The notes under the pieces: model-generated
The model's database searches: none
What the model was told of the DNA's origin: nothing
The model's input: the letters and a program-made list of their open reading frames with translations, nothing else
Program-made: the position numbers and the translations under genes
Shown: one piece after another, positions 1 to 64,000 of the stretch
Position numbering within the stretch: the stretch's first letter is position 1
Layout: each line of letters starts with the position of its first letter
Assembly (NCBI RefSeq): GCF_900102015.1
Contig: NZ_FNAT01000001.1
Location: 1 to 64,000, forward strand
Reading direction: 5' to 3'
Length of the DNA: 64,000 bases
Source of the DNA: Limimaricola pyoseonensis
Lineage (GTDB): Bacteria > Pseudomonadota > Alphaproteobacteria > Rhodobacterales > Rhodobacteraceae

Positions 1-1539
1 GGCGAGTCGCGCGTGGCGATGACGCCGGCCTCGGCACGGGACTTGCAGAAGCTGGGGCATGACTGCCTGGTCGAGGCGGGGGCGGGCCTGGCGGCGGGGT
101 TCACCGACGCGGCCTACGAGGCGGCCGGTGTCACCGTCGTGGCGGATGCCGCGACGCTCTGGGCCGAGGCGGAGATCGTCACCAAGGTGCGGCCGCCGCT
201 GGAGGACGAGCTGGGCCGCCTGCGCGAGGGCCAGACGCTCATTTCCTTCTTCTACCCGGGCCAGAACGCCGAAGCGCTGGGCCGCGCCAGGGACGCCGGC
301 GCCACGGTGATCGCGATGGACATGGTGCCGCGCATCTCCCGGGCGCAGAAGATGGACGCGCTGTCGTCGATGGCCAACATCGCCGGCTACCGCGCGGTGA
401 TCGAGGCGGGCAACAATTTCGGCCGCTTCTTCACCGGGCAGGTGACGGCCGCGGGCAAGGTGCCGCCCGCCCGCGTGCTGGTGATCGGCGCGGGCGTGGC
501 GGGCCTCGCCGCGATCGGTACCGCGACCTCGCTCGGCGCGCAGGTGCAGGCCTTCGACGTGCGCCCCGAGGTGGCCGAGCAGATCGAGAGCATGGGCGCC
601 GAGTTCGTCTTCCTCGACTTCGAGGACACGCAGGACAGCTCGGCGACGGGCGGCTACGCCGCGCCGTCTTCGCCTGAGTTCCGCGAAAAGCAGCTCGCCA
701 AGTTCCGCGAGCTCGCGCCCGAGACCGACATCGTCATCACCACCGCGCTGATCCCGGGCCGCGACGCGCCGGTGCTGTGGACGAAGGACATGGTCGAGGC
801 GATGAAGCCCGGCTCGGTGATCGTCGATCTCGCCGCCGAGCGCGGCGGCAATTGCGAGCTGACCGTGCCGGACGACAAGTTCGTCACCGAGGGCGGCGTC
901 ACCATCGTCGGCTACACCGACTTCCCCTCGCGCATGGCGGCGCAGTCCTCGACGCTCTACGCCACCAACATCCGCCACATGCTGGCTGATCTCACGCCGG
1001 GCAAGGACGGCGTCGTCGACCACGACATGGACGACGACGTGATCCGCGGCGCCACTGCCACCCATGCGGGCGAGATCACCTACCCGCCGCCCAAGCCCAG
1101 GACCGCGGCCATCGCCGCGGCGCCGAAGAAGGAGAAGCCGCGCGAGCTGACGGCCGAGGAAAAGCGCGGCCAGGAGGTCGCGGCCTTCCGCGCCCAGACC
1201 CGCAGCCAGGTGACGCTCTTGGCCGCCGGCGGCGCGGTGATGCTGCTTTTGGGCGCGGTGGCGCCGGCGAGCTTCATGAGCCACTTCATCGTCTTCGCGC
1301 TGGCCTGCTTCGTCGGCTTCCAGGTGATCTGGAACGTCAGCCACTCGCTGCACACGCCCTTGATGGCGGTCACCAACGCGATCTCGGGCATCGTCATCCT
1401 CGGCGCGCTCCTGCAGATCGGCTCGGGCAGTTTCCTCGTGGTGCTGCTTTCGTTCATCGCGGTGCTGATCGCCTCGATCAACATCGTCGGCGGCTTCCTG
1501 GTCACGCGCCGGATGCTCGCCATGTTCCGCAAGTCGTAA
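1..1539 (+). CDS. pntA: NAD(P) transhydrogenase subunit alpha (5' partial)
   Basis: Proton-translocating NAD(P)+ transhydrogenase, NAD(H)-binding alpha subunit; uses the proton gradient to reduce NADP+ with NADH at the inner membrane. The frame is open from base 1 (GESRVAMTP), and family members begin with roughly a dozen residues before this point, so the start lies outside the window and the GTG at 13 is internal. The N-terminal part carries the alanine-dehydrogenase-like fold with the nucleotide motif [11 protein letters not shown]. The last ~100 residues form about four membrane helices, so this is the fused alpha form rather than separate alpha1 and alpha2. pntB follows after 12 bp. Confidence 0.96.
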
Positions 1540-1551
1540 GGGGGCCGGATC

Positions 1552-3051
1552 GTGAGCATCGGCATCGTCTCGGCCGCCTATATCGTCGCGGCCATTCTCT
1601 TCATCCTGTCGCTGGGCGGCTTGTCGAACCAGGAAAGCGCCAAGCGCGCGGTCTGGTACGGCATCGCGGGCATGGCGGTGGCGGTCGCCGCCACCGTGTT
1701 CGGCCCCGGCGTGCACAACCTCTTCCTGATCCTGATCGCGGTGATCGCCGGCGGCTTCGCCGGCTGGGTCGTCGCCGGCCGGGTGCAGATGACCGAGATG
1801 CCGCAGCTGGTGGCGGCGCTGCACAGCTTCGTCGGTTTGGCCGCGGTGTTCATCGGGCTCAACGCCGACATCATGCTCGCCGACATCGAGGCGACGCTGG
1901 CCGGGCTCGGGCTCGACCGCGCGGCGCTGGCGCTCCTGGACCCCGACGAGCTTCAGGCCGCGGGCGGCGGCTTCTTCGGCGAGCTCACCGGCTTCGGCAA
2001 GAAGCTGGCGCTGAAGGACGCGGCCGAGATCGCGATCCTGAAGGCCGAGGTGGCCCTGGGCATCTTCATCGGCGCGGTCACCTTCACCGGCTCCGTGGTG
2101 GCCTTCGGCAAACTCGCCGGCCGGGTCGACGGCAAGCCGAAGAAGCTGCCCGGCGGCCACATGCTCAACGCCGCGGCACTGGCGCTCTGCGTGGCGCTGG
2201 GGCTTCTCTACCTCACCGGGGCCGGCATCTGGACCATGGTGCTGGTCACTGTCATCGCCGGCTTCATCGGCTGGCACCTGATCATGGGCATCGGCGGCGC
2301 CGACATGCCGGTGGTCGTCTCGATGCTGAACTCCTACTCGGGCTGGGCCGCCGCCGCGATCGGCTTCACGCTGGGCAACGACCTGCTGATCGTCACCGGC
2401 GCGCTGGTGGGCGCCTCGGGCGCGATCCTGTCCTACATCATGTGCAAGGCGATGAACCGCAAGTTCGTCTCGGTCATCCTCGGCGGCTTCGGCGGCAGCA
2501 CGGGACCCGCGATGGAGGTCGAGGGCGAGCAGGTGGCGATCGACGCCGAGGGCGTGGCGCAGGCGCTCGACGAGGCCGAGAGCGTGGTGATCGTGCCGGG
2601 CTACGGCATGGCCGTGGCGCAGGCGCAGCAGTCGGTCTCCGAGCTGACCCGCCGGCTCAGGGCGCAGGGCAAGACCGTGCGCTTCGCGATCCACCCGGTG
2701 GCGGGGCGGCTGCCCGGCCACATGAACGTGCTGCTCGCGGAGGCGCGGGTGCCCTACGACATCGTGCTCGAGATGGACGAGATCAACGACGACTTCCCCA
2801 CCACGGACGTCGCCATCGTCATCGGCTCGAACGACATCGTGAACCCCGCCGCGCAGGACGACCCGAACTCGCCCATCGCCGGCATGCCGGTGCTCGAGGT
2901 CTGGAAGGCCAAGCAGGTCTTCGTCTCCAAGCGCGGCCAGGGCACCGGCTATTCCGGCATCGAGAACCCGCTCTTCTTCAAGGACAACACCCGCATGTTC
3001 TACGGCGACGCCAAGAAGTCGCTCGACGAGCTGCTGACTCGGGTCGCCTGA
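1552..3051 (+). CDS. pntB: NAD(P) transhydrogenase subunit beta
   Basis: Membrane and NADP(H)-binding subunit of the proton-pumping transhydrogenase, partner of the upstream alpha subunit. It starts with GTG 12 bp after pntA, and the two form one operon. The N-terminal two thirds are membrane helices. The C-terminal domain carries the NADP-binding motif [10 protein letters not shown] and the conserved [11 protein letters not shown] stretch. At 499 residues it is longer than the E. coli protein (462). The extra length appears to be a segment around residues 104-145 ([20 protein letters not shown]) between helices. A terminator follows directly. Confidence 0.96.
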
Positions 3052-3069
3052 CCGGCGCGAGAGACGAGG

Positions 3070-3096
3070 AAAGGCCCCGCATCCGCGGGGCCTTTT
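3070..3096 (+). terminator. Intrinsic terminator after pntAB
   Basis: Perfect inverted repeat AAAGGCCCCGC / GCGGGGCCTTT with an ATCC loop, ending in a short T run, 18 bp after the pntB stop. It should also separate pntAB from the transporter gene at 3118. Confidence 0.85.
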
Positions 3097-3117
3097 CGCG
3101 TTGCGGGCCTGCCCGCC

Positions 3118-4038
3118 ATGGGCGAGTGTCGCGCCATGTCGGCCCGCACCCCCCTGAACGGCATCGGCTTGCGGCTGCTCGCGGCCTTTCTCATCACGGC
3201 GATGTCGGCGATGGTCGCGATGGCGACGCGGGAGGTCGGGCTGGGACAGGTCGTGTTCTGGCGCTCGGCCGTGGCGCTGATCCCGATCTGCCTCTACATG
3301 GCGCTGTGCCGCGAATTTCCCTCGGCCATCGCCGCGAAACGGCCCGGCCTGCACCTGACCCGCAGCCTGTTCGGCGCGCTGTCGATGGCGCTGTCCTTCC
3401 TGTCGCTGGCCTGGCTGCCGGTCGCCAATGCGCAGGCGCTGGGGTACCTCGCCCCGGTGCTGACGCTGCCGCTGGCGGCGTGGTTCCTGGGCGAGCGGAT
3501 CGGGCCGATGGTCTGGGGCGCGGCGGCGCTGGGGTTCGGCGGCGTGCTGGCGATGCTCGGCTCGGCGCTCGAGGCGCCGGGGCAGGGCGCGCTGATCGGC
3601 GTCGCGGCGGGCCTGGGCTACGCGGTGACGATGGCGGTGCTACGCGTGCACATCAAGGCGATGACGGCGAGCGAGAGGCCCTCGACCATCGCCTTCTGGT
3701 TCGCGGCGGTCTCGGCCCTGGCGGGGCTCGCGACATGGCCTTCGGGCTGGGACGCGCCCTCGGGCGAGATGCTGGGCTGGCTGATCGGCGCCGGGCTGAC
3801 CGGCGGCCTCGCGCATGTCGCGGCGACCGAGGCGGTGGCACGCGCGCCGGTCGCGGTGCTGGCGCCGTTCGACTTCACAGGGCTGGTCTGGGCGTTGCTG
3901 TTCGACGCGGTGCTGTTCGGCGCGATGCCGGACGGGCTCGGGCTCCTGGGCGTGGCGGCGATCACCGGAGCGGCGTTGCTGGTGACCTTCGCCAGCTGGC
4001 GGCCCGGCGCGCAGCCCGGCCCGGTGCGCCCGCGCTGA
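3118..4038 (+). CDS. DMT-superfamily (EamA) inner-membrane transporter
   Basis: Predicted 10-helix drug/metabolite exporter with two EamA repeats (roughly residues 15-145 and 160-295). The substrate cannot be told from sequence. Typical features include the FWRSAVALIP segment after helix 1-2 and LAWLPVANAQALGYLAPVLT in the first repeat. The first ATG at 3118 lacks a clear Shine-Dalgarno sequence. An in-frame ATG at 3136 (MSARTPLNG) is equally plausible and is preceded by a weak GGCGAG. The gene stands alone behind the pntAB terminator and is followed by a small VOC gene. Confidence 0.88.
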   Translation: MGECRAMSARTPLNGIGLRLLAAFLITAMSAMVAMATREVGLGQVVFWRSAVALIPICLYMALCREFPSAIAAKRPGLHLTRSLFGALSMALSFLSLAWLPVANAQALGYLAPVLTLPLAAWFLGERIGPMVWGAAALGFGGVLAMLGSALEAPGQGALIGVAAGLGYAVTMAVLRVHIKAMTASERPSTIAFWFAAVSALAGLATWPSGWDAPSGEMLGWLIGAGLTGGLAHVAATEAVARAPVAVLAPFDFTGLVWALLFDAVLFGAMPDGLGLLGVAAITGAALLVTFASWRPGAQPGPVRPR

Positions 4039-4088
4039 CGCGGCGCACCCGGCATGCTAGGCTTGGCGGGCAGCGGCAGGAGGCGAGC

Positions 4089-4451
4089 ATGGAAAAGGTG
4101 ACCGGCATAGGCGGCGTGTTCTTCCGGGCGCGTGACCCGGCGGCGCTTACCGAGTGGTACAAGACCCATCTCGGCATCGACGACATCTCGCTTTCGGTCT
4201 GGCAGCAGGAGGCCGGGCCGACCGTCTTCATGCCCTTCCCGCAGGCCACCGACTATTTCGACCGGCCCGAGCAGCAGTGGATGGTCAACTTCCGGGTCGC
4301 CGATCTCGACGCGATGATCGCGCAGCTCGAAGGCGCGGGGATCGCGGTCGAGACCCGGGCCGAGTGGGACAGCGGGATCGGCCGCTTCGCGCGCATCCGC
4401 GACCCCGAGGGCAACCCGATCGAGCTGTGGGAGCCCGCCGCGCCGGGCTGA
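4089..4451 (+). CDS. VOC/glyoxalase-fold family protein
   Basis: A 120-residue single-domain vicinal oxygen chelate protein with an N-terminal beta-alpha-beta unit (GGVFFRARDPAALTEWYKTH) and the C-terminal signature RDPEGNPIELWEP that supplies a metal-ligand Glu in this fold. The start at 4089 is set by a perfect AGGAGG at 4078-4083. The frame stays open far upstream across pntB and the transporter gene, but that part is not coding. Family members range from glyoxalases to dioxygenases and resistance proteins, so the reaction is not assignable. Confidence 0.88.
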   Translation: MEKVTGIGGVFFRARDPAALTEWYKTHLGIDDISLSVWQQEAGPTVFMPFPQATDYFDRPEQQWMVNFRVADLDAMIAQLEGAGIAVETRAEWDSGIGRFARIRDPEGNPIELWEPAAPG

Positions 4452-4461
4452 GCCGCGCGGC

Positions 4462-5010
4462 TCAGGCGTCGATCTCGCGCCATTCGCCGGGGCCGAGGCC
4501 CTCGAGACTCCACGGCCCGATCCGCCAACGCACCAGCCTGAGCGTCGGAAAGCCGATCGCGGCGGTCATGCGCCGGACCTGCCGGTTGCGGCCTTCGCGC
4601 AGACCGATCTCGACCCAGGCGTCGGGCACCGATTTGCGGAACCGCACCGGCGGGTCGCGCTGCCACAGATCGGGCGCCTCGATCAGCCGCGCGCGGGCGG
4701 GCTGCGTCGGCCCGTCCTTGAGCGTCAGGCCGCGGCGCAGCGGCTCGAGCGCGGCCTCGTCCGGCGCGCCCTCGACCTGCACGAGATAGGTCTTCTCCAT
4801 CTTGTGCTTCGGATCGGCGATCCGCGCCTGCAGCCGCCCGTCGTCGGTGAGCAGCATGAGCCCCTCGCTGTCGCGGTCGAGCCGGCCGGCCGGGTAGACC
4901 CCGGGGCGGTCGATGAAGTCCGACAGCGTGGCGCGCGGGGTCGGGCTGCGCGCGTCGGTGAACTGCGACAGCACGTTCATCGGCTTGTTGAACAGGACCA
5001 GTCGCGGCAT
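4462..5010 (-). CDS. rluE: 23S rRNA pseudouridine synthase, RsuA/RluE family
   Basis: Isomerises a uridine in rRNA to pseudouridine. The catalytic motif GRLDRD (Asp about residue 45) and the family signature [10 protein letters not shown] are both present. At 182 residues it is short and lacks the S4 domain, as in RluE rather than RsuA or RluB, hence the tentative symbol. The frame can be extended to a TTG at 5028, but ATG 5010 ([10 protein letters not shown]) has GGGGAG ten bases upstream and fits family starts. It converges on the VOC gene with 10 bp between stops. Confidence 0.88.
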
Positions 5011-5154
5011 CGGCGGCACTCTCCCCAAGGGCTCGGACCCCTATAGAACAAGGCGGGGCAGGGCGCGAAAGGCCGGCGGGAAAAAAATCCGCCCGCACTT
5101 GGAATTTTCCCTTGATCCGACTCGGCACTTGCCCCAAATGCGCCCGCAAGACGC

Positions 5155-5230
5155 CAACGCACGCGCCTCTGGCCACGCCTGGTCGAGCCTCCCGGATGGG
5201 AGGCGAGAACGGACCCCAGCACGCGTTTAT
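5155..5230 (+). ncRNA. speF-type leader RNA (candidate cis-regulatory element)
   Basis: The 291-bp gap before the decarboxylase gene contains a compact predicted fold. An outer helix pairs ACGCG (5161-5165) with CGCGT (5222-5226) and CTGG (5169-5172) with CCAG (5216-5219), separated by an internal loop. Inside it is a perfect hairpin GCCTCCC-GGAT-GGGAGGC (5187-5204). A structured RNA called the speF motif is known upstream of alphaproteobacterial ornithine decarboxylase genes, and position and shape match it. The family assignment is from memory of that motif; the pairings are seen directly. Confidence 0.68.
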
Positions 5231-5301
5231 GCAGCGACGGTAACGTCTCCCTTGGAACCGCCGGCCCCCTCCGGGCCCCCGTCACTCTATCGGAGATGCA
5301 C

Positions 5302-6471
5302 ATGACTGCATTCGTCGCGGGCGCCAGCGCCCCCTCCTTCGTTGCCGATTCCCGCCTGGAAGCCTATGCCGCCACGGCCGAGTTCGACCGGCCGACGCTG
5401 GTGATCGACGTCGACCGGGTCGAGGCGCAGTACGACGCGCTGAAGGCGGGCCTCGGCCGCGCCGACATCCACTACGCCGTGAAGGCCAACCCGCACCCGG
5501 CGATCATCGAGCGCCTCGTGAAGCTCGGCTCGCATTTCGACGCCGCCTCGCGCGCCGAGATTGAGCTGTGCCTGAGCCAGGGCGCGCGTCCCGAGCACGT
5601 CTCCTTCGGCAACACCATCAAGCGCGTCTCCGACATCGCCTTCGCCCACAATGCCGGCATCCGCATGTTCGCGGTCGATGCCGACGAGGAGCTGGAGAAG
5701 ATCGCCGAGCACGCGCCCGGCGCGCAGGTCTATGTCCGGCTGATCGTCGAGACCTCGACCGCCGACTGGCCGCTGACCCGCAAGTTCGGCTGCGACCGCG
5801 ACACCGCGCTGAAGCTTCTGGACCGCGCCGTCGAGCTGGGTCTCGAGCCGCTGGGCTTCTCGTTCCATGTCGGTTCGCAGACCCGCCACGCCGAGATGTG
5901 GACCCCGGTGCTCGACGAGCTGTCGCGCATCTGGACCGCCGCCAAGGAAGCCGGTCACGACCTCGAGCTGCTGAACATCGGTGGCGGCTTCCCGGCCTTC
6001 TACGGCGAGGAGATCCAGGCGCCGACCGACTATGCCGCCGCCGTGATGGCGCTGGTCGAGGCCCGCTTCCCCGGTGCGCGCCGCGTGATGGCCGAGCCCG
6101 GCCGCGGCATGGTCGCCGAGGCCGGCATGATCGCCTGCGAGGTGATGCTGACCTCGCGCAAGTCCGAGCGCGACCTGCACCGCTGGGTCTATCTCTCGAT
6201 CGGCCGCTTCTCGGGGCTGGCCGAGACCGAGGGCGAGGCGATCCGCTACCAGTTCGTCACCGCCCGCGACGGCGAGGTGACCGGTCCCTGCATCCTCGCC
6301 GGCCCGTCCTGCGACAGCGCCGACGTGCTCTACGAGAAGCGCCCGGTGAACCTGCCGCTGGGCCTGAAGTCGGGCGACCGGGTGCTGATCCGCAACACCG
6401 GCGCCTACACCTCGACCTATTCCTCGGTCTGCTTCAACGGCTTCCCGCCGCTGGACGTCGTGACCATCTGA
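5302..6471 (+). CDS. speF: Type III PLP ornithine/lysine decarboxylase
   Basis: Fold-type III pyridoxal-phosphate decarboxylase that makes putrescine (or cadaverine) from ornithine (or lysine). The PLP lysine is K61 in HYAVKANPHP, GGGFP holds the phosphate-binding loop, and GPSCDSADVLYE carries the second-subunit catalytic Cys (C337). The 389-residue length suits bacterial ODCs of this eukaryotic-like class. ATG 5302 is preferred because GGAG (5292-5295) sits six bases ahead; the ATG at 5296 directly abuts that GGAG. A small hairpin GGCCC/GGGCC (5263-5277) lies between the leader RNA and the start and could mediate translational control. Confidence 0.92.
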   Translation: MTAFVAGASAPSFVADSRLEAYAATAEFDRPTLVIDVDRVEAQYDALKAGLGRADIHYAVKANPHPAIIERLVKLGSHFDAASRAEIELCLSQGARPEHVSFGNTIKRVSDIAFAHNAGIRMFAVDADEELEKIAEHAPGAQVYVRLIVETSTADWPLTRKFGCDRDTALKLLDRAVELGLEPLGFSFHVGSQTRHAEMWTPVLDELSRIWTAAKEAGHDLELLNIGGGFPAFYGEEIQAPTDYAAAVMALVEARFPGARRVMAEPGRGMVAEAGMIACEVMLTSRKSERDLHRWVYLSIGRFSGLAETEGEAIRYQFVTARDGEVTGPCILAGPSCDSADVLYEKRPVNLPLGLKSGDRVLIRNTGAYTSTYSSVCFNGFPPLDVVTI

Positions 6472-6476
6472 GAGAT

Positions 6477-6500
6477 CCCGGGCGGAGCGCTCCGCCCGGG
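6477..6500 (+). repeat. 24-bp perfect GC palindrome after the decarboxylase gene
   Basis: CCCGGGCGGAGC and its exact reverse complement lie back to back, five bases past the stop. There is no T run, so it is more likely a 3'-end stabilising or pausing hairpin than a terminator by itself. A canonical terminator follows at 6538. Confidence 0.7.
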
Positions 6501-6537
6501 TCACGACCCGCGGGGCTGCATTCCCACGACGGTTCGC

Positions 6538-6571
6538 GCCCGTTCCGGCCTCAGGCCGGGACGGGCGTTTT
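6538..6571 (+). terminator. Intrinsic terminator of the decarboxylase transcript
   Basis: A 13-bp stem (GCCCGTTCCGGCC with GGCCGGGACGGGC, one G-U pair in RNA), loop TCA, then GTTTT. The loop is the stop codon of the convergent flavin oxidoreductase gene, so the terminator is embedded in that gene's 3' end. Confidence 0.82.
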
Positions 6572-7555
6572 CATGTCCGACAGGATCTCGGCGCCGATGC
6601 TGACGCTGCGCTTGCGGGCCTCTGGATCGAAGATCATTGAGGTCAGCATCAGCTCGTCGGGGCGGTAGCGCTCGACCATCTCGCGCAGCTCGCGCCGCAC
6701 CTTGTCCTTGCCGCCGGTGGCCGAGACCGACAGCGCCGCCTGCGCACCCGCCAGCGCCGGGGCGGGCACATGGGCCGCGACGTCGCGCACCGGGCGGGGC
6801 AGGCGGCCGGGATTGCCGGTGCGGAGCCGCGCGAAGGCCTGGATCTGCGAGGAGCGAAGGTACTCGCCCTCGTCGTCGCTCTCGCCCGCGAAGATCCCCG
6901 CCGCCATCATGAAATGCGGCTTGTCGAGCCGGGCCGAAGGGCGGAAGCCCTCGCGGTAGGCGGTGATCGCCTGCTCGAGCATCTGCGGCGCGAAATGGCT
7001 GGCAAAGGCGTAGGGAAGGCCGAGATAGGCCGCGAGCTGCGCGCCGAAGGTCGAGGAGCCGAGGATCCAGACCGGCAGGCGCGAGCCCATGCCGGGCACC
7101 GCGCGCACCGGGGCGCGGCCGTCCTCGTCGTCGAGATAGCCGATCAGCTCGACCACGTCCTGCGGGAAGGCGTCGGCGCTCTGGTGGTAGCGGCGCAGCG
7201 CATGCGCGGTCGCGCCGTCGGTGCCGGGCGCGCGGCCCAGCCCGAGGTCGATGCGGCCGGGATGCAACGCGTCGAGCGTGCCGAACTGCTCGGCCACCAC
7301 CAAGGGCGCGTGGTTGGGCAGCATGATCCCGCCAGAGCCCACGCGGATGGTCGAGGTCGCCTGCGCGACATGGCCGATCACCACCGCCGTCGCTGCGCTG
7401 GCGATGCCGGGCATGTTGTGATGCTCTGCCAGCCAGTAGCGGTGGTAGCCCTGCGCCTCGGCATGGCGGGCGAGATCGGCGGCGTTGTGCAGCGCCTCGG
7501 CCGGGGTTTCATCCTCGGTCACGGGCGCGAGGTCGAGTAGCGAATAGTTCTGCAT
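6551..7555 (-). CDS. LLM-class FMN-dependent oxidoreductase (MsnO8-like)
   Basis: Luciferase-like flavin monooxygenase of the short-chain MsnO8 type, 334 residues. Typical sequences are YSLLDLAPV at the N-terminus, [36 protein letters not shown] and [16 protein letters not shown]. It uses reduced FMN and oxygen on an unknown substrate. The frame is open to 7648, but ATG 7555 (MQNYSLLD) has AGGAG six bases upstream and matches family N-termini. It is transcribed divergently from the DUF3422 gene. Confidence 0.92.
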
Positions 7556-7739
7556 GATCTGCTCCTGGCTTGGCCCCCGATATGGGAGATCGGGAGCGGC
7601 GCGAAAACCACCGCGGGCGCACAACCCGGACGCAGCCTGCGAAGACATGCGCTAACATGCTGTCCGGGTTCGACTTCGCAGGTTTACTCGCCCGGGCGGC
7701 GCGGTCATTCTGCCGCTGCGTCAAACCGGGAGAGCGCCG

Positions 7740-9011
7740 ATGCCCCTCACCGACCACCCGCTGCGGCACGAGCTCGCCAACGAGCTGCATGCGCGCCCCT
7801 TTCCGGCGCTGGATGCGCCGGGGCAGGCGGCCTACCTGGCGCTCGGACCCGAGGATGGCAACCCCCGCGACCCCGAGGCCGAGCGCGCGCATCTGCTGGC
7901 GCTGCTCGACTGGTTCGGCGCGCCGCATCCGCAGCCCGGGGCGACGCACTGGTCCGGCCAGATCGGCCGGCACCGGCTGAAATGGGAAAGCCACACCGAG
8001 TTCGTGAGCTACATGATCCTGACCGACGGCGCCTCGGAGCCGCCGTTCCGCGAGGGTCTCGCCGGGTTTCCCGCCGACTGGCTCGAGGCCGCGCCGGGGC
8101 GGCGGCTGACCTCCGCGCTGGTGCGGGTGGAGCTTGCGGCGGGCGAGGAGGAGATCGCGCGCCGGGCGGAATCGTGGTTCGTGCCAGAGAGCCTCGCGCT
8201 CAGCCGCGTGCTCGACGACCAGCTGATGGTGGCGGGCGACTTCCGGATCGACGCGGCGGGCCACATGCGCTTTGCCGTCTTCGCGCGCCCCGGCACCGGC
8301 GGGCGACGGATCGGCCGGGTGGTGCAGCGGCTCTGCGAGATCGAGACCTACAAGGCGATGGCGATGCTGGGGCTGGCGCAGGCGCGCCGGATGGGGCCGG
8401 AGATCGCCGCGCTGGAGGCGAAGCTCTCGGACCTCGCCTCCGAGATGGCGGCCGGTCCCGGCGACCCGGCGGCGACGCTGGCGGTGCTCTTGTCGGTGTC
8501 GTCCGAGCTCGAGGAGCTGCGCGCCCGGTCGAGCTTCCGGTCCGGCGCGACGCGGGCCTACGAGACGCTGGTGAACCAGCGCATCGGCGTGCTGCGCGAG
8601 ACCCGCTTCGGCGGCCGCCAGACCTTCGCGGAGTTCATGATGCGCCGCTTCGACCCGGCGATGCGCACGGTCGAGTCGACCGACCGCCGGCTCGCCCAGC
8701 TCTCCGAGCGCGCGGCCCGCGCCGCCGACCTGTTGCGCACCCGGGTGGATGTCGAGCGTTCCGCCCAGAACCAGGAGCTTCTGGCGTCGATGGACCGGCG
8801 CGCCGACATGCAGCTCAGGCTGCAGCGCACGGTCGAGGGGTTGAGCGTCGTGGCCATCAGCTACTACGCGGTGAGCCTCGCCGCCTACCTGTTCGGGCCC
8901 GTCGCCCTCGGGCTCGGGATCGACAAGGCGGTGCTCACGGCGGTCCTGGTGCTGCCGGTGGCCGGGCTGGTCTGGCTGACACTGCGGCGTATCCGGCAGA
9001 AGCTGCACTAG
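7740..9011 (+). CDS. DUF3422 family membrane-anchored protein
   Basis: 423-residue member of the proteobacterial DUF3422 family, whose function is not known. The N-terminus HPLRHELANELHARPFP is characteristic. The middle region (about residues 210-365) is rich in Ala, Glu and Arg heptads (EIAALEAKLSDLASEMA) and likely forms coiled coil. Two hydrophobic helices lie near the C-terminus (about 370-415), so the bulk is soluble and the tail is in the membrane. The architecture resembles CorA-like or FUSC-like scaffolds, but I do not claim transport. Confidence 0.88.
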   Translation: MPLTDHPLRHELANELHARPFPALDAPGQAAYLALGPEDGNPRDPEAERAHLLALLDWFGAPHPQPGATHWSGQIGRHRLKWESHTEFVSYMILTDGASEPPFREGLAGFPADWLEAAPGRRLTSALVRVELAAGEEEIARRAESWFVPESLALSRVLDDQLMVAGDFRIDAAGHMRFAVFARPGTGGRRIGRVVQRLCEIETYKAMAMLGLAQARRMGPEIAALEAKLSDLASEMAAGPGDPAATLAVLLSVSSELEELRARSSFRSGATRAYETLVNQRIGVLRETRFGGRQTFAEFMMRRFDPAMRTVESTDRRLAQLSERAARAADLLRTRVDVERSAQNQELLASMDRRADMQLRLQRTVEGLSVVAISYYAVSLAAYLFGPVALGLGIDKAVLTAVLVLPVAGLVWLTLRRIRQKLH

Positions 9012-9108
9012 GCCGCGCAGGCGGGGCGACCTTGGCGCGGGGTGCCGGCTTGCACCTGCCCGCGCGAGGGCGCAGTCTGCGCGCGACCCCGACAGCCGAG
9101 GATTCCCG

Positions 9109-10272
9109 ATGCCGATCAAGAACCGTTTCGCCGAGCTCCTGCCCGAGATCACCGCCTGGCGGCACGACCTGCACGAGAACCCCGAGATCCTCTACGACAC
9201 CCACCGCACCTCCGGCGTCGTCGCCGAGAAGCTGCGCGCCTTCGGCTGCGACGAGGTGGCCGAGGGGCTGGGCCGCACCGGCGTGGTCGGCGTGATCCGC
9301 GGCAAGCAGACGAACTCGGGCCGGGTGATCGGCCTGCGCGCCGACATGGACGCGCTGCCGATCCACGAGCAGACCGGCAAGCCCTACGCCTCGAAGACCG
9401 ATGGCGCGATGCATGCCTGCGGCCATGACGGCCACACCTCGATGCTGCTCGGCGCCGCGAAGTACCTGAGCGAGACCCGCAACTTCGACGGCACCGTGGT
9501 GGTGATCTTCCAGCCCGCCGAAGAGGGCGGCGGCGGCGGCCGCGAGATGTGCGAGGACGGGCTGATGGAGCGCTTCGGCGTGCAGGAGGTCTACGGCATG
9601 CACAACTGGCCGGGCATCCCGCTCGGGCAGTTCGCGATCCGCCCCGGCGCCTTCTTCGCCTCGACCGACCAGTTCGAGATCACGATCGAGGGCAAGGGCG
9701 GCCACGCCGCCAAGCCGCACGAGACGGTCGACTCGACGCTGGTGGCGAGCCACGTGGTGATCGCGCTGCAATCGATCGCCAGCCGCAACGCCGACCCGAC
9801 CGGGCAGATCGTGGTTTCGGTCACCTCCTTCGAGACCTCGTCCAAGGCCTTCAACGTGATCGCCCAACGGGTGACGCTGAAGGGCACGGTGCGCACCATG
9901 TCGCCCGAGTTCCGCGCCATGGCGCAGGAGCGTCTCACCGCCATCGCCGAGACCACGGCGCGGGCCTTCGGCGCGACCGCCAAGGTGAACTACATCAAGG
10001 GCTACCCGGTGATGATCAACCACGAGGCCGAGACCGAGTTCGCGGCCGAGGTGGCGCGCGCGGTGTCGGGTGACTGCGCCGAGGCGCCGCTGATCATGGG
10101 TGGCGAGGATTTCGCCTACATGCTCGAGGAGCGCCCCGGGGCCTACATCCTCGTCGGCAACGGCGACACGGCCTCGGTGCATCACCCGGAATACGACTTC
10201 TCGGACGAGGCGATCCCGTCGGGCTGCTCGTGGTGGGCGGAGCTGGTCGAGCGGCGGATGCCGGCGGCCTGA
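9109..10272 (+). CDS. M20D-family N-acyl-amino-acid amidohydrolase
   Basis: Two-metal amidohydrolase of the HipO/AbgB/IAA-amino-acid hydrolase group that removes an acyl group from an amino acid or related amide. Metal and catalytic residues are visible in RADMDALPIHEQTGKP, MHACGHDGHTSML, FQPAEEGGGGGREM and MGGEDFAYMLEERPGA. The lid or dimerisation domain lies about residues 190-300. It is 387 residues, normal for the family. It is convergent with the glycosyltransferase gene, with only 7 bp between stops. Substrate is unknown. Confidence 0.93.
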   Translation: MPIKNRFAELLPEITAWRHDLHENPEILYDTHRTSGVVAEKLRAFGCDEVAEGLGRTGVVGVIRGKQTNSGRVIGLRADMDALPIHEQTGKPYASKTDGAMHACGHDGHTSMLLGAAKYLSETRNFDGTVVVIFQPAEEGGGGGREMCEDGLMERFGVQEVYGMHNWPGIPLGQFAIRPGAFFASTDQFEITIEGKGGHAAKPHETVDSTLVASHVVIALQSIASRNADPTGQIVVSVTSFETSSKAFNVIAQRVTLKGTVRTMSPEFRAMAQERLTAIAETTARAFGATAKVNYIKGYPVMINHEAETEFAAEVARAVSGDCAEAPLIMGGEDFAYMLEERPGAYILVGNGDTASVHHPEYDFSDEAIPSGCSWWAELVERRMPAA

Positions 10273-10279
10273 GCGCGCC

Positions 10280-10900
10280 TCAGCCCTTGCGGTGGACGAA
10301 GCGCGGATCGGTGCTGAGCAGCATCTCGACGAAGAGCCGCTCGGCATCGAAATCATGCGGCACCTGCGTGGCGTCGCGCCGGCCCGACAGCGACTTCGAC
10401 GCGAAGAAGTCGAAGCCGTAGAGCGCGGCGCGGCTGACGCCGGAGCGGGCCAGCAGGTCGATCACCATCAGGCCGGTGGTGGCCGGGGCGTCCAGCCGGC
10501 GCCGCAGCCGCGCGTTCTCGTCCGCGGGGTTGAGGTGGAACCCCTCGCGCCGGGCTATACGCCAGGGCAGGCGCTTGCGCTTTGCCGTCATCCACAGCAG
10601 CAGGTCGGGCCGGCGGTCGCGGAGCGTGGCCTCGGGCACCGGGGTGGACATGGCGAGCCAGTCGGTGCGGCTGCCATGCGAGCGCGCGGCGGGCATCGGC
10701 GCGGAATTGAGCCGGATCACCAGGTCGGCCATGTCGATCTCGCGCCCGAAATCGGTGGCGGCGAGGGCGCGGGCATTGCCGACCAGCGCCACGCGCCGGC
10801 TCTCCAGCCGCTCCAGCAGCGCGGCGCGCGGCAGGCCCAGCGTGGAGAGTTGCGCCTCGTCCTGCCGGAACTTGGCGATCTCGAAGCGGAGCCGGTTCAT
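10280..10900 (-). CDS. GT29 sialyltransferase-like glycosyltransferase
   Basis: 206-residue cytosolic protein carrying recognisable GT29 sialylmotifs. Motif L is at residues 37-80 (VALVGNARAL, then GREIDMADLVIRLNSAP and GSRTDW). Motif S is at 140-164 (ATTGLMVIDLL, YGFDFF). An H-x4-E motif VS is at 182-187 (HDFDAE). These families transfer from CMP-sugars, and I infer a CMP-linked nonulosonate or Kdo donor. There is no signal peptide. The start at 10900 overlaps the upstream pyruvyltransferase-like stop by 4 bp (ATGA), indicating coupled translation. It is the last gene of a moaA-waaA-containing minus-strand unit. Confidence 0.82.
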   Translation of the reverse strand: MNRLRFEIAKFRQDEAQLSTLGLPRAALLERLESRRVALVGNARALAATDFGREIDMADLVIRLNSAPMPAARSHGSRTDWLAMSTPVPEATLRDRRPDLLLWMTAKRKRLPWRIARREGFHLNPADENARLRRRLDAPATTGLMVIDLLARSGVSRAALYGFDFFASKSLSGRRDATQVPHDFDAERLFVEMLLSTDPRFVHRKG

Positions 10901-11886
10901 CTGCGCGCCTTCGCCAGCGCCGCGAGATCGGAGAAGAGCGCCTCGGCCCGGGTCTGCGCGGTTTCCAGGAAGGCACGGATGGCAGCGGTCTCGCGCGGCT
11001 CGAAATCCCGGCGCGCGGGCAGGTCGTCGGCCTCGTCGAGCGCGATGAGCCGGTCGAGGCCGAGCCCCGAATCCGAAAGAAGGCGTTCGATCTTCGAGGC
11101 GTTGGAGGCCAGCGCCAGGAACGGCGTTTCGGTCAGCATCGACAGGCACACGGCGTGGAACCGGCCGGTGAGGTGCAACCGGGCCGCGGCGATCCGTTCG
11201 AGATAGGCCGCCTCGTCGCGCGGCATCTCGAGCGGCGGCAGCCGTAGCCGCCCGTACCAGGCGCTGGCCAGGGCGGCGCGGGCCGGGGCGGCGCTCCAGA
11301 TCTTCGAGCGCAGGGTCTTGGTCGGCACCAGCCGCGCCTGCGGCAGGCGCGCGGCGGCGGCGCCGAGCACGCGGCGCGGCGCGGGTTTCACGCTGTCGCC
11401 GACGATCACGCCGTTGCGCCGGGTGGGGGACACCTCGGCCGGGGCCGAGAGCGACAGGTCCGGCAGCCAGCGCACGTCCCGGCCGCTGGCCAGGCGCATC
11501 GCCTCGGCGCTGGCGCTGTCGCGCGCGGCGATCAGGTCGAAGCGGCGCAGCCGCGCGCCCCACTCGTCGGGGTTGTGCTCCCAAAGCGCGTTGACCAGCG
11601 CCAGGGGGGTCTGGCCGCGAGCCGGGTGATCGGCGACCTTCAGAAGCGCCGCGCCGGCGGCGCGGCCGTGATGCAGCGTGCCCTCGCCGTTGACGACGAT
11701 CAGGCTGGCGCGCTTCATCTCGCGCAGGAAGGCCTCGTCGCGGGTCCAGTCGTTGCGCGCCGGGCTGCGGGCGGTCACGTCCAGCCCGTGGCGTTCGAGC
11801 CCATCGACGAGAAGCCGCATCACCCGGGCGCAGCCGTGATGATAACGGGTCGAAGTGTCGTTGAGTATGACGGCGGTACGGGTCAT
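10897..11886 (-). CDS. Polysaccharide pyruvyltransferase-like protein
   Basis: 329-residue protein of the CsaB/WcaK polysaccharide pyruvyltransferase superfamily, which puts ketal pyruvate on surface sugars from PEP or has a related role. Visible signatures are ASLIVVNGEGTLHHG, LIAARDSASAEAMR and GRFHAVCLSMLTETPFLALA near the C-terminal donor site. It lies 39 bp after waaA and overlaps the GT29-like gene by 4 bp. The context suggests decoration of LPS core or another glycan. Acceptor and activity are inferred only. Confidence 0.82.
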   Translation of the reverse strand: MTRTAVILNDTSTRYHHGCARVMRLLVDGLERHGLDVTARSPARNDWTRDEAFLREMKRASLIVVNGEGTLHHGRAAGAALLKVADHPARGQTPLALVNALWEHNPDEWGARLRRFDLIAARDSASAEAMRLASGRDVRWLPDLSLSAPAEVSPTRRNGVIVGDSVKPAPRRVLGAAAARLPQARLVPTKTLRSKIWSAAPARAALASAWYGRLRLPPLEMPRDEAAYLERIAAARLHLTGRFHAVCLSMLTETPFLALASNASKIERLLSDSGLGLDRLIALDEADDLPARRDFEPRETAAIRAFLETAQTRAEALFSDLAALAKARR

Positions 11887-11925
11887 GGCGCCGGTTGCAT
11901 AGGCGGTTTCATCGGGCGTTGTAAG

Positions 11926-13188
11926 TCATTCCTCGTCGCACAGGCGGCGCAGCGCCGACAGCGTCCGCAGCCGTGCCGCGCCGCGATCCGCCATGACCCG
12001 CCCCGCCGCGGTGCGCATCGCCGCGAGCTCGTTCGAGCCGAGCAGGTCGGCCAGAACGGCGCCGATCGCCTCGGGGCGCTCGACGCAGCGCGCGGCCCCG
12101 GACCGGTCGAGCGCGGCATAGGCGGCCGGGGCGTTGTGCAGGCGCGGCCCGTGCAGGAGCGCCGCGCCGAGCCGGGCCGCCTCCCAGGGGTTGTGCCCGC
12201 CCTGCGGGCCGAACGAGCCGCCCAGAAACACCAGCGGCGCCAGCCGGAAGATCAGGCCGGTCTCGCCGATCGCGTCGACCAACCAGACCTCCTGCGACCC
12301 CGGGCCCGCCGTCTCGGTATGCCGGGCATGGGAAAGACCGGCTTGCTCCAGCAGCGCGGCCACGGCGTCGGCGCGCTCGGGGTGGCGCGGCGCGAGGACC
12401 AGCCGCAGGCCGGGATGCCGTGCCCGGGCCTGAAGATGGGCGGCGATGACCGCCTCCTCGTCGCCGGCATGGGTGGAGACCGCGGCCCAGAGCGGCGCGT
12501 CCGCGATGGCCTGCCGCGCCGCGGCCAGCCGCTCGGCATCGACGGGCAGCGGCGCGGCGGCGGCCTTGAGGTCGCCCGGCACGGTGATCCGGTCGCGCGC
12601 GAAGCCGAGCGCCGCGATCTCGGCGGCGACGTCCTCGTCCTGCGCGGTCACGAGGCCGAAGCCCTGCATCAGCGCGGCGGTCAGGCGCGGCGCGCGGGCC
12701 CGGCTGCGCGAGGGTCGCGCGTTGAGCAGCGCCAGCGGCACGCCGCGCTCGCGGGCCTCGGCGAGCAGGCGGGGCCACAGGTCGCCCTCGACCATGCAGG
12801 CGAGATCCGGCCGCCAATGATCGAGGAACCGCCGCGCGGCCCGCGCGGTGTCGAGCGGCAGGTACTGGTGGATCACGCCCGCCTCGATGCGCGCCGCGCG
12901 CGCCGCGCCGGTCGAGGTGGTGGTCGTGACCAGCACCCGCCAGCCGGCCTCCGCGAGGTCGCGGGCCAGGTCGGCGATGGAGGCCACCTCGCCGACGGAG
13001 GCGGCGTTGATCCAGCACAGACGCCCCTCGGGACGGGGGCGGGTGGCCCGGCCGAGCCGCTCGGCCAGGCGGTCCGGCGCGGCGCGCTGACCGTCATGGA
13101 CCCGGCGGGCGATCCGGTCCTCGACGGGCCGCGGTAGCGCCGCCGATCCGCCGAGCCACAGTCGCAGCGGCCAGGGCGTGCCGCTCAT
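11926..13188 (-). CDS. waaA: 3-deoxy-D-manno-octulosonic acid (Kdo) transferase
   Basis: Transfers Kdo from CMP-Kdo to lipid A precursor at the cytoplasmic face of the inner membrane. WaaA signatures are [53 protein letters not shown] and the GT-B C-terminal half. The 420-residue length is typical. The start overlaps the moaA stop by 4 bp (ATGA), so the two are translationally coupled although functionally unrelated. The usual N-terminal membrane anchor is weak here ([14 protein letters not shown]). Confidence 0.94.
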
Positions 13189-14213
13189 CCGCCGGTGTGG
13201 CTCATGTGGCGGCTGACGCGGCCCGCGACATCCTCGCGCGAGTAGTCGAAATCATGCCCCTTGGGCTTGAGCGCGATCGCGGCGCGGATCGCCCGCTCGA
13301 GCGTGGCGTCGCCCTCGCTCGAGCGCAGCGGGCCCCGCAGGTCGGAATGGCCCTCCTGCCCGAGGCAGGTGTAGATCTCGCCGGTGCAGGTCACGCGCAC
13401 CCGGTTGCAGCTTTCGCAGAAATTGTGGCTCAGGGGCGTGATGAAGCCCACCCGCTGGCGCGTCTCGCCCAGCATGACGTAGCGCGCGGGGCCGCCGGTG
13501 CGGTCGGGCAGGTCGTGCAGCGTGTAGCGCCGCGCCAGATCCGCGCGCAGGTCCTGCAGGCTCCAGTACTGGCCGATCCGGTCCTCGTTGCCGATGTCGC
13601 CCATCGGCATGACCTCGATGAAGGTCAGGTCCATGTCGCGGGCGGCGCAGAACTCGGTGAGCGCGAAGAGCTCGTCCTCGTTGAAGCCCTTGAGCGCGAC
13701 GGTGTTGATCTTGACGCGCAGACCGGCGGCGAGGGCGGCGTCGATCCCGGCCAGCACCTGCGGCAGCCGGCCCCAGCGGGTGACGCGGGCGAACTTCGCC
13801 TCGTCGAGCGTGTCGAGCGAGACGTTCACACGGCGCACCCCGGCGGCGTAGAGATCCTTCGCGTGGCGGCCGAGCTGGCTGCCATTCGTGGTCAGGGTCA
13901 GCTCCTTCAGCGCACCGGTTTCGAGATGCCGGCCCATGGCGGCGAAGAAGGTCATGATGTCCCGGCGCACCAGCGGCTCGCCGCCGGTGATGCGCAGCTT
14001 CTCGACGCCCAGCCGGACGAAGGCCGAGCAGAGGCGGTCGAGCTCCTCCAGCGTCAGAAGCTCGGCCTTGGGCAGGAACTGCATCTTCTCGGACATGCAG
14101 TAGACGCAGCGGAAATCGCAGCGATCCGTCACCGAGACCCGCAGGTAGCGGATCGCCCTCGCGAAAGGATCGACGAGGGGGACGGCAGGCTGCGGGATGG
14201 GTGCGGCTGTCAT
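13185..14213 (-). CDS. moaA: GTP 3',8-cyclase (molybdenum cofactor biosynthesis)
   Basis: Radical-SAM enzyme for the first step of Moco synthesis (GTP to 3',8-cH2GTP). The N-terminal cluster motif C32-x3-C36-x2-C39 sits in [11 protein letters not shown]. The C-terminal cluster is in [16 protein letters not shown], and the protein ends in the conserved Gly-Gly pair (HTGG). The 342-residue length is usual. It heads the minus-strand unit moaA-waaA-pyruvyltransferase-GT29. No other Moco genes are in the window. Confidence 0.96.
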
Positions 14214-14367
14214 GCCGAGAAACTAGGTATCGCGGGCGCGCTTGGCAAGCGAAGCCGCCGGTGGCGAGGGCATCGTGAAACCCCGCCGCGCGGCCGGGCC
14301 GGCAAACGGCCGCCGGCGGGTCTGCGGCGGCTCTTGCCGATGGGGGCGCCGCCGCTACTCTCGGCGC

Positions 14368-14859
14368 ATGACACGCCTGATCATTCCCTCCGCCCTCGTC
14401 GCGCTCGGCCTGCTTTCGGGCTGCGCGGAACTGCAGCAGGCCGCCGCGCCCGAGACGGCCGCAGAGGCCGCCCAGCCCACCGCGCAGCCCGCCCCGGCGG
14501 CGCGGCCCGCGCCGCCGCCCCCGCCGCCGGCGGGCGCCAGCGCCGCGGCGCTCGACACCACCTCCGAGGAGGAGCGGGCCGAGGCGGTCAGCGCCCCCGA
14601 GCCGGGTGGCGAGCAGCAGCTCGGAACCACCATCGCCTCGCTCGGCGCGCCCGCCGAGCCGGGGCTGTGGATGGAAACGCCGCTCGTCAGCGCGGTCACG
14701 CAAGGACGGGTCGAGGCCGCCAACGGCAAGACGGTGAAGCTCGAGCTGCGCCCCTCGGGCGGCGCCGCGGGTTCGGGCAGCGAGATCAGCCTGCCGGCGA
14801 TGCGCCTGCTGGAAGTGCCGCTCACCTCGCTGCCGGAGCTCACGGTCTACCGGGGCTAG
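14368..14859 (+). CDS. Small Pro/Ala-rich lipoprotein, function unknown
   Basis: 163-residue predicted lipoprotein with signal peptide and lipobox LLSGC (Cys19). A flexible Ala/Pro linker (residues ~25-60, including a PPPPPP run) precedes a compact C-terminal domain (LGTTIASLGAPAEPGLWMET, then SLPAMRLLEVPLTSLPELTVY). Homologues in related genomes often bear the misleading name D-galactarate dehydratase; nothing in this sequence supports that enzyme activity. The frame is open upstream to 14242, but the lipoprotein start at 14368 is the only one giving a signal peptide. Confidence 0.82.
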   Translation: MTRLIIPSALVALGLLSGCAELQQAAAPETAAEAAQPTAQPAPAARPAPPPPPPAGASAAALDTTSEEERAEAVSAPEPGGEQQLGTTIASLGAPAEPGLWMETPLVSAVTQGRVEAANGKTVKLELRPSGGAAGSGSEISLPAMRLLEVPLTSLPELTVYRG

Positions 14860-14898
14860 GGCTTGATCGGCGGACCGGGCGGGCCGTAGCCTTCGCCC

Positions 14899-15708
14899 AT
14901 GGCCGCCAATCCGCACAGCCGCACCGACCTTGCGCGCGACCTCCGCGCGCTCGGCCTGCGGGCGGGCGACACGGTGATGGTGCATGCCGCGCTGCGCCGG
15001 CTTGGCCGGGTGCTGGGCGGCGCCGTCGTGCTGGTCGATGCCCTGCTCGACGCCACGGGCCCCGGCGGAACGGTCATGGCCTATACCGATTTCGGCACCG
15101 AGTATGACGACCTGCTCGATGGCGAGGGGCGGGTGCCGGCGCAGTGGCGGCCGCACCTGCCGCCCTTCGACCCGGCCGCCACGCCCGCCATCCGCGAGGT
15201 GGGCGCATGGCCGGAGCTGCTGCGCACCCGGCCCGGGGCGCGCCGCAGCGCCAACCCGGGCGCGGCCTGCGCGGCGCTGGGCGCCCGCGCGCCGGACCTG
15301 ACGCGGGATCATCCCCATGACTACGGCTACGGGGCGGACTCGCCCTTCGGCCGGCTCGCCGCGCTGCCGGGCGGGCGGGTGCTGATGCTGGGGGCGCCGT
15401 GGGAGACAATGACGCTTCTGCACCACGCCGAGCAGATGGCCCGCCTGCCAGACCGGCGCGTGCGCCGTTACGAGGTGCCGCTTGCGGTGGAAGACGGCGT
15501 CTCGTGGCGGATGATCGAGGAGTTCGAGACCCGGATACCGGTGCTGCCGGAATTTCGCGACGACTATTTCGGCGACATCGTGCGCGACTTCGTGGCGTCG
15601 GGGCAGGGCCGCGAGGGGCGGGTGGGCGACGCGCCCGCTCTGCTGGTCGGGGCGGGCGCCATCGTCGATTTCGCCTGTCGCTGGATGGAGGAACGGGCCG
15701 GCGCCTGA
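14899..15708 (+). CDS. AAC(3)-family N-acetyltransferase
   Basis: 269-residue member of the antibiotic 3-N-acetyltransferase superfamily (aminoglycoside AAC(3), YokD, FrbF), which acetylates an amine using acetyl-CoA. Family hallmarks are GLRAGDTVMVHAALRRLGRV at the N-terminus, HDYGYGADSPFGRLAALPGG, and MLGAPWETMTLLHHAEQMA with the conserved catalytic-region His. There are no mobile elements or base-composition shift, so it looks like a resident gene. Actual substrate (an antibiotic or a metabolite) cannot be told. Confidence 0.87.
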   Translation: MAANPHSRTDLARDLRALGLRAGDTVMVHAALRRLGRVLGGAVVLVDALLDATGPGGTVMAYTDFGTEYDDLLDGEGRVPAQWRPHLPPFDPAATPAIREVGAWPELLRTRPGARRSANPGAACAALGARAPDLTRDHPHDYGYGADSPFGRLAALPGGRVLMLGAPWETMTLLHHAEQMARLPDRRVRRYEVPLAVEDGVSWRMIEEFETRIPVLPEFRDDYFGDIVRDFVASGQGREGRVGDAPALLVGAGAIVDFACRWMEERAGA

Positions 15709-15720
15709 AGCACCGGCCCG
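15694..15720 (+). terminator. Weak hairpin between convergent AAC(3) and glmS genes
   Basis: CGGGCCGG (15694-15701) pairs with CCGGCCCG (15713-15720). The loop contains the AAC(3) stop codon. There is no T run, so this is a candidate 3'-end hairpin for the 19-bp convergent gap rather than a clear terminator. Confidence 0.4.
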
Positions 15721-15727
15721 GACCGTG

Positions 15728-17548
<1,821 letters not shown>

Positions 17549-17549
17549 C

Positions 17550-18902
17550 TCAGTCGCCTTTCGATTTCGCGGCCTTGGCGGCGCGCAGTTTCTCGAAGAA
17601 CCGGGCCGCGAAGCCCGGCTTGTTGGTCTGCCGGGCGCGGCCCACCGCCATGTCGCCGGCCGGCACGTTGTGGGTGACCACGGTGCCGGTGGCGGTCATC
17701 GTGCCGTCGCCCAGCGTCACCGGCGCCACCAGCATGGTGTTCGAGCCGATGAAGGCGTCGCGGCCGATGGTGGTGCGGTGCTTGAACACGCCGTCGTAGT
17801 TGCAGGTGATGGTGCCCGCGCCAATATTGGTGCCCGCGCCGATATCGGCGTCGCCCAGATAGGTCAGGTGGTTGACCTTGGCGCCGGTGCCGACCTGCGC
17901 GTTCTTGATCTCGACGAAATTGCCGACATGCACCTCCTCGGCCAGCTCCGCGCCCGGCCGCAGCCGCGCGAAGGGGCCGACGGTGGCGCCGCGCGAGACG
18001 TGGCAGCCCTCGAGATGGCTGAAGGCGCGGATCTTGGCGCCGCTCTCGATGGTGACGCCGGGGCCGAAGACCACGTTGGGCTCGATCACCGTGTCGCGGC
18101 CGATCACCGTGTCGCGGGCGAAGGTGACGGTCTCGGGGGCGAGCAGGGTGACGCCGTCCTCCATCGCCTCGGCGCGCCGGCGCGTCTGGAAGGCGGCTTC
18201 GGCTGCGGCCAGCTCGGCGCGGGTGTTGATGCCCAGCGTCTCGGCCTCCTCGCAGCGCACCACCTCGGCCGAAAGCCCGGCCTCGCGGGCGAGGCCGACG
18301 ATGTCGGTCAGGTAGTATTCGCCCGCGGCGTTGTCGTTGGTGACGCGGTCGAGCAGGCCGAAGAGGGTTTCGGCATCGGCCGCGATCACCCCGGAGTTGC
18401 ACAGCCGGATGGCGCGGGTGGCTTCGTCGGCGTCCTTGAACTCGACGATCCGGTCGAGCCGGTCGCCCTCTGTCACCAGCCGGCCGTAGCGGCCGGGATC
18501 GGCGGCTTCGAAGCCCAGCACGACGAGATCGGCGCGGGCGCGGGCGGCGAGCATCGTCTCGAGCGTCTCGGGCCGGATGAACGGCGTGTCACCGTAGAGC
18601 ACCACCGCGTCGCCCGAGAAGGTCTCGAGCGCGGGCCGGGCCTGCTGGACCGCGTGGCCGGTGCCCTCCTGCGTCTCCTGCCGCACCGTCGCGGCCGTCT
18701 CGTCGAAGGCGCGCGCCGCCGTCTCGACCGCCTCGGCGCCATGGCCCGCGACCACCACCATGCGCTCGGGCTCGAGCGCCAGTCCCGCCGCCATCGCATG
18801 GTGCAGAAGCGGCGACTGGCCGATCTCGTGCAGGACCTTCGGCAGGTCCGAATTCATCCGTGTGCCCCGGCCGGCGGCCAGGACGATCAAGGCCGTGCCC
18901 AT
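17550..18902 (-). CDS. glmU: Bifunctional UDP-GlcNAc pyrophosphorylase / GlcN-1-P acetyltransferase
   Basis: Catalyses the last two steps to UDP-GlcNAc. The N-terminal uridylyltransferase domain (residues 1-~230) has LAAGRGTRMNSDLPKVLHE. The C-terminal left-handed beta-helix (~250-450) has hexapeptide repeats and VNHLTYLGDADIGAGTNIGA with the acetyltransferase-site residues. The 450-residue length is complete. It is the first gene of a glmU-glmS pair and divergent from the HAD phosphatase gene 111 bp away. Confidence 0.97.
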   Translation of the reverse strand: MGTALIVLAAGRGTRMNSDLPKVLHEIGQSPLLHHAMAAGLALEPERMVVVAGHGAEAVETAARAFDETAATVRQETQEGTGHAVQQARPALETFSGDAVVLYGDTPFIRPETLETMLAARARADLVVLGFEAADPGRYGRLVTEGDRLDRIVEFKDADEATRAIRLCNSGVIAADAETLFGLLDRVTNDNAAGEYYLTDIVGLAREAGLSAEVVRCEEAETLGINTRAELAAAEAAFQTRRRAEAMEDGVTLLAPETVTFARDTVIGRDTVIEPNVVFGPGVTIESGAKIRAFSHLEGCHVSRGATVGPFARLRPGAELAEEVHVGNFVEIKNAQVGTGAKVNHLTYLGDADIGAGTNIGAGTITCNYDGVFKHRTTIGRDAFIGSNTMLVAPVTLGDGTMTATGTVVTHNVPAGDMAVGRARQTNKPGFAARFFEKLRAAKAAKSKGD

Positions 18903-19013
18903 CTCTGCCCCTCTTGTCGTTTGGCCGCTGTTCTACTAGCCGCAACCATGGCGACAAGGCTTGAATGACCGGGACGCGATCAAATCCGGCTACGCATCGT
19001 TACAGGAGGCGCC

Positions 19014-19673
19014 ATGCGCACCGTGATCTTCGACCTCGACGGCACTCTCGCGGAAACCAGCGGCGACCTGATCGCCGCCGCCAACCGGTGCTTTGGCGAT
19101 CTCGGACTCGGGCCGCTGCTCGATCCGCGCGAGGACGCGGCCACCGCGATGCACGGGGCGCGGGCCATGCTGCGGCTGGGGCTGAGCCGGGTGGGCGAGG
19201 TGGACGAGCAGGAGATCGAGCGGCAATACCCGCGCCTGCTGGCCTATTACGACGAGGAGATCGACCGGCATTCCGTGCTTTTTCCCGGTGCGGTCGAGGC
19301 GGTGGCGGAGCTGTCGCGGCTGGGCCACCCGGTGGGCATCTGCACCAACAAGCCCGAAGCCCTGGCCGAGAAGCTCCTCGTCCGGCTGGGCGTGCGGGCA
19401 AGCTTCGCCTGCCTCGTCGGCGCCGACACGCTGGCGATGCGCAAGCCCGACCCGGAATGCCTGCGCGAGACCGTGCGCCGGGCGGGCGGCGATCCGGCGC
19501 ATTGCGTCCTCGTCGGCGACACCGAGACCGACCGTGTCACGGCGCGCGCGGCCGGTGTGCCGTCGATCCTGGTAGCCTTCGGGCCCAACGGCCACCGCAC
19601 GGCCGACCTGCGGCCCGAGGCGCTGATCTCGCATTACGACGAACTGGTGGCGGCGGTGCAGGCGCTGGGCTGA
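19014..19673 (+). CDS. gph: HAD hydrolase, phosphoglycolate phosphatase-like
   Basis: 219-residue HAD subfamily IA phosphatase, likely clearing 2-phosphoglycolate. Motif I FDLDGTLAETS (nucleophile and general-acid Asp), motif II ICTNKP, the motif III Lys in MRKPDPE, and motif IV VGDTETDRVTA are all present, with a helical cap between motifs I and II. Start ATG 19014 is preceded by CAGGAGG. The substrate is inferred from overall resemblance to Gph, and other phosphate monoesters are possible. Confidence 0.88.
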   Translation: MRTVIFDLDGTLAETSGDLIAAANRCFGDLGLGPLLDPREDAATAMHGARAMLRLGLSRVGEVDEQEIERQYPRLLAYYDEEIDRHSVLFPGAVEAVAELSRLGHPVGICTNKPEALAEKLLVRLGVRASFACLVGADTLAMRKPDPECLRETVRRAGGDPAHCVLVGDTETDRVTARAAGVPSILVAFGPNGHRTADLRPEALISHYDELVAAVQALG

Positions 19674-19780
19674 GCGCGCCGCGGCCATCTGCCGTTTCGT
19701 TTCACTGGAAACATGCAGCGCGCCCTCGGCGTGCTGCTCTAAGCCGTTTCGCAGATCCGGCCGTCGCTCGCGCCGCGGGC

Positions 19781-20245
19781 TTATTCGATCGCGTCGGTGT
19801 CGTAGAGCGGGATGGTCGAGATCGACATCTTGGCCGAGCCCTGCGTCAGCTCGTTGCCATGGGCAAGGTAGATCAGCACCTGGTTGGTCTCGTCGTAGAT
19901 GCGGCTGATCCGCAGCGTCTTGAGGATGATCGAGCGGCTTTCGCGAAACACCGGCTCGCCGTCGCGCGACCGGTCAATGTCGCCCAGCGTGATGGGGCCG
20001 GTCTGGCGGCAGTCGATCGAGGCGTTCGACGGGTCCTCGAACCAGTTGCCCTGGCTCAGCCGGTCGATGATCGAGCGTTCGAAATAGGCGATGTGGCAGG
20101 TCACGCCCTCGACCTCCGGATCCGGGATCGCCTCGACGATGATGTCGTTGCCGACCCAGTCGACCCCGACCTGGCCGACCTTCTCGGCAAGCGCCGGGGC
20201 GGGCAGGGCGAGAAGGGCGAGCAGGGGCGCGAGCAGGCGTGTCAT
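19781..20245 (-). CDS. creA: CreA family periplasmic protein
   Basis: 154-residue secreted protein of the CreA family, conserved in proteobacteria with no established function. An N-terminal signal peptide (LLAPLLALLALPAPALA) is followed by the characteristic KVGQVGVDWVGNDIIVEAIPDPEVEGVTCHIA. Two Cys residues (in VTCHIA and SIDCRQTG) could form a disulfide. It converges on the HAD phosphatase gene, and the intervening 107 bp shows only a weak 5-bp hairpin (19699-19712). Confidence 0.9.
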   Translation of the reverse strand: MTRLLAPLLALLALPAPALAEKVGQVGVDWVGNDIIVEAIPDPEVEGVTCHIAYFERSIIDRLSQGNWFEDPSNASIDCRQTGPITLGDIDRSRDGEPVFRESRSIILKTLRISRIYDETNQVLIYLAHGNELTQGSAKMSISTIPLYDTDAIE

Positions 20246-20349
20246 GGCCGGGCAACGCCGGGCAGGGTGGTCGGTTCCACCCCGGCGCGGCGTTTGACGC
20301 CCCGGCCGGGCGGGCCAGTTCTCGCCAAGGACGACGACGGAGGCGCGGC

Positions 20350-20811
20350 ATGGAATCGATCTGGGAGACCGGCAGCGACGGCGGCGTGCTGCACCATCAC
20401 CTCGACTGGCTGGTGGCGGGGCTCGAATGGGTGGCGGCGATTATCGACCTCTTCGCCATCGCGTTGCTGCTTCTGGGCGCGGCGCGCTTCATCGCCGGGG
20501 TCGCGAAGGCCGAGATCCGCGGCGACGACGGCGAGCGGGTGCGCGCCACCAATGCCGAGCGGATCGAGCTGGGGCGCTACATCCTCGCCGGGCTCGAGCT
20601 GTTCATCGTCTCGGACATCATCCATACCGCGCTGAGCCTGGCGCTGGCCGACCTCGTCTTCCTCGGCCTGCTGGTGATCATCCGCTCGCTCATCTCCTTC
20701 TTTCTCGACCGCGAGCTGGAGCAGGTGAAGCAGGAATTGCGTGACTGGCCGGACGACGAGGCCCGCCGGCCGCGCCGGGATCGAAAGCCGCCGCCCTCCG
20801 CGCGCACCTGA
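20350..20811 (+). CDS. DUF1622 family small membrane protein
   Basis: 153 residues with three to four predicted membrane helices and the DUF1622 pattern (HHHLDWLVAGLEWVAAIIDL, RIELGRYILAGLELFIVSDI, LLVIIRSLISFFLDRELEQV). The tail is charged and basic (ARRPRRDRK). ATG 20350 is chosen because GGAGG (20339-20343) precedes it; the frame remains open further upstream. It lies directly ahead of the nuo promoter region but is probably a separate unit. Function unknown. Confidence 0.86.
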   Translation: MESIWETGSDGGVLHHHLDWLVAGLEWVAAIIDLFAIALLLLGAARFIAGVAKAEIRGDDGERVRATNAERIELGRYILAGLELFIVSDIIHTALSLALADLVFLGLLVIIRSLISFFLDRELEQVKQELRDWPDDEARRPRRDRKPPPSART

Positions 20812-20836
20812 CGCATCCCGCAACCCCCTCGCTCGG

Positions 20837-20864
20837 TTGACCCTTCCGGGGGGCGGGTTTAAGG
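20837..20864 (+). promoter_or_regulatory. Candidate promoter of the nuo operon
   Basis: TTGACC (20837-20842) and TTAAGG (20859-20864) with a 16-bp spacer in the gap before nuoA. The -35-like hexamer is good and the -10 is poor, so this is a suggestion only. Confidence 0.4.
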
Positions 20865-20906
20865 ATCGCCCAATCGATTGCCAGCTCCCGCGTGAAAGGA
20901 CCCGAC

Positions 20907-21796
<890 letters not shown>

Positions 21797-21849
21797 AGCC
21801 TCGCCGGCGCCCGGCGCGCCGGCCCTGACCATCCTTTGGGGGAATCGCC

Positions 21850-22467
21850 ATGAGCGAGGCATTGAACGACCTGGGCGCGCATCTCGAATCCAAGCGCCCC
21901 GATTGCGTGATCGGGTGGGAGGTCGCCTTCGGAGAGCTGACCGTCACCGTCTCGCCCGAGGCGATCCCCGGCTTCGTTGAGCTGCTCAAGACCGACCCGA
22001 CCTGCCGCTTCACCACGCTGGTGGACATCACGGCGGTGGACTACCCGGGCCGCGAGAAGCGCTTCGACGTGGTCTACCATTTCCTGTCGATGTGGCAGAA
22101 CCAGCGCATCCGGATCCGCGCCGAGCTGCGCGAGGACGAGATGGTGCCCTCGATCATCGAGCTGCACCCCTCGGCCAACTGGTTCGAGCGCGAGATGTTC
22201 GACATGTTCGGCATCCTGTTCTCCGGGCATCCGGACCTGCGCCGAATCCTCACCGATTACGGCTTCCGCGGTCATCCGCTGCGCAAGGACTTCCCGACCA
22301 CGGGCTACACCGAGGTGCGCTTCGACGAGGTGCAGAAGCGGGTGGTCTATGAGCCCGTGAAGCTGGTGCAGGAGTACCGGCAGTTCGACTTCATGAGCCC
22401 CTGGGAAGGGGCGCAATACGTGCTTCCCGGCGACGACAAGGCCGGCGATGCGGGCGCGAAGGGGTAA
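21850..22467 (+). CDS. nuoC: NADH-quinone oxidoreductase subunit C
   Basis: 30-kDa type peripheral subunit that scaffolds the quinone-binding module with NuoB and NuoD. The family signature [31 protein letters not shown] is present (residues about 110-140), followed by GHPLRKDFP. The 205-residue length and separation from nuoD (not a CD fusion as in E. coli) are usual in alphaproteobacteria. It lies 53 bp after nuoB. Confidence 0.96.
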
Positions 22468-22471
22468 GGCG

Positions 22472-23698
22472 ATGGACGGCAGCACGATCAACGCGCGCGG
22501 CTTCGAAGACGCCAGGACCGGCGAACAGAAGATCCGCAACTTCAACATCAACTTCGGGCCCCAGCACCCGGCGGCGCACGGCGTGCTGCGGCTCGTGCTC
22601 GAGCTCGACGGCGAGATCGTCGAGCGCTGCGATCCGCATATCGGCCTGCTGCACCGCGGCACCGAGAAGCTGATGGAAAGCCGCACCTACCTGCAGAACC
22701 TGCCCTATCTCGACCGCCTCGACTACGTGGCGCCGATGAACCAGGAACACGCCTGGTGCCTCGCCATTGAGAAGCTCACCGGCACCGAGGTGCCGCGCCG
22801 GGCGCAGCTGATCCGCGTGCTCTACTGCGAGATCGGGCGCATCCTGTCGCATCTGCTCAACGTCACCACGCAGGCGATGGACGTGGGCGCGCTCACCCCG
22901 CCGCTGTGGGGCTTCGAGGAGCGCGAGAAGCTGATGATCTTCTACGAGCGGGCCTCGGGTGGGCGGCTGCACGCCGCCTATTTCCGCCCCGGCGGCGTGC
23001 ACCAGGACCTGCCGCCCGAGCTGATCGACGACATCGAGACATGGTCGCGCGAGTTCCCCAGCGTGCTCGACGACATCGACGGGCTCTTGACCGAGAACCG
23101 CATCTTCAAGCAGCGCAACGTCGATATCGGCGTGGTCAGCCAGGACGAGGCGCAGGAGTGGGGCTTCTCGGGCGTGATGGTGCGCGGCTCGGGCATGGCC
23201 TGGGACCTGCGGCGCGCGCAGCCCTACGAGTGCTACGACGAGTTCGACTTCCAGATCGCCGTCGGCAAGAACGGCGACTGCTACGACCGCTACCTCGTGC
23301 GGATGGCCGAGATGCGCGAGAGCATCAAGATCATCCAGCAGGCCTGCGAGAAGCTGCGCAACGAGCCCGGCGACGTGCTGGCGCGAGGCAAGATCACGCC
23401 GCCCAAGCGCGGCGACATGAAGACCTCGATGGAAGCGCTGATCCATCATTTCAAACTCTACACCGAGGGCTTCCACGTGCCCGCGGGCGAGACTTATGCC
23501 GCGGTCGAGGCGCCCAAGGGCGAGTTCGGCGTCTACCTGGTGGCCGACGGCTCGAACAAGCCCTACCGCGCCAAGCTGCGCGCGCCGGGCTACCTGCACC
23601 TGCAGGCGATGGATCACGTCACCAAGGGCCACCAGCTGGCCGACGTGGCGGCGATCATCGGCACCATGGATATCGTGTTCGGCGAGGTCGACCGCTAA
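22472..23698 (+). CDS. nuoD: NADH-quinone oxidoreductase subunit D
   Basis: 49-kDa subunit that forms the quinone site with NuoB. The N-terminal [19 protein letters not shown] holds the conserved quinone-site His loop. [31 protein letters not shown] and the C-terminal [14 protein letters not shown] are diagnostic. ATG 22472 (MDGSTINAR) gives 408 residues; the in-frame ATG at 22448 overlaps nuoC and is less likely. Confidence 0.96.
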
Positions 23699-23763
23699 GG
23701 CGGCCGGCCGCATCTCAATCGGGCCTCCGCGCGGCGGCGGCCCCCAGACGGGACGGGAACGGA

Positions 23764-24108
23764 ATGACGGCGATGCGTGTGATCGTGGCTCTCGGCGTGC
23801 TCGGCGCGCTCTCGGCCTGTTCGGCGGGGGTGCAGCTGGGCAATCGCGGCGTGGTGGGCAGCCTGGCCCCGACCAGCGTGGCGCCCGCCGCGCAGCCCGC
23901 CATGCCGGTCTCGCCGCAGGACCGCCTGGTCTCCGCGATCGAGGCGCAGGGCTGCCGGCTCAATGCCGAGAATGTCGGCGCGGTGCTGCTGCGCGCCAAC
24001 CTGACCCAGCAGGAGCTGATGCGGATCACCCCCGAGCTCGCCGCCGAGGGCCGTGTCCGGGTTTCGGACGAGGGCACCATCAGGGTGCTGTCGCCGAGCT
24101 GCCTGTGA
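23764..24108 (+). CDS. Small lipoprotein encoded inside the nuo operon
   Basis: 114-residue predicted lipoprotein (lipobox ALSACS, Cys19) with a low-complexity linker and a short C-terminal domain (DRLVSAIEAQGCRLNAENV, LTQQELMRITPELAAEGRV) ending in a Cys-Leu. It is placed between nuoD and nuoE, where Rhodobacter-type nuo operons carry an unassigned reading frame. Starts at 23764 or 23773 (MRVIVALG) are both possible. A role in complex I assembly is a guess based on location only. Confidence 0.8.
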   Translation: MTAMRVIVALGVLGALSACSAGVQLGNRGVVGSLAPTSVAPAAQPAMPVSPQDRLVSAIEAQGCRLNAENVGAVLLRANLTQQELMRITPELAAEGRVRVSDEGTIRVLSPSCL

Positions 24109-24179
24109 CCCCGGGCGTCCTGCGCCCCTGATTTTCTTCCGCCGCCGGCGAGCGGCGCCCAGACGACCGGAACCGAACG

Positions 24180-25250
24180 ATGCTGCGCAGACTGCACCCC
24201 CATCAGCCCGAGAGCTTCGCCTTCACCCCGGCCAACCAGGCCTGGGCCGAGGCGCAGATCACCAAGTATCCCGAAGGCCGCCAGGCCTCGGCGGTGATCC
24301 CGCTGCTGTGGCGCGCCCAGGAACAGGAAGGCTGGCTGACCCGCCCGGCGATCGAGCATGTCGCCGACATGCTCGGCATGGCCTATATCCGCGTGCTCGA
24401 GGTCGCGACCTTCTACTTCATGTTCCAGCTGCAGCCCGTGGGCTCGGTGGCGCATGTGCAGGTCTGCGGCACGCTGTCTTGCATGCTCTGCGGCTCCGAG
24501 GACCTGATGAAGGTCTGCCGCGAGAAGATCGCCGACAAGCCGCACGAGCTGTCGGCCGACGGCAAGTTCTCCTGGGAGGAGGTCGAGTGCCTCGGCGCCT
24601 GCGCCAACGCGCCGATGGCGCAGATCGGCAAGGACTACTACGAGGACCTGACCACCGAGCGCCTGGCCGAGATCCTCGACGAGATGGCCGCCGGTCGCGT
24701 GCCGACCCCGGGGCCGCAGAACGGCCGCTACGCCTCCGAGCCGCTCGAGAACCTGACCTCGCTGGCCGAGGGCTCCGAGGGCCGCGCGGCGGGCAACGCC
24801 TCGGTCGCGCTGGCCACCGATATCGGCGACACGATCAAGCGCATCGACGGCACCGAGGTGCCGCTGGTCGCCTCCTGGCAGCGCCAGGACGACCACGAGG
24901 CCGAGGGTCTCGAGGACCCGGCCGAGCCCGCGCCCGCGCATGACCGCCCGGCCGACGCCTCTGGCGTGACCGAGCAGGAGGCCCCGGCCTCCAGCGCCGC
25001 CAAGCCGGTCTCGGCCGACTTCCCGGCCGAGGAGCCGCGCGACGCCGTCGACGGCGACGAAACGCCCGAGGGCGGCAAGCCGGTGGTGGACGAGGGCGAG
25101 GCCGCGCCGATCGTCGACGAGGACGACGAGACCGCCGACAAGGCCGGCACCGCCGACCCGGCCGCGCCGGGCGGGGTCTACAACGCCCCCAAGACCCAGA
25201 AGCCGGGCGGCACCGGCGAGGGCGACAAGAAGAAGCCCTCGGAGGAATGA
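24180..25250 (+). CDS. nuoE: NADH-quinone oxidoreductase subunit E with long acidic tail
   Basis: 24-kDa thioredoxin-fold subunit binding the off-pathway [2Fe-2S] cluster N1a. Ligands are C96-x4-C101 (VCGTLSC) and C137-x3-C141 (CLGAC). The folded domain ends near residue 170. The remaining ~185 residues form an acidic, Pro/Ala/Glu/Asp-rich, probably disordered extension with a basic end (GDKKKPSEE). The length (356) far exceeds E. coli NuoE (166), although extended NuoE proteins are known in this order. The tail's role is unknown. Confidence 0.94.
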
Positions 25251-25380
25251 TGCCGCCTCGCGCCGCAGGGACGGATGACCGGTGCGGGCCCGCGTGGCCC
25301 GTGTCGGCGTTTGATTCGGCGGCGCAGCGTCCTATCACGAAGGGAGGGGCCGCGAGCCCCGGCCAGAGGGAGGACGTGGC

Positions 25381-26181
25381 ATGAACTTGGACTGCCGGAC
25401 CATCTCGATCGGGGGCTCCGCGCTTGGCGGCCTGCTGATCGCGCTATTGCTGGCGGCCGGCGAGCGGGGGCTGTTCACCTCGCTGCTGATCGGCGCCGCG
25501 CTGGCCGTAGCGGCGGGGTTCCTGCTGCTCGCCTATGTCTGCACCGGCGAGGATGCCGCGGCGGGCGGCGAGAGCGGCACCACGCCGGAGACGGCGCGGA
25601 TCGACGAGGCCGAGACGCCGCCTGCGCCCTTCGCGACGCCCACGGCCGAGCCCGAGCACCGGGCGGCCGAGAGCGAAGGCGATGCGGCGGCGCGGCGCGA
25701 CGCGCCCGATACCGCCGAGGCGACACCTGAAAGGCCGGCCGAGGCCGGCGTGCCGTCCGAACGCGCGATGGCGCGGCCGGTCAACGGCGCGACCGTGCTG
25801 GACGAGGCCGGCTCGGACGAGGTCGAGCAGGAGGATGCGGATCTTGGCGACGAGGTGAGCGGGATCACGCACCATGAGACCGCCGCCGCCGGCGATGTCG
25901 ACATGCCCGACGCCGTGGCGGCCGACGCGCAGCGCGCGCCGAAGCTGCTCGAAGCGCCGCGCGGCGGGGCCGGAGACGACCTCAAGCAGCTGCGCGGCGT
26001 CGGGCCGAAGCTCGAGGAGCAGCTCAACCGGCTCGGTGTCTGGCATCTCGACCAGATCGCCGGCTGGAGCGAGGCCGAGGCGCTCTGGATCGACGACCAC
26101 CTGGAAGGCTTCAGGGGCCGCATCCTGCGCGATGACTGGATCGGCCAGGCCCGCGAGCTGACCGGGCAGGAATCCGCGTGA
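25381..26181 (+). CDS. Membrane-anchored helix-hairpin-helix protein in nuo operon
   Basis: 266 residues: two N-terminal membrane helices (about residues 15-60: LGGLLIALLLAAGERGLFTS, LIGAALAVAAGFLLLAYVC), a long acidic disordered linker (~65-190), and a C-terminal helix-hairpin-helix-like module (DLKQLRGVGPKLEEQLNRLG, then DQIAGWSEAEALWIDDHL) resembling the H3TH units of DNA polymerases. Such proteins recur in nuo operons of this order. Whether the module binds nucleic acid or protein is unknown. Its stop overlaps the next start (GTGA). Confidence 0.8.
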   Translation: MNLDCRTISIGGSALGGLLIALLLAAGERGLFTSLLIGAALAVAAGFLLLAYVCTGEDAAAGGESGTTPETARIDEAETPPAPFATPTAEPEHRAAESEGDAAARRDAPDTAEATPERPAEAGVPSERAMARPVNGATVLDEAGSDEVEQEDADLGDEVSGITHHETAAAGDVDMPDAVAADAQRAPKLLEAPRGGAGDDLKQLRGVGPKLEEQLNRLGVWHLDQIAGWSEAEALWIDDHLEGFRGRILRDDWIGQARELTGQESA

Positions 26182-26387
26182 GCCGAGAGGGCGCGCGGGG
26201 CCGGCGGGCGGCATTGGTGCTGGCCGGGACCGGCGTGTTCTGGATCGCGGCGACGGCGGCGGGGATCCTTCTGGACCTGCCGCAGCGCTGGCGCGGATTG
26301 TTCGACCTGATGGCCCTCGCTGGGTTCGTCATGGGCTTGTGGATGACATATCAAACCTGGCGCGCGCGCCAGGACGACGAAAGGTGA
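26178..26387 (+). CDS. DUF5337-like two-helix membrane protein
   Basis: 69 residues beginning with GTG that overlaps the preceding stop by 4 bp. There are two predicted membrane helices ([41 protein letters not shown]) with basic flanks. It matches the small DUF5337 proteins seen in Rhodobacterales complex I loci. It ends 4 bp before nuoF. No known function; candidate accessory or assembly protein by position. Confidence 0.8.
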
Positions 26388-26391
26388 GCCG

Positions 26392-27678
26392 ATGCTCAAG
26401 GATCAGGACCGCATTTTCACCAACCTCTACGGGATGCACGACCGCAGCCTGAAGGGCGCGCGCTCGCGCGGCCACTGGGACGGCACCGCCGGCATCATCC
26501 AGAAGGGGCGCGACTGGATCGTCGAGCAGATGAAGGCGTCCGGCCTGCGCGGCCGCGGCGGCGCCGGCTTCCCGACCGGCCTGAAGTGGTCCTTCATGCC
26601 CAAGGAAAGCGACGGCCGGCCCGCCTATCTCGTCGTCAACGCCGACGAATCCGAGCCCGGCACCTGCAAGGACCGGGAGATCATGCGCCACGATCCGCAC
26701 ACGCTGATCGAGGGCTGCCTGATCGCCTCCTTCGCGATGGGCGCGCATGCCTGCTACATCTACCTGCGGGGCGAATACATCCGCGAGCGCGAGGAACTGC
26801 AGCGCGCCATCGACGAGTGCTACGACGCGGGCCTTCTGGGTCGCAACGCCGCCGGTTCGGGCTGGGATTTCGACCTCTACCTGCATCACGGCGCTGGCGC
26901 CTACATCTGCGGCGAGGAGACCGCGCTGCTCGAGAGCCTCGAGGGCAAGAAGGGCATGCCGCGCATGAAGCCGCCCTTCCCGGCGGGCGCGGGCCTCTAC
27001 GGCTGCCCGACCACGGTGAACAACGTCGAGTCGATCGCCGTCGTGCCGACCATCCTGCGTCGCGGGCCGGAATGGTTCGCGGGCTTCGGCCGGCCGAACA
27101 ACACCGGCACCAAGCTCTTCGCGATCTCGGGCCACGTGAACAAGCCCTGCGTGGTCGAGGAAGAGATGTCGATCCCGTTCAAGGAGCTGATCGACAAGCA
27201 TTGCGGCGGCATCCGCGGCGGTTGGGGCAACCTCAAGGCGGTGATCCCCGGCGGCTCCTCGGTGCCCTGCCTGCGCGCCGAGACCATGGAAGACGCGATC
27301 ATGGACTTCGACTGGCTGCGCGAGCAGCGCTCGGGCCTCGGCACCGCGGCGGTGATCGTGATGGATCAGTCCACCGACATGATCAAGGCGATCTGGCGGC
27401 TGGCCAAGTTCTACAAGCACGAGAGCTGCGGCCAGTGCACGCCCTGCCGCGAAGGCACCGGCTGGATGATGCGGGTGCTCGAGCGCATGGTGCGCGGTGA
27501 CGCGGCGGTCGAGGAGATCGAGATGCTGCTCGACGTGACCAAGCAGGTCGAGGGCCACACCATCTGCGCGCTCGGCGACGCGGCGGCCTGGCCGATCCAG
27601 GGCCTGATCCGCAACTTCCGCGACGAGATCGAGGACCGGATCAAGGGCCGGAGCACCCACGCGGTCGCGGCCGAATGA
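26392..27678 (+). CDS. nuoF: NADH-quinone oxidoreductase subunit F
   Basis: 51-kDa NADH-dehydrogenase subunit carrying FMN, the NADH site and [4Fe-4S] cluster N3. The FMN/NADH glycine-rich segment is [18 protein letters not shown] with [15 protein letters not shown]. The cluster motif is [15 protein letters not shown], with the fourth Cys in [13 protein letters not shown]. At 428 residues it is full length. Its stop overlaps the next ATG by 4 bp. Confidence 0.97.
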
Positions 27679-27950
27679 AGCTGCGCGACGAGATCCTGAA
27701 GAACGTCGGGGTCTGGCTCGCGGTCTACCCCTCGGTGCTGGCCTTCAGCTACGGCTTCAAGTGGCTCGGCATCGAGGTGGCGCTGTGGATCGAGATCCTG
27801 ATCTCGACCGCGCTGACGGTGCCGCTCATTTCCTACGTCGCGGTGCCGATCGTCGAGAAGCTGATCGCCGATTACGAGAACACCACGCCGGCCGAGATGA
27901 AGCGCGAGGAAGCCGAGGAAGCCCCCGGCGGACGCAAGTCGAAAAGCTGA
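27675..27950 (+). CDS. Small membrane protein between nuoF and terminator
   Basis: 91 residues starting in an ATGA overlap with nuoF. A central hydrophobic region forms two helices ([40 protein letters not shown]) and the C-terminal tail is charged ([18 protein letters not shown]). I do not recognise a named domain. The position corresponds to an unassigned frame of Rhodobacter-type nuo operons. It is the last gene before a strong intrinsic terminator. Confidence 0.75.
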
Positions 27951-27973
27951 CGGGCGGAAGCCCTGGACGACAC

Positions 27974-28004
27974 GGCCGGCCCGGACCTCCGGGCCGGCCT
28001 TTTT
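27974..28004 (+). terminator. Strong intrinsic terminator inside the nuo cluster
   Basis: Perfect 11-bp stem GGCCGGCCCGG / CCGGGCCGGCC with ACCT loop followed by five T. It lies 24 bp after the small membrane gene and 150 bp before the DUF5333 gene, so nuoA-F and nuoG-N would be separate or attenuated transcripts. Confidence 0.9.
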
Positions 28005-28053
28005 CGTTTCGGCGCGGCGGTGTTCCGCCCGGGATAACGCATCGCGACAGCGT

Positions 28054-28066
28054 GATATTGAATATC
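28054..28066. promoter_or_regulatory. AT-rich palindrome GATATT-G-AATATC upstream of DUF5333/nuoG
   Basis: Exact 13-bp inverted repeat in otherwise GC-rich sequence, 50 bp after the internal nuo terminator and 88 bp before the DUF5333 start. It could be an operator, or the AT-rich core of a promoter for the second nuo transcription unit. No known consensus is claimed. Confidence 0.45.
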
Positions 28067-28153
28067 GCCGCACCGGGTCCAGTCTCTGCCCCGAGAAGCG
28101 CCGGCGGGCCGACAAGCACCGCCCGAACCGGCGCCCCCTGAGGAGAGACCACG

Positions 28154-28564
28154 ATGACCGTTCCCCATATCGTCAAGGGATCCGCGCTGATCCTTGGCTT
28201 CGTGCTGGTCGCCGGCGCGACCGCGGCGCTGCCGGCGCTGCGCGACAACCAGAAGATCCGCGACGGGCTGATCTCGACCGCCATCGCCTACGAGATCGGC
28301 CGCAAATGCGACAGTCTCGACGCGCGCTGGCTGACGGGCATCGGCTTTCTGAACTCCCTGCGCAGCCATGCGCTCGACCTCGGCTACAGCCGGGCGCAGA
28401 TCAGCGCCTTCATCGACGACGACGCCGAGAAGGACATCCTCGAGGCCGAGGCGCGGGCGCTGCTGGAGGCCAAGGGCGGCGTCGAGGGCCAGTGGGAGAC
28501 CTATTGCGAGGTCGGCCGCCGCGAAATCGCCGCCGGCAGCCGCATCGGCACGCTGCTGCAATAG
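28154..28564 (+). CDS. DUF5333-like secreted protein in nuo operon
   Basis: 136 residues with an N-terminal signal peptide ([20 protein letters not shown]) and a helical mature part ([54 protein letters not shown]). Two Cys residues may pair in the periplasm. It resembles the DUF5333 family, found in Rhodobacterales. It would be the first gene after the internal terminator. A 7-bp GC hairpin (28571-28588) lies just downstream, before nuoG. Function unknown. Confidence 0.78.
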
Positions 28565-28718
28565 CGGGCAGGGGGGCGCAGGCCCCCCCGCGCGACAATT
28601 TTCCCCGATACCGGCTATGGATGCGTCTGGCATCGCCGGGCGAGGCACGCTAGAAGGCCCCGGACCGCGGCCCCCCTGTCGGTGGCCGCGTCCGACGCGA
28701 GGAAAGGGGCGGCCTGCC

Positions 28719-30746
28719 ATGTCCGATTTGCGCAAAGTCAGCATCGACGGAAAGGTCATCGAAGTGCCGGGGGCGATGACGCTCATCCAGGCCTGCGAGA
28801 CCGCGGGGATCGAAATTCCCCGCTTCTGCTATCACGAGCGGCTGAGCATCGCCGGCAACTGCCGCATGTGCCTGGTCGAGGTCGTCGGCGGTCCGCCGAA
28901 GCCCGCCGCCTCCTGCGCCATGCAGGTCAAGGACCTGCGCCCCGGGCCGGAAGGCGCGCCGCCGCAGGTCAGGACCAACTCGCCGATGGTCAAGAAGGCG
29001 CGCGAAGGGGTGATGGAGTTCCTGCTCATCAACCACCCGCTCGACTGCCCGATCTGCGACCAGGGCGGCGAATGCGACCTGCAAGACCAGGCCATGGCCT
29101 ACGGCGTCGACTTCTCGCGCTTCCGCGAACCCAAGCGCGCGGTCGAGGATCTCGATCTCGGGCCGCTGGTCGAGACCCACATGACGCGCTGCATCTCCTG
29201 CACGCGCTGCGTGCGTTTCACCACCGAGGTGGCGGGCATCAGCCAGATGGGCCAGACCGGTCGCGGCGAGGATGCCGAGATCACCAGCTACCTCGCCGAG
29301 ACGCTCGATTCGAACCTGCAGGGCAACATCATCGACCTGTGCCCCGTGGGCGCGCTGGTCTCCAAGCCCTACGCCTTCAACGCCCGCCCCTGGGAGCTGA
29401 CCAAGACCGAGACCATCGACGTGATGGACGCGCTCGGCTCGTCGATCCGGGTGGACACCAAGGGCCGCAAGGTGATGCGCATCCTGCCGCGCAACCATGA
29501 CGGCACCAACGAGGAGTGGCTCTCCGACAAGGCGCGCTTCGTCTGGGACGGCCTGTCGCGCCAGCGTCTCGACTCGCCCTACATCCGCGAGAACGGCAAG
29601 CTGCGCCGCGCCGACTGGCCCGAGGCGCTGGCCGCGGCCGCATCCGCGATCGGCGGCGCCCAGAAGCTCGCCGGCCTGGTGGGCGATCTCGCCCCGACCG
29701 AGGCGGCCTTCGCGCTCAAGCAGCTGGTCGAAGGGCAGGGCGGCGTCGTGGAATGCCGCACCGACGGCGCGAAGCTGCCCGCGGGCAACCGTTCGGCCTA
29801 TGTCGGAACCGCCCGGGTCGAGGATCTGGACACCGCCAGGCACATCATGCTGGTCGGCACCAACCCGGCCGTCGAGGCGCCGGTGCTCAACGCGCGGATC
29901 CGCAAGGCCTGGCTCGCGGGCGCCAATGTCGGCCATGTCGGCAAGGCCGCCGAGCTGACCTACGAGCATCACCATGCCGGCACCGGCCGCAAGGCGCTGG
30001 CCGACCTGCTGGGCCACGAGTTCGGCGCGGTGCTCGACGAGCCGTCGGTGGTCGTGGTCGGGCAGGGCGCTCTGACCGGGGCCGATGGCGAGGCCGTCCT
30101 GGGCCACGCCATGGCGCTGGCCGAGCGCACCAAGAGCAAGCTTCTCGTGCTGCATTCGGCCGCGGGCCGGGTCGGCGCGATGGATGTGGGCGCCACCGCC
30201 GAGGGCGGCGTCGCGGCCGCTCTCGAGGGCGCCGACGTGATCTACAACATGGGCGCCGACGAGATCGCGCTGCCCGATGGCGCCTTCGTCATCTATCAGG
30301 GCAGCCACGGCGATCGCGGCGCGCACCGCGCCGACCTGATCCTGCCGGCGGCGGCCTGGACCGAGGAGACCGGTCTCTTCGTCAACACCGAAGGCCGGCC
30401 GCAGCTGGCGCTGCGGGCGAACTTCGCGCCGGGCCAGGCCAAGGAGAACTGGGCCATCCTGCGCGCGCTCTCGGCCGAGCTGGGCGCCGCCCAGCCCTGG
30501 AGCTCGATCGCGCAGCTGCGCCAGGCGCTGGTCGCGGCGCATCCGCACCTGCAGCGCATCGACGAGGTCGCCGAGAACGAGTGGCAGCCGCTGCCCGAGG
30601 GCAGCCTCGACGAGTCGCTGGGCGATTTCGAGAGCACCGTCGCCGAGCACTACCTCACCAACCCGGTGGCCCGCGCCAGCGAGCTGATGGGCGAGCTGGC
30701 CGGCAACGCGCGGGCGCGGCGCCAGAGCGCGCTCGCGGCGGAGTGA
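28719..30746 (+). CDS. nuoG: NADH-quinone oxidoreductase subunit G
   Basis: 75-kDa subunit that wires electrons through N1b, N5 and N4. N-terminal [2Fe-2S] ligands lie in [20 protein letters not shown] plus AASCAMQV. The N5 site is [19 protein letters not shown] (His plus three Cys) and the N4 site is [12 protein letters not shown] with the distal Cys in [10 protein letters not shown]. The rest is the molybdopterin-oxidoreductase-like domain without cofactor. ATG 28719 ([12 protein letters not shown]) gives 675 residues; the longer open frame upstream is not supported. Confidence 0.96.
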
Positions 30747-31141
30747 GGGTGCGGGCCGTCGCGCTCATCGCGCTGGCCGGCCTCTCGGCCGGCTGCAGCC
30801 CCGCCGCCGAGGCGGCGCGGGGTTCGGCGGCGGCCCCGCTCTACCAGGGGGTGGAAACCCGCCTGCTCGACGGCGATCTCGTCAACTTCCACGTCGCGAT
30901 GCGGGGCGGCGCGGGGGCGGATGACGTGACGCGCTACGCCGAATGCGCGGCGGCGCAATACGCGCTGATCCGGGGCTACGGTTTCGCCCGGCACGTGCGG
31001 ACGCAAATCGATGAATCGGCTGGAAACTGGCGCGCCGATGCTGTTTACACCATCTCGCCGGCCCTCCCGCAGGGGTCGCGCACGATCGATGCCGAAGTCA
31101 CCGTGGAAAACTGCGGTCTGAACGGCATCCCGACGGTCTGA
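30743..31141 (+). CDS. Small lipoprotein between nuoG and nuoH
   Basis: 132 residues starting with GTG inside the nuoG stop (GTGA overlap); GTG 30749 is an alternative. Lipobox LSAGC (Cys18) follows a short hydrophobic signal. The mature part ([59 protein letters not shown]) has two further Cys and reads as a small alpha/beta domain. Tight coupling to nuoG suggests co-expression with complex I. No named family recognised. Confidence 0.8.
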
Positions 31142-31151
31142 GGGACGCACC

Positions 31152-32192
31152 ATGGTCGAATTCTTCACCGAAACCAGCATCGGTCAGGTGCTGCTGATCC
31201 TCGGTCAGTCGCTTTTGCTGATCGTGCCGCTCCTGGTGGCGCTGGCCTTCCTGCTGCTGATCGACCGCAAGGTCTGGGCGGCGGTGCAGATGCGCAAGGG
31301 GCCGAACATCGTCGGGCCCTTCGGCCTGCTGCAGAGCTTCGCCGACTTTCTGAAATACATCGTCAAGGAAGTGGTCGTGCCCGCCGGCGCCGACCGCTCG
31401 GTGTTCTTCCTGGCGCCGATGATCTCCTTCGTGATGGCGGTGATCGCCTGGGCGGTGATCCCCTTCGCGGATGGCTGGGTGCTGGCCGATCTCAACGTGG
31501 CGCTGCTCTACGTCTTCGCGGTCTCCTCGCTCGAGGTCTACGGCGTGATCATGGGCGGCTGGGCCTCGAACTCGAAATACCCGTTCCTCGGCTCGCTGCG
31601 CTCGGCGGCGCAGATGATCTCCTACGAGGTCTCGATCGGCCTGATCATCGTCGGCGTGATCATCTCGACCGGCAGCTTCAACTTCGGCCAGATCGTGGCG
31701 GCGCAGGACGGTGATTTCGGCCTGTTCAACTGGTACTGGCTGCCGCATTTCCCGATGCTGTTCCTGTTCCTGATCTCGGCCATGGCCGAGACCAACCGCC
31801 CGCCCTTCGACCTGCCCGAGGCCGAGTCCGAGCTCGTCGCCGGCTACCAGGTGGAATACAGCTCGACCCCGTTCCTGCTGTTCATGATCGGCGAATACGT
31901 CGCGATCGTGCTGATGTGCGCGCTGGTGTCGCTGCTGTTCTTCGGCGGCTGGCTGTCGCCCATCCCCGGCCTGCCCGACGGCGTGCTGTGGATGGTCCTG
32001 AAGATGTTCTTCGTCTTCTTCATCTTCGCGATGGTGAAGGCGATCACCCCCCGTTACCGCTACGACCAGCTGATGCGCCTGGGCTGGAAGGTGTTCCTGC
32101 CGCTGTCGCTGGCCTGGGTGGTGATCGTGTCCTTCCTCGCAAAATTCGAGGTCCTGGGCGGGTTCTGGGCCCGCTGGACCCTGGGAGTCTGA
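31152..32192 (+). CDS. nuoH: NADH-quinone oxidoreductase subunit H
   Basis: Membrane subunit (ND1 homologue) forming the quinone channel and the junction between arms. It has eight predicted helices. Conserved loops include [40 protein letters not shown] and [20 protein letters not shown] (acidic quinone-site loop). The 346-residue length is typical. It lies 10 bp after the lipoprotein gene and 2 bp before nuoI. Confidence 0.96.
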
Positions 32193-32194
32193 GC

Positions 32195-32689
32195 ATGACG
32201 CAGATCGACTACACCCGCGCCGCCAAGTATTTCCTGCTGCAGGATTTCGCCAAGGGCATGAAGCTCGGGCTGAAGTACTTCTTCGGCCGCAAGGCGACCG
32301 TGAACTATCCGCACGAGAAGGGGCCGCTCTCGGTCCGCTTCCGCGGCGAGCACGCGCTGCGCCGCTATCCCAACGGCGAGGAGCGCTGCATCGCCTGCAA
32401 GCTGTGCGAAGCGGTCTGCCCGGCGCAGGCGATCACCATCGATGCCGAACCGCGCGAGGACGGCTCGCGCCGCACCACGCGCTACGACATCGACATGACG
32501 AAGTGCATCTATTGCGGCTTCTGCCAGGAGGCCTGCCCGGTGGATGCCATCGTCGAGGGGCCGAACTTCGAGTACTCGACCGAGACCCGCGAAGAGCTCT
32601 ACTACGACAAGGCGAAGCTGCTGGCGAACGGCGACCGCTGGGAAGCCGAGATCGCGCGCAACCTCGAGCTCGACGCGCCGTACCGCTGA
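32195..32689 (+). CDS. nuoI: NADH-quinone oxidoreductase subunit I
   Basis: 23-kDa ferredoxin-like subunit binding two [4Fe-4S] clusters (N6a and N6b). Motifs [15 protein letters not shown] and [15 protein letters not shown] each give CxxCxxCxxxCP. The amphipathic N-terminus ([20 protein letters not shown]) sits on the membrane. 164 residues from ATG 32195, directly after nuoH. Confidence 0.97.
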
Positions 32690-32700
32690 AGGACCGGGCG

Positions 32701-33111
32701 ATGACCGATCAGAACCCCTTCGCGCAGATGATGAAGATGGGCCAGGACTGGGCCCGCCAGATGAACCCCGCGCTCGAGCATTTCACGCCCAAGGGCTTCG
32801 AACAGCTCTGGCCGACCATGCCTAAGGAGATGATGGAGGCGTTCATGGGACGCACCCTCAACCCCGAGGGGCTGGACGCCAAGACCCGTCTGCTGCTGAC
32901 CCTGACCGGTCTCACCATCCTCGGCGCGCAAGCCGAGAGCCAGATCCGCCTAACCGTGCGCCACGCGCGCGAGGCCGGCGCCACGAAACAGGAGATCGCC
33001 GAGACCATCGCCCAGGCGGGCATGTTCGGCGGCGTCCCCGCGATGACCAAGGCGATGGAGCTCGCCACCGAGGTCATGGATGCGGATCCCGGAAAGGACA
33101 GTGAACGATGA
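32701..33111 (+). CDS. Cys-less carboxymuconolactone decarboxylase-like protein
   Basis: 136-residue helical protein with a CMD/AhpD-like core ([39 protein letters not shown]-type segment, [20 protein letters not shown]). It contains no cysteine at all, so an AhpD-type peroxidase using a CxxC pair is excluded. It sits between nuoI and nuoJ and overlaps the nuoJ start by 4 bp, as an unassigned frame does in Rhodobacter-type nuo operons. Role unknown. Confidence 0.8.
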
Positions 33112-33716
33112 ACGCCGTCGCCATCATCTTCTACCTCTTCGCGCTGTCGGTGATCACCGGCGGCCTGTTCACGGTGATCGCCCGCAACCCGGTGCATTCG
33201 GTGCTCTGGCTGATCCTCTCCTTCCTGAGCTCGGCCGGCCTGTTCATCCTGGTGGGCGCCGAGTTCGTCGCGCTGCTGCTGGTCATCGTCTATGTCGGCG
33301 CCGTCGCGGTGCTGTTCCTCTTCGTGGTGATGATGCTCGACGTCGACTTCGCCGAGCTGAAGGCGGAAATGGCCAAGTACATGCCGCTGGCGCTGCTGAT
33401 CGGCGTGGTTCTCCTGATGCAGCTGGCGCTGGCCTTCGGCGTCTGGGACACCTCGGAAGGCTATGCCGAGCGTCTCGCCGCGCCCTACGTGCTCGACGTC
33501 GAGAACACGCAGGGCTTGGGCATGCTGCTCTACGACCGCTACATCCTGCTGTTCCAGCTCGCGGGTCTCGTGCTGCTGGTGGCGATGATCGGGGCGATCG
33601 TTCTGACGCTGCGCCACCGCAAGGACGTCAAGCGCCAGGACGTGCTGGCGCAGATGTATCGCGACCCGGCCAAGGCGCTGGAGATGAAGGACGTGAAGCC
33701 CGGCCAGGGGCTCTGA
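33108..33716 (+). CDS. nuoJ: NADH-quinone oxidoreductase subunit J
   Basis: ND6-type membrane subunit of complex I with five helices. The conserved transmembrane segment [20 protein letters not shown] (residues ~60-80), including the pi-bulge region, is intact. 202 residues; the C-terminus is soluble and charged ([18 protein letters not shown]). The ATG overlaps the CMD-like gene stop. Confidence 0.95.
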
Positions 33717-33724
33717 GCTTTCCG

Positions 33725-33743
33725 CCGCGGCCCCGGGCCGCGG
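33725..33743. repeat. GC palindrome in the nuoJ-nuoK gap
   Basis: CCGCGGCCC and GGGCCGCGG separated by one C, eight bases past the nuoJ stop, in a 93-bp gap. There is no T run. It probably forms an mRNA hairpin that could affect nuoJ 3'-end stability or expression of the distal genes. Confidence 0.55.
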
Positions 33744-33809
33744 CCGCGCGGCCCCTCCCGGGTCGCTGATAGATATTGCAACGGGTAGGCAAGGCCCGGA
33801 GGGACAAGA

Positions 33810-34139
33810 ATGGACGCTGTACTCGCCGAAAGCCCGATCGGGCTCGAACATTACCTCACCGTCGCGGCGGCGCTCTTCGTGATCGGGATCTTCGGGCTGT
33901 TCCTGAACCGCAAGAACGTCATCATCATCCTGATGTCGATCGAGCTGATCCTGCTGGCGGTGAACATCAACTTCGTCGCCTTCTCGGCCTTCCTCGGCGA
34001 TCTCGTCGGCCAGGTCTTCACGCTGTTCGTGCTGACCGTGGCCGCCGCCGAGGCGGCGATCGGCCTCGCCATCCTGGTCTGCTTCTTCCGCACCCGCGGC
34101 ACCATCGACGTCGAAGACGTCAACATGATGAAAGGCTGA
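33810..34139 (+). CDS. nuoK: NADH-quinone oxidoreductase subunit K
   Basis: ND4L-type subunit with three helices and two buried glutamates of the proton path (in [11 protein letters not shown] and [12 protein letters not shown]). The first eight residues (MDAVLAES) precede the usual start region IGLEHYLTV, but no internal start codon exists there, so the slightly long N-terminus is real or the family start differs. GGAGGG lies seven bases ahead of the ATG. 109 residues. Confidence 0.95.
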
Positions 34140-34144
34140 GGGTC

Positions 34145-36301
34145 ATGGAAACGATCATCCTCTTCGCACCCCTCGTCGGCGCGCTGATCGCCGGCTTCGG
34201 CTGGCGCCTGATCTCCGAGGCCGGCGCGCAATGGGTCGCGACCTCGCTGGTCGGCCTGTCCTGCCTGCTGTCGTGGATCGTGTTCCTTGGCCATGACGGC
34301 CAGCTCGAGCAGATCCAGATCCTGCGCTGGATCGAGAGCGGCAGCCTCGCCACCGACTGGGCGATCCGGCTCGACCGGCTGACCGCGATCATGCTGATCG
34401 TGATCAACACCGTTTCCTTCCTCGTGCACCTCTACAGCTTCGGCTACATGGCGCATGACGAGAACTTCCGCCCGGGCGAAAGCTACAGGCCGCGCTTCTT
34501 CGCCTACCTGTCCTTCTTTACCTTCGCGATGCTGACGCTGGTGACGGCGGACAACCTCGTGCAGATGTTCTTCGGCTGGGAAGGCGTCGGCGTCGCCTCC
34601 TACCTGCTGATCGGCTTCTACTTCCGCAAGCCCAGCGCCAACGCCGCGGCGATGAAGGCCTTCGTGGTCAACCGCGTCGGCGATTTCGGCTTCGCGCTCG
34701 GCATCTTCGCGCTCTACTACCTCGTCGACTCGATTCAGTTCTCCGACATCTTCGCGGCGGCGCCGCAGATCGCCCGGCTCGAGCTCGAGTTCATCGGCCT
34801 GCAGTTCGACGCGGTCGAGATCGTGGCCGTGCTGCTGTTCGTCGGCGCGATGGGCAAGTCGGCGCAGCTGCTGCTGCACACCTGGCTGCCCGACGCGATG
34901 GAAGGCCCGACCCCGGTTTCGGCGCTGATCCACGCCGCGACCATGGTGACCGCGGGCGTCTTCCTGGTCTGCCGGATGTCGCCGATCCTCGAATTCGCGC
35001 CCGACGCCAAGACGATCATCGTCTTCATCGGCGCCACCACCGCTTTCTTCGCCGCGACCGTCGGCCTCGTGCAGACCGACATCAAGCGCGTGATCGCCTA
35101 TTCGACCTGTTCGCAGCTGGGCTACATGTTCGTGGCCGCGGGCTCGGGCGTCTACTCGGCGGCGATGTTCCACCTGTTCACCCACGCCTTCTTCAAGGCG
35201 CTGCTGTTCCTCGGGGCCGGCTCGGTCATCCACGCGATGCACCACGAGCAGGACATGCGGAACTACGGCGGCCTGCGCAAGAAGATCCCCTACACCTACT
35301 GGGCGATGATGATCGGCACGCTGGCGATCACCGGCGTCGGCATTCCGCTGACCCATATCGGCTTCGCGGGCTTCCTGTCGAAGGACGCCATCATCGAGAG
35401 CGCCTGGGCCGGCGGTGGCGAATACGCCTTCTGGCTGCTGGTGATCGCGGCGGCGATGACGAGCTTCTACTCGTGGCGGCTCATCTTCCTGACCTTCCAC
35501 GGCAAGCCGCGCGGCGACCAGCACACCCACGACCACGCGCATGAGAGCCCCGGCACGATGCTGGTGCCGCTCGGCGTGCTGAGCCTCGGCGCCGTGCTGG
35601 CCGGCATGATCTGGTACTCGCCGTTCTTCGGCGACCATGCCCGCGTCAACCAGTTCTTCGGCATCCCGTCGGCGCATGACAGCGTCGAGGGCGCGGATGG
35701 CCACGCCGAGGGCGTCGCCGGCGCGACCGAGGAGCTGGCCGAGGGCGACCTCGAGCACGCCGCCGAGGCCGTGACCGAGGACGCGGTGGCCGAGGACGGC
35801 CATGGTGCCGGGCATGACGACCACGCCGTGGCCGGCGTCGCGGCGCCGGGCGAGGGCGCGATCTACATGGCGCCCGAGAACCACGTCATGGACGAGGCGC
35901 ACCACGCGCCGGTCTGGGTCAAGGTCTCGCCCTTCGTCGCGATGCTGTCGGGCCTGCTGCTGGCCTGGGCGATGTATATCCGCGACCCCGAGGCGCCCGG
36001 CCGGCTCGCGCGCAACCAGCGCCCGCTCTACAACTTCCTGCTCAACAAGTGGTACTTCGACGAGCTTTACGACTTCGTCTTCGTGCGCCCGGCGCAGGCC
36101 ATCGGCCGCTTCTTCTGGAAGCGCGGCGACGGCAGCGTCATCGACGGCGGCATCAACGGCGTGGCGATGGGCGTGGTGCCCTTCTTCACCCGGCTCGCCG
36201 GCCGCGCGCAGAGCGGATACGTCTTCACCTATGCCTTCGCGATGGTTCTGGGTCTCGCCCTGATCCTGACCTGGATGACTCTGGCCGGGGGGGCCGAATA
36301 A
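34145..36301 (+). CDS. nuoL: NADH-quinone oxidoreductase subunit L
   Basis: ND5-type antiporter-like proton-pumping subunit at the distal end of the membrane arm, including the lateral helix. Conserved segments are [40 protein letters not shown] and the C-terminal [20 protein letters not shown]. It is 718 residues against about 613 in E. coli. The excess includes a His/Asp/Glu-rich loop around residues 455-470 and 510-585 ([15 protein letters not shown]) before the lateral helix. It starts 5 bp after nuoK. Confidence 0.96.
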
Positions 36302-36304
36302 ACG

Positions 36305-37861
<1,557 letters not shown>

Positions 37862-37873
37862 GGACCAGGACAC

Positions 37874-39307
37874 ATGTTCTCTCTCGATCTCCAGACCGTC
37901 CTGCCGGAGGTGATCCTGTCGGTCTACGCCATGGCCGCACTGATGGCCGGGGTCTACACCACCAAGGACAAGTCGGCCGGCCTCCTGATCTGGGCGACCG
38001 CCGCGATGTTCGGCCTCGTGGCCTTCCTCATCGCCACCCGCGAGGGGGTCGACCCGGCCTTCGGCGACAGCTTCGTCGATGACGGCTTCGGCCGCTTCGC
38101 CAAGGTGACCATCCTGATCTCGGCCGCCGTGGTGCTGGTGATGAGCCAGGAATACCTCGCCCGCCGCAACCTGCTGCGCTTCGAGTACCCGGTGCTGGTG
38201 GCTCTGGCCGTGGTCGGCATGATGGTGATGGTCTCGGCCCGCGACCTGATGGTGCTCTACATGGGCATCGAGCTGCAGTCGCTCGCCATGTACGTCATCG
38301 CCGCGCTGCGCCGCGACAGCGTCAAGTCGACCGAGGCCGGCCTGAAGTACTTCGTGCTGGGCGCGCTCAGCTCGGGCCTGATGCTTTACGGCGCTTCGCT
38401 GGTCTACGGCTTCGCCGGCACCACCGCCTTCGACGGCATCCTGCTGGCCACGGCCGGCGAGACGCCGCTCGGCGTGATCTTCGGTCTCGTCTTCCTGCTC
38501 GCCGGCTTCGCCTTCAAGGTCTCGGCCGCGCCGTTCCACATGTGGACGCCCGACGTTTACGAAGGCGCGCCGACCCCGGTCACCGCCTTCATGGCGACCG
38601 CGCCCAAGGTGGCGGCGATCGCGCTCTTCGCCCGCGTCGTCTTCGACGGCTTCGGCGGCGTGGTCGGCGACTGGCAGCAGATCGTGGCCTTCCTGTCGGT
38701 GGTCTCGGTGTTCTGGGGCGGCGTCGCCGCCATCGGCCAGACCGACATCAAGCGCCTGATGGCCTATTCCTCGATCGCCCATATGGGCTTCGCGCTGATG
38801 GGCCTCGCCTCGGGCACCGCCTTCGGCGTGCAGGCGATGCTGATCTACATGGCGATCTACGTCACCATGAACATCGGCACCTTCGCCTTCATCCTGTCGA
38901 TGGAGCGCGACGGCCGCCCGGTCACCGACATCCGTGCGCTGAACATGTACTCGCGCTACGCGCCGATGCGCGCGCTCGCGATGCTGGTGCTGCTGTTCAG
39001 CTTGGCCGGCGTGCCGCCGATGGTGGGCTTCTTCGGCAAGCTCTACGTGCTGCGCGCGGCCTATGAGGGCGGGCTGACCTGGCTTGCCATCCTCGGGGTG
39101 ATCGCCTCGGTGATCGGCGCCTACTACTATCTCCGCATCGTCTACTTCATGTATTTTGGCGAGGAGAAGGAATCGCTCGACACCGGCACCTCGCCGCTCC
39201 TGTGGGGCGTGCTGATGGCCTCGGCCGCGGTGATGGTGTTCGGCGTGGTCAACCTGTTCGGCATCGAGCCGCTGGCCGCGGCCGCGGCGGCGACCCTTGT
39301 CGACTGA
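37874..39307 (+). CDS. nuoN: NADH-quinone oxidoreductase subunit N
   Basis: ND2-type antiporter-like membrane subunit. Conserved parts include [20 protein letters not shown] (buried Glu), [20 protein letters not shown] and [20 protein letters not shown]. 477 residues and 14 helices, the last nuo gene. Its final 11 bp overlap the TTG start of the biotin ligase gene. Confidence 0.97.
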
Positions 39308-40061
39308 CGGCAGCCCCGCCGGGCTCTGGCCCGAGGGCTACGAGCGGGTCGTGCTCGACACCGTCGACAGCACCATGGCGGAGGCCGCGCGACGCGCGGC
39401 CTCCGGCCTTGATGGCCCCACCTGGATCATGGCGCATCGGCAGGCGCATGGCCGCGGCCGCAGGGGGCGCGACTGGACCAGCCCCGAGGGCAACCTCGCC
39501 GCCACGCTGGTATTCCGCCCCGAGGCCACGCCGCACGAGGCCGCCAAGCGCAGCTTCGCCGCCGCCGTCGCCCTGTTCGAGGCGCTGTCGATCTATGTCG
39601 ACCGCACCCGCCTCTCGCTCAAATGGCCCAACGACGTGCTGCTCGACGGCGGCAAGGTCGCGGGCATCCTGCTCGAGAGCGCCGGGCAGGGGCCTTATGT
39701 CGACTGGCTCGCCATCGGTATCGGCGTCAACCTCGCGACGAAGCCCGAGGGCTTGCGCGACGCCGCCTTCCCACCGGTGGCGGTGGCCGACGAGGGCGGC
39801 CCGCAGGTCGACCCCGAAGAGTTCCTGACGGTGCTCGCGGATGCCTACGCCACCGAGGAGGGCAAGCTCGACGCCTTCGGCTTCCGCCGGATGCGCGAGG
39901 ACTGGCTGCGCCACGCGGCGCGGCTGGGCGAGGTGATCACCGCCCGCACCGGGCGCGACGAGGTCACGGGCGTCTTCGAGACCGTGGACGAGGACGGCAA
40001 TCTCGTCCTCTCGACCCCGCAGGGCCGCCGCGTCATCAGCGCGGCCGACGTGTTCTTCTAG
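39297..40061 (+). CDS. birA: Biotin-[acetyl-CoA-carboxylase] ligase
   Basis: Attaches biotin to carrier-protein lysines via biotinyl-5'-AMP. The catalytic loop [20 protein letters not shown] and [20 protein letters not shown] are intact, and the C-terminal SH3-like domain follows ([20 protein letters not shown]). It is monofunctional: there is no N-terminal DNA-binding domain, so it cannot act as the biotin repressor. TTG 39297 overlaps nuoN by 11 bp. 254 residues. birA after nuoN is a known arrangement in this lineage. Confidence 0.93.
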
Positions 40062-40070
40062 GGGGGCCGG

Positions 40071-40844
40071 ATGCTTCTCGCCATCGATTGCGGCAACACC
40101 AACACCGTCTTCTCGATCTGGGACGGGACCAAGTTCCTCGCCACGTGGCGCACCTCGACCGAGTGGCAGCGCACGGCCGACCAGTACTTCGTCTGGCTGT
40201 CCACCCTGATGAAGATGCGCGGCATCGAGGCCGAGATCGACGAGATGATCATCTCCTCGACCGTGCCGCGCGTGGTGTTCAACCTGCGTGTCCTCGCGGA
40301 CCGCTACTTCAACTGCCGGCCCGTCGTGGTCGGCAAGCCCGACTGCCGGCTGCCGGTGGCGCCGCGCGTCGATGCCGGCACGCAGGTCGGGCCCGACCGG
40401 CTGGTCAACACCGTCGGGGCCTGGGACCGGCATGGCGGCGACATCGTCGTGGTGGATTTCGGCACCGCCACCACCTTCGACGTGGTCGACACCGACGGCG
40501 CCTATGTCGGCGGCGTGATCTCGCCGGGGGTGAACCTGAGCCTCGAGGCGCTGCACCAGGCGGCCGCGGCGCTGCCGCATGTCGATGTCAGCAAGCCCGA
40601 GAAGGTGATCGGCACCAACACCGTGGCCTGCATGCAGTCGGGCATCTTCTGGGGCTATGTCGGCCTCGTGCGCGGCATCTGCGACCGCATCCGGGCCGAG
40701 CGCGACCGGCCGATGCGGATCATTGGAACCGGGGGGCTTGCACCCCTGTTCGCGCAGGGCGACATGCTGTTCGACGATATCGAGGACGATTTGACGATGC
40801 ACGGGCTGACCGTCATCCACAGATACAACAAGGAGACCGCATGA
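40071..40844 (+). CDS. coaX: Type III pantothenate kinase
   Basis: First step of coenzyme A synthesis. The ASKHA-fold phosphate loops are LAIDCGNTNTVFSIWDG (residues 3-19), GPDRLVNTVGAWDRH and IVVVDFGTATTFDVVD. This class needs a monovalent cation and is not feedback-inhibited by CoA. 257 residues. It starts 9 bp after birA, and its stop overlaps the RNase J start by 4 bp. Confidence 0.96.
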   Translation: MLLAIDCGNTNTVFSIWDGTKFLATWRTSTEWQRTADQYFVWLSTLMKMRGIEAEIDEMIISSTVPRVVFNLRVLADRYFNCRPVVVGKPDCRLPVAPRVDAGTQVGPDRLVNTVGAWDRHGGDIVVVDFGTATTFDVVDTDGAYVGGVISPGVNLSLEALHQAAAALPHVDVSKPEKVIGTNTVACMQSGIFWGYVGLVRGICDRIRAERDRPMRIIGTGGLAPLFAQGDMLFDDIEDDLTMHGLTVIHRYNKETA

Positions 40845-42508
40845 GCGGCGAAAGACTGATCTACCTTCCTCTCGGCGGCGCCGGCGAGATCGGCATGAAC
40901 GCCTATGTCTACGGCTACGGCAAACCGGGTCAGGAACGGCTGATCGTCGTCGATCTCGGCGTGACCTTCCCCGACATGGACACGACGCCCGGCGTCGACC
41001 TGATCCTGCCCGACATCACCTGGCTGGCCGAGCGCAAGGATCGCATCGAGGCGATCTTCATCACCCATGCGCATGAAGATCACGTCGGCGCGGTCGGGCA
41101 TTTCTGGCAGCGTCTCGGCGCGCAGATCCATGCCCGCAAGTTCACCGCGGCCATCGCGCGCCACAAGCTCGACGAGCACGGCGCGCCCGACAGCATCCTC
41201 AACGTGGTCGAGCCCTGGCCCGCCACCGTCGAGGCCGGGCCGTTCAAGGTGGGCTTCGTGCCGATCAGCCACTCGATCCCCGAAAGCTCGGGCCTCGTGA
41301 TCGACAGCCCCGAAGGCCGTGTGCTGCATTCGGGCGACTTCAAGATCGACCACACCCCGGTGGTGGGCGAGCCCTTCAACCCCGACCTCTGGGCCGAGGT
41401 CGCGCAGGACGGCGTCAAGGCGCTGGTCTGCGACTCGACCAACGTCTTCTCGCCGCTGCCGGGCCGCTCGGAGGCGACGCTCGCCCCCGAGATCGAGAAG
41501 CTGATCGCGGCGCAGCCGGGCATGGTCGTCGCCACCACCTTCGCCTCGAACGTGGCGCGGCTGAAGACCATCGCGGTCGCCGCCGACCGCGCCGGGCGCA
41601 CCGTCTGCCTTCTGGGCCGCGCCATGCGCCGCATGGTCGAGACCGCGACCGAGTGCGGGCTGCTGCACGGCTTCCCCAAGACCGTCGGCCCGGAAGAGGC
41701 TGCCTCGATCCCGCGCGAGAACCTGCTGCTTCTCGTCACCGGCAGCCAGGGCGAGCGCCGCGCGGCCAGCGCGCAGCTGGCGCAGGGCTCCTATCTGGGG
41801 CTGAAGCTGCAGGAGGGCGACAGCTTCCTGTTCTCCTCGCGCACCATCCCCGGCAACGAGCGCGGCGTGATCAAGATCATGAACCTGCTCTCCGAGAAGG
41901 GCGTGGACGTGATCGAGGACACGCACGGCCTCTACCACGTGTCGGGCCACGCCAACCGGCCGGACCTGCAGCTGCTGCACGACATCGTCAAGCCGCAGTT
42001 CCTGATCCCGATGCATGGCGAGCACCGTCACCTGCGCGAACACGTGAAGCTCGGCGCCGAGCGCGGCCTTTCGGGCATCGTCGCGGTGAACGGCATGATG
42101 CTCGACCTGTCCGGGAACGCGCCGAAGGTGGCCGAGTACATCGACACCGGCCGCAGCTATCTCGACGGCTCGGTCATGGTGGGGGCGATGGACGGCATCG
42201 TGCGCGACCGCATCCGCATGGCGCTCAATGGCCACGTCACCGTGACGATGATCGTCGACGAGAACGACGAGCCGCTGGGCGAGCCGTGGTGCGAGGTGAT
42301 GGGCCTGCCCGAGACCGGCCGCTCCAAGAAGCCGCTGGTCGAGGTGCTGGAAGAGGATCTCGCGCAGTTCGTGAACCGGGCCGGGGCGAAGATGCTGCGC
42401 AACGAGGACCGTCTCGACAAGGAGCTGCGCCGGATCACCCGCTCGACCGCGCAGGCCGAAACCGGCAAGAAGCCCGAGGTGAACGTGGTGGTCAGCCGGC
42501 TGAGCTGA
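40841..42508 (+). CDS. rnj: Ribonuclease J
   Basis: Beta-CASP metallo-beta-lactamase ribonuclease with 5'-3' exo- and endonuclease activity in RNA decay. The metal site FITHAHEDHVGAVGHFW and HSGDFKIDHTPV precede the beta-CASP domain, and the C-terminal MHGEHRHLREHVKL is diagnostic. 555 residues from ATG 40841 in the ATGA overlap with coaX; the frame is open far upstream but antagonistic to coaX and birA. A terminator follows 35 bp after the stop. Confidence 0.95.
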   Translation: MSGERLIYLPLGGAGEIGMNAYVYGYGKPGQERLIVVDLGVTFPDMDTTPGVDLILPDITWLAERKDRIEAIFITHAHEDHVGAVGHFWQRLGAQIHARKFTAAIARHKLDEHGAPDSILNVVEPWPATVEAGPFKVGFVPISHSIPESSGLVIDSPEGRVLHSGDFKIDHTPVVGEPFNPDLWAEVAQDGVKALVCDSTNVFSPLPGRSEATLAPEIEKLIAAQPGMVVATTFASNVARLKTIAVAADRAGRTVCLLGRAMRRMVETATECGLLHGFPKTVGPEEAASIPRENLLLLVTGSQGERRAASAQLAQGSYLGLKLQEGDSFLFSSRTIPGNERGVIKIMNLLSEKGVDVIEDTHGLYHVSGHANRPDLQLLHDIVKPQFLIPMHGEHRHLREHVKLGAERGLSGIVAVNGMMLDLSGNAPKVAEYIDTGRSYLDGSVMVGAMDGIVRDRIRMALNGHVTVTMIVDENDEPLGEPWCEVMGLPETGRSKKPLVEVLEEDLAQFVNRAGAKMLRNEDRLDKELRRITRSTAQAETGKKPEVNVVVSRLS

Positions 42509-42543
42509 CACCGCGCCTCTCGCGGAGGCCGCGCCACAAGAAG

Positions 42544-42568
42544 AAGGGGGCATCGCGCCCCCCTTTTT
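42544..42568 (+). terminator. Intrinsic terminator after rnj
   Basis: AAGGGGG pairs with CCCCCCTT around a short CATCGCG loop, followed by five T. It closes the nuoG-N/birA/coaX/rnj transcript and faces the convergent hypothetical gene at 42612. Confidence 0.85.
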
Positions 42569-42611
42569 CATGTCTCACTCAGATCGGATGCGCCGGGCCG
42601 GTGCGGCCGCG

Positions 42612-43265
42612 TCAGCCGCTGCAGACATAGACCGCGCCGCCGATCACCACGACCGAGGCGGCGGCGGCGCCGATCGCCACCGGCCCGGTCAGGGCCGCGG
42701 TGACGCCGGGGGCGGCGGTGCCGATGCTGGTGGCGAGCCACTCGGCCGTGCCCTTCAGGATCAGCGCGCCGGAGCTGTGCAGCAGCCGCGCCGGGTCCTC
42801 GGCCGCCTGCGCGGGCGTCGGCGGCGGCGTCAGCATCAGCCCGGCCAGCGCCGCGCCGGTGTCGATCGCCGTGTCGGTCGCCGAATTGACCCGGTCGCAG
42901 GCCGTGACGCGGCACTGCGCGGTCCGGCCGCGTTCGCCCGGAACCAGCAGCCAGCCCGCGTCTTCCGGGTCGGGCGCGAGGCAGTAGCCCTCGGTCTCCT
43001 CGGGCGGCAGTTCGACCGCGAGATAGGTGAAGAGCACCCGGCTGTCGCAATCCGGCGCCTGGCCCCAGGCGCGGTTCCACACCGCGCCCGGCCAGCGGGC
43101 GATGCGCTCTCGGGTGCCGATCTCGGTGTCGAAGGCGATCTCGTCGTCATAGGTGACGACGGTTTCCTGGCCGTTGACGGTGGCGGTGCAATGCCGCTCC
43201 TCGGCCGCCGCCGGCAGGGCCGGCAGCAGCGCGAGGATCGCGGCGGGGAGCAGGAGCGTTCGCAT
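42612..43265 (-). CDS. Secreted hypothetical protein
   Basis: 217 residues with a clear signal peptide (LLLPAAILALLPALPAAAEE). The mature domain has several Cys (RHCTATVNG, APDCDSRVLF, GYCLAPDPE, AQCRVTACDR) suitable for disulfides. The C-terminus holds a Gly/Ala-rich hydrophobic stretch (GPVAIGAAAASVVVIGGAVYVC) that could anchor it in a membrane. I do not recognise the family. It lies 10 bp after the helicase gene stop, on the same strand and probably co-transcribed. Confidence 0.75.
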   Translation of the reverse strand: MRTLLLPAAILALLPALPAAAEERHCTATVNGQETVVTYDDEIAFDTEIGTRERIARWPGAVWNRAWGQAPDCDSRVLFTYLAVELPPEETEGYCLAPDPEDAGWLLVPGERGRTAQCRVTACDRVNSATDTAIDTGAALAGLMLTPPPTPAQAAEDPARLLHSSGALILKGTAEWLATSIGTAAPGVTAALTGPVAIGAAAASVVVIGGAVYVCSG

Positions 43266-43275
43266 GGTGGCGGGG

Positions 43276-44796
43276 TCAGCCGGCGCGGCGCTCCTTGAAG
43301 CTCTTGAGGATGAAGGCCGGGACGTCCTCGCCCATGCCGACCACCTGCTCGTCGGCGTCGTCGCGGCGGCGGTCGCGGCCCGAACGGCCGCGCTGCTGGG
43401 CGCGGGGCTGCTCTGCCTTGGCCTCGGGTGCCGGTGCGGGGCGCGGCTGCTGCACCTCGGTCACGGTCTCGGCCTTGGGCTGTTCGGCCTTGGGCTGCTC
43501 GGCCTTGGACTGCTCCGGCTTGGACTGCTCCGGCTTGGCCTTGGCGTCGCGCTCCGCGGCCTTCGGCGCGTTGCGCTCGACCCGGCGGCTGCGACCGCGG
43601 CGCGGGCGCTCCTCGGCCTCGTCCGGCGTCTCGTCCGCCGCGGTGGTGCCCAGCGGGTTGTCGAGGCGCGGGATCTGCGACTGCACCAGCCGCTCGACAT
43701 CCTCGAGGTTCTTCTCGTCGCGCGGGCTGCAGATCATGACGGCTGTGCCCTTGCGGCCGGCGCGGCCGGTCCGGCCGATCCGGTGCACGTAATCCTCGGC
43801 GTGGCTGGGCACGTCGAAGTTGAAGACATGGCTCACGGAGGGCACGTCGAGACCGCGCGCCGCCACGTCGGAGGCCACCAGGATCGTCACGTCGCCGCTG
43901 CGGAACCCTTCGAGCGTGCGGGTCCGCTGGCTCTGGTCGAGGTCGCCATGGATCGGCTCGGCGTTGTAGCCGTATTTCTTCAGGCTCTTGGCGACGATGT
44001 CCACGTCCATCTTGCGGTTGCAGAAGATGATCGCGTTGGTGCATGCCTCGCCTTCGGCGTCGATCAGCCGGCGCAGCAGCGCGCGCTTCTCGGCGCTTTC
44101 GCGGTCCTTGCGCGAGGGGGCGAACTTGACCACGCCCTGCTTGATGTTCTCGCCCGTGGTGGCGGCGCGGGCCACCTCGATCTTCTCGGGGTTCGACAGG
44201 AAGGTATTGGTGATCCGCTCGATCTCGGGCGCCATGGTGGCCGAGAAGAACAGCGTCTGCCGGGTGAAGGGCGTGAGCCCGAAGATCCGCTCGATGTCGG
44301 GGATGAAGCCCATGTCGAGCATCCGGTCGGCCTCGTCGACCACCATGATCTGCACGCCGGTCAGCAGCAGCTTGCCGCGCTCGAAATGGTCGAGCAGCCG
44401 GCCCGGCGTGGCGATCAGCACGTCGACGCCCTTGTCGATCAGCGCGTCCTGCTCCTTGAAGCTCACGCCGCCGATCAGCAGCGCCTTGGTGAGCTTGGTG
44501 TGCTTGGCATAGGTGTCGAAGTTCTCGGCCACCTGCGCAGCGAGCTCGCGCGTCGGGCAGAGCACGAGGCTGCGCGGCATCCGGGCGCGGGCGCGGCCGC
44601 GGCCCAGAAGCGTGATCATCGGCAGCGTGAAGCTCGCCGTCTTGCCGGTGCCGGTCTGGGCGATGCCCAGCACGTCGCGGCCCTCGAGCGCGGGCGGGAT
44701 CGCGCCGGCCTGGATCGGGGTCGGGGTCTCGTAGCCCGCCTCGGCGATCGCCTTGAGCACCTTGGGGTCGAGGTTGAGGTCGTTGAATTGGGTCAT
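43276..44796 (-). CDS. DEAD-box RNA helicase with low-complexity tail
   Basis: 506-residue RhlE-like ATP-dependent RNA helicase. Q motif TPTPIQ, motif I AQTGTGKT, motif II VVDEADRMLD, motif III FSAT and motif VI HRIGRTGRAG are present. The core ends near residue 375. The tail is low-complexity with tandem KPEQSKPEQSKAEQPKAEQ-type pentads and Arg-rich patches, as in RNA-binding tails of cold-shock or ribosome-assembly helicases. ATG 44796 (MTQFNDLNLDP) is preferred to the upstream ATG at 44820. Confidence 0.93.
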   Translation of the reverse strand: MTQFNDLNLDPKVLKAIAEAGYETPTPIQAGAIPPALEGRDVLGIAQTGTGKTASFTLPMITLLGRGRARARMPRSLVLCPTRELAAQVAENFDTYAKHTKLTKALLIGGVSFKEQDALIDKGVDVLIATPGRLLDHFERGKLLLTGVQIMVVDEADRMLDMGFIPDIERIFGLTPFTRQTLFFSATMAPEIERITNTFLSNPEKIEVARAATTGENIKQGVVKFAPSRKDRESAEKRALLRRLIDAEGEACTNAIIFCNRKMDVDIVAKSLKKYGYNAEPIHGDLDQSQRTRTLEGFRSGDVTILVASDVAARGLDVPSVSHVFNFDVPSHAEDYVHRIGRTGRAGRKGTAVMICSPRDEKNLEDVERLVQSQIPRLDNPLGTTAADETPDEAEERPRRGRSRRVERNAPKAAERDAKAKPEQSKPEQSKAEQPKAEQPKAETVTEVQQPRPAPAPEAKAEQPRAQQRGRSGRDRRRDDADEQVVGMGEDVPAFILKSFKERRAG

Positions 44797-44978
44797 GTGA
44801 GCCTTTCGCTGCTGCGGCACCGATGGCCGCTGAAGCAGGCGCGGCCCGCCCGGCCGGATTGCCGGGGCGTTCGACTTGGGTGGCCCATAGGCCGAATTGC
44901 CTCCGAGGTCAAGAAATCGTCCGGAACGCGGCGGATGCCCTCGCGTTTGATCACGACACGCAGAGAAAGAGGCACAGC

Positions 44979-45407
44979 ATGATCAACAAGTTCGGGACGG
45001 CGAAGTGGACCGGCGGGCTGAAGACGGGGCAGGGCCATGTCTCCACCGAGACGGGCGTGCTCGACGACCAGCCCTACGGCTTCAGCAACAGGTTCGAGGG
45101 CAAGCCCGGCACCAACCCCGAGGAGCTGATCGGCGCGGCCCATGCCAGCTGCTACGCCATGGCGCTGAGCCTCAATCTCGGCGAGGACGACCTCACGCCT
45201 GACGACATCCAGGTGAAATCCACCGTCTCGCTCGAGGAACAGGAGAACGGCTTCGCGATCACGAAGGTGCATCTCGACGTCACCGCCAAGGTGCCCGGCG
45301 CCTCCCAGGCGCAGTTCGAAAAGGCCGCGGAGGCGACCAAGACCGGATGCCCGGTGTCGAAGCTGCTCAATGCCGAAGTGACGATGGATGCGAAGCTCGT
45401 CGGCTGA
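44979..45407 (+). CDS. OsmC family peroxiredoxin
   Basis: 142-residue OsmC/Ohr-type thiol peroxidase that reduces organic hydroperoxides. The family pattern AKWTGGLKTGQGHVST, the first redox Cys in AAHASCYAMALSL (about residue 58) and the second in TKTGCPVSKLLN (about residue 124) are present. The N-terminus and spacing fit the OsmC subgroup rather than Ohr. The start at 44979 has AAAGAGG upstream. It is divergent from the helicase gene. Confidence 0.92.
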   Translation: MINKFGTAKWTGGLKTGQGHVSTETGVLDDQPYGFSNRFEGKPGTNPEELIGAAHASCYAMALSLNLGEDDLTPDDIQVKSTVSLEEQENGFAITKVHLDVTAKVPGASQAQFEKAAEATKTGCPVSKLLNAEVTMDAKLVG

Positions 45408-45456
45408 TCTCGGCCAATGGTGTGGGCGGCCCGAGCGAGAGGCCGCCCTGACCGCG

Positions 45457-46035
45457 TCAGCGTTCGACGACGAAGCCGCCTTCCATGTCCATCGACGCGC
45501 CGTCCTCGTCGGAGATCTCGCCAAAGACCACGCCGCGCGCGCCTTCACGCTCGCTGCCAACGAAGTCGCCCATGATGTAGGCGTTGACTTCGAAATCGTC
45601 GCCATCCTCGCTCAGCGTACCGGTGAGGTCCGCGTCGAACTGCCATTCCTCATCGGGATCGGCGTTGCGATCGAGGGTGGAATTGTCGATGCGCAGCGAG
45701 CCGCCGATGCTGCCTTCCTCGCTGGCCAGGTCGTAGACACGGCCGGTGATCGGATCGGCCGAGGCCGGATCGAAATCGGCGGTCATCTCCATCTTGCCGC
45801 CGACGTCGAGCCCGCCCTCGTCGCCTTCGACTTCAAAGCCCATGTAGCCGTTGTAGGTGGCCCGGCCACTGGTCGGCAGGTCGCCTGCCGGAAAGATCTC
45901 GGCATCCTCGTAGAATGCCGCCAGCGCCTCGCCGTCCTCGACCAGCTCGTCATAGCTGACGCCGCCGCCAGAGGAGCTGCAGGCCGCGAGTCCACCAAGG
46001 GCAATGAGGGCTGTGAAATGAATAGGTTTGAACAT
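45457..46035 (-). CDS. Small beta-rich surface lipoprotein (transferrin-binding-like barrel)
   Basis: 192-residue lipoprotein with lipobox LAACS (Cys19). The mature part after a Ser/Gly linker consists of alternating beta-strand-like segments rich in Gly, Asp and Glu (GRATYNGYMGFEVEG, GGSLRIDNSTL, FEVNAYIMGDFVG) ending in VVFGEISDEDGASMDMEGGF. The pattern resembles the 8-stranded TbpB-like barrel of small surface lipoproteins. Ligand unknown. Strongly acidic. It is separated from prfC by 86 bp, same strand. Confidence 0.75.
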   Translation of the reverse strand: MFKPIHFTALIALGGLAACSSSGGGVSYDELVEDGEALAAFYEDAEIFPAGDLPTSGRATYNGYMGFEVEGDEGGLDVGGKMEMTADFDPASADPITGRVYDLASEEGSIGGSLRIDNSTLDRNADPDEEWQFDADLTGTLSEDGDDFEVNAYIMGDFVGSEREGARGVVFGEISDEDGASMDMEGGFVVER

Positions 46036-46121
46036 TCAGTCGTCCTTTTCTCCGCGCCGAGTATTGACGCCGAGGCACGCTCACGGATGCGTGAGAAAAG
46101 TTCAACCCATGGGATGCATTT

Positions 46122-47720
46122 TTAGCCGGCCATCATCTCCTTGGTTGCAGTCAGCCGGATCTCCGGGTGGTCGCGCTCGACCCGGTCGATGTCCCACTGC
46201 ATCCGCGTCAGGTAGACGAGGTCGCCGTCATTGTCGGTGGCGATGTGCTGCTTGTTCTTGGCGGCGAAGCTCTCGACCGCCGCCTTGTCGCCGGCCATCC
46301 AGCGCGCCGAGGTGAACTGCGAGGGTTCGAAGCGGACCGGCAGGCCGTATTCCATCTCGATCCGGCTGGCCAGAACCTCGAACTGCAGCGCACCCACCAC
46401 GCCGACGATGAAGCCCGAACCGAAGGTCGGCTTGAATACCTTGGCGGCCCCTTCCTCGGCGAACTGCGACAGCGCCTTGTCGAGGTGCTTGGCCTTCATC
46501 GGGTCGCCCGCGCGGCAGGTCTGCAGAAGCTCGGGCGCGAAGGAGGGAATGCCCGAGACCTTCAGCGCCTCGCCCTCGGTCAGCGTGTCGCCGATGCGCA
46601 GCTGGCCGTGGTTCGGGATGCCGATGATGTCGCCGGCCCAGGCCTCGTCGGCCAGCTCGCGGTCGGAGGCGAGGAACAGCACCGGGTTCGAGATCGCCAT
46701 CTGCTTCTTCGAGCGCACGTGCAGAAGCTTCTGCCCGCGTTCGAAATGCCCCGAGGCGAGGCGCACGAAGGCGACGCGGTCGCGGTGCTTGGGGTCCATG
46801 TTGGCCTGCACCTTGAAGACGAAGCCCGCCACCTTGTTTTCATCGGGGGCGATCTGGCGCGGCTCGGCGCGCTGCGGCTGCGGCTCGGGCGCGTAGGCGC
46901 CGATCCCGGCCATCAGCTCGCGTACGCCGAAGCTGTTGATCGCCGAGCCGAACCAGATCGGCGTCATGTGCCCTTCGAGCACCGCCTGGGGGTCGAGCGC
47001 GGGCAGAAGCTCGCGCGCCATCTCCACCTCCTCGCGCAGCTGCTCGAGCAGATGCGCCGGGACGTGCTCGGCGATCTTCGGGTCATCGAGACCCGAGATG
47101 CTGACGCTTTCGGCCACGCGGTTGCGGTCGGCCCGGTCCATCAGCTCGAGCCGGTCGTTCAGAAGGTCGTAGCAGCCGAGGAACTCGCGCCCGACGCCGA
47201 TCGGCCACGAGGCCGGCGTCACGTCGATGGCGAGGTTCTCCTGGATCTCGTCGATGATCTCGAAGGTGTCGCGGCTCTCGCGGTCCATCTTGTTGCAGAA
47301 GGTCAGGATCGGCAGGTCGCGCAGCCGGCAGACCTCGAACAGCTTGCGGGTCTGGCTCTCCACGCCCTTGGCGCCGTCGATCACCATGATCGCGGCATCC
47401 ACCGCGGTGAGCGTGCGGTAGGTGTCCTCGGAGAAGTCCGAGTGGCCGGGCGTGTCGACGAGGTTGAAGCGGAAGCGGTCGAAGTCGAAGGACATCGCCG
47501 AGGCCGAGACCGAGATCCCGCGATCCTTCTCCATCTGCATGAAGTCCGAGCGGGTGCGCCGCGCCTCGCCCTTGGCGCGGACCTGTCCGGCCATCTGGAT
47601 CGCGCCGCCGAACAGCAGGAACTTCTCGGTCAGCGTGGTCTTGCCGGCGTCCGGATGCGAGATGATCGCGAAGGTCCGGCGGCGGGCGATCTCGGGCGGG
47701 AGGGAAGGGCGGTTGCTCAT
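46122..47720 (-). CDS. prfC: Peptide chain release factor 3
   Basis: GTPase that recycles RF1/RF2 from the ribosome after termination. G1 ISHPDAGKTTLTEK, G3 DTPGHSDFSEDTYRTL and G4 NKMDRE are intact. The C-terminal domain VVGALQFEVLASRIEMEYG is characteristic. The ATG at 47720 (MSNRPSLPPEIARRR) matches family N-termini, and ATGs at 47732 and 47738 also exist without clear ribosome-binding sites. About 532 residues. It is divergent from the Gly-rich lipoprotein gene. Confidence 0.95.
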   Translation of the reverse strand: MSNRPSLPPEIARRRTFAIISHPDAGKTTLTEKFLLFGGAIQMAGQVRAKGEARRTRSDFMQMEKDRGISVSASAMSFDFDRFRFNLVDTPGHSDFSEDTYRTLTAVDAAIMVIDGAKGVESQTRKLFEVCRLRDLPILTFCNKMDRESRDTFEIIDEIQENLAIDVTPASWPIGVGREFLGCYDLLNDRLELMDRADRNRVAESVSISGLDDPKIAEHVPAHLLEQLREEVEMARELLPALDPQAVLEGHMTPIWFGSAINSFGVRELMAGIGAYAPEPQPQRAEPRQIAPDENKVAGFVFKVQANMDPKHRDRVAFVRLASGHFERGQKLLHVRSKKQMAISNPVLFLASDRELADEAWAGDIIGIPNHGQLRIGDTLTEGEALKVSGIPSFAPELLQTCRAGDPMKAKHLDKALSQFAEEGAAKVFKPTFGSGFIVGVVGALQFEVLASRIEMEYGLPVRFEPSQFTSARWMAGDKAAVESFAAKNKQHIATDNDGDLVYLTRMQWDIDRVERDHPEIRLTATKEMMAG

Positions 47721-47794
47721 GCGCGCGGTCATACGCATTCACAGGAACGAGGGCAATCGGGACGGATCCGCAGGCGCCGGGACATCGCGCGAGA

Positions 47795-47880
47795 TTATTA
47801 ACGCGCGAGTAATGACGTTGTTCCATCACGTCTGGGTTATTAATATAGCAAAAACAATAACTTATCAAACTTAAACCGCG
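47795..47880. promoter_or_regulatory. AT-rich regulatory region between prfC and the Gly-rich lipoprotein gene
   Basis: About 85 bp of markedly lower GC than anything else in the window. It includes inverted repeat GTTATT (47836-47841) / AATAAC (47856-47861) with a 14-bp spacer, and GATTATTAACGCG / CGCGAGTAATGACG-like arms upstream. It probably contains the promoter(s) and operators of the divergent genes. No specific hexamers are assigned. Confidence 0.5.
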
Positions 47881-47964
47881 AGTCTGCCGCAATTGGCCAT
47901 GACGCTGCTCGTCAAGCAGGTCGTCCCTGCACGGGCGCGACCGCTGCAAGCGAAGGAGTTCGAC

Positions 47965-48744
47965 ATGACGAAGACGACTTGCGGTACCGCACTCGGGTTG
48001 CTGCTGGCCGGGACGATCCTGGCCGGCTGCGAGCCTTCGAACGGCATGGCGTTCCGCGACGATGGCGGGGCGATGGGAGAGGACGAAACGGGCAGCGTCG
48101 CGGCGAGCGCCTCCGGATCGAGCAGTGACGACGGCGGCAGCGCCGGCGGAACCGGTGGCGCCGGCGGCTCAGGTGGCACCGGCGGAGGTGGGTCCGGCGG
48201 GACTTCGGGCACGGGCGGCGGTTCCGGAACCGGCGGCGGCACGGCGGGCGGCGGCGCCTCCGGTGGCGGCACCTCGTCCGGCTCGGGCGGAGGCGGATCG
48301 AGCGGGGGCGGCGCAACTTCCGGCTCCGGCGGTTCCGGCGGGAGCGGGTCGAGCGGTGGCGGCTCGGGTGGCGGCTCCGGCGGTGGGTCGGGCGGCGGCT
48401 CGACGGGTGGCAATTCCGGCGGGCTGGTCGACACGGATGCCGGCGTCTCCGTCGGCGGCGGGTCGAACGGGTCCGGCGGCCTCGTCGATGCCGACGCGGA
48501 CGTGTCGGTCGGTGGCTCAGGTGGGTCGGGCGGCTCTGGCGGCTCGGGCGGATCGAGTGGCTCCGGCGGCAGCCTCGTCGATGCGGATGTCGACGCGGGC
48601 GTGGGCGGTTCCGGCTCCTCCGGCGGCTCCGGCAGCGGCGGTTCCGGCAGCGGCGGCGGCTCCGGCGGCCTGCTCGACGTCGACGCGGATGTCGGCGTCT
48701 CGCGCGACGGCGTGAGCGTCGATGCCGATGTCGGCGCGCTGTAG
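47965..48744 (+). CDS. Gly/Ser-rich repetitive lipoprotein, unknown function
   Basis: 259 residues with lipobox ILAGC (Cys22). The mature protein is almost wholly Gly, Ser and Thr (about residues 45-150 are GG-S/T runs), interrupted by four related acidic units: GGLVDTDAGVSVGG (~152-165), GGLVDADADVSVGG (~172-185), GSLVDADVDAGVGG (~202-215) and GGLLDVDADVGVSRDG (~235-250). No domain is recognised. Such linkers suggest an extended surface protein, with the Asp-rich units possibly metal-binding (inference). Start 47965 has AAGGAG seven bases upstream; the earlier ATG at 47893 does not give a signal peptide. Confidence 0.8.
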   Translation: MTKTTCGTALGLLLAGTILAGCEPSNGMAFRDDGGAMGEDETGSVAASASGSSSDDGGSAGGTGGAGGSGGTGGGGSGGTSGTGGGSGTGGGTAGGGASGGGTSSGSGGGGSSGGGATSGSGGSGGSGSSGGGSGGGSGGGSGGGSTGGNSGGLVDTDAGVSVGGGSNGSGGLVDADADVSVGGSGGSGGSGGSGGSSGSGGSLVDADVDAGVGGSGSSGGSGSGGSGSGGGSGGLLDVDADVGVSRDGVSVDADVGAL

Positions 48745-48798
48745 GGCAGGGGCGGCATAGGCCCCGGGTCGGTCCCGGCGGGTCGGGCCGCCCGCCGC

Positions 48799-48828
48799 GG
48801 CCGGGGCGGCGATTGCCGCCCCCCGGCC
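48799..48828 (+). terminator. Hairpin downstream of the Gly-rich lipoprotein gene
   Basis: GGCCGG-GGCGGC pairs with GCCGCC-CC-CCGGCC around a GATT loop, with a 2-nt bulge. There is no T tract, so termination is plausible but unproven. It lies 55 bp past the stop and 38 bp before the SDR start. Confidence 0.5.
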
Positions 48829-48866
48829 GGGGTGCTAGCCCTTTGTCCGAACCAAGGAGGAGCCAC

Positions 48867-49646
48867 ATGGATCTGGGCATCAAGGGCAAGCGCGCGCTGG
48901 TCTGCGCGTCGTCGAAGGGGCTGGGGCGCGGCTGCGCCGAGGCGCTGGCCGAGGCGGGCGTCGATCTCGTCATGAACGCGCGCGGCGCCGAGGCGCTGGA
49001 GGCGGCGGCGCAGGAGATCCGCGACCGCCACGGCGTGAAGGTCGTCACGGTGGCCTGCGACGTCACCACCGAGGCGGGCCAGCAGCAGCTGATCGATGCG
49101 GCGCAGGGCGTCGACATCCTCGTCACCAATGCCGGCGGCCCGCCGCCGGGGCTGTGGACCGACTGGAACCGCGACGACTTCATCAAGGCGCTCGACGCCA
49201 ACATGCTGGCGCCGATCGCGCTGATGAAGGCGCTGATGCCGGGCATGATCGAGCGCGGCTGGGGCCGGGTGGTCAACATCACCTCGCAATCGGTCAAGTC
49301 GCCGATCCCGCAGCTCGGCCTGTCGAACTCGGCCCGCGCCGGTCTCACCGGCTATGTCGCCGGCACCTCTCGCCAGGTCGCCCCGCACGGCGTGACGATC
49401 AACAACCTGCTGCCGGGCATCCACGACACCGACCGCGCGGCCTCGCTCGATGGCGGCGTGTCGAAGAAGGAAGGCATCAGCGTCGAGTCGGCACGCGCGC
49501 AGCGCGAGGCGAGCATCCCGGCGCGGCGCTACGGCACCGCCGCCGAGTTCGGCGCCACCTGCGCCTTCATGTGCTCGCAGCATGCGGGCTTCATGGTCGG
49601 CCAGAACGTCCTGCTCGACGGCGGCGTCGGCAACCAGACGCTCTGA
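48867..49646 (+). CDS. Atypical short-chain dehydrogenase/reductase
   Basis: 259-residue Rossmann-fold SDR. The nucleotide loop reads CASSKGLGRG rather than TGxxxGIG. NNAG is replaced by VTNAGGPPPG. Where YxxxK is expected the sequence is LSNSARAGLTGY, so both the catalytic Tyr and Lys appear changed. It resembles the 3-oxoacyl-ACP-reductase-like SDR subgroup known to lack a perfect tetrad, so activity may differ or be absent. AAGGAGG at 48854-48860 fixes the start. The frame upstream to 48813 is not used. Confidence 0.87.
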   Translation: MDLGIKGKRALVCASSKGLGRGCAEALAEAGVDLVMNARGAEALEAAAQEIRDRHGVKVVTVACDVTTEAGQQQLIDAAQGVDILVTNAGGPPPGLWTDWNRDDFIKALDANMLAPIALMKALMPGMIERGWGRVVNITSQSVKSPIPQLGLSNSARAGLTGYVAGTSRQVAPHGVTINNLLPGIHDTDRAASLDGGVSKKEGISVESARAQREASIPARRYGTAAEFGATCAFMCSQHAGFMVGQNVLLDGGVGNQTL

Positions 49647-49707
49647 ACTTGCGGGCGCGGGGCGGGATTGCTAGGGCAACCCGACGCATTTGATCGGGAT
49701 ATAGCCC

Positions 49708-50808
49708 TTGTTCGAGTCCGCCCCGCCACCGGCCGCACGGCTGGAGATCCGCAACCTCTGCCGCAGCTTCGGCGGCCGGCGGGTGGTCGACGACGTGTCG
49801 CTCAAGATCATGCCGGGGCAGGTGACCTGCCTGCTCGGCCCCTCGGGCTGCGGCAAGTCGACCACGCTCCGGGTCGTGGCCGGGGTCGACCGGCAGGACG
49901 AGGGCGCGGTGCTGGTCGACGGCAAGCCGATCTCCGAGGGCGCGCTGCACGTGCCGCCCGAGGAGCGCGGCATCGGCCTGATGTTCCAGGACTTCGCGCT
50001 GTTCCCGCATCTCGACGTGGCGCGCAATGTCGGCTTCGGCCTCAAGGGGCCGAGGGCCGAAATCCGTGCCCGGGTCGAGACGCTGCTCGACAAGGTGGGC
50101 ATGCGCCGTCACATCGACCGCTTCCCGCACGAGCTGTCGGGCGGCGAGCAGCAGCGCGTGGCGCTGGCCCGCGCGCTCGCGCCGAGCCCGCGCATCATGC
50201 TGATGGACGAGCCCTTCTCCGGCCTCGACGACCGGTTGCGCGACGACATCCGCGACGAGACGCTGGCGGTGCTCAAGGCCGAGGGCACGGCGGTGCTGCT
50301 GGTCACCCACGAGCCGGCCGAGGCGATGCGCATGGCCGACGAGATCGCGCTGATGCGCGACGGCCGCGTGGTGCAGCACGGCGCGCCCTACAACATCTAC
50401 AACGCCCCGCGCGACCGCGAGGCGGCGGCCTTCTTCAGCGACATCAACGTGATCGAGGGCGTGGTCGAGGGCGCGCTCTGCGACACCCCCTTCGGCGACT
50501 TCCTGACGCCGGGCCTGCCCGACGGCACCGAGGTCGAGATCGTGATCCGGCCGCAGCATCTGCGGATCGACTTCGACCGCGGCGGCCGGGGGCCGAACCC
50601 GACCAAGGCCGAGGGCACGCCGGCCGCCGGGACGGTGGAGCGCGCACGCTTTCTCGGCGCCTCGAGCCTCGTCGAGTTCCGGATGGACCATGACGGCGAG
50701 ATCCTGCGCGCGCAGGTGCCGTCGGTCTTCCTGCCCAAGCCCGGCACCCGCCTGTGGCTGATGATGCGGCGCGACCGCTGCTTCGTCTTTCCCAGGCGCG
50801 GACGCTGA
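49708..50808 (+). CDS. ABC transporter ATPase, Fe3+/polyamine (FbpC/PotA) type
   Basis: 366-residue ATPase. Walker A LGPSGCGKSTTLR (residues 43-55), signature LSGGEQQRVALARAL, Walker B IMLMDEPFSGLDD and the H-loop VTHEP are intact. The C-terminal TOBE-type domain (about 240-366) includes EIVIRPQHLRIDF and ARFLGASSLVEF. It drives import of ferric ion, polyamine or a similar solute, but no permease or binding-protein gene is next to it, so it is an orphan here. It starts with TTG and lies 62 bp after the SDR gene. Confidence 0.88.
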   Translation: MFESAPPPAARLEIRNLCRSFGGRRVVDDVSLKIMPGQVTCLLGPSGCGKSTTLRVVAGVDRQDEGAVLVDGKPISEGALHVPPEERGIGLMFQDFALFPHLDVARNVGFGLKGPRAEIRARVETLLDKVGMRRHIDRFPHELSGGEQQRVALARALAPSPRIMLMDEPFSGLDDRLRDDIRDETLAVLKAEGTAVLLVTHEPAEAMRMADEIALMRDGRVVQHGAPYNIYNAPRDREAAAFFSDINVIEGVVEGALCDTPFGDFLTPGLPDGTEVEIVIRPQHLRIDFDRGGRGPNPTKAEGTPAAGTVERARFLGASSLVEFRMDHDGEILRAQVPSVFLPKPGTRLWLMMRRDRCFVFPRRGR

Positions 50809-50824
50809 TAGGGGCGGGCCGGCG

Positions 50825-51508
50825 TCAGTCGCGCCGGGCCTCCAGATCGCCCAGAGTCCGGCCCGGCTCGTCGACGAAGAGCTGCGGCAGCACGCTCAGC
50901 GTCGCGATCCGGTCGACCCGGATGTCGGCGAAGTCGCGGCGCGTCTCGCTCCAGCCCGTCAGGGTCCAGACCCGGCCCCAGTAGTCCAGACGCAGCGGCC
51001 TGAGCACATCCACTTCCGGCACCGCCTGCGGGCCGGCCTGCGCCGTTACCGCGACGCGGATCTTCTGCCGGGCCCGGATCGCGGCGCGCAGGCTGGCCAC
51101 GTGCCGGAACCCCGCCACCGCGTCGCCGATCCTCGGGCCGCGCCCGAGCCAGCCCGGCGCCGCGTCGAGCCGGTCCTCCGGCAGCGCCGCGTCGATCCGC
51201 GACAGCAGCGACCGCGCCGCCTCCTGCTGTTCGGGGTCGCCCGAGCGCGCCACCGCCGCCAGCCCGAGATGCAGCGCCTCGAGCTCGGTGCCGCTGAGGT
51301 TCATCGGCGGCAGGGTGATGGCGGCCGCGGCGCGATATCCCAGCCCGCGCCGGCCCTCGATCGGGACGCCCGCGGCAATCAGCGCATCCATGTCCCGGTA
51401 GATCGTGCGCAGCGAGGTGCCGAGCCTGCGGGCGAGATCCTCGGCCCGGTGCAGCCGGCCGTCGCGCAGGATGCGGATCATTTCGACGAGACGGTCGGAG
51501 CGGGTCAT
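50825..51508 (-). CDS. YafY-type HTH/WYL transcriptional regulator
   Basis: 227-residue DNA-binding protein. The N-terminal HTH_11 winged helix (residues 1-60: RLHRAEDLARRLGTSLRTIYRDM) is followed by a linker and a C-terminal WYL domain (LRPLRLDYWGRVWTLTGWSE, FADIRVDRIATL), thought to sense ligands. It is probably a repressor. Two tandem inverted repeats lie 23-56 bp upstream of its start, suggesting autoregulation. It converges on the ABC ATPase gene with a 16-bp gap and diverges from tatA. Confidence 0.92.
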   Translation of the reverse strand: MTRSDRLVEMIRILRDGRLHRAEDLARRLGTSLRTIYRDMDALIAAGVPIEGRRGLGYRAAAAITLPPMNLSGTELEALHLGLAAVARSGDPEQQEAARSLLSRIDAALPEDRLDAAPGWLGRGPRIGDAVAGFRHVASLRAAIRARQKIRVAVTAQAGPQAVPEVDVLRPLRLDYWGRVWTLTGWSETRRDFADIRVDRIATLSVLPQLFVDEPGRTLGDLEARRD

Positions 51509-51530
51509 GCGGGCCTCTGGCGGCTGCTAC

Positions 51531-51564
51531 TGACAGAATTCTGGCAACTGACAGTCTGGTGTCA
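51531..51564. promoter_or_regulatory. Tandem TGACA-N6-TGTCA operators
   Basis: Two inverted repeats in register: TGACA-GAATTC-TGGCA (51531-51546) and TGACA-GTCTGG-TGTCA (51549-51564), centres 18 bp apart, just upstream of the WYL regulator ATG. This is the likely binding site of that regulator (inference from position and symmetry). Confidence 0.6.
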
Positions 51565-51685
51565 ATAAAAGTGTGCCGCCGGCCCGCTCGCCCGTCCCCG
51601 GGCCCTTTCAAGAGCGCCGCGCTGCGCGTATCTGGAGGACGCGAGACGTCACCGGCCCGGAAGGGCCGCAGTTTGGAGAGACGCC

Positions 51686-51898
51686 ATGCTCAACAACATT
51701 GGCCTTCCGGGCCTTCTTCTGATCGCCGTCGTGGTGCTGGTGCTGTTCGGCCGCGGCAAGATCTCGTCGCTGATGGGCGAGGTCGGCAAGGGAATCACCG
51801 CCTTCAAGCGCGGCGTCGACGACGGCAAGCGCGAGCTTGACGACCAGTCGCAGACCGTCGACGAGGCGGGCACCGTCAAGGACAAGGACCGGGTCTGA
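51686..51898 (+). CDS. tatA: Sec-independent protein translocase TatA
   Basis: Pore-forming subunit of the twin-arginine translocase. One N-terminal helix ([14 protein letters not shown]), the conserved FGRGKI hinge and an amphipathic helix ([18 protein letters not shown]) precede a charged tail. 70 residues. It is first of tatABC and probably transcribed from the gap shared with the WYL regulator. Confidence 0.95.
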
Positions 51899-51924
51899 GG
51901 GCCGCCGCAGCAGGATAGACCGAC

Positions 51925-52398
51925 ATGTTCGATCTTGGCTGGACCGAGCTGCTTCTGATCGGGATCGTGGCGCTGATCGTGGTCGGCCCCAAGGACCTGC
52001 CGGGCATGTTCCGCACGGTCGGGCGCTTTACCGGCAAGGCGAAGGCCATGGCGCGGGAGTTCTCGCGCGCCATGGAGGATGCCGCCGATGAAAGCGGCGT
52101 GCGCGACATCCAGAAGACGATCCGCGCCGCCGCCGACCCGAAGGAGTTCGGCACCGACAAGCTGAAGAAGAGCCTCGCGGCAGACGATGCCGGCGGGCTC
52201 TCCGAGGAGCGCGCCGAGGCCAAGCGCAAGGTCGAGGCCGCGACGGCCAAGGCCGCCGCCGAGCGCCGCGCCCGCGAAGCCGAGGCGCCGACCCCCGAGG
52301 AGATGGCCGACCTCGAGCCCGAGCCGATCAGCGCGCCGGCCGAGGCGCTCGAGACGGCCGAGGACGCCCCCGCCCGCAAGGATGACGACAGATCATGA
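51925..52398 (+). CDS. tatB: Sec-independent protein translocase TatB
   Basis: Receptor subunit that works with TatC. The N-terminal [27 protein letters not shown] motif carries the Glu and hinge-Pro typical of TatB. The following amphipathic helix and a long Ala/Glu/Arg coiled-coil-like tail ([19 protein letters not shown]) make 157 residues. Its stop overlaps the tatC start by 4 bp. Confidence 0.94.
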
Positions 52399-53243
52399 GC
52401 CCCGTTGACGAGATCGAGGACAGCTCCGCGCCGCTGATCGAGCATCTGGCCGAGCTTCGCACCCGGCTGATCCGCTCGCTTCTGGCCTTCGTGGCCGGCA
52501 TGGCGGTGAGCTTCGCGGTGTGGAACCCGATCTTCGACTTCCTCACCCGCCCGCTCTGCGCCGCGATGGAGCAGCGCGGCCAGGACGATTGCGGCCTGAT
52601 CCTGATCGCCTTGCAGGAAGGCTTCTTCGTCGCGGTCTCGATCTCCATGCTGGGCGGGCTGGTGCTGGCCTTCCCGGTCATCTCCTACCAGATGTGGCGC
52701 TTCGTGGCGCCCGGCCTCTACCGGTCCGAGAAGGGCGCCTTCCTTCCCTTCCTCGTGGCCTCGCCCTTCATGTTCTTCCTCGGCGCGGCCTTCGCCTACT
52801 ACGTGGTGACGCCGCTGGCCTTCGACTTCTTCTTGGGCTTCCAGCAGCCCGGAAGCCTTGTCGACGGGCCCGAATCCGAGACAGCCGTGGCCGGCATCGC
52901 CTTCCAGGGCTCGGCGCAGGCCTACCTGTCGCTGACCATCAAGTTCGTCGTGGCCTTCGGGCTGTGCTTCCAGCTGCCGGTGCTGCTCACGCTGATGGGC
53001 AAGGCGGGTCTGGTCTCCTCCGCGGGCCTCGGCGCGGTCCGCAAATACGCGGTGGTGGCGATCCTGCTGCTGGCCGCTCTGGCGACGCCCCCCGACGTCA
53101 TCAGCCAGGTGATCCTGTTCACCGTGGTCTATGGTCTCTACGAGGTCTCGATCCTGCTGGTCGCCCGCGTCGAGCGCCAGCGCGAGGCCCGGCTCCGGGC
53201 CGAGGGGCTGTGGGTCGAGGACGAGGAGGACGAGCCGAAATGA
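52395..53243 (+). CDS. tatC: Sec-independent protein translocase TatC
   Basis: Six-helix receptor for twin-arginine signal peptides. Conserved pieces are [19 protein letters not shown] at the N-terminus (signal-peptide-binding Glu), [20 protein letters not shown] with the essential Pro, and [14 protein letters not shown]. 282 residues. Start ATG 52395 lies within the tatB stop, and the stop overlaps the next ATG, showing a tightly coupled unit. Confidence 0.96.
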
Positions 53244-54082
53244 CCTCTGACCCGCTCGAGCGGATCGCCGCGGCGCTGGAGCGGATCAGCCCGCCGCCGC
53301 GCGAGGCGCCGGATCTCGACCGCGCCCCGGCCTATATGTGGCAGCCCGACCCGGACCGGCTGATCCCGGTGCCGAAGGTCGCGCGGATCGATCTCGACCT
53401 GCTGGTGGGGATCGACCGGGCGCGCGACACGCTTCTGGAGAACACTCGCCGCTTCGCCGCCGGGCTGCCCGCGAACAACGCGCTTTTGTGGGGCGCGCGC
53501 GGCATGGGCAAGTCGAGCCTCGTCAAGGCGGTTCACGGCGCGCTCGAGGCCGATCACCCGCAGCTCAAGATCGTCGAGGTCCAGCGCGAGGACCTGCCCA
53601 CGATCGACCGCTGCCTCTCGGTCCTGCGCGATGCGCCGCAGCGGTTCGTGCTGTTCTGCGACGACCTGTCCTTCGGCCATGACGACGCGCATTACAAATC
53701 GCTCAAGGCGGTGCTCGACGGTGGCATCGAGGGCCGGCCCGACAACGTGGTGCTCTACGCCACCTCGAACCGCCGCCACCTGATGCCGCGCGACATGATC
53801 GAGAACGAGCGCTCCACCGCGATCAGCCCGTCCGAGGCGGTCGAGGAAAAGGTCTCGCTCTCGGACCGCTTCGGGCTGTGGCTGGGCTTCCATCCCTGCG
53901 CGCAGGACGAGTTCCTGTCGATGATCCGCGGCTATTGCGACGCCTTCGGCCTCGCGGTCCCCGAGGAACGGCTCAAGGCCGAGGCGATCGAATGGCAGGC
54001 GACGCGGGGCGGCCGCTCGGGCCGGGTGGCGTGGCAGTTCTTCACCGATCTCGCCGGCCGCGAAGGGGTGCGGCTGGGCTGA
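53240..54082 (+). CDS. DUF815-family P-loop ATPase
   Basis: 280-residue AAA-type ATPase of the DUF815 family. Walker A is [13 protein letters not shown] (about residues 85-97) and the Walker B-like stretch is [10 protein letters not shown]. The sensor region is [17 protein letters not shown], followed by [15 protein letters not shown], typical of the family. It resembles DnaA- or MoxR-like single-domain ATPases, but function is unknown. It begins in a TGA/ATG overlap with tatC, so co-expression with the Tat translocase is likely. A terminator follows. Confidence 0.88.
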
Positions 54083-54117
54083 GCTTTTGCCTGCCGTTTC
54101 CGGCAAGCCGATGCAAC

Positions 54118-54144
54118 AAAGGCCGCCCCACGGGGGCGGCCTTT
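54118..54144. terminator. Bidirectional intrinsic terminator between tat unit and nlpD-like gene
   Basis: AAAGGCCGCCCC pairs exactly with GGGGCGGCCTTT around an ACG loop. A/T runs on both sides make it work for both convergent units. Confidence 0.88.
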
Positions 54145-54167
54145 CTCGTTCGGGCGGGCGGCACGGA

Positions 54168-55433
54168 TCAGGGCAGGTAGTTGGTCGGGTCCTGGCTGTC
54201 CATGCCCTTGCGGACCTCGAAATGCAGGATGCTGGGCTCGCCCGGCTTCACCTTGCCGATGGTCTGCCCCTTGGCGACGGAGGCGCCGCGCTCGACCGTC
54301 AGGTCGACCACATGGGTGTAGACCGTCAGCAGCCCGTCGGGATGCCGGATCACCACGATCTGGATACCTTCGGTGTTGGTGGTGATCGCCGCCACCGTGC
54401 CTGCGGCCGCGGCCTTGACCGGGCTTCCGGCCGGCGCGCCGATGTCGATGCCGTCGTTGCGGCCCTTGGCATAGGCGCGGATGATGCTGCCCTGGGCGGG
54501 CATCGCCATCGGCGCGTCCTTCGGCTTGGCGGCCTCGGCCACGGGCTGCGGCGTGGGCGGCGCGGCCGGCTCCGGCGCCGCCTCGGTCGGCGTGGCGGCG
54601 GGCTCGGCCTCGGGCAGCGGCGTCGCGGCCGAGGGCGGCGTCGGGGTCGGGCTGCCCTGGCCGGGCTGGCTGACCGGCGCGGCTGCGGGCCGCGCAGCGC
54701 CGCCCGGCGGGATCAGCAGGAACTGGCCCTCGCGCACCACGAGGTCGGGGCCGAGCCCGTTCCATTCGGCGAGGCTGCGCACCGGCACGTTGTAGAGCCG
54801 CGCGACCGAGTAGGCGGTCTCGCCGCGGGTCACCTGGTGGCGCACCGGCTCTTGCCCGGTCTGCGGCGCCGGGCGCGTCTGCTGGGCGGCCGGGGCGGGC
54901 GAGGCGGCGGCGCTGCTCGCGGCCGGGCTCTGCGGCGCGGCGGCCGGCTGCTGCGGGGCGGCGCGGTCGATCGCGGCGCCGGCCAGCGTGGTCACGTCGA
55001 TCCGGCCGGTGCTGACCGGGGGCGTCGCGGCGCTGCCGGGCAGGATCGGGCCGGTGCCGACCGCGCCGGTGGCCGGCGAGGGTTCGGCCACGCGGGTCGG
55101 CAGGGCGACGATCTCGTCGCGGCGCAGCCGCGCGTCGGGGGCGACGCCGTTGTAGCGCGCCAGCGCGCCGGCCTCGATGCCGACCCGGCCAGCGACGTCG
55201 GCCAACGTGTCGCCGTCGCGCGCCACCGCCACCTGGTAGTTCGGGTAGGAGATCACGCCGCGGTCGTCGGGGCGCGGCCGCGGCGCCGGGTTCAGCGCCG
55301 CCTGCGAGGTGTCGAAGCCGTTGCCGTAGTCGCGCAGGTCGGGGTCGAAGGGCTCGGCGCAGGCCGAGAGCAGCGCCAGCGCGGTGCCGCAGGAAAGCCA
55401 GCGCAGCGCGGTCCGGGAAGGGGTGTTCTGCAT
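54168..55433 (-). CDS. nlpD: LysM/M23 murein hydrolase-activator lipoprotein, NlpD-like
   Basis: 421-residue lipoprotein (lipobox LLSAC, Cys25). Two LysM-like repeats (about residues 55-100: VARDGDTLADVAGRVGIEAG; about 205-250: TRGETAYSVARLYNVPVRSL) are joined by Pro/Ala-rich linkers. The C-terminal M23 fold (~310-420) has GSIIRAYAKGRNDGIDIGAP and YTHVVDLTVERGASV. Some catalytic metal ligands look altered (HxH is YTHV and the N-terminal site lacks HxxxD spacing), consistent with an amidase activator rather than an endopeptidase. Start 55433 gives the signal peptide. It follows pcm by 58 bp. Confidence 0.9.
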   Translation of the reverse strand: MQNTPSRTALRWLSCGTALALLSACAEPFDPDLRDYGNGFDTSQAALNPAPRPRPDDRGVISYPNYQVAVARDGDTLADVAGRVGIEAGALARYNGVAPDARLRRDEIVALPTRVAEPSPATGAVGTGPILPGSAATPPVSTGRIDVTTLAGAAIDRAAPQQPAAAPQSPAASSAAASPAPAAQQTRPAPQTGQEPVRHQVTRGETAYSVARLYNVPVRSLAEWNGLGPDLVVREGQFLLIPPGGAARPAAAPVSQPGQGSPTPTPPSAATPLPEAEPAATPTEAAPEPAAPPTPQPVAEAAKPKDAPMAMPAQGSIIRAYAKGRNDGIDIGAPAGSPVKAAAAGTVAAITTNTEGIQIVVIRHPDGLLTVYTHVVDLTVERGASVAKGQTIGKVKPGEPSILHFEVRKGMDSQDPTNYLP

Positions 55434-55491
55434 CGATATGTCCTCGGTTCCGTCCCCCGTGTGACCCGGGGTTGTTGCGGGCATGCGCCCT

Positions 55492-56133
55492 TCAGTCCTG
55501 TCCCAGCCCTTCCACGAGCGGCACGAAGCGCACCGACCGCAGCTCCTCGTAGTCGAAGCCGCTTTCGGTGCGGGTGACCCGGATCAGGCTCTGGACCGCG
55601 TCGGACTGGCCGACCGGCAGCACCATGATACCGCCGGGCCTGAGCTGGGCCAAGAGCGGGCCGGGCGGATCCTCGGCCGCCGCCGTGACGACGATCCGGT
55701 CGAACGGGGCCTGCTCGGGCAGCCCGAAGGAGCCGTCGGCGGTGATCGCGGTGATGTTGGGCAGGTCCATCTCGGCGAAGATGCCGCGCGCCTCTGTCAC
55801 GAGGCTGCGGAAGCGGTCCACCGTGTAGACCCGCCGCGCCAGCTGGCTCAGGATCGCCGCCTGGTAGCCCGAGCCGCAGCCCACCTCGAGCACCTTGTCG
55901 CGCGGCTGCACGTCGAGCGCCTGCGTCATCAGCCCGACCACCGAGGGCTGGCTGATGGTCTGGCCGCAGGCGATCGGCAGCGGCATGTCGGCATAGGCGC
56001 GCTCGGCGAAGAGGCCCTTCACGAAGCGCGCCCGGTCGATCTTCTCCATCGCCTCCAGCACCCGCGCATCCGTCACCCCGTGCGAGCGGAGCGCGTAGAG
56101 GAAGCGCATCTTGGCGTCGGCGTCGAAGCTCAT
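55492..56133 (-). CDS. pcm: Protein-L-isoaspartate O-methyltransferase
   Basis: SAM-dependent repair methyltransferase for isoaspartyl residues in damaged proteins. The SAM loop [17 protein letters not shown], the substrate region [18 protein letters not shown] and [15 protein letters not shown] are present. 213 residues. It overlaps the surE stop by 4 bp (ATGA), the classic surE-pcm pairing. Confidence 0.94.
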
Positions 56134-56930
56134 CCGGCGGTGTCCTCCAGCGCGCTTCTGGCGCGGTCGAGCGCATCATGCGCGGTCAGGTCGGCCCGCA
56201 TCGGCACGACCGAGATGTAGCCGTCGAGATTGTCCTGCGCGTCGGTGCCGGGCCCGGTGGGGATGTCCTGCCGGCCGCCGCGAATCCACAGGAAGCGCCG
56301 CCCCGAGGGCGAGACATGCGGCTCGACGCCGAAGGCGGTTTCGCGCCGAAACCCTTGCCGGCCGACCTTGAGCCCCCGCACCTCGGCGGCCGGAAGCGCC
56401 GGGAAGTTCACGTTGTAGAACAGCTGGTAGTCGGCCTCGTTGTCCCAAGGCGCGCGATCGAGCAGGCGCCGCACCGTGGCCGCGCCATGCCTGCGGGCGG
56501 CCTCGAACGGGTCGTCGAGGCGCAAATTGGCGGTGCCGTAATACTGCGACAGCGCGATCGCCGGCAGGCCGTGCAGCGCCGCCTCCATCGCGCCGCCGAT
56601 CGTGCCGGAATACATCGCGTTCTCGGCGGCGTTGTTGCCGCGGTTCACGCCCGACAGCACGAGGTCCGGCGCGCCGTCCGAGAGCACGTCGTGCAGCCCC
56701 GCCAGCACGCAGTCGGCCGGGCTGCCCTCGGCCGCGAAGCGGCGGGGGCCCAGCTCGGCGATCATGGTGGGGTGGGTGTAGGAGATGCAATGCGCCACGC
56801 CCGACTGCTCGAAGGCCGGCGCCACCACCCAGACCTCGCCGGAGGGGCCGGCGATCTCGGCGGCGATCTCCTCGAGCACCTGCAGGCCCGGTGCGTTGAT
56901 GCCGTCGTCATTGGTGATGAGAATGCGCAT
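56130..56930 (-). CDS. surE: 5'/3'-nucleotidase SurE
   Basis: Metal-dependent nucleotidase and stationary-phase survival protein. Metal ligands sit in [16 protein letters not shown], and [20 protein letters not shown] and YNVNFPALP are conserved. 266 residues from ATG 56930, preceded by AGGGGG. The frame is open to 57062, but that extension is not supported. It is followed by pcm and nlpD, the standard alphaproteobacterial order. Confidence 0.95.
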
Positions 56931-57021
56931 GAAGCCCCCTTTGCCGCGCCCTTGATAGGTGAGGGCGGGAAAGGCGGCAAGCATTGCGCGCGGGGCGACG
57001 GCAGCCCGCCGCCCGCGCGGG

Positions 57022-57672
57022 TCAGCCGAGGATCTCCGGCAGCAGCCGCGCGGCCTCGGCATGGATGTCGGCCAGACCGTCGCGGCTCTCGCCGGGGTAG
57101 AAGCGGGCGCGGGTCGCGGTCGGCATCGGCCGCGGCTCGAGAATGCGGACCACGGGGCCGGTCTTGGCGGTTTCCGCCTGCCAGCTGCGCACCAGCGCCA
57201 TCTGCGCCGCCTTGGTGGTGCCGTAATGGCCGAAGAACTTCTCGCCGCCGCGCGGGTCGTCGAAGAACACCGCGCGCCCGGTCAGCCCCAGCAGCGGCGC
57301 GACGTAGGAGACGAGCCGCGCCGTGGCCCGCAGGTTCACCGCGATCGAGCGGTCGAGGTCCTTGTCGGCCAGGTGCGGGGTCGGGGCGAGGGGGCCGGCA
57401 TGGATCGCGGTGTGGACCCACATGTCGAGCCCGCCCCAGCGGTCGTGGATCGAGCGGCAGAGCTGCTGCATCGCCTCGGGCACGGTCACGTCCATCGGTG
57501 CCAGCGTCGCCTGGCCGCCGGCGGCGCGGATGCGGTCGTCGAGCTCCTCGAGCGCGCCGGTGGTGCGGCCCACGGCGACGATGTGGCGGCCCGGCGCCAG
57601 CGCCTCGGCCAGCGCCGCGCCGAGGCCGCGCGTCGCGCCGGTGATCAGGACCGGTTTCGGGGTCTCGGTCAT
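57022..57672 (-). CDS. Short-chain dehydrogenase/reductase coupled to sulfotransferase
   Basis: 216-residue SDR. The NAD(P) loop [16 protein letters not shown] is canonical, and NAVHTAIH-like loop [10 protein letters not shown] and [11 protein letters not shown] (YxxxK) follow. The catalytic Ser position before YxxxK reads [11 protein letters not shown] and seems replaced. ATG 57672 overlaps the upstream sulfotransferase-like stop by 4 bp. Substrate unknown. surE lies 91 bp downstream and may be read through. Confidence 0.87.
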
Positions 57673-58259
57673 GGGGTGGCTCCTGTCTCGGATGTCGCGT
57701 TGTGGCGCGTCATGAGTTCGGCGCGCGCCGCCGTCAAGTCGCCCTCGGCCCCGATCCAGTCGATCAGGCGGTCGAAATCGGTCTCGAGCGTCTCGAGGCG
57801 CATCTGCATGACATGCGCGCGGGTGGCGAGGAAACCCTCGATATTGGCCGTGACGGTGTCGACGTAGTCGCGGCAGGTGTCGATCAGCGGCCGGTTCGGC
57901 GCGCGGCGCGCCGCGCCGGCGAGGATGTCCTGCCGGTAGGCCCTGAGGATGCCTTGGTTGGCGCGGCGGGCGAAGCTTTGGGCCACGGCCTCGGGGTCGC
58001 GCGTCAGGTGCACGTATGCGGCGCGATCGCCCCAGTCCCGCGCGAGGCGGCCCAGAAACCAGCTCAGCCGGTTGTCGCATTCGATGTGGCGCGGCGGATA
58101 GGCGAGGCGGTCGGGGCCGGTCAGGTGGGTGCGGCTTTCATGCGCCGCGCTCCAGTTGCTGAGATGGCCGCAGGCCCGCGCCAGCGTGGTCGAGCCGCAG
58201 CGGCCGGTGCAGAGCACCAGCACCCGGTCCGGGACATCGGTGGAGGACGCGGCGCACAT
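57669..58259 (-). CDS. Sulfotransferase-like P-loop protein
   Basis: 196-residue protein with the 5'-PSB-type phosphate loop VLCTGRCGSTTLARAC (residues 14-30) and a 3'-PB-like region YVHLTRDPEAVAQSFARR, typical of PAPS-dependent sulfotransferases. HESRTHL and NRLSWFLGRLARDWG may line the acceptor site. It is shorter than most sulfotransferases, so it could be a minimal form. Overlap with the SDR gene suggests a shared pathway. It is divergent from bioY. Confidence 0.78.
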   Translation of the reverse strand: MCAASSTDVPDRVLVLCTGRCGSTTLARACGHLSNWSAAHESRTHLTGPDRLAYPPRHIECDNRLSWFLGRLARDWGDRAAYVHLTRDPEAVAQSFARRANQGILRAYRQDILAGAARRAPNRPLIDTCRDYVDTVTANIEGFLATRAHVMQMRLETLETDFDRLIDWIGAEGDLTAARAELMTRHNATSETGATP

Positions 58260-58363
58260 TGTCTTGCATTTGAAGTATTATCCGGCGGCGGGCAAGGCAT
58301 CGCGTGTTGACCGGCCGGCCGGGGCAGACGCTAGACTGGCGCACCCCATGGAAAGGACCGCCG

Positions 58364-58981
58364 ATGCCCAGATATCAGAGCCTGGTCCGCGCGCTGGCCG
58401 GCCGGGGCGGCATCAGGATGGCCGGCATGGCCTTGGCCGGCGCGCTGCTGGTGGCGCTGGCCGCGCAGATCGACGTGCCGATGTATCCCGTCCCGATGTC
58501 GCTGCAGACGCTGGCGGTCTCGATCGTCGGGCTGACCTTCTCGCCGGGCGCGGCCTTCGCCGCGCTGGCGATCTACCTGTCGCTCGGGGCGGCAGGGCTG
58601 CCGGTCTTCGCGGGCGGCGAGGCCGGGCTCTGGCACCTGGCGGGGCCGACCGCCGGCTACCTCTTCGGCTTCGTGTTCATGGCCTGGCTGACGGCGATGC
58701 TGGTCCGGGCCGGTTGGCGCGGCAGTTTCGGCCGGTACTTCGTCGCGGCGCTTGTTCCCTCGCTGCTCCTGATGGTGCCGGGCGTGCTCTGGCTGAGCTG
58801 GGCGAGCGGTATGACCTTGGCCGAGGCGGTGGCGACGGGCGCGGCCCCGTTTCTCGTCGGCAAGCTGGTGAAGACCGCGCTAGCCGTTCTGGTGGTGCAG
58901 GCGGGCTGGCGCTTCGTCGCGCGGCGCCGGATGGCCCGGCCGCCGCGGCGGCCGGGGCGATCCGTCCTGCCGGAACGGTGA
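58364..58981 (+). CDS. bioY: BioY biotin transporter substrate-binding subunit
   Basis: 205-residue S component of an ECF-type biotin importer, able to work alone or with BioM/BioN. It has six helices and the signature AQIDVPMYPVPMSLQTLAVS and YLSLGAAGLPVFAGG. ATG 58364 follows AAGGA. No bioM or bioN is adjacent. I looked for a BioR-type TTATxxATAA box in the 104-bp upstream gap and did not find one. Confidence 0.94.
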   Translation: MPRYQSLVRALAGRGGIRMAGMALAGALLVALAAQIDVPMYPVPMSLQTLAVSIVGLTFSPGAAFAALAIYLSLGAAGLPVFAGGEAGLWHLAGPTAGYLFGFVFMAWLTAMLVRAGWRGSFGRYFVAALVPSLLLMVPGVLWLSWASGMTLAEAVATGAAPFLVGKLVKTALAVLVVQAGWRFVARRRMARPPRRPGRSVLPER

Positions 58982-59102
58982 CGGTTCATCCGGTCCGCCC
59001 GGTGCGGAGACGCGGGATCGTGCGAGGGAGGCCTTTGTGCGAAGATGGCGGGGTGGCGGCCATGGCCGTCGGAACCCGGCCCAGCCGCGAAAGGCCAACG
59101 CC

Positions 59103-59576
59103 ATGGATTCGCCCGCAAAGCTGCGCACCTGCCTGTGGTTCTACACCCAGGGCGAGGAGGCGGCCCGATTCTATGTCTCGCTGCTGCCGGACAGCCGGAT
59201 CGAGCGGGTCGTGCGGCCCGATGCCGACGCGCCGGCCCGGCTGGTGGAATTTCGCCTGGCCGGGGTGCCCTACATGGTGCTGAACGGCGGCCCGCATCTG
59301 CGGCTGACCGAGGCGGTCTCGATCTCGGTGCTGACCGAGAACCAAGCCGAGACCGACCGGTTGTGGGACGCGCTGCTGGAGGATGGCGGCATACCGGGGC
59401 GCTGCGGCTGGTTGCAGGACAGGTTCGGCCTGTCCTGGCAGGTGGTGCCGGCGGGGCTGCCGCAGCTTCTGGCCTCCGCGGACCGGCCGGCGGTCGGCCG
59501 GGTCACGCAGGCGATGATGGAGATGGGCAAGCTCGAGATCGTCCGCCTCGAGGCCGCCTTCGCGGACCGGGCGTGA
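59103..59576 (+). CDS. PhnB-like VOC family protein
   Basis: 157-residue VOC-fold protein of the 3-demethylubiquinone-9 3-methyltransferase-named (PhnB-like) group, with RTCLWFYTQGEEAARFYVSL, YMVLNGGPHLRLTEAVSIS and GRCGWLQDRFGLSWQVVP. The methyltransferase name is historical and no SAM site exists. ATG 59103 (MDSPAKLRT) is preferred to upstream in-frame starts. Substrate unknown. It converges on purF with 25 bp between. Confidence 0.86.
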   Translation: MDSPAKLRTCLWFYTQGEEAARFYVSLLPDSRIERVVRPDADAPARLVEFRLAGVPYMVLNGGPHLRLTEAVSISVLTENQAETDRLWDALLEDGGIPGRCGWLQDRFGLSWQVVPAGLPQLLASADRPAVGRVTQAMMEMGKLEIVRLEAAFADRA

Positions 59577-59601
59577 GGCCCGGCCCGAAACGCGGCCCGT
59601 T

Positions 59602-61068
59602 TCAGGCGGCGGCGTCCTTGAGGCGGAACCCCTTCTCGATCATGTCGGCCGGCGCCACCGGGTAGTCGCCGGAGAAGCAGGCATCGCAGTAGCGCGGCGC
59701 CTTCGGATCGCGGCCCTCGCTGACGCCCACGGCGCGGTAGAGACCGTCGAGCGAGATGAACTTCAGGCTGTCGACGTCGAGATGGCGGCGCATCTCCTCC
59801 TCGCTCATGTGGCTGGCCAGCAGCTTCTCGCGCTCGGGCGTGTCGACGCCGTAAAAGCAGGGCCAGGCCGTCGGCGGGCTGGCGATGCGGAAATGCACCT
59901 CGGCCGCGCCGGCATCGAGGATCATCTCCTTGATCTTGCGCGAGGTGGTGCCGCGCACCACCGAGTCGTCCACGAGGATCACCCGCTTGCCGCGGATCAG
60001 CGCGCGGTTGACGTTGAGCTTGAGCCGCACGCCCATGTTGCGGATCTGCTCGGAGGGCTCGATGAAGGTCCGGCCCATGTACTGGTTGCGGATGATCCCC
60101 ATGCCGTAGGGGATGCCGCTTTCATGGCTGAAGCCGATCGCGGCCGGCGTGCCCGAGTCCGGCACCGGGCAGACGAGATCGGCCTCGACCGGCGCCTCGC
60201 GCGCCAGCTCGACGCCGATCTGGCGGCGCGTCTCGTAGACCGAGCGGCCGTCGAGGATGCTGTCGGGGCGCGAGAAGTAGACATGCTCGAAGATGCAGAA
60301 GCGCGAGGCGCGGGTCTTGAACGGAAAGCTGCTCTCGACCCCGTCGGGCGTGATGACCACCATCTCGCCCGGCTCGATCTCGCGCACGAACTCGGCGCCG
60401 ACGATGTCGAGCGCGCAGGTCTCGGACGACAGCACCCAGCCGTCGCCCAGCCGGCCGAGCACCAGCGGCCGCACCCCCATCGGGTCGCGGCAGCCCAGAA
60501 GCTTGGTCCGGGTCATCGCGACGATCGAGAAGGCGCCCTCGCATTTGCGCAGCGCCTCTTCCATGCGGTCGGGGATCGACCGGCCCATCGAGCGCGCCAT
60601 CAGGTGGATGATGCACTCGGTGTCGGAGGAGGACTGGAAGATCGAGCCGCGCTCGATCAGCTCGCGCCGCAGCGTCGCCGCGTTGGTCAGGTTGCCGTTA
60701 TGCGCCACCGCCGCGCCGCCCATCGAGAACTCGCCGAAGAAGGGCTGCACGTCGCGGATCGCCGTCTGGCCCTTGTGGCCGGAGGTCGAGTAGCGGACAT
60801 GGCCGATCCCGAGCGTGCCGGGCAGCGTGTCGAGCACCTCGCGCGAGGTGAAGTTGTCGCGCACGTAGCCCATCCGGCGGGCCGAGCAGAACCCGGCTTC
60901 GGCGTCGTGGGTGACCATGCCGGCGGCTTCCTGGCCGCGGTGCTGCAGCGCGTGCAGACCGAGCGCGAGGAAGCTCGCGGCGTCGGCGACGCCGATCACG
61001 CCGAAGACGCCGCATTCCTCCTTCAGCTTGTCGTCGTCGAAGGGATGGGCGGGAGGCATCGAGCGCAT
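59602..61068 (-). CDS. purF: Amidophosphoribosyltransferase
   Basis: Commits PRPP and glutamine to purine synthesis (5-phosphoribosylamine). A short propeptide precedes the catalytic Cys19 (KEECGVFGVIG). The glutaminase domain has GHVRYSTSGHKGQTAI and AVAHNGNLTNA, and the PRPP loop is VILVDDSVVRGTTSRKI. FeS-type Cys residues are present (RFCIFEHVYFSRPDS; YCDACFSGDYPV). 488 residues. It is divergent from the oxidase operon across a 212-bp gap. Confidence 0.96.
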   Translation of the reverse strand: MRSMPPAHPFDDDKLKEECGVFGVIGVADAASFLALGLHALQHRGQEAAGMVTHDAEAGFCSARRMGYVRDNFTSREVLDTLPGTLGIGHVRYSTSGHKGQTAIRDVQPFFGEFSMGGAAVAHNGNLTNAATLRRELIERGSIFQSSSDTECIIHLMARSMGRSIPDRMEEALRKCEGAFSIVAMTRTKLLGCRDPMGVRPLVLGRLGDGWVLSSETCALDIVGAEFVREIEPGEMVVITPDGVESSFPFKTRASRFCIFEHVYFSRPDSILDGRSVYETRRQIGVELAREAPVEADLVCPVPDSGTPAAIGFSHESGIPYGMGIIRNQYMGRTFIEPSEQIRNMGVRLKLNVNRALIRGKRVILVDDSVVRGTTSRKIKEMILDAGAAEVHFRIASPPTAWPCFYGVDTPEREKLLASHMSEEEMRRHLDVDSLKFISLDGLYRAVGVSEGRDPKAPRYCDACFSGDYPVAPADMIEKGFRLKDAAA

Positions 61069-61280
61069 GGGTCAGTTCCGAATCCGGTGCGTTGCGGGGC
61101 CGGTGTAAGGCCTTGGGGACCGAGTGTCACGAAAGGATCATGATCCGGCTTCCCTTGCGTCGTCCCATGCCTTGCGCAGACCGGCCATGCAAGCCCCGCG
61201 CGGGGAACCGGGTGGTCACGATGTCGCGTTGAGCCGTGGGGCCGCGTCCTTAGATGTGGAGCGCAGAAAGGACGGATGTC

Positions 61281-62717
61281 ATGGATACTTTCCTCGGCTT
61301 CGACGCGGTGATGCTGGCCCGGATGCAGTTCGGCTTCACCGTCGCGTTCCACTTCATCTTCCCGGCGATCTCGATCGGGCTCGCGAGTTTCCTCGCGGTG
61401 CTGAACGGCCTGTATCTCTGGACGAAGAACGAGGCCTATCTGCGCCTGTTCAAGTACTGGTTGAAGATCTTCGCGATCTCCTTCGCCATGGGCGTGGTCT
61501 CGGGCATCGTCATGTCCTACCAGTTCGGCACCAACTGGTCGGTCTTCTCCGACATCGCCGGCCCGGTGATCGGGCCGCTCATGGCCTACGAGGTGCTGAC
61601 CGCCTTCTTCCTCGAGGCGGGCTTTCTCGGCATCATGATCTTCGGCCGCGACAAGGTGGGCCCCGGCCTGCACATGTTCGCCTGCCTGATGGTGGCCGTC
61701 GGCACCGCGATCTCGGCCACATGGATCCTGTCGGTGAACTCGTGGATGCAGACGCCGCAGGGCTTCTCCATTGCCGAGAACGGCCAGTTCGTGCCCGAGG
61801 ACTGGTGGGCGATCATCTTCAACCCGTCCTTCCCCTACCGGCTCGCGCACACGCTAACCGCCGCCTACCTCACCACCGCCTTCATCGTCGGCGGGGTCGG
61901 GGCGTGGCACCTGCTCAGGGGGCGGCGCGAGAACCCGGGCGTGCGCACCATGTTCTCGATGGCGATGTGGATGGCCGCGCTGGTGGCGCCGCTGCAGATC
62001 TTCCTCGGCGACATGCACGGCATCAACACGCTCGAGCACCAGCCCGCCAAGGTGATGGCGATGGAGGGCCATTTCGAGAGCCACGAGGCGGGCGCGCCGC
62101 TGATCCTGTTCGGCATCCCCGATCAGGACGCGGGCGAGATGCGCTACTCGATCGAGATCCCCAAGCTCTCCTCGCTGATCCTCAAGCACGACCTGAACGC
62201 GCCGCTCGCCGGGCTCGACACCATCCCCGATGACGAGGAGCCGCCCGTGGCGGTGGTGTTCTGGAGCTTCCGCGTGATGGTGGGTCTCGGCTTCGCGATG
62301 CTCGGCATCGGGCTGTGGTCGCTCTGGGCGCGGTTTCGCGGCCGGCTCTACGACAATCGCTGGCTGCACCGTACGGCGGTGGCGATGGGGCCCTCCGGGC
62401 TCGTGGCGGTGATCGCCGGCTGGATCACCACCGAGGTCGGCCGCCAGCCCTACGTGGTCTACGGCGCGCTCCGCACCGCCGAGGCGCATTCGCCGCTCGC
62501 CGCCAGCGCGGTCGGGGTCTCGTTGATCGCCTTCGTGGTGATCTACTTCGTGATCTTCGGCGCGGGGGTGGCCTACATCCTCAAGCTGATGCGCCATGCG
62601 CCCGCGCTGGGCGAGCGTGGCGTGCGGGTCGAGCCCGGCCCGATCCGCACCACCGGCATCACCCCGCAGCAGCAGCTGCGCGAGGACGGGCACGACATGG
62701 CCAAGGAGGGCGCGTGA
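61281..62717 (+). CDS. cydA: Cytochrome bd-type (cyanide-insensitive) quinol oxidase subunit I
   Basis: 478-residue heme-bearing subunit of a bd-family terminal oxidase that reduces oxygen with quinol. A heme His lies in FGFTVAFHFIFPA (about H24) and another in YRLAHTLTAAYL. GWITTEVGRQPYVVYGALRT is the conserved core. The short Q-loop and the DUF2474 gene downstream fit the CIO/Cio type better than E. coli CydA (522). ATG 61281 has AAAGGA upstream. It overlaps cydB by one base. Confidence 0.93.
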   Translation: MDTFLGFDAVMLARMQFGFTVAFHFIFPAISIGLASFLAVLNGLYLWTKNEAYLRLFKYWLKIFAISFAMGVVSGIVMSYQFGTNWSVFSDIAGPVIGPLMAYEVLTAFFLEAGFLGIMIFGRDKVGPGLHMFACLMVAVGTAISATWILSVNSWMQTPQGFSIAENGQFVPEDWWAIIFNPSFPYRLAHTLTAAYLTTAFIVGGVGAWHLLRGRRENPGVRTMFSMAMWMAALVAPLQIFLGDMHGINTLEHQPAKVMAMEGHFESHEAGAPLILFGIPDQDAGEMRYSIEIPKLSSLILKHDLNAPLAGLDTIPDDEEPPVAVVFWSFRVMVGLGFAMLGIGLWSLWARFRGRLYDNRWLHRTAVAMGPSGLVAVIAGWITTEVGRQPYVVYGALRTAEAHSPLAASAVGVSLIAFVVIYFVIFGAGVAYILKLMRHAPALGERGVRVEPGPIRTTGITPQQQLREDGHDMAKEGA

Positions 62718-63736
62718 TGTTCGCTTCGATCGACCTGACGGTCGCCTGGGCGCTGCTCCTGGCCTTCGCCGTATTCGTCTATGTCGTGCTCGACGGTTTC
62801 GACCTCGGCATCGGCATCCTCTACCCCTTCTTCCGCAAGAAGGAGGACCGGGACATCATGATGAACTCGGTCGCGCCGGTCTGGGACGGCAACGAGACCT
62901 GGCTGGTGCTGGGCGGCGGCGGGCTCTTCGCCGCCTTCCCGATGGCCTACGCGATCCTGATGCCGGCGGTCTATCCGCCGATCATCGCGATGCTCCTGGC
63001 GCTGATCTTCAGGGGCGTCGCCTTCGAGTATCGCTGGCGCGCCAATTCCTGGATGTCGAAGAAGTCGTGGGACGCGGCCTTCATCGGCGGGTCGGTCTCG
63101 GCCGCGCTGTGCCAAGGCATCATCCTCGGCGCCTTCCTGCAGGGGATCGAGGTCGAGGGCCGCGCCTATGCCGGTGGCTGGTGGGACTGGCTCACCCCCT
63201 TCACGCTGATCTGCGGGCTGTCGGTGGTGGCGGGCTACGGCTTCCTCGGGGCCTGCTGGCTCAACATGAAGCTCGAGGGCGAGATCCAGCACCGGGTGCG
63301 GCTGATGGCGCGGGGCTTCTTCGTGGCGACGCTGGTGGGCGTCGTCGCGGTGAGCATTGCCACCTACCTCTTGCAGGTCGGCCTCGCGGTGCGCTGGTTC
63401 GCCTGGCCGCAGGTGCTTCTGACCGGGCCGGTGCCGGTGCTCCTGGCGCTGATCGCGCTGGCGCTGTCTCGCTCGCTCTTCGTCGAGGGGCGCGACCGGA
63501 TGCCGTTCCTGCTGGGGCTCGCGCTCTTCGCGCTGTGCTTCCTGGGGCTCGGACTGTCGGTCTGGCCCTACGCGATCCCGCCCGAGGTCACAATCTGGGA
63601 CGCCGCCGCGCCGGCCAAGAGCCAGCTCTTCATGTTCGTGGGGGCGATCGTGCTGGTGCCGATCATCCTCGCCTATACCGGCTACGCCTACTGGGTGTTC
63701 CGCGGCAAGCTCGACCCGAACAAGGGGTATCACTGA
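62717..63736 (+). CDS. cydB: Cytochrome bd-type quinol oxidase subunit II
   Basis: 339-residue membrane partner of subunit I. Signatures are YVVLDGFDLGIGILYPFF, VWDGNETWLVLGGGGLFAAF and the C-terminal LAYTGYAYWVFRGKL. The ATG shares its A with the cydA stop (TGATG), and the stop likewise overlaps the next ATG, so the three genes are translationally coupled. Confidence 0.95.
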   Translation: MFASIDLTVAWALLLAFAVFVYVVLDGFDLGIGILYPFFRKKEDRDIMMNSVAPVWDGNETWLVLGGGGLFAAFPMAYAILMPAVYPPIIAMLLALIFRGVAFEYRWRANSWMSKKSWDAAFIGGSVSAALCQGIILGAFLQGIEVEGRAYAGGWWDWLTPFTLICGLSVVAGYGFLGACWLNMKLEGEIQHRVRLMARGFFVATLVGVVAVSIATYLLQVGLAVRWFAWPQVLLTGPVPVLLALIALALSRSLFVEGRDRMPFLLGLALFALCFLGLGLSVWPYAIPPEVTIWDAAAPAKSQLFMFVGAIVLVPIILAYTGYAYWVFRGKLDPNKGYH

Positions 63737-63831
63737 TGTTGAAGCGGATCGTCTGGTTCGTGGCCCTCTGGGCCATGGGCGTGGCCACGGTCGGCGCGGT
63801 GGCCTATGCCATCCGCGCCGTCATCCTGTGA
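63736..63831 (+). CDS. DUF2474-like oxidase small subunit
   Basis: A 31-residue peptide from an ATG overlapping the cydB stop (TGATG): one membrane helix preceded by a basic start (MLKRIVWFVALWAMGVATVG). It matches the DUF2474 peptides found after Cio-type bd oxidases and is analogous to CydX/AppX, which stabilise the enzyme. Its tight overlap and typical sequence make it a real gene despite its size. Confidence 0.85.
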   Translation: MLKRIVWFVALWAMGVATVGAVAYAIRAVIL

Positions 63832-63835
63832 CGGA

Positions 63836-64000
63836 TCAGGCCGGGGCGGTGCACAGGCCCACGAGCTGCTCGTACTGGGTGGTGACCCACGCGAGCAGCG
63901 CCTGCGGCTCCTCGGTGGTGAAGCCCTCGGTGATCTGGCCGAATACCGCGGCCGCGCGGCTGTTCTCGACCATCGGGATCGACTGGGCCGAGAGGATCAC
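63836..64000 (-). CDS. C-terminal part of an unidentified protein (runs off the window)
   Basis: Open minus-strand frame from the right edge to a TGA at 63836-63838, giving the last 54 residues (parts: VENSRAAAVFGQITEGFTTE, LLAWVTTQYEQLVGLCTAPA). High GC with codon-typical third positions. It ends 4 bp from the DUF2474 stop, convergently. No family recognised from this fragment. Confidence 0.55.
   Translation of the reverse strand: MILSAQSIPMVENSRAAAVFGQITEGFTTEEPQALLAWVTTQYEQLVGLCTAPA

Follow-up and report, generated by a model that had tools for sequence, protein, structure and literature searches.

A GT29-fold protein encoded beside waaA in Limimaricola pyoseonensis is proposed as a Kdo transferase of the LPS inner core

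Results and Discussion

Gene Organization of the Locus

The window, a stretch of 64,000 nucleotides from contig NZ_FNAT01000001.1 of L. pyoseonensis, contains a short group of genes between moaA and an M20 peptidase gene (Table 1). The GT29, pyruvyltransferase and waaA genes lie on the minus strand at the positions given in the initial annotation, and the translational coupling that it claimed for the first two agrees with the ATGA overlap found in the sequence, made up of the GT29 start codon ATG (10900–10898) and the pyruvyltransferase stop codon TGA (10899–10897). The spacing between waaA and the pyruvyltransferase gene is 39 nt, and the start of waaA overlaps moaA by 4 nt; from the sequence, moaA-waaA-pyr-GT29 look like a single transcription unit.

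Table 1. Features of the moaA–M20 peptidase region in window coordinates.
Feature	Position	Strand	Basis or remark
GT29-like glycosyltransferase of 206 aa, putative Kdo transferase of the LPS core	10280..10900	-	Pfam PF00777, predicted fold
Polysaccharide pyruvyltransferase-like protein, 329 aa, GT-B fold	10897..11886	-	Pfam PF04230, predicted model
WaaA, Kdo transferase (GT30)	11926..13188	-	Pfam PF04413
moaA (flanks the variable LPS-core slot on one side)	13185..14213	-	Pfam Mob_synth_C and Radical_SAM; shared border
M20 peptidase (flanks the variable LPS-core slot on the opposite side)	9109..10272	+	Pfam PF01546; shared border
ATGA stop/start overlap of the pyruvyltransferase and GT29 genes	10897..10900	-	Sequence
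Sialylmotif L region, residues 38–69, VGN...IDMADLVIRLNSAP	10694..10789	-	Homologue alignment and GT29 PDB alignments
Sialylmotif S region, residues 139–164, P139-ATTGLM...LYGFD	10409..10486	-	Second HMMER segment aligned to the ST8SiaIII/ST3Gal1 motif S region
Motif VS, residues 181–187, P-H182-D-F-D-A-E187	10340..10360	-	Proposed catalytic base H182

The protein encoded by waaA matched Pfam PF04413 (Glycos_transf_N) with 160 bits (cut-off 23.9), and five NCBIfam Kdo-transferase models matched it with 186.6–279.8 bits, all below their equivalog cut-offs (the best 279.8 versus 617); the name WaaA is therefore used on account of the Pfam domain and not of an NCBIfam equivalog. The pyruvyltransferase-like protein scored 45 bits against PF04230 (cut-off 25.3). 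Its predicted model (pLDDT 93.8) placed Pvg1p first with Z 18.9, yet other GT-B enzymes followed within 1 and Foldseek ranked Pvg1p 16th, so the fold search with this model did not discriminate within GT-B.

Family, Fold and Motifs of the 206-Residue Protein

Against Pfam PF00777 the 206-residue protein scored 36.1 bits (E 6.3e-9), above the cut-off of 23, while no NCBIfam model matched it at E ≤ 1. A profile built from 23 homologues recovered mammalian GT29 chains with E of about 8e-9. The predicted model (pLDDT 91.6) matched ST3Gal1 best (2wml, Z 16.4, rmsd 3.4, 190 residues aligned), followed among the named enzymes by ST6GalNAc2 (Z 15.0) and ST8SiaIII (Z 14.6), and the top 14 rows of the comparison were GT29 chains (GT-A-like fold) without exception. 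These mammalian enzymes share the fold and motifs L, S and VS with the bacterial protein; they differ from it in the CMP-Neu5Ac donor and in their larger size, with 18–22% identity in the fold alignments. Sequence profile and predicted fold thus confirm the protein as a member of the GT29-fold family, and the fold without a GT29 core that would have spoken against the annotation did not appear.

All three sialylmotifs claimed for the product (L, S and VS) were located and are conserved in homologues. Motif L comprises V40-G41-N42 and GREIDMADLVIRLN-SAP. The motif VS His, which the ends of the alignment ranges suggest to be the counterpart of the catalytic His of ST3Gal1, was retained in 57 of 58 ungapped rows (60-row alignment, two gaps). 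Within the clade of the 206-residue protein, designated Kdo-type below, H[DN]F..E was found in 40 of 41 rows; the remaining row represents half of a gene that is broken into two frames. A chance motif match was considered as an explanation and is excluded, as it is contradicted by homologue conservation, profile score and predicted fold.

It is very improbable that the gene is a GT29 remnant that is inactive or in decay. Its product is short in relation to the 272-position Pfam model, and in one relative (L135) the gene is broken into two frames; against this, the core residues are conserved throughout the clade, and the gene is present in 8/8 examined genomes of the genus, where the seven congeners show 62–68% identity and intact gene order.

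The putative sialylmotif III region deviates from that of the NeuB-linked GT29s described below. It reads S-[LTF]-[ST]-G with no aromatic pair in all 40 clade rows that contain it, whereas the NeuB-linked GT29s carry the aromatic pair YYNP in 9/9 rows. Because this pair is replaced, catalysis or donor use in the clade may differ from textbook GT29. The same deviation, together with the presence of two non-glycosyltransferases, archaeal HPPK (Z 12.2) and SteA (Z 10.4), among the related folds, might suggest transfer of a modified eight-carbon acid (e.g., Ko or amino-Kdo) or use of a donor other than a CMP-sugar. Since motifs L and S are intact and KdsB is the only CMP-sugar synthetase above cut-off in the genome (see below), we regard this as quite unlikely.

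Donor Sugar

In the genome of L. pyoseonensis (99.99% complete) no NeuB match was obtained at E ≤ 1, and only one CTP_transf_3 (CMP-sugar synthetase) match exceeded the Pfam cut-off, which was KdsB (NF003950, 295 bits, cut-off 234). No capacity to make a CMP-nonulosonate was thus found in this genome, and CMP-Kdo is left as the donor by elimination. Among 42 clade genomes, CTP_transf_3 matches above 50 bits numbered one in 35, two in 6 and none in 1. NeuB was rarer in the clade (2/36 genomes) than in the others of the family sample (116/358; Fisher p 4e-4, in a test that was not blind, the class limits having been set after scores and context were known), and in the two NeuB-positive clade genomes it was unlinked. 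The clade is therefore not restricted to company with sialic-acid genes, an outcome that would have counted against the annotation, and the initial wording, Kdo or nonulosonate, can be made more specific, with Kdo as the probable sugar in the present case and a nonulosonate (Neu) in the NeuB-linked clade.

A true sialyltransferase or other nonulosonate transferase in L. pyoseonensis, fed with CMP-nonulosonate from uptake or from an unrecognised synthase, would be in keeping with the CMP-Neu5Ac donor of animal GT29 enzymes, with the proximity of the NeuB-linked clade to neuB and neuC, and with the second CTP_transf_3 match in six clade genomes. We nevertheless consider it improbable, as the genome has neither NeuB nor a second CMP-sugar synthetase above cut-off, NeuB is depleted in the clade, and an imported free sugar would still require a CMP-sugar synthetase.

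Gene Neighbourhoods of the Relatives

Neighbourhood genes were called by our own ORF and clustering script, with a Pfam check on one representative per named cluster. The Kdo-type set of 36 genomes consisted of 35 with a profile score of at least 250 bits plus G416, which has the gene broken into two frames. Two genomes scoring 205–209 bits, G013 and G014, were left outside because the tree puts them on the NeuB-linked side. Addition of G001–G004, G006 and G007 gave the set of 42. Repeats (L002, L003, L005, L006 and L009, equal to L111, L099, L103, L101 and L100, respectively) were dropped from both the tree and the neighbour count; L135b, L094 and L136 were also left out of the tree, and L135 is absent from the neighbour count. 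Pfam PF00777 itself matched only 2/385 genomes of the class sample, that of L. pyoseonensis included, and the model may miss divergent forms.

That the GT29 gene follows waaA is true of the window but not a general rule: the order waaA-pyr-GT29 was found in 14/42 clade genomes (the window and 13 others), and waaA linkage was not seen in the remaining 28. The co-occurrence check accordingly gave a link to waaA in a part of the clade and no tie to sialic-acid genes. Many other clade genes sit behind a GT4 gene, and GT4-GT29 fusions occur in L128 and L130; in other genera some sit behind MFS or UDP-sugar (UDP-glucose) dehydrogenase genes. Among distant GT29 domains, two (L091 and L092) are fused to a pyruvyltransferase and one to a capsule-synthesis domain (Capsule_synth). 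Two Rhizobium loci (L007 and L008) contain GT29 with nearby pyruvyltransferase and GT4 genes in mixed orientation. This GT4 protein may resemble rhizobial LpcC, which acts on inner-core Kdo; its NCBIfam matches were to generic GT4 models only, below their cut-offs, and the L. pyoseonensis genome contains no close copy of it (best match 36% identity over about half). Within the Kdo-type clade the tree leaves the order open at 25 of 54 inner branches, with the bootstrap not settled and long branches flagged, and the waaA and pyruvyltransferase arrangement does not form a single clade. Given the MFS and UDP-sugar dehydrogenase neighbours and the Capsule_synth fusion, the acceptor could also be another glycan.

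A separate NeuB-linked clade of nine GT29 genes has tree support of 99/99, and for eight of the nine, neuB, neuC and two waaA genes are part of the same cluster. This gene set is as expected for the LOS core of Loktanella rosea, which consists of ulosonic acids only, α-Neu-(2-8)[α-Kdo-(2-4)]α-Kdo (PMC3210612). In one relative a neuB-waaA cassette occupies the same moaA–M20 chromosomal slot as in the window. The Neu-type pairing is loose, in that, of the 118 genomes with NeuB in the family sample, 109 lie outside the nine with a NeuB-linked GT29, and the neuB-waaA-waaA clusters L088, L090 and L138 have no GT29 gene inside. Among bacterial GT29s, a Neu-type and a Kdo-type can probably be distinguished.

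Proposed Function

The 206-residue protein is rather likely to be an inverting transferase that moves Kdo from CMP-β-Kdo, as α-Kdo, to the LPS inner core, most likely onto a Kdo already attached by WaaA. The proposal in the annotation of an extra Kdo or nonulosonate residue on the LPS core is favoured by the donor left by elimination and by waaA as the partner in this locus, and weakened by the partial waaA linkage in the clade and the deviating motif III region. We infer the donor, acceptor, linkage and pyruvyltransferase target as follows. The enzyme, presumably cytoplasmic, would use CMP-β-Kdo, and His182 would deprotonate the acceptor hydroxyl as CMP departs. Other GT29 enzymes are metal-independent, and the same is assumed here. 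The pyruvyltransferase-like enzyme would then probably cap a core sugar, plausibly the new terminal Kdo, with a ketal derived from PEP. Pyruvylated Kdo is known, as 7,8-pyruvylated α-Kdo, from Cobetia marina (PMC6801904).

The Cobetia residue is part of a K-antigen-like EPS (PMC6801904), which would suit a Kdo transferase acting on capsule, exopolysaccharide or an outer-core/O-chain cap, as would the GT4, MFS or UDP-glucose dehydrogenase genes ahead of the gene in other genera and the distant Capsule_synth fusion. With waaA itself as the partner in the window and in 13 other genomes, and a neuB-waaA cassette in the same slot of one relative, such an acceptor is unlikely, and transfer to inner-core Kdo is the reading preferred here.

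Comparison with Known Systems

WaaA (GT30), encoded two genes upstream, is likewise an LPS inner-core CMP-Kdo transferase, of GT-B type and unrelated to GT29, and Neisseria Lst and Haemophilus LsgB belong to a separate sialyltransferase family, GT52, with a terminal galactose as acceptor. In favour of the Kdo reading, Lst and LsgB can cap LOS from CMP-Kdo when CMP-Neu5Ac is lacking (PMC8092323). The plant GT29 RCKT1, a further point in its favour, is required for the presence of Kdo on RG-II (PMC11288761, PMC12168206), although an in vitro assay has not yet been achieved (PMC11288761). Arabidopsis RCKT1/MGP2 is similar in being a GT29 of a host with little or no sialic acid, with Kdo as the inferred sugar; it differs as a plant enzyme with a pectin acceptor, and is compared here at the family level.

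The suggestion in the annotation of a bacterial GT29 role that may be uncharacterised has to be qualified, since bacterial members of the family were already reported by Petit et al. in 2018, with 23 bacterial sequences, 19 of them alphaproteobacterial (PMC5811610). Those sequences are similar to ours: proteobacterial and mostly alphaproteobacterial, with sialylmotifs and without TM anchor or disulfide cysteines, and they were tied loosely to LPS in marine bacteria, Loktanella among them (PMC5811610). In the accessible part of that paper we found no gene neighbourhoods, no split into NeuB-linked and NeuB-lacking forms and no bacterial Kdo role (PMC5811610). New here for bacterial GT29 are the proposed Kdo role and the gene context; the sequences themselves were already known.

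Conclusions

More tentatively, and with somewhat less than even confidence, the data could be joined in one scheme, in which GT29 has diverged inside a single bacterial family into a Neu-type (neuB, neuC and two waaA; Loktanella-like ulosonate-only core) and a Kdo-type (waaA plus pyruvyltransferase, or GT4), both cassettes being able to occupy the moaA–M20 slot. To our knowledge no other bacterial GT29 enzyme has been described as transferring Kdo, so the Kdo-type would be the first, and its product would be a poly-ulosonate LPS core capped with pyruvate. The sialyltransferases of animals are what GT29 is known for; a function assigned to bacterial members was not found in the literature. A 206-residue GT29 protein encoded beside a Kdo transferase, in a host seemingly without sialic acid, offers a small test case for the choice between Kdo and sialic acid by a CMP-sugar transferase. 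Its relevance extends to plant RCKT1, which has been difficult to assay in vitro, and to the proposal that eukaryotic sialyltransferases came from bacteria. With the two clades compared, it becomes directly testable how the LOS core of Loktanella rosea, published as "Against the rules", is synthesised.

Results and Discussion

GT29-Like Protein Encoded in the Window

Three minus-strand genes of the window, and the occurrence of the GT29-like gene with the pyruvyltransferase-like gene and waaA, were confirmed on the sequence as described in the initial annotation. Translation of GT29 starts at the ATG at 10900-10898, which overlaps the TGA stop codon of the pyruvyltransferase gene (10899-10897) in the tetranucleotide ATGA.

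Features of the waaA region of the window
Feature	Position	Strand	Evidence
GT29-like gene	10280-10900	-	Pfam PF00777, 36.1 bits, cut-off 23
Pyruvyltransferase-like gene	10897-11886	-	Pfam PF04230, 45 bits, cut-off 25.3
WaaA gene	11926-13188	-	Pfam PF04413, 160 bits, cut-off 23.9
moaA	13185-14213		4-nt overlap with waaA start

At E <= 1 the GT29 protein matched no NCBIfam model; the WaaA protein did not reach the NCBIfam equivalog cut-offs for WaaA. The AlphaFold2 model of the GT29 protein (23 sequences) showed a mean pLDDT of 91.6 and a pTM of 0.89. Mammalian GT29 chains headed its Foldseek PDB ranking (2wnb_A, E 9.3e-8), and in the VIA comparison ST3Gal1 (Z 16.4, rmsd 3.4, 190 residues) was followed by ST6GalNAc2, ST8SiaIII and ST6Gal1; the 14 best rows were all GT29, and below them came an archaeal HPPK at Z 12.2, the GT42 Cst enzymes, which reached 11.2, and SteA at 10.4. 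The GT29 homologue profile matched ST8SiaIII and ST3Gal1 across motif L and again, weakly, across motif S, and the motif VS His was kept in 57 of the 58 rows having a residue there (60 rows aligned). Since GT29 chains rank first and the His is almost invariant, the assignment withstood both the comparison of the predicted fold, which has a GT29 core, and the survey of this residue.

GT29-like sequences that carry the sialylmotifs (L, S, III and VS) have been described in alpha-, gamma- and epsilonproteobacteria, and a bacterial origin was proposed for the eukaryotic enzymes (Petit et al. 2018, PMC5811610); no mention of operon, synteny, gene cluster or genomic context was found in that text.

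Donor Sugar

The own genome is 99.99% complete. It gave no NeuB match (PF03102) at E <= 1 in a search that was positive for 10 of 14 control genomes. Its single CTP_transf_3 match (PF02348) over the cut-off, at C12:276401-277072, encodes a Kdo cytidylyltransferase according to NCBIfam (NF003950, 295 bits, cut-off 234), with 144.4 against the TIGR00466 kdsB model, below the cut-off of 155.2; the other match, at 21.7 bits and below the cut-off, is the GlmU-like gene of the window. Because NeuB gave no match and the only cytidylyltransferase over the cut-off is that for Kdo, CMP-Kdo appears to be the sole CMP-ulosonate that this genome is visibly able to make, by elimination rather than proof.

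Among the 394 genomes searched in the taxonomic family, the GT29 family profile was positive in 53, these being of several kinds; PF00777 was positive in 2 of 385 genomes of a class sample, the own genome included. The clade here termed Kdo-type, to which the protein of the window belongs, comprised 36 genomes of the family sample. NeuB was present in two of them, G031 (on another contig) and G284 (about 366 kb from the GT29 gene), and in 116 of the 358 others (Fisher p 4e-4, or 7e-4 once the nine NeuB-linked genomes were removed from the background), for a class drawn up after the data were seen and with relatedness reduced, not removed, because the sample holds almost one genome per genus. 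The homologues are therefore not confined to genomes with sialic-acid genes. With six congeners added (42 genomes), CTP_transf_3 matches above 50 bits numbered one in 35 genomes, two in six (G005, G006, G031, G195, G284 and G291) and none in one, which is 89% complete.

NeuB-Linked Clade

Nine further GT29 genes formed one clade (support 99/99), and NeuB was present in all nine genomes. Eight of the GT29 genes share one cluster with the genes for NeuB, NeuC, a cytidylyltransferase and WaaA, the last as two adjacent copies; that of G147, the ninth genome, is at a contig end, and NeuB, NeuC and two WaaA genes are on another contig. Among the representatives checked against NCBIfam, one for each enzyme, NeuC exceeded the equivalog cut-off (TIGR03568, 350.9 bits, cut-off 235.9), NeuB had N-acetylneuraminate synthase as best model, below cut-off (TIGR03569, 339.4, cut-off 399.65), and the cytidylyltransferase reached no equivalog cut-off. 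Such a gene content would be expected for the published Loktanella rosea core, alpha-Neu-(2-8)[alpha-Kdo-(2-4)]alpha-Kdo (review PMC3210612). Two observations speak against a tight NeuB-GT29 pairing: 109 of 118 NeuB-positive genomes of the family sample fall outside these nine, and the neuB-waaA-waaA clusters L088, L090 and L138 hold no GT29 gene themselves. The waaA cluster of L138 (G175:C10:336000-352000) has a pyruvyltransferase-like gene between neuB and neuC, in a genome that does not belong to the 53 profile-positive ones.

Near the place of sialylmotif III in the GT29 consensus, all nine NeuB-linked rows have YYNP and all 40 Kdo-type rows with the region have S-[LTF]-[ST]-G. This counts against a plain GT29 reading and may reflect either a donor-related difference or differing catalysis.

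Genomic Context

The location downstream of waaA holds for the window and 13 other genomes, a minority of the Kdo-type genomes: the order waaA-pyr-GT29 was found in 14 of 42, namely the window, seven of seven congeners and representatives of six other genera. Neighbours were listed for 41 loci with a profile score >180, including loci from named genomes (L004, L007 and L008), an additional copy in G193 and two loci from the other side of the tree (L097 and L098). A GT4 glycosyltransferase gene lies directly upstream of GT29 in 15 of them (clustering-based call), and single ORFs join GT4 to a C-terminal GT29 domain (L128:7545-9362, 605 aa; L130:6443-8167, 574 aa). Since these arrangements also occur, waaA linkage is one among several.

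In distant relatives, a GT29 domain is followed by a pyruvyltransferase domain in one ORF (L091:7340-9487, 715 aa; L092:6874-9183, 769 aa), which supports a working link of the two enzymes and is silent on the acceptor. A 1355-aa ORF (L093:5553-9620) contains TPR, distant GT29 and Capsule_synth domains.

In L092, Asn replaces the motif VS His; two cytidylyltransferase genes lie <6 kb from the L093 ORF (G273:C5); the GT29 gene of L135:7067-7683 (G416) is broken between two reading frames, through either a frameshift or an error of assembly; and in L087:7703-8845 (G205) a folate HPPK domain (PF01288) precedes a divergent GT29 in one open frame, a possible fusion.

The region between moaA and the M20 peptidase gene, which holds waaA-pyr-GT29 in the window, has the same borders in L090 (G147:C5:206000-221000), with the order glmU-glmS-...-moaA-(neuB neuC waaA waaA SDR cytidylyltransferase oxidoreductase)-M20 peptidase; GlmU, GlmS, MoaA and M20 are 70-81% identical to those of the window. 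In L133 the order is moaA-waaA-pyr-M20, with no GT29.

Pyruvyltransferase-Like Protein

In the family sample of 394 genomes, 22 gave a homologue. The model (pLDDT 93.8) has a GT-B fold. The solved yeast pyruvyltransferase Pvg1p came first in VIA (Z 18.9, 257 aligned), where many other GT-B enzymes tied with it, and 16th by Foldseek, so that the assignment rests on the profile match. Pyruvate at O7/O8 of alpha-Kdo is recorded in Cobetia marina (PMC6801904), and a pyruvylated terminal Kdo therefore has chemical precedent.

Proposed Role in the LPS Core

The proposal that the pair adds and decorates a further Kdo or nonulosonate on the LPS core is partly supported and sharpened, although waaA linkage is not general. 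Neisseria Lst is a GT52 enzyme. It moves Kdo from CMP-Kdo when CMP-Neu5Ac is absent (PMC8092323), and the plant GT29 RCKT1 is required for Kdo on RG-II, a result obtained without in vitro assay (PMC11288761, PMC12168206). No paper assigning Kdo transfer to a bacterial GT29 was found in the open-access literature searched.

In the proposed mechanism, motifs L and S would bind CMP-beta-Kdo, His182 would deprotonate the acceptor hydroxyl, and CMP would depart, an alpha-ketoside being formed with inversion. The acceptor would most likely be an inner-core Kdo, by analogy with the Neu-(2-8)-Kdo of L. rosea. Another WaaA-like gene of the own genome, diverged from the first, lies beside a probable lpxK gene (L139:3370-4428, C12); the domain match of this second WaaA-like protein extends slightly upstream of these coordinates. 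PF04413 gave two or three matches in 54 of 59 genomes searched. With this gene besides WaaA and GT29, the own genome holds three candidate ulosonate transferases, which would fit a three-ulosonate core.
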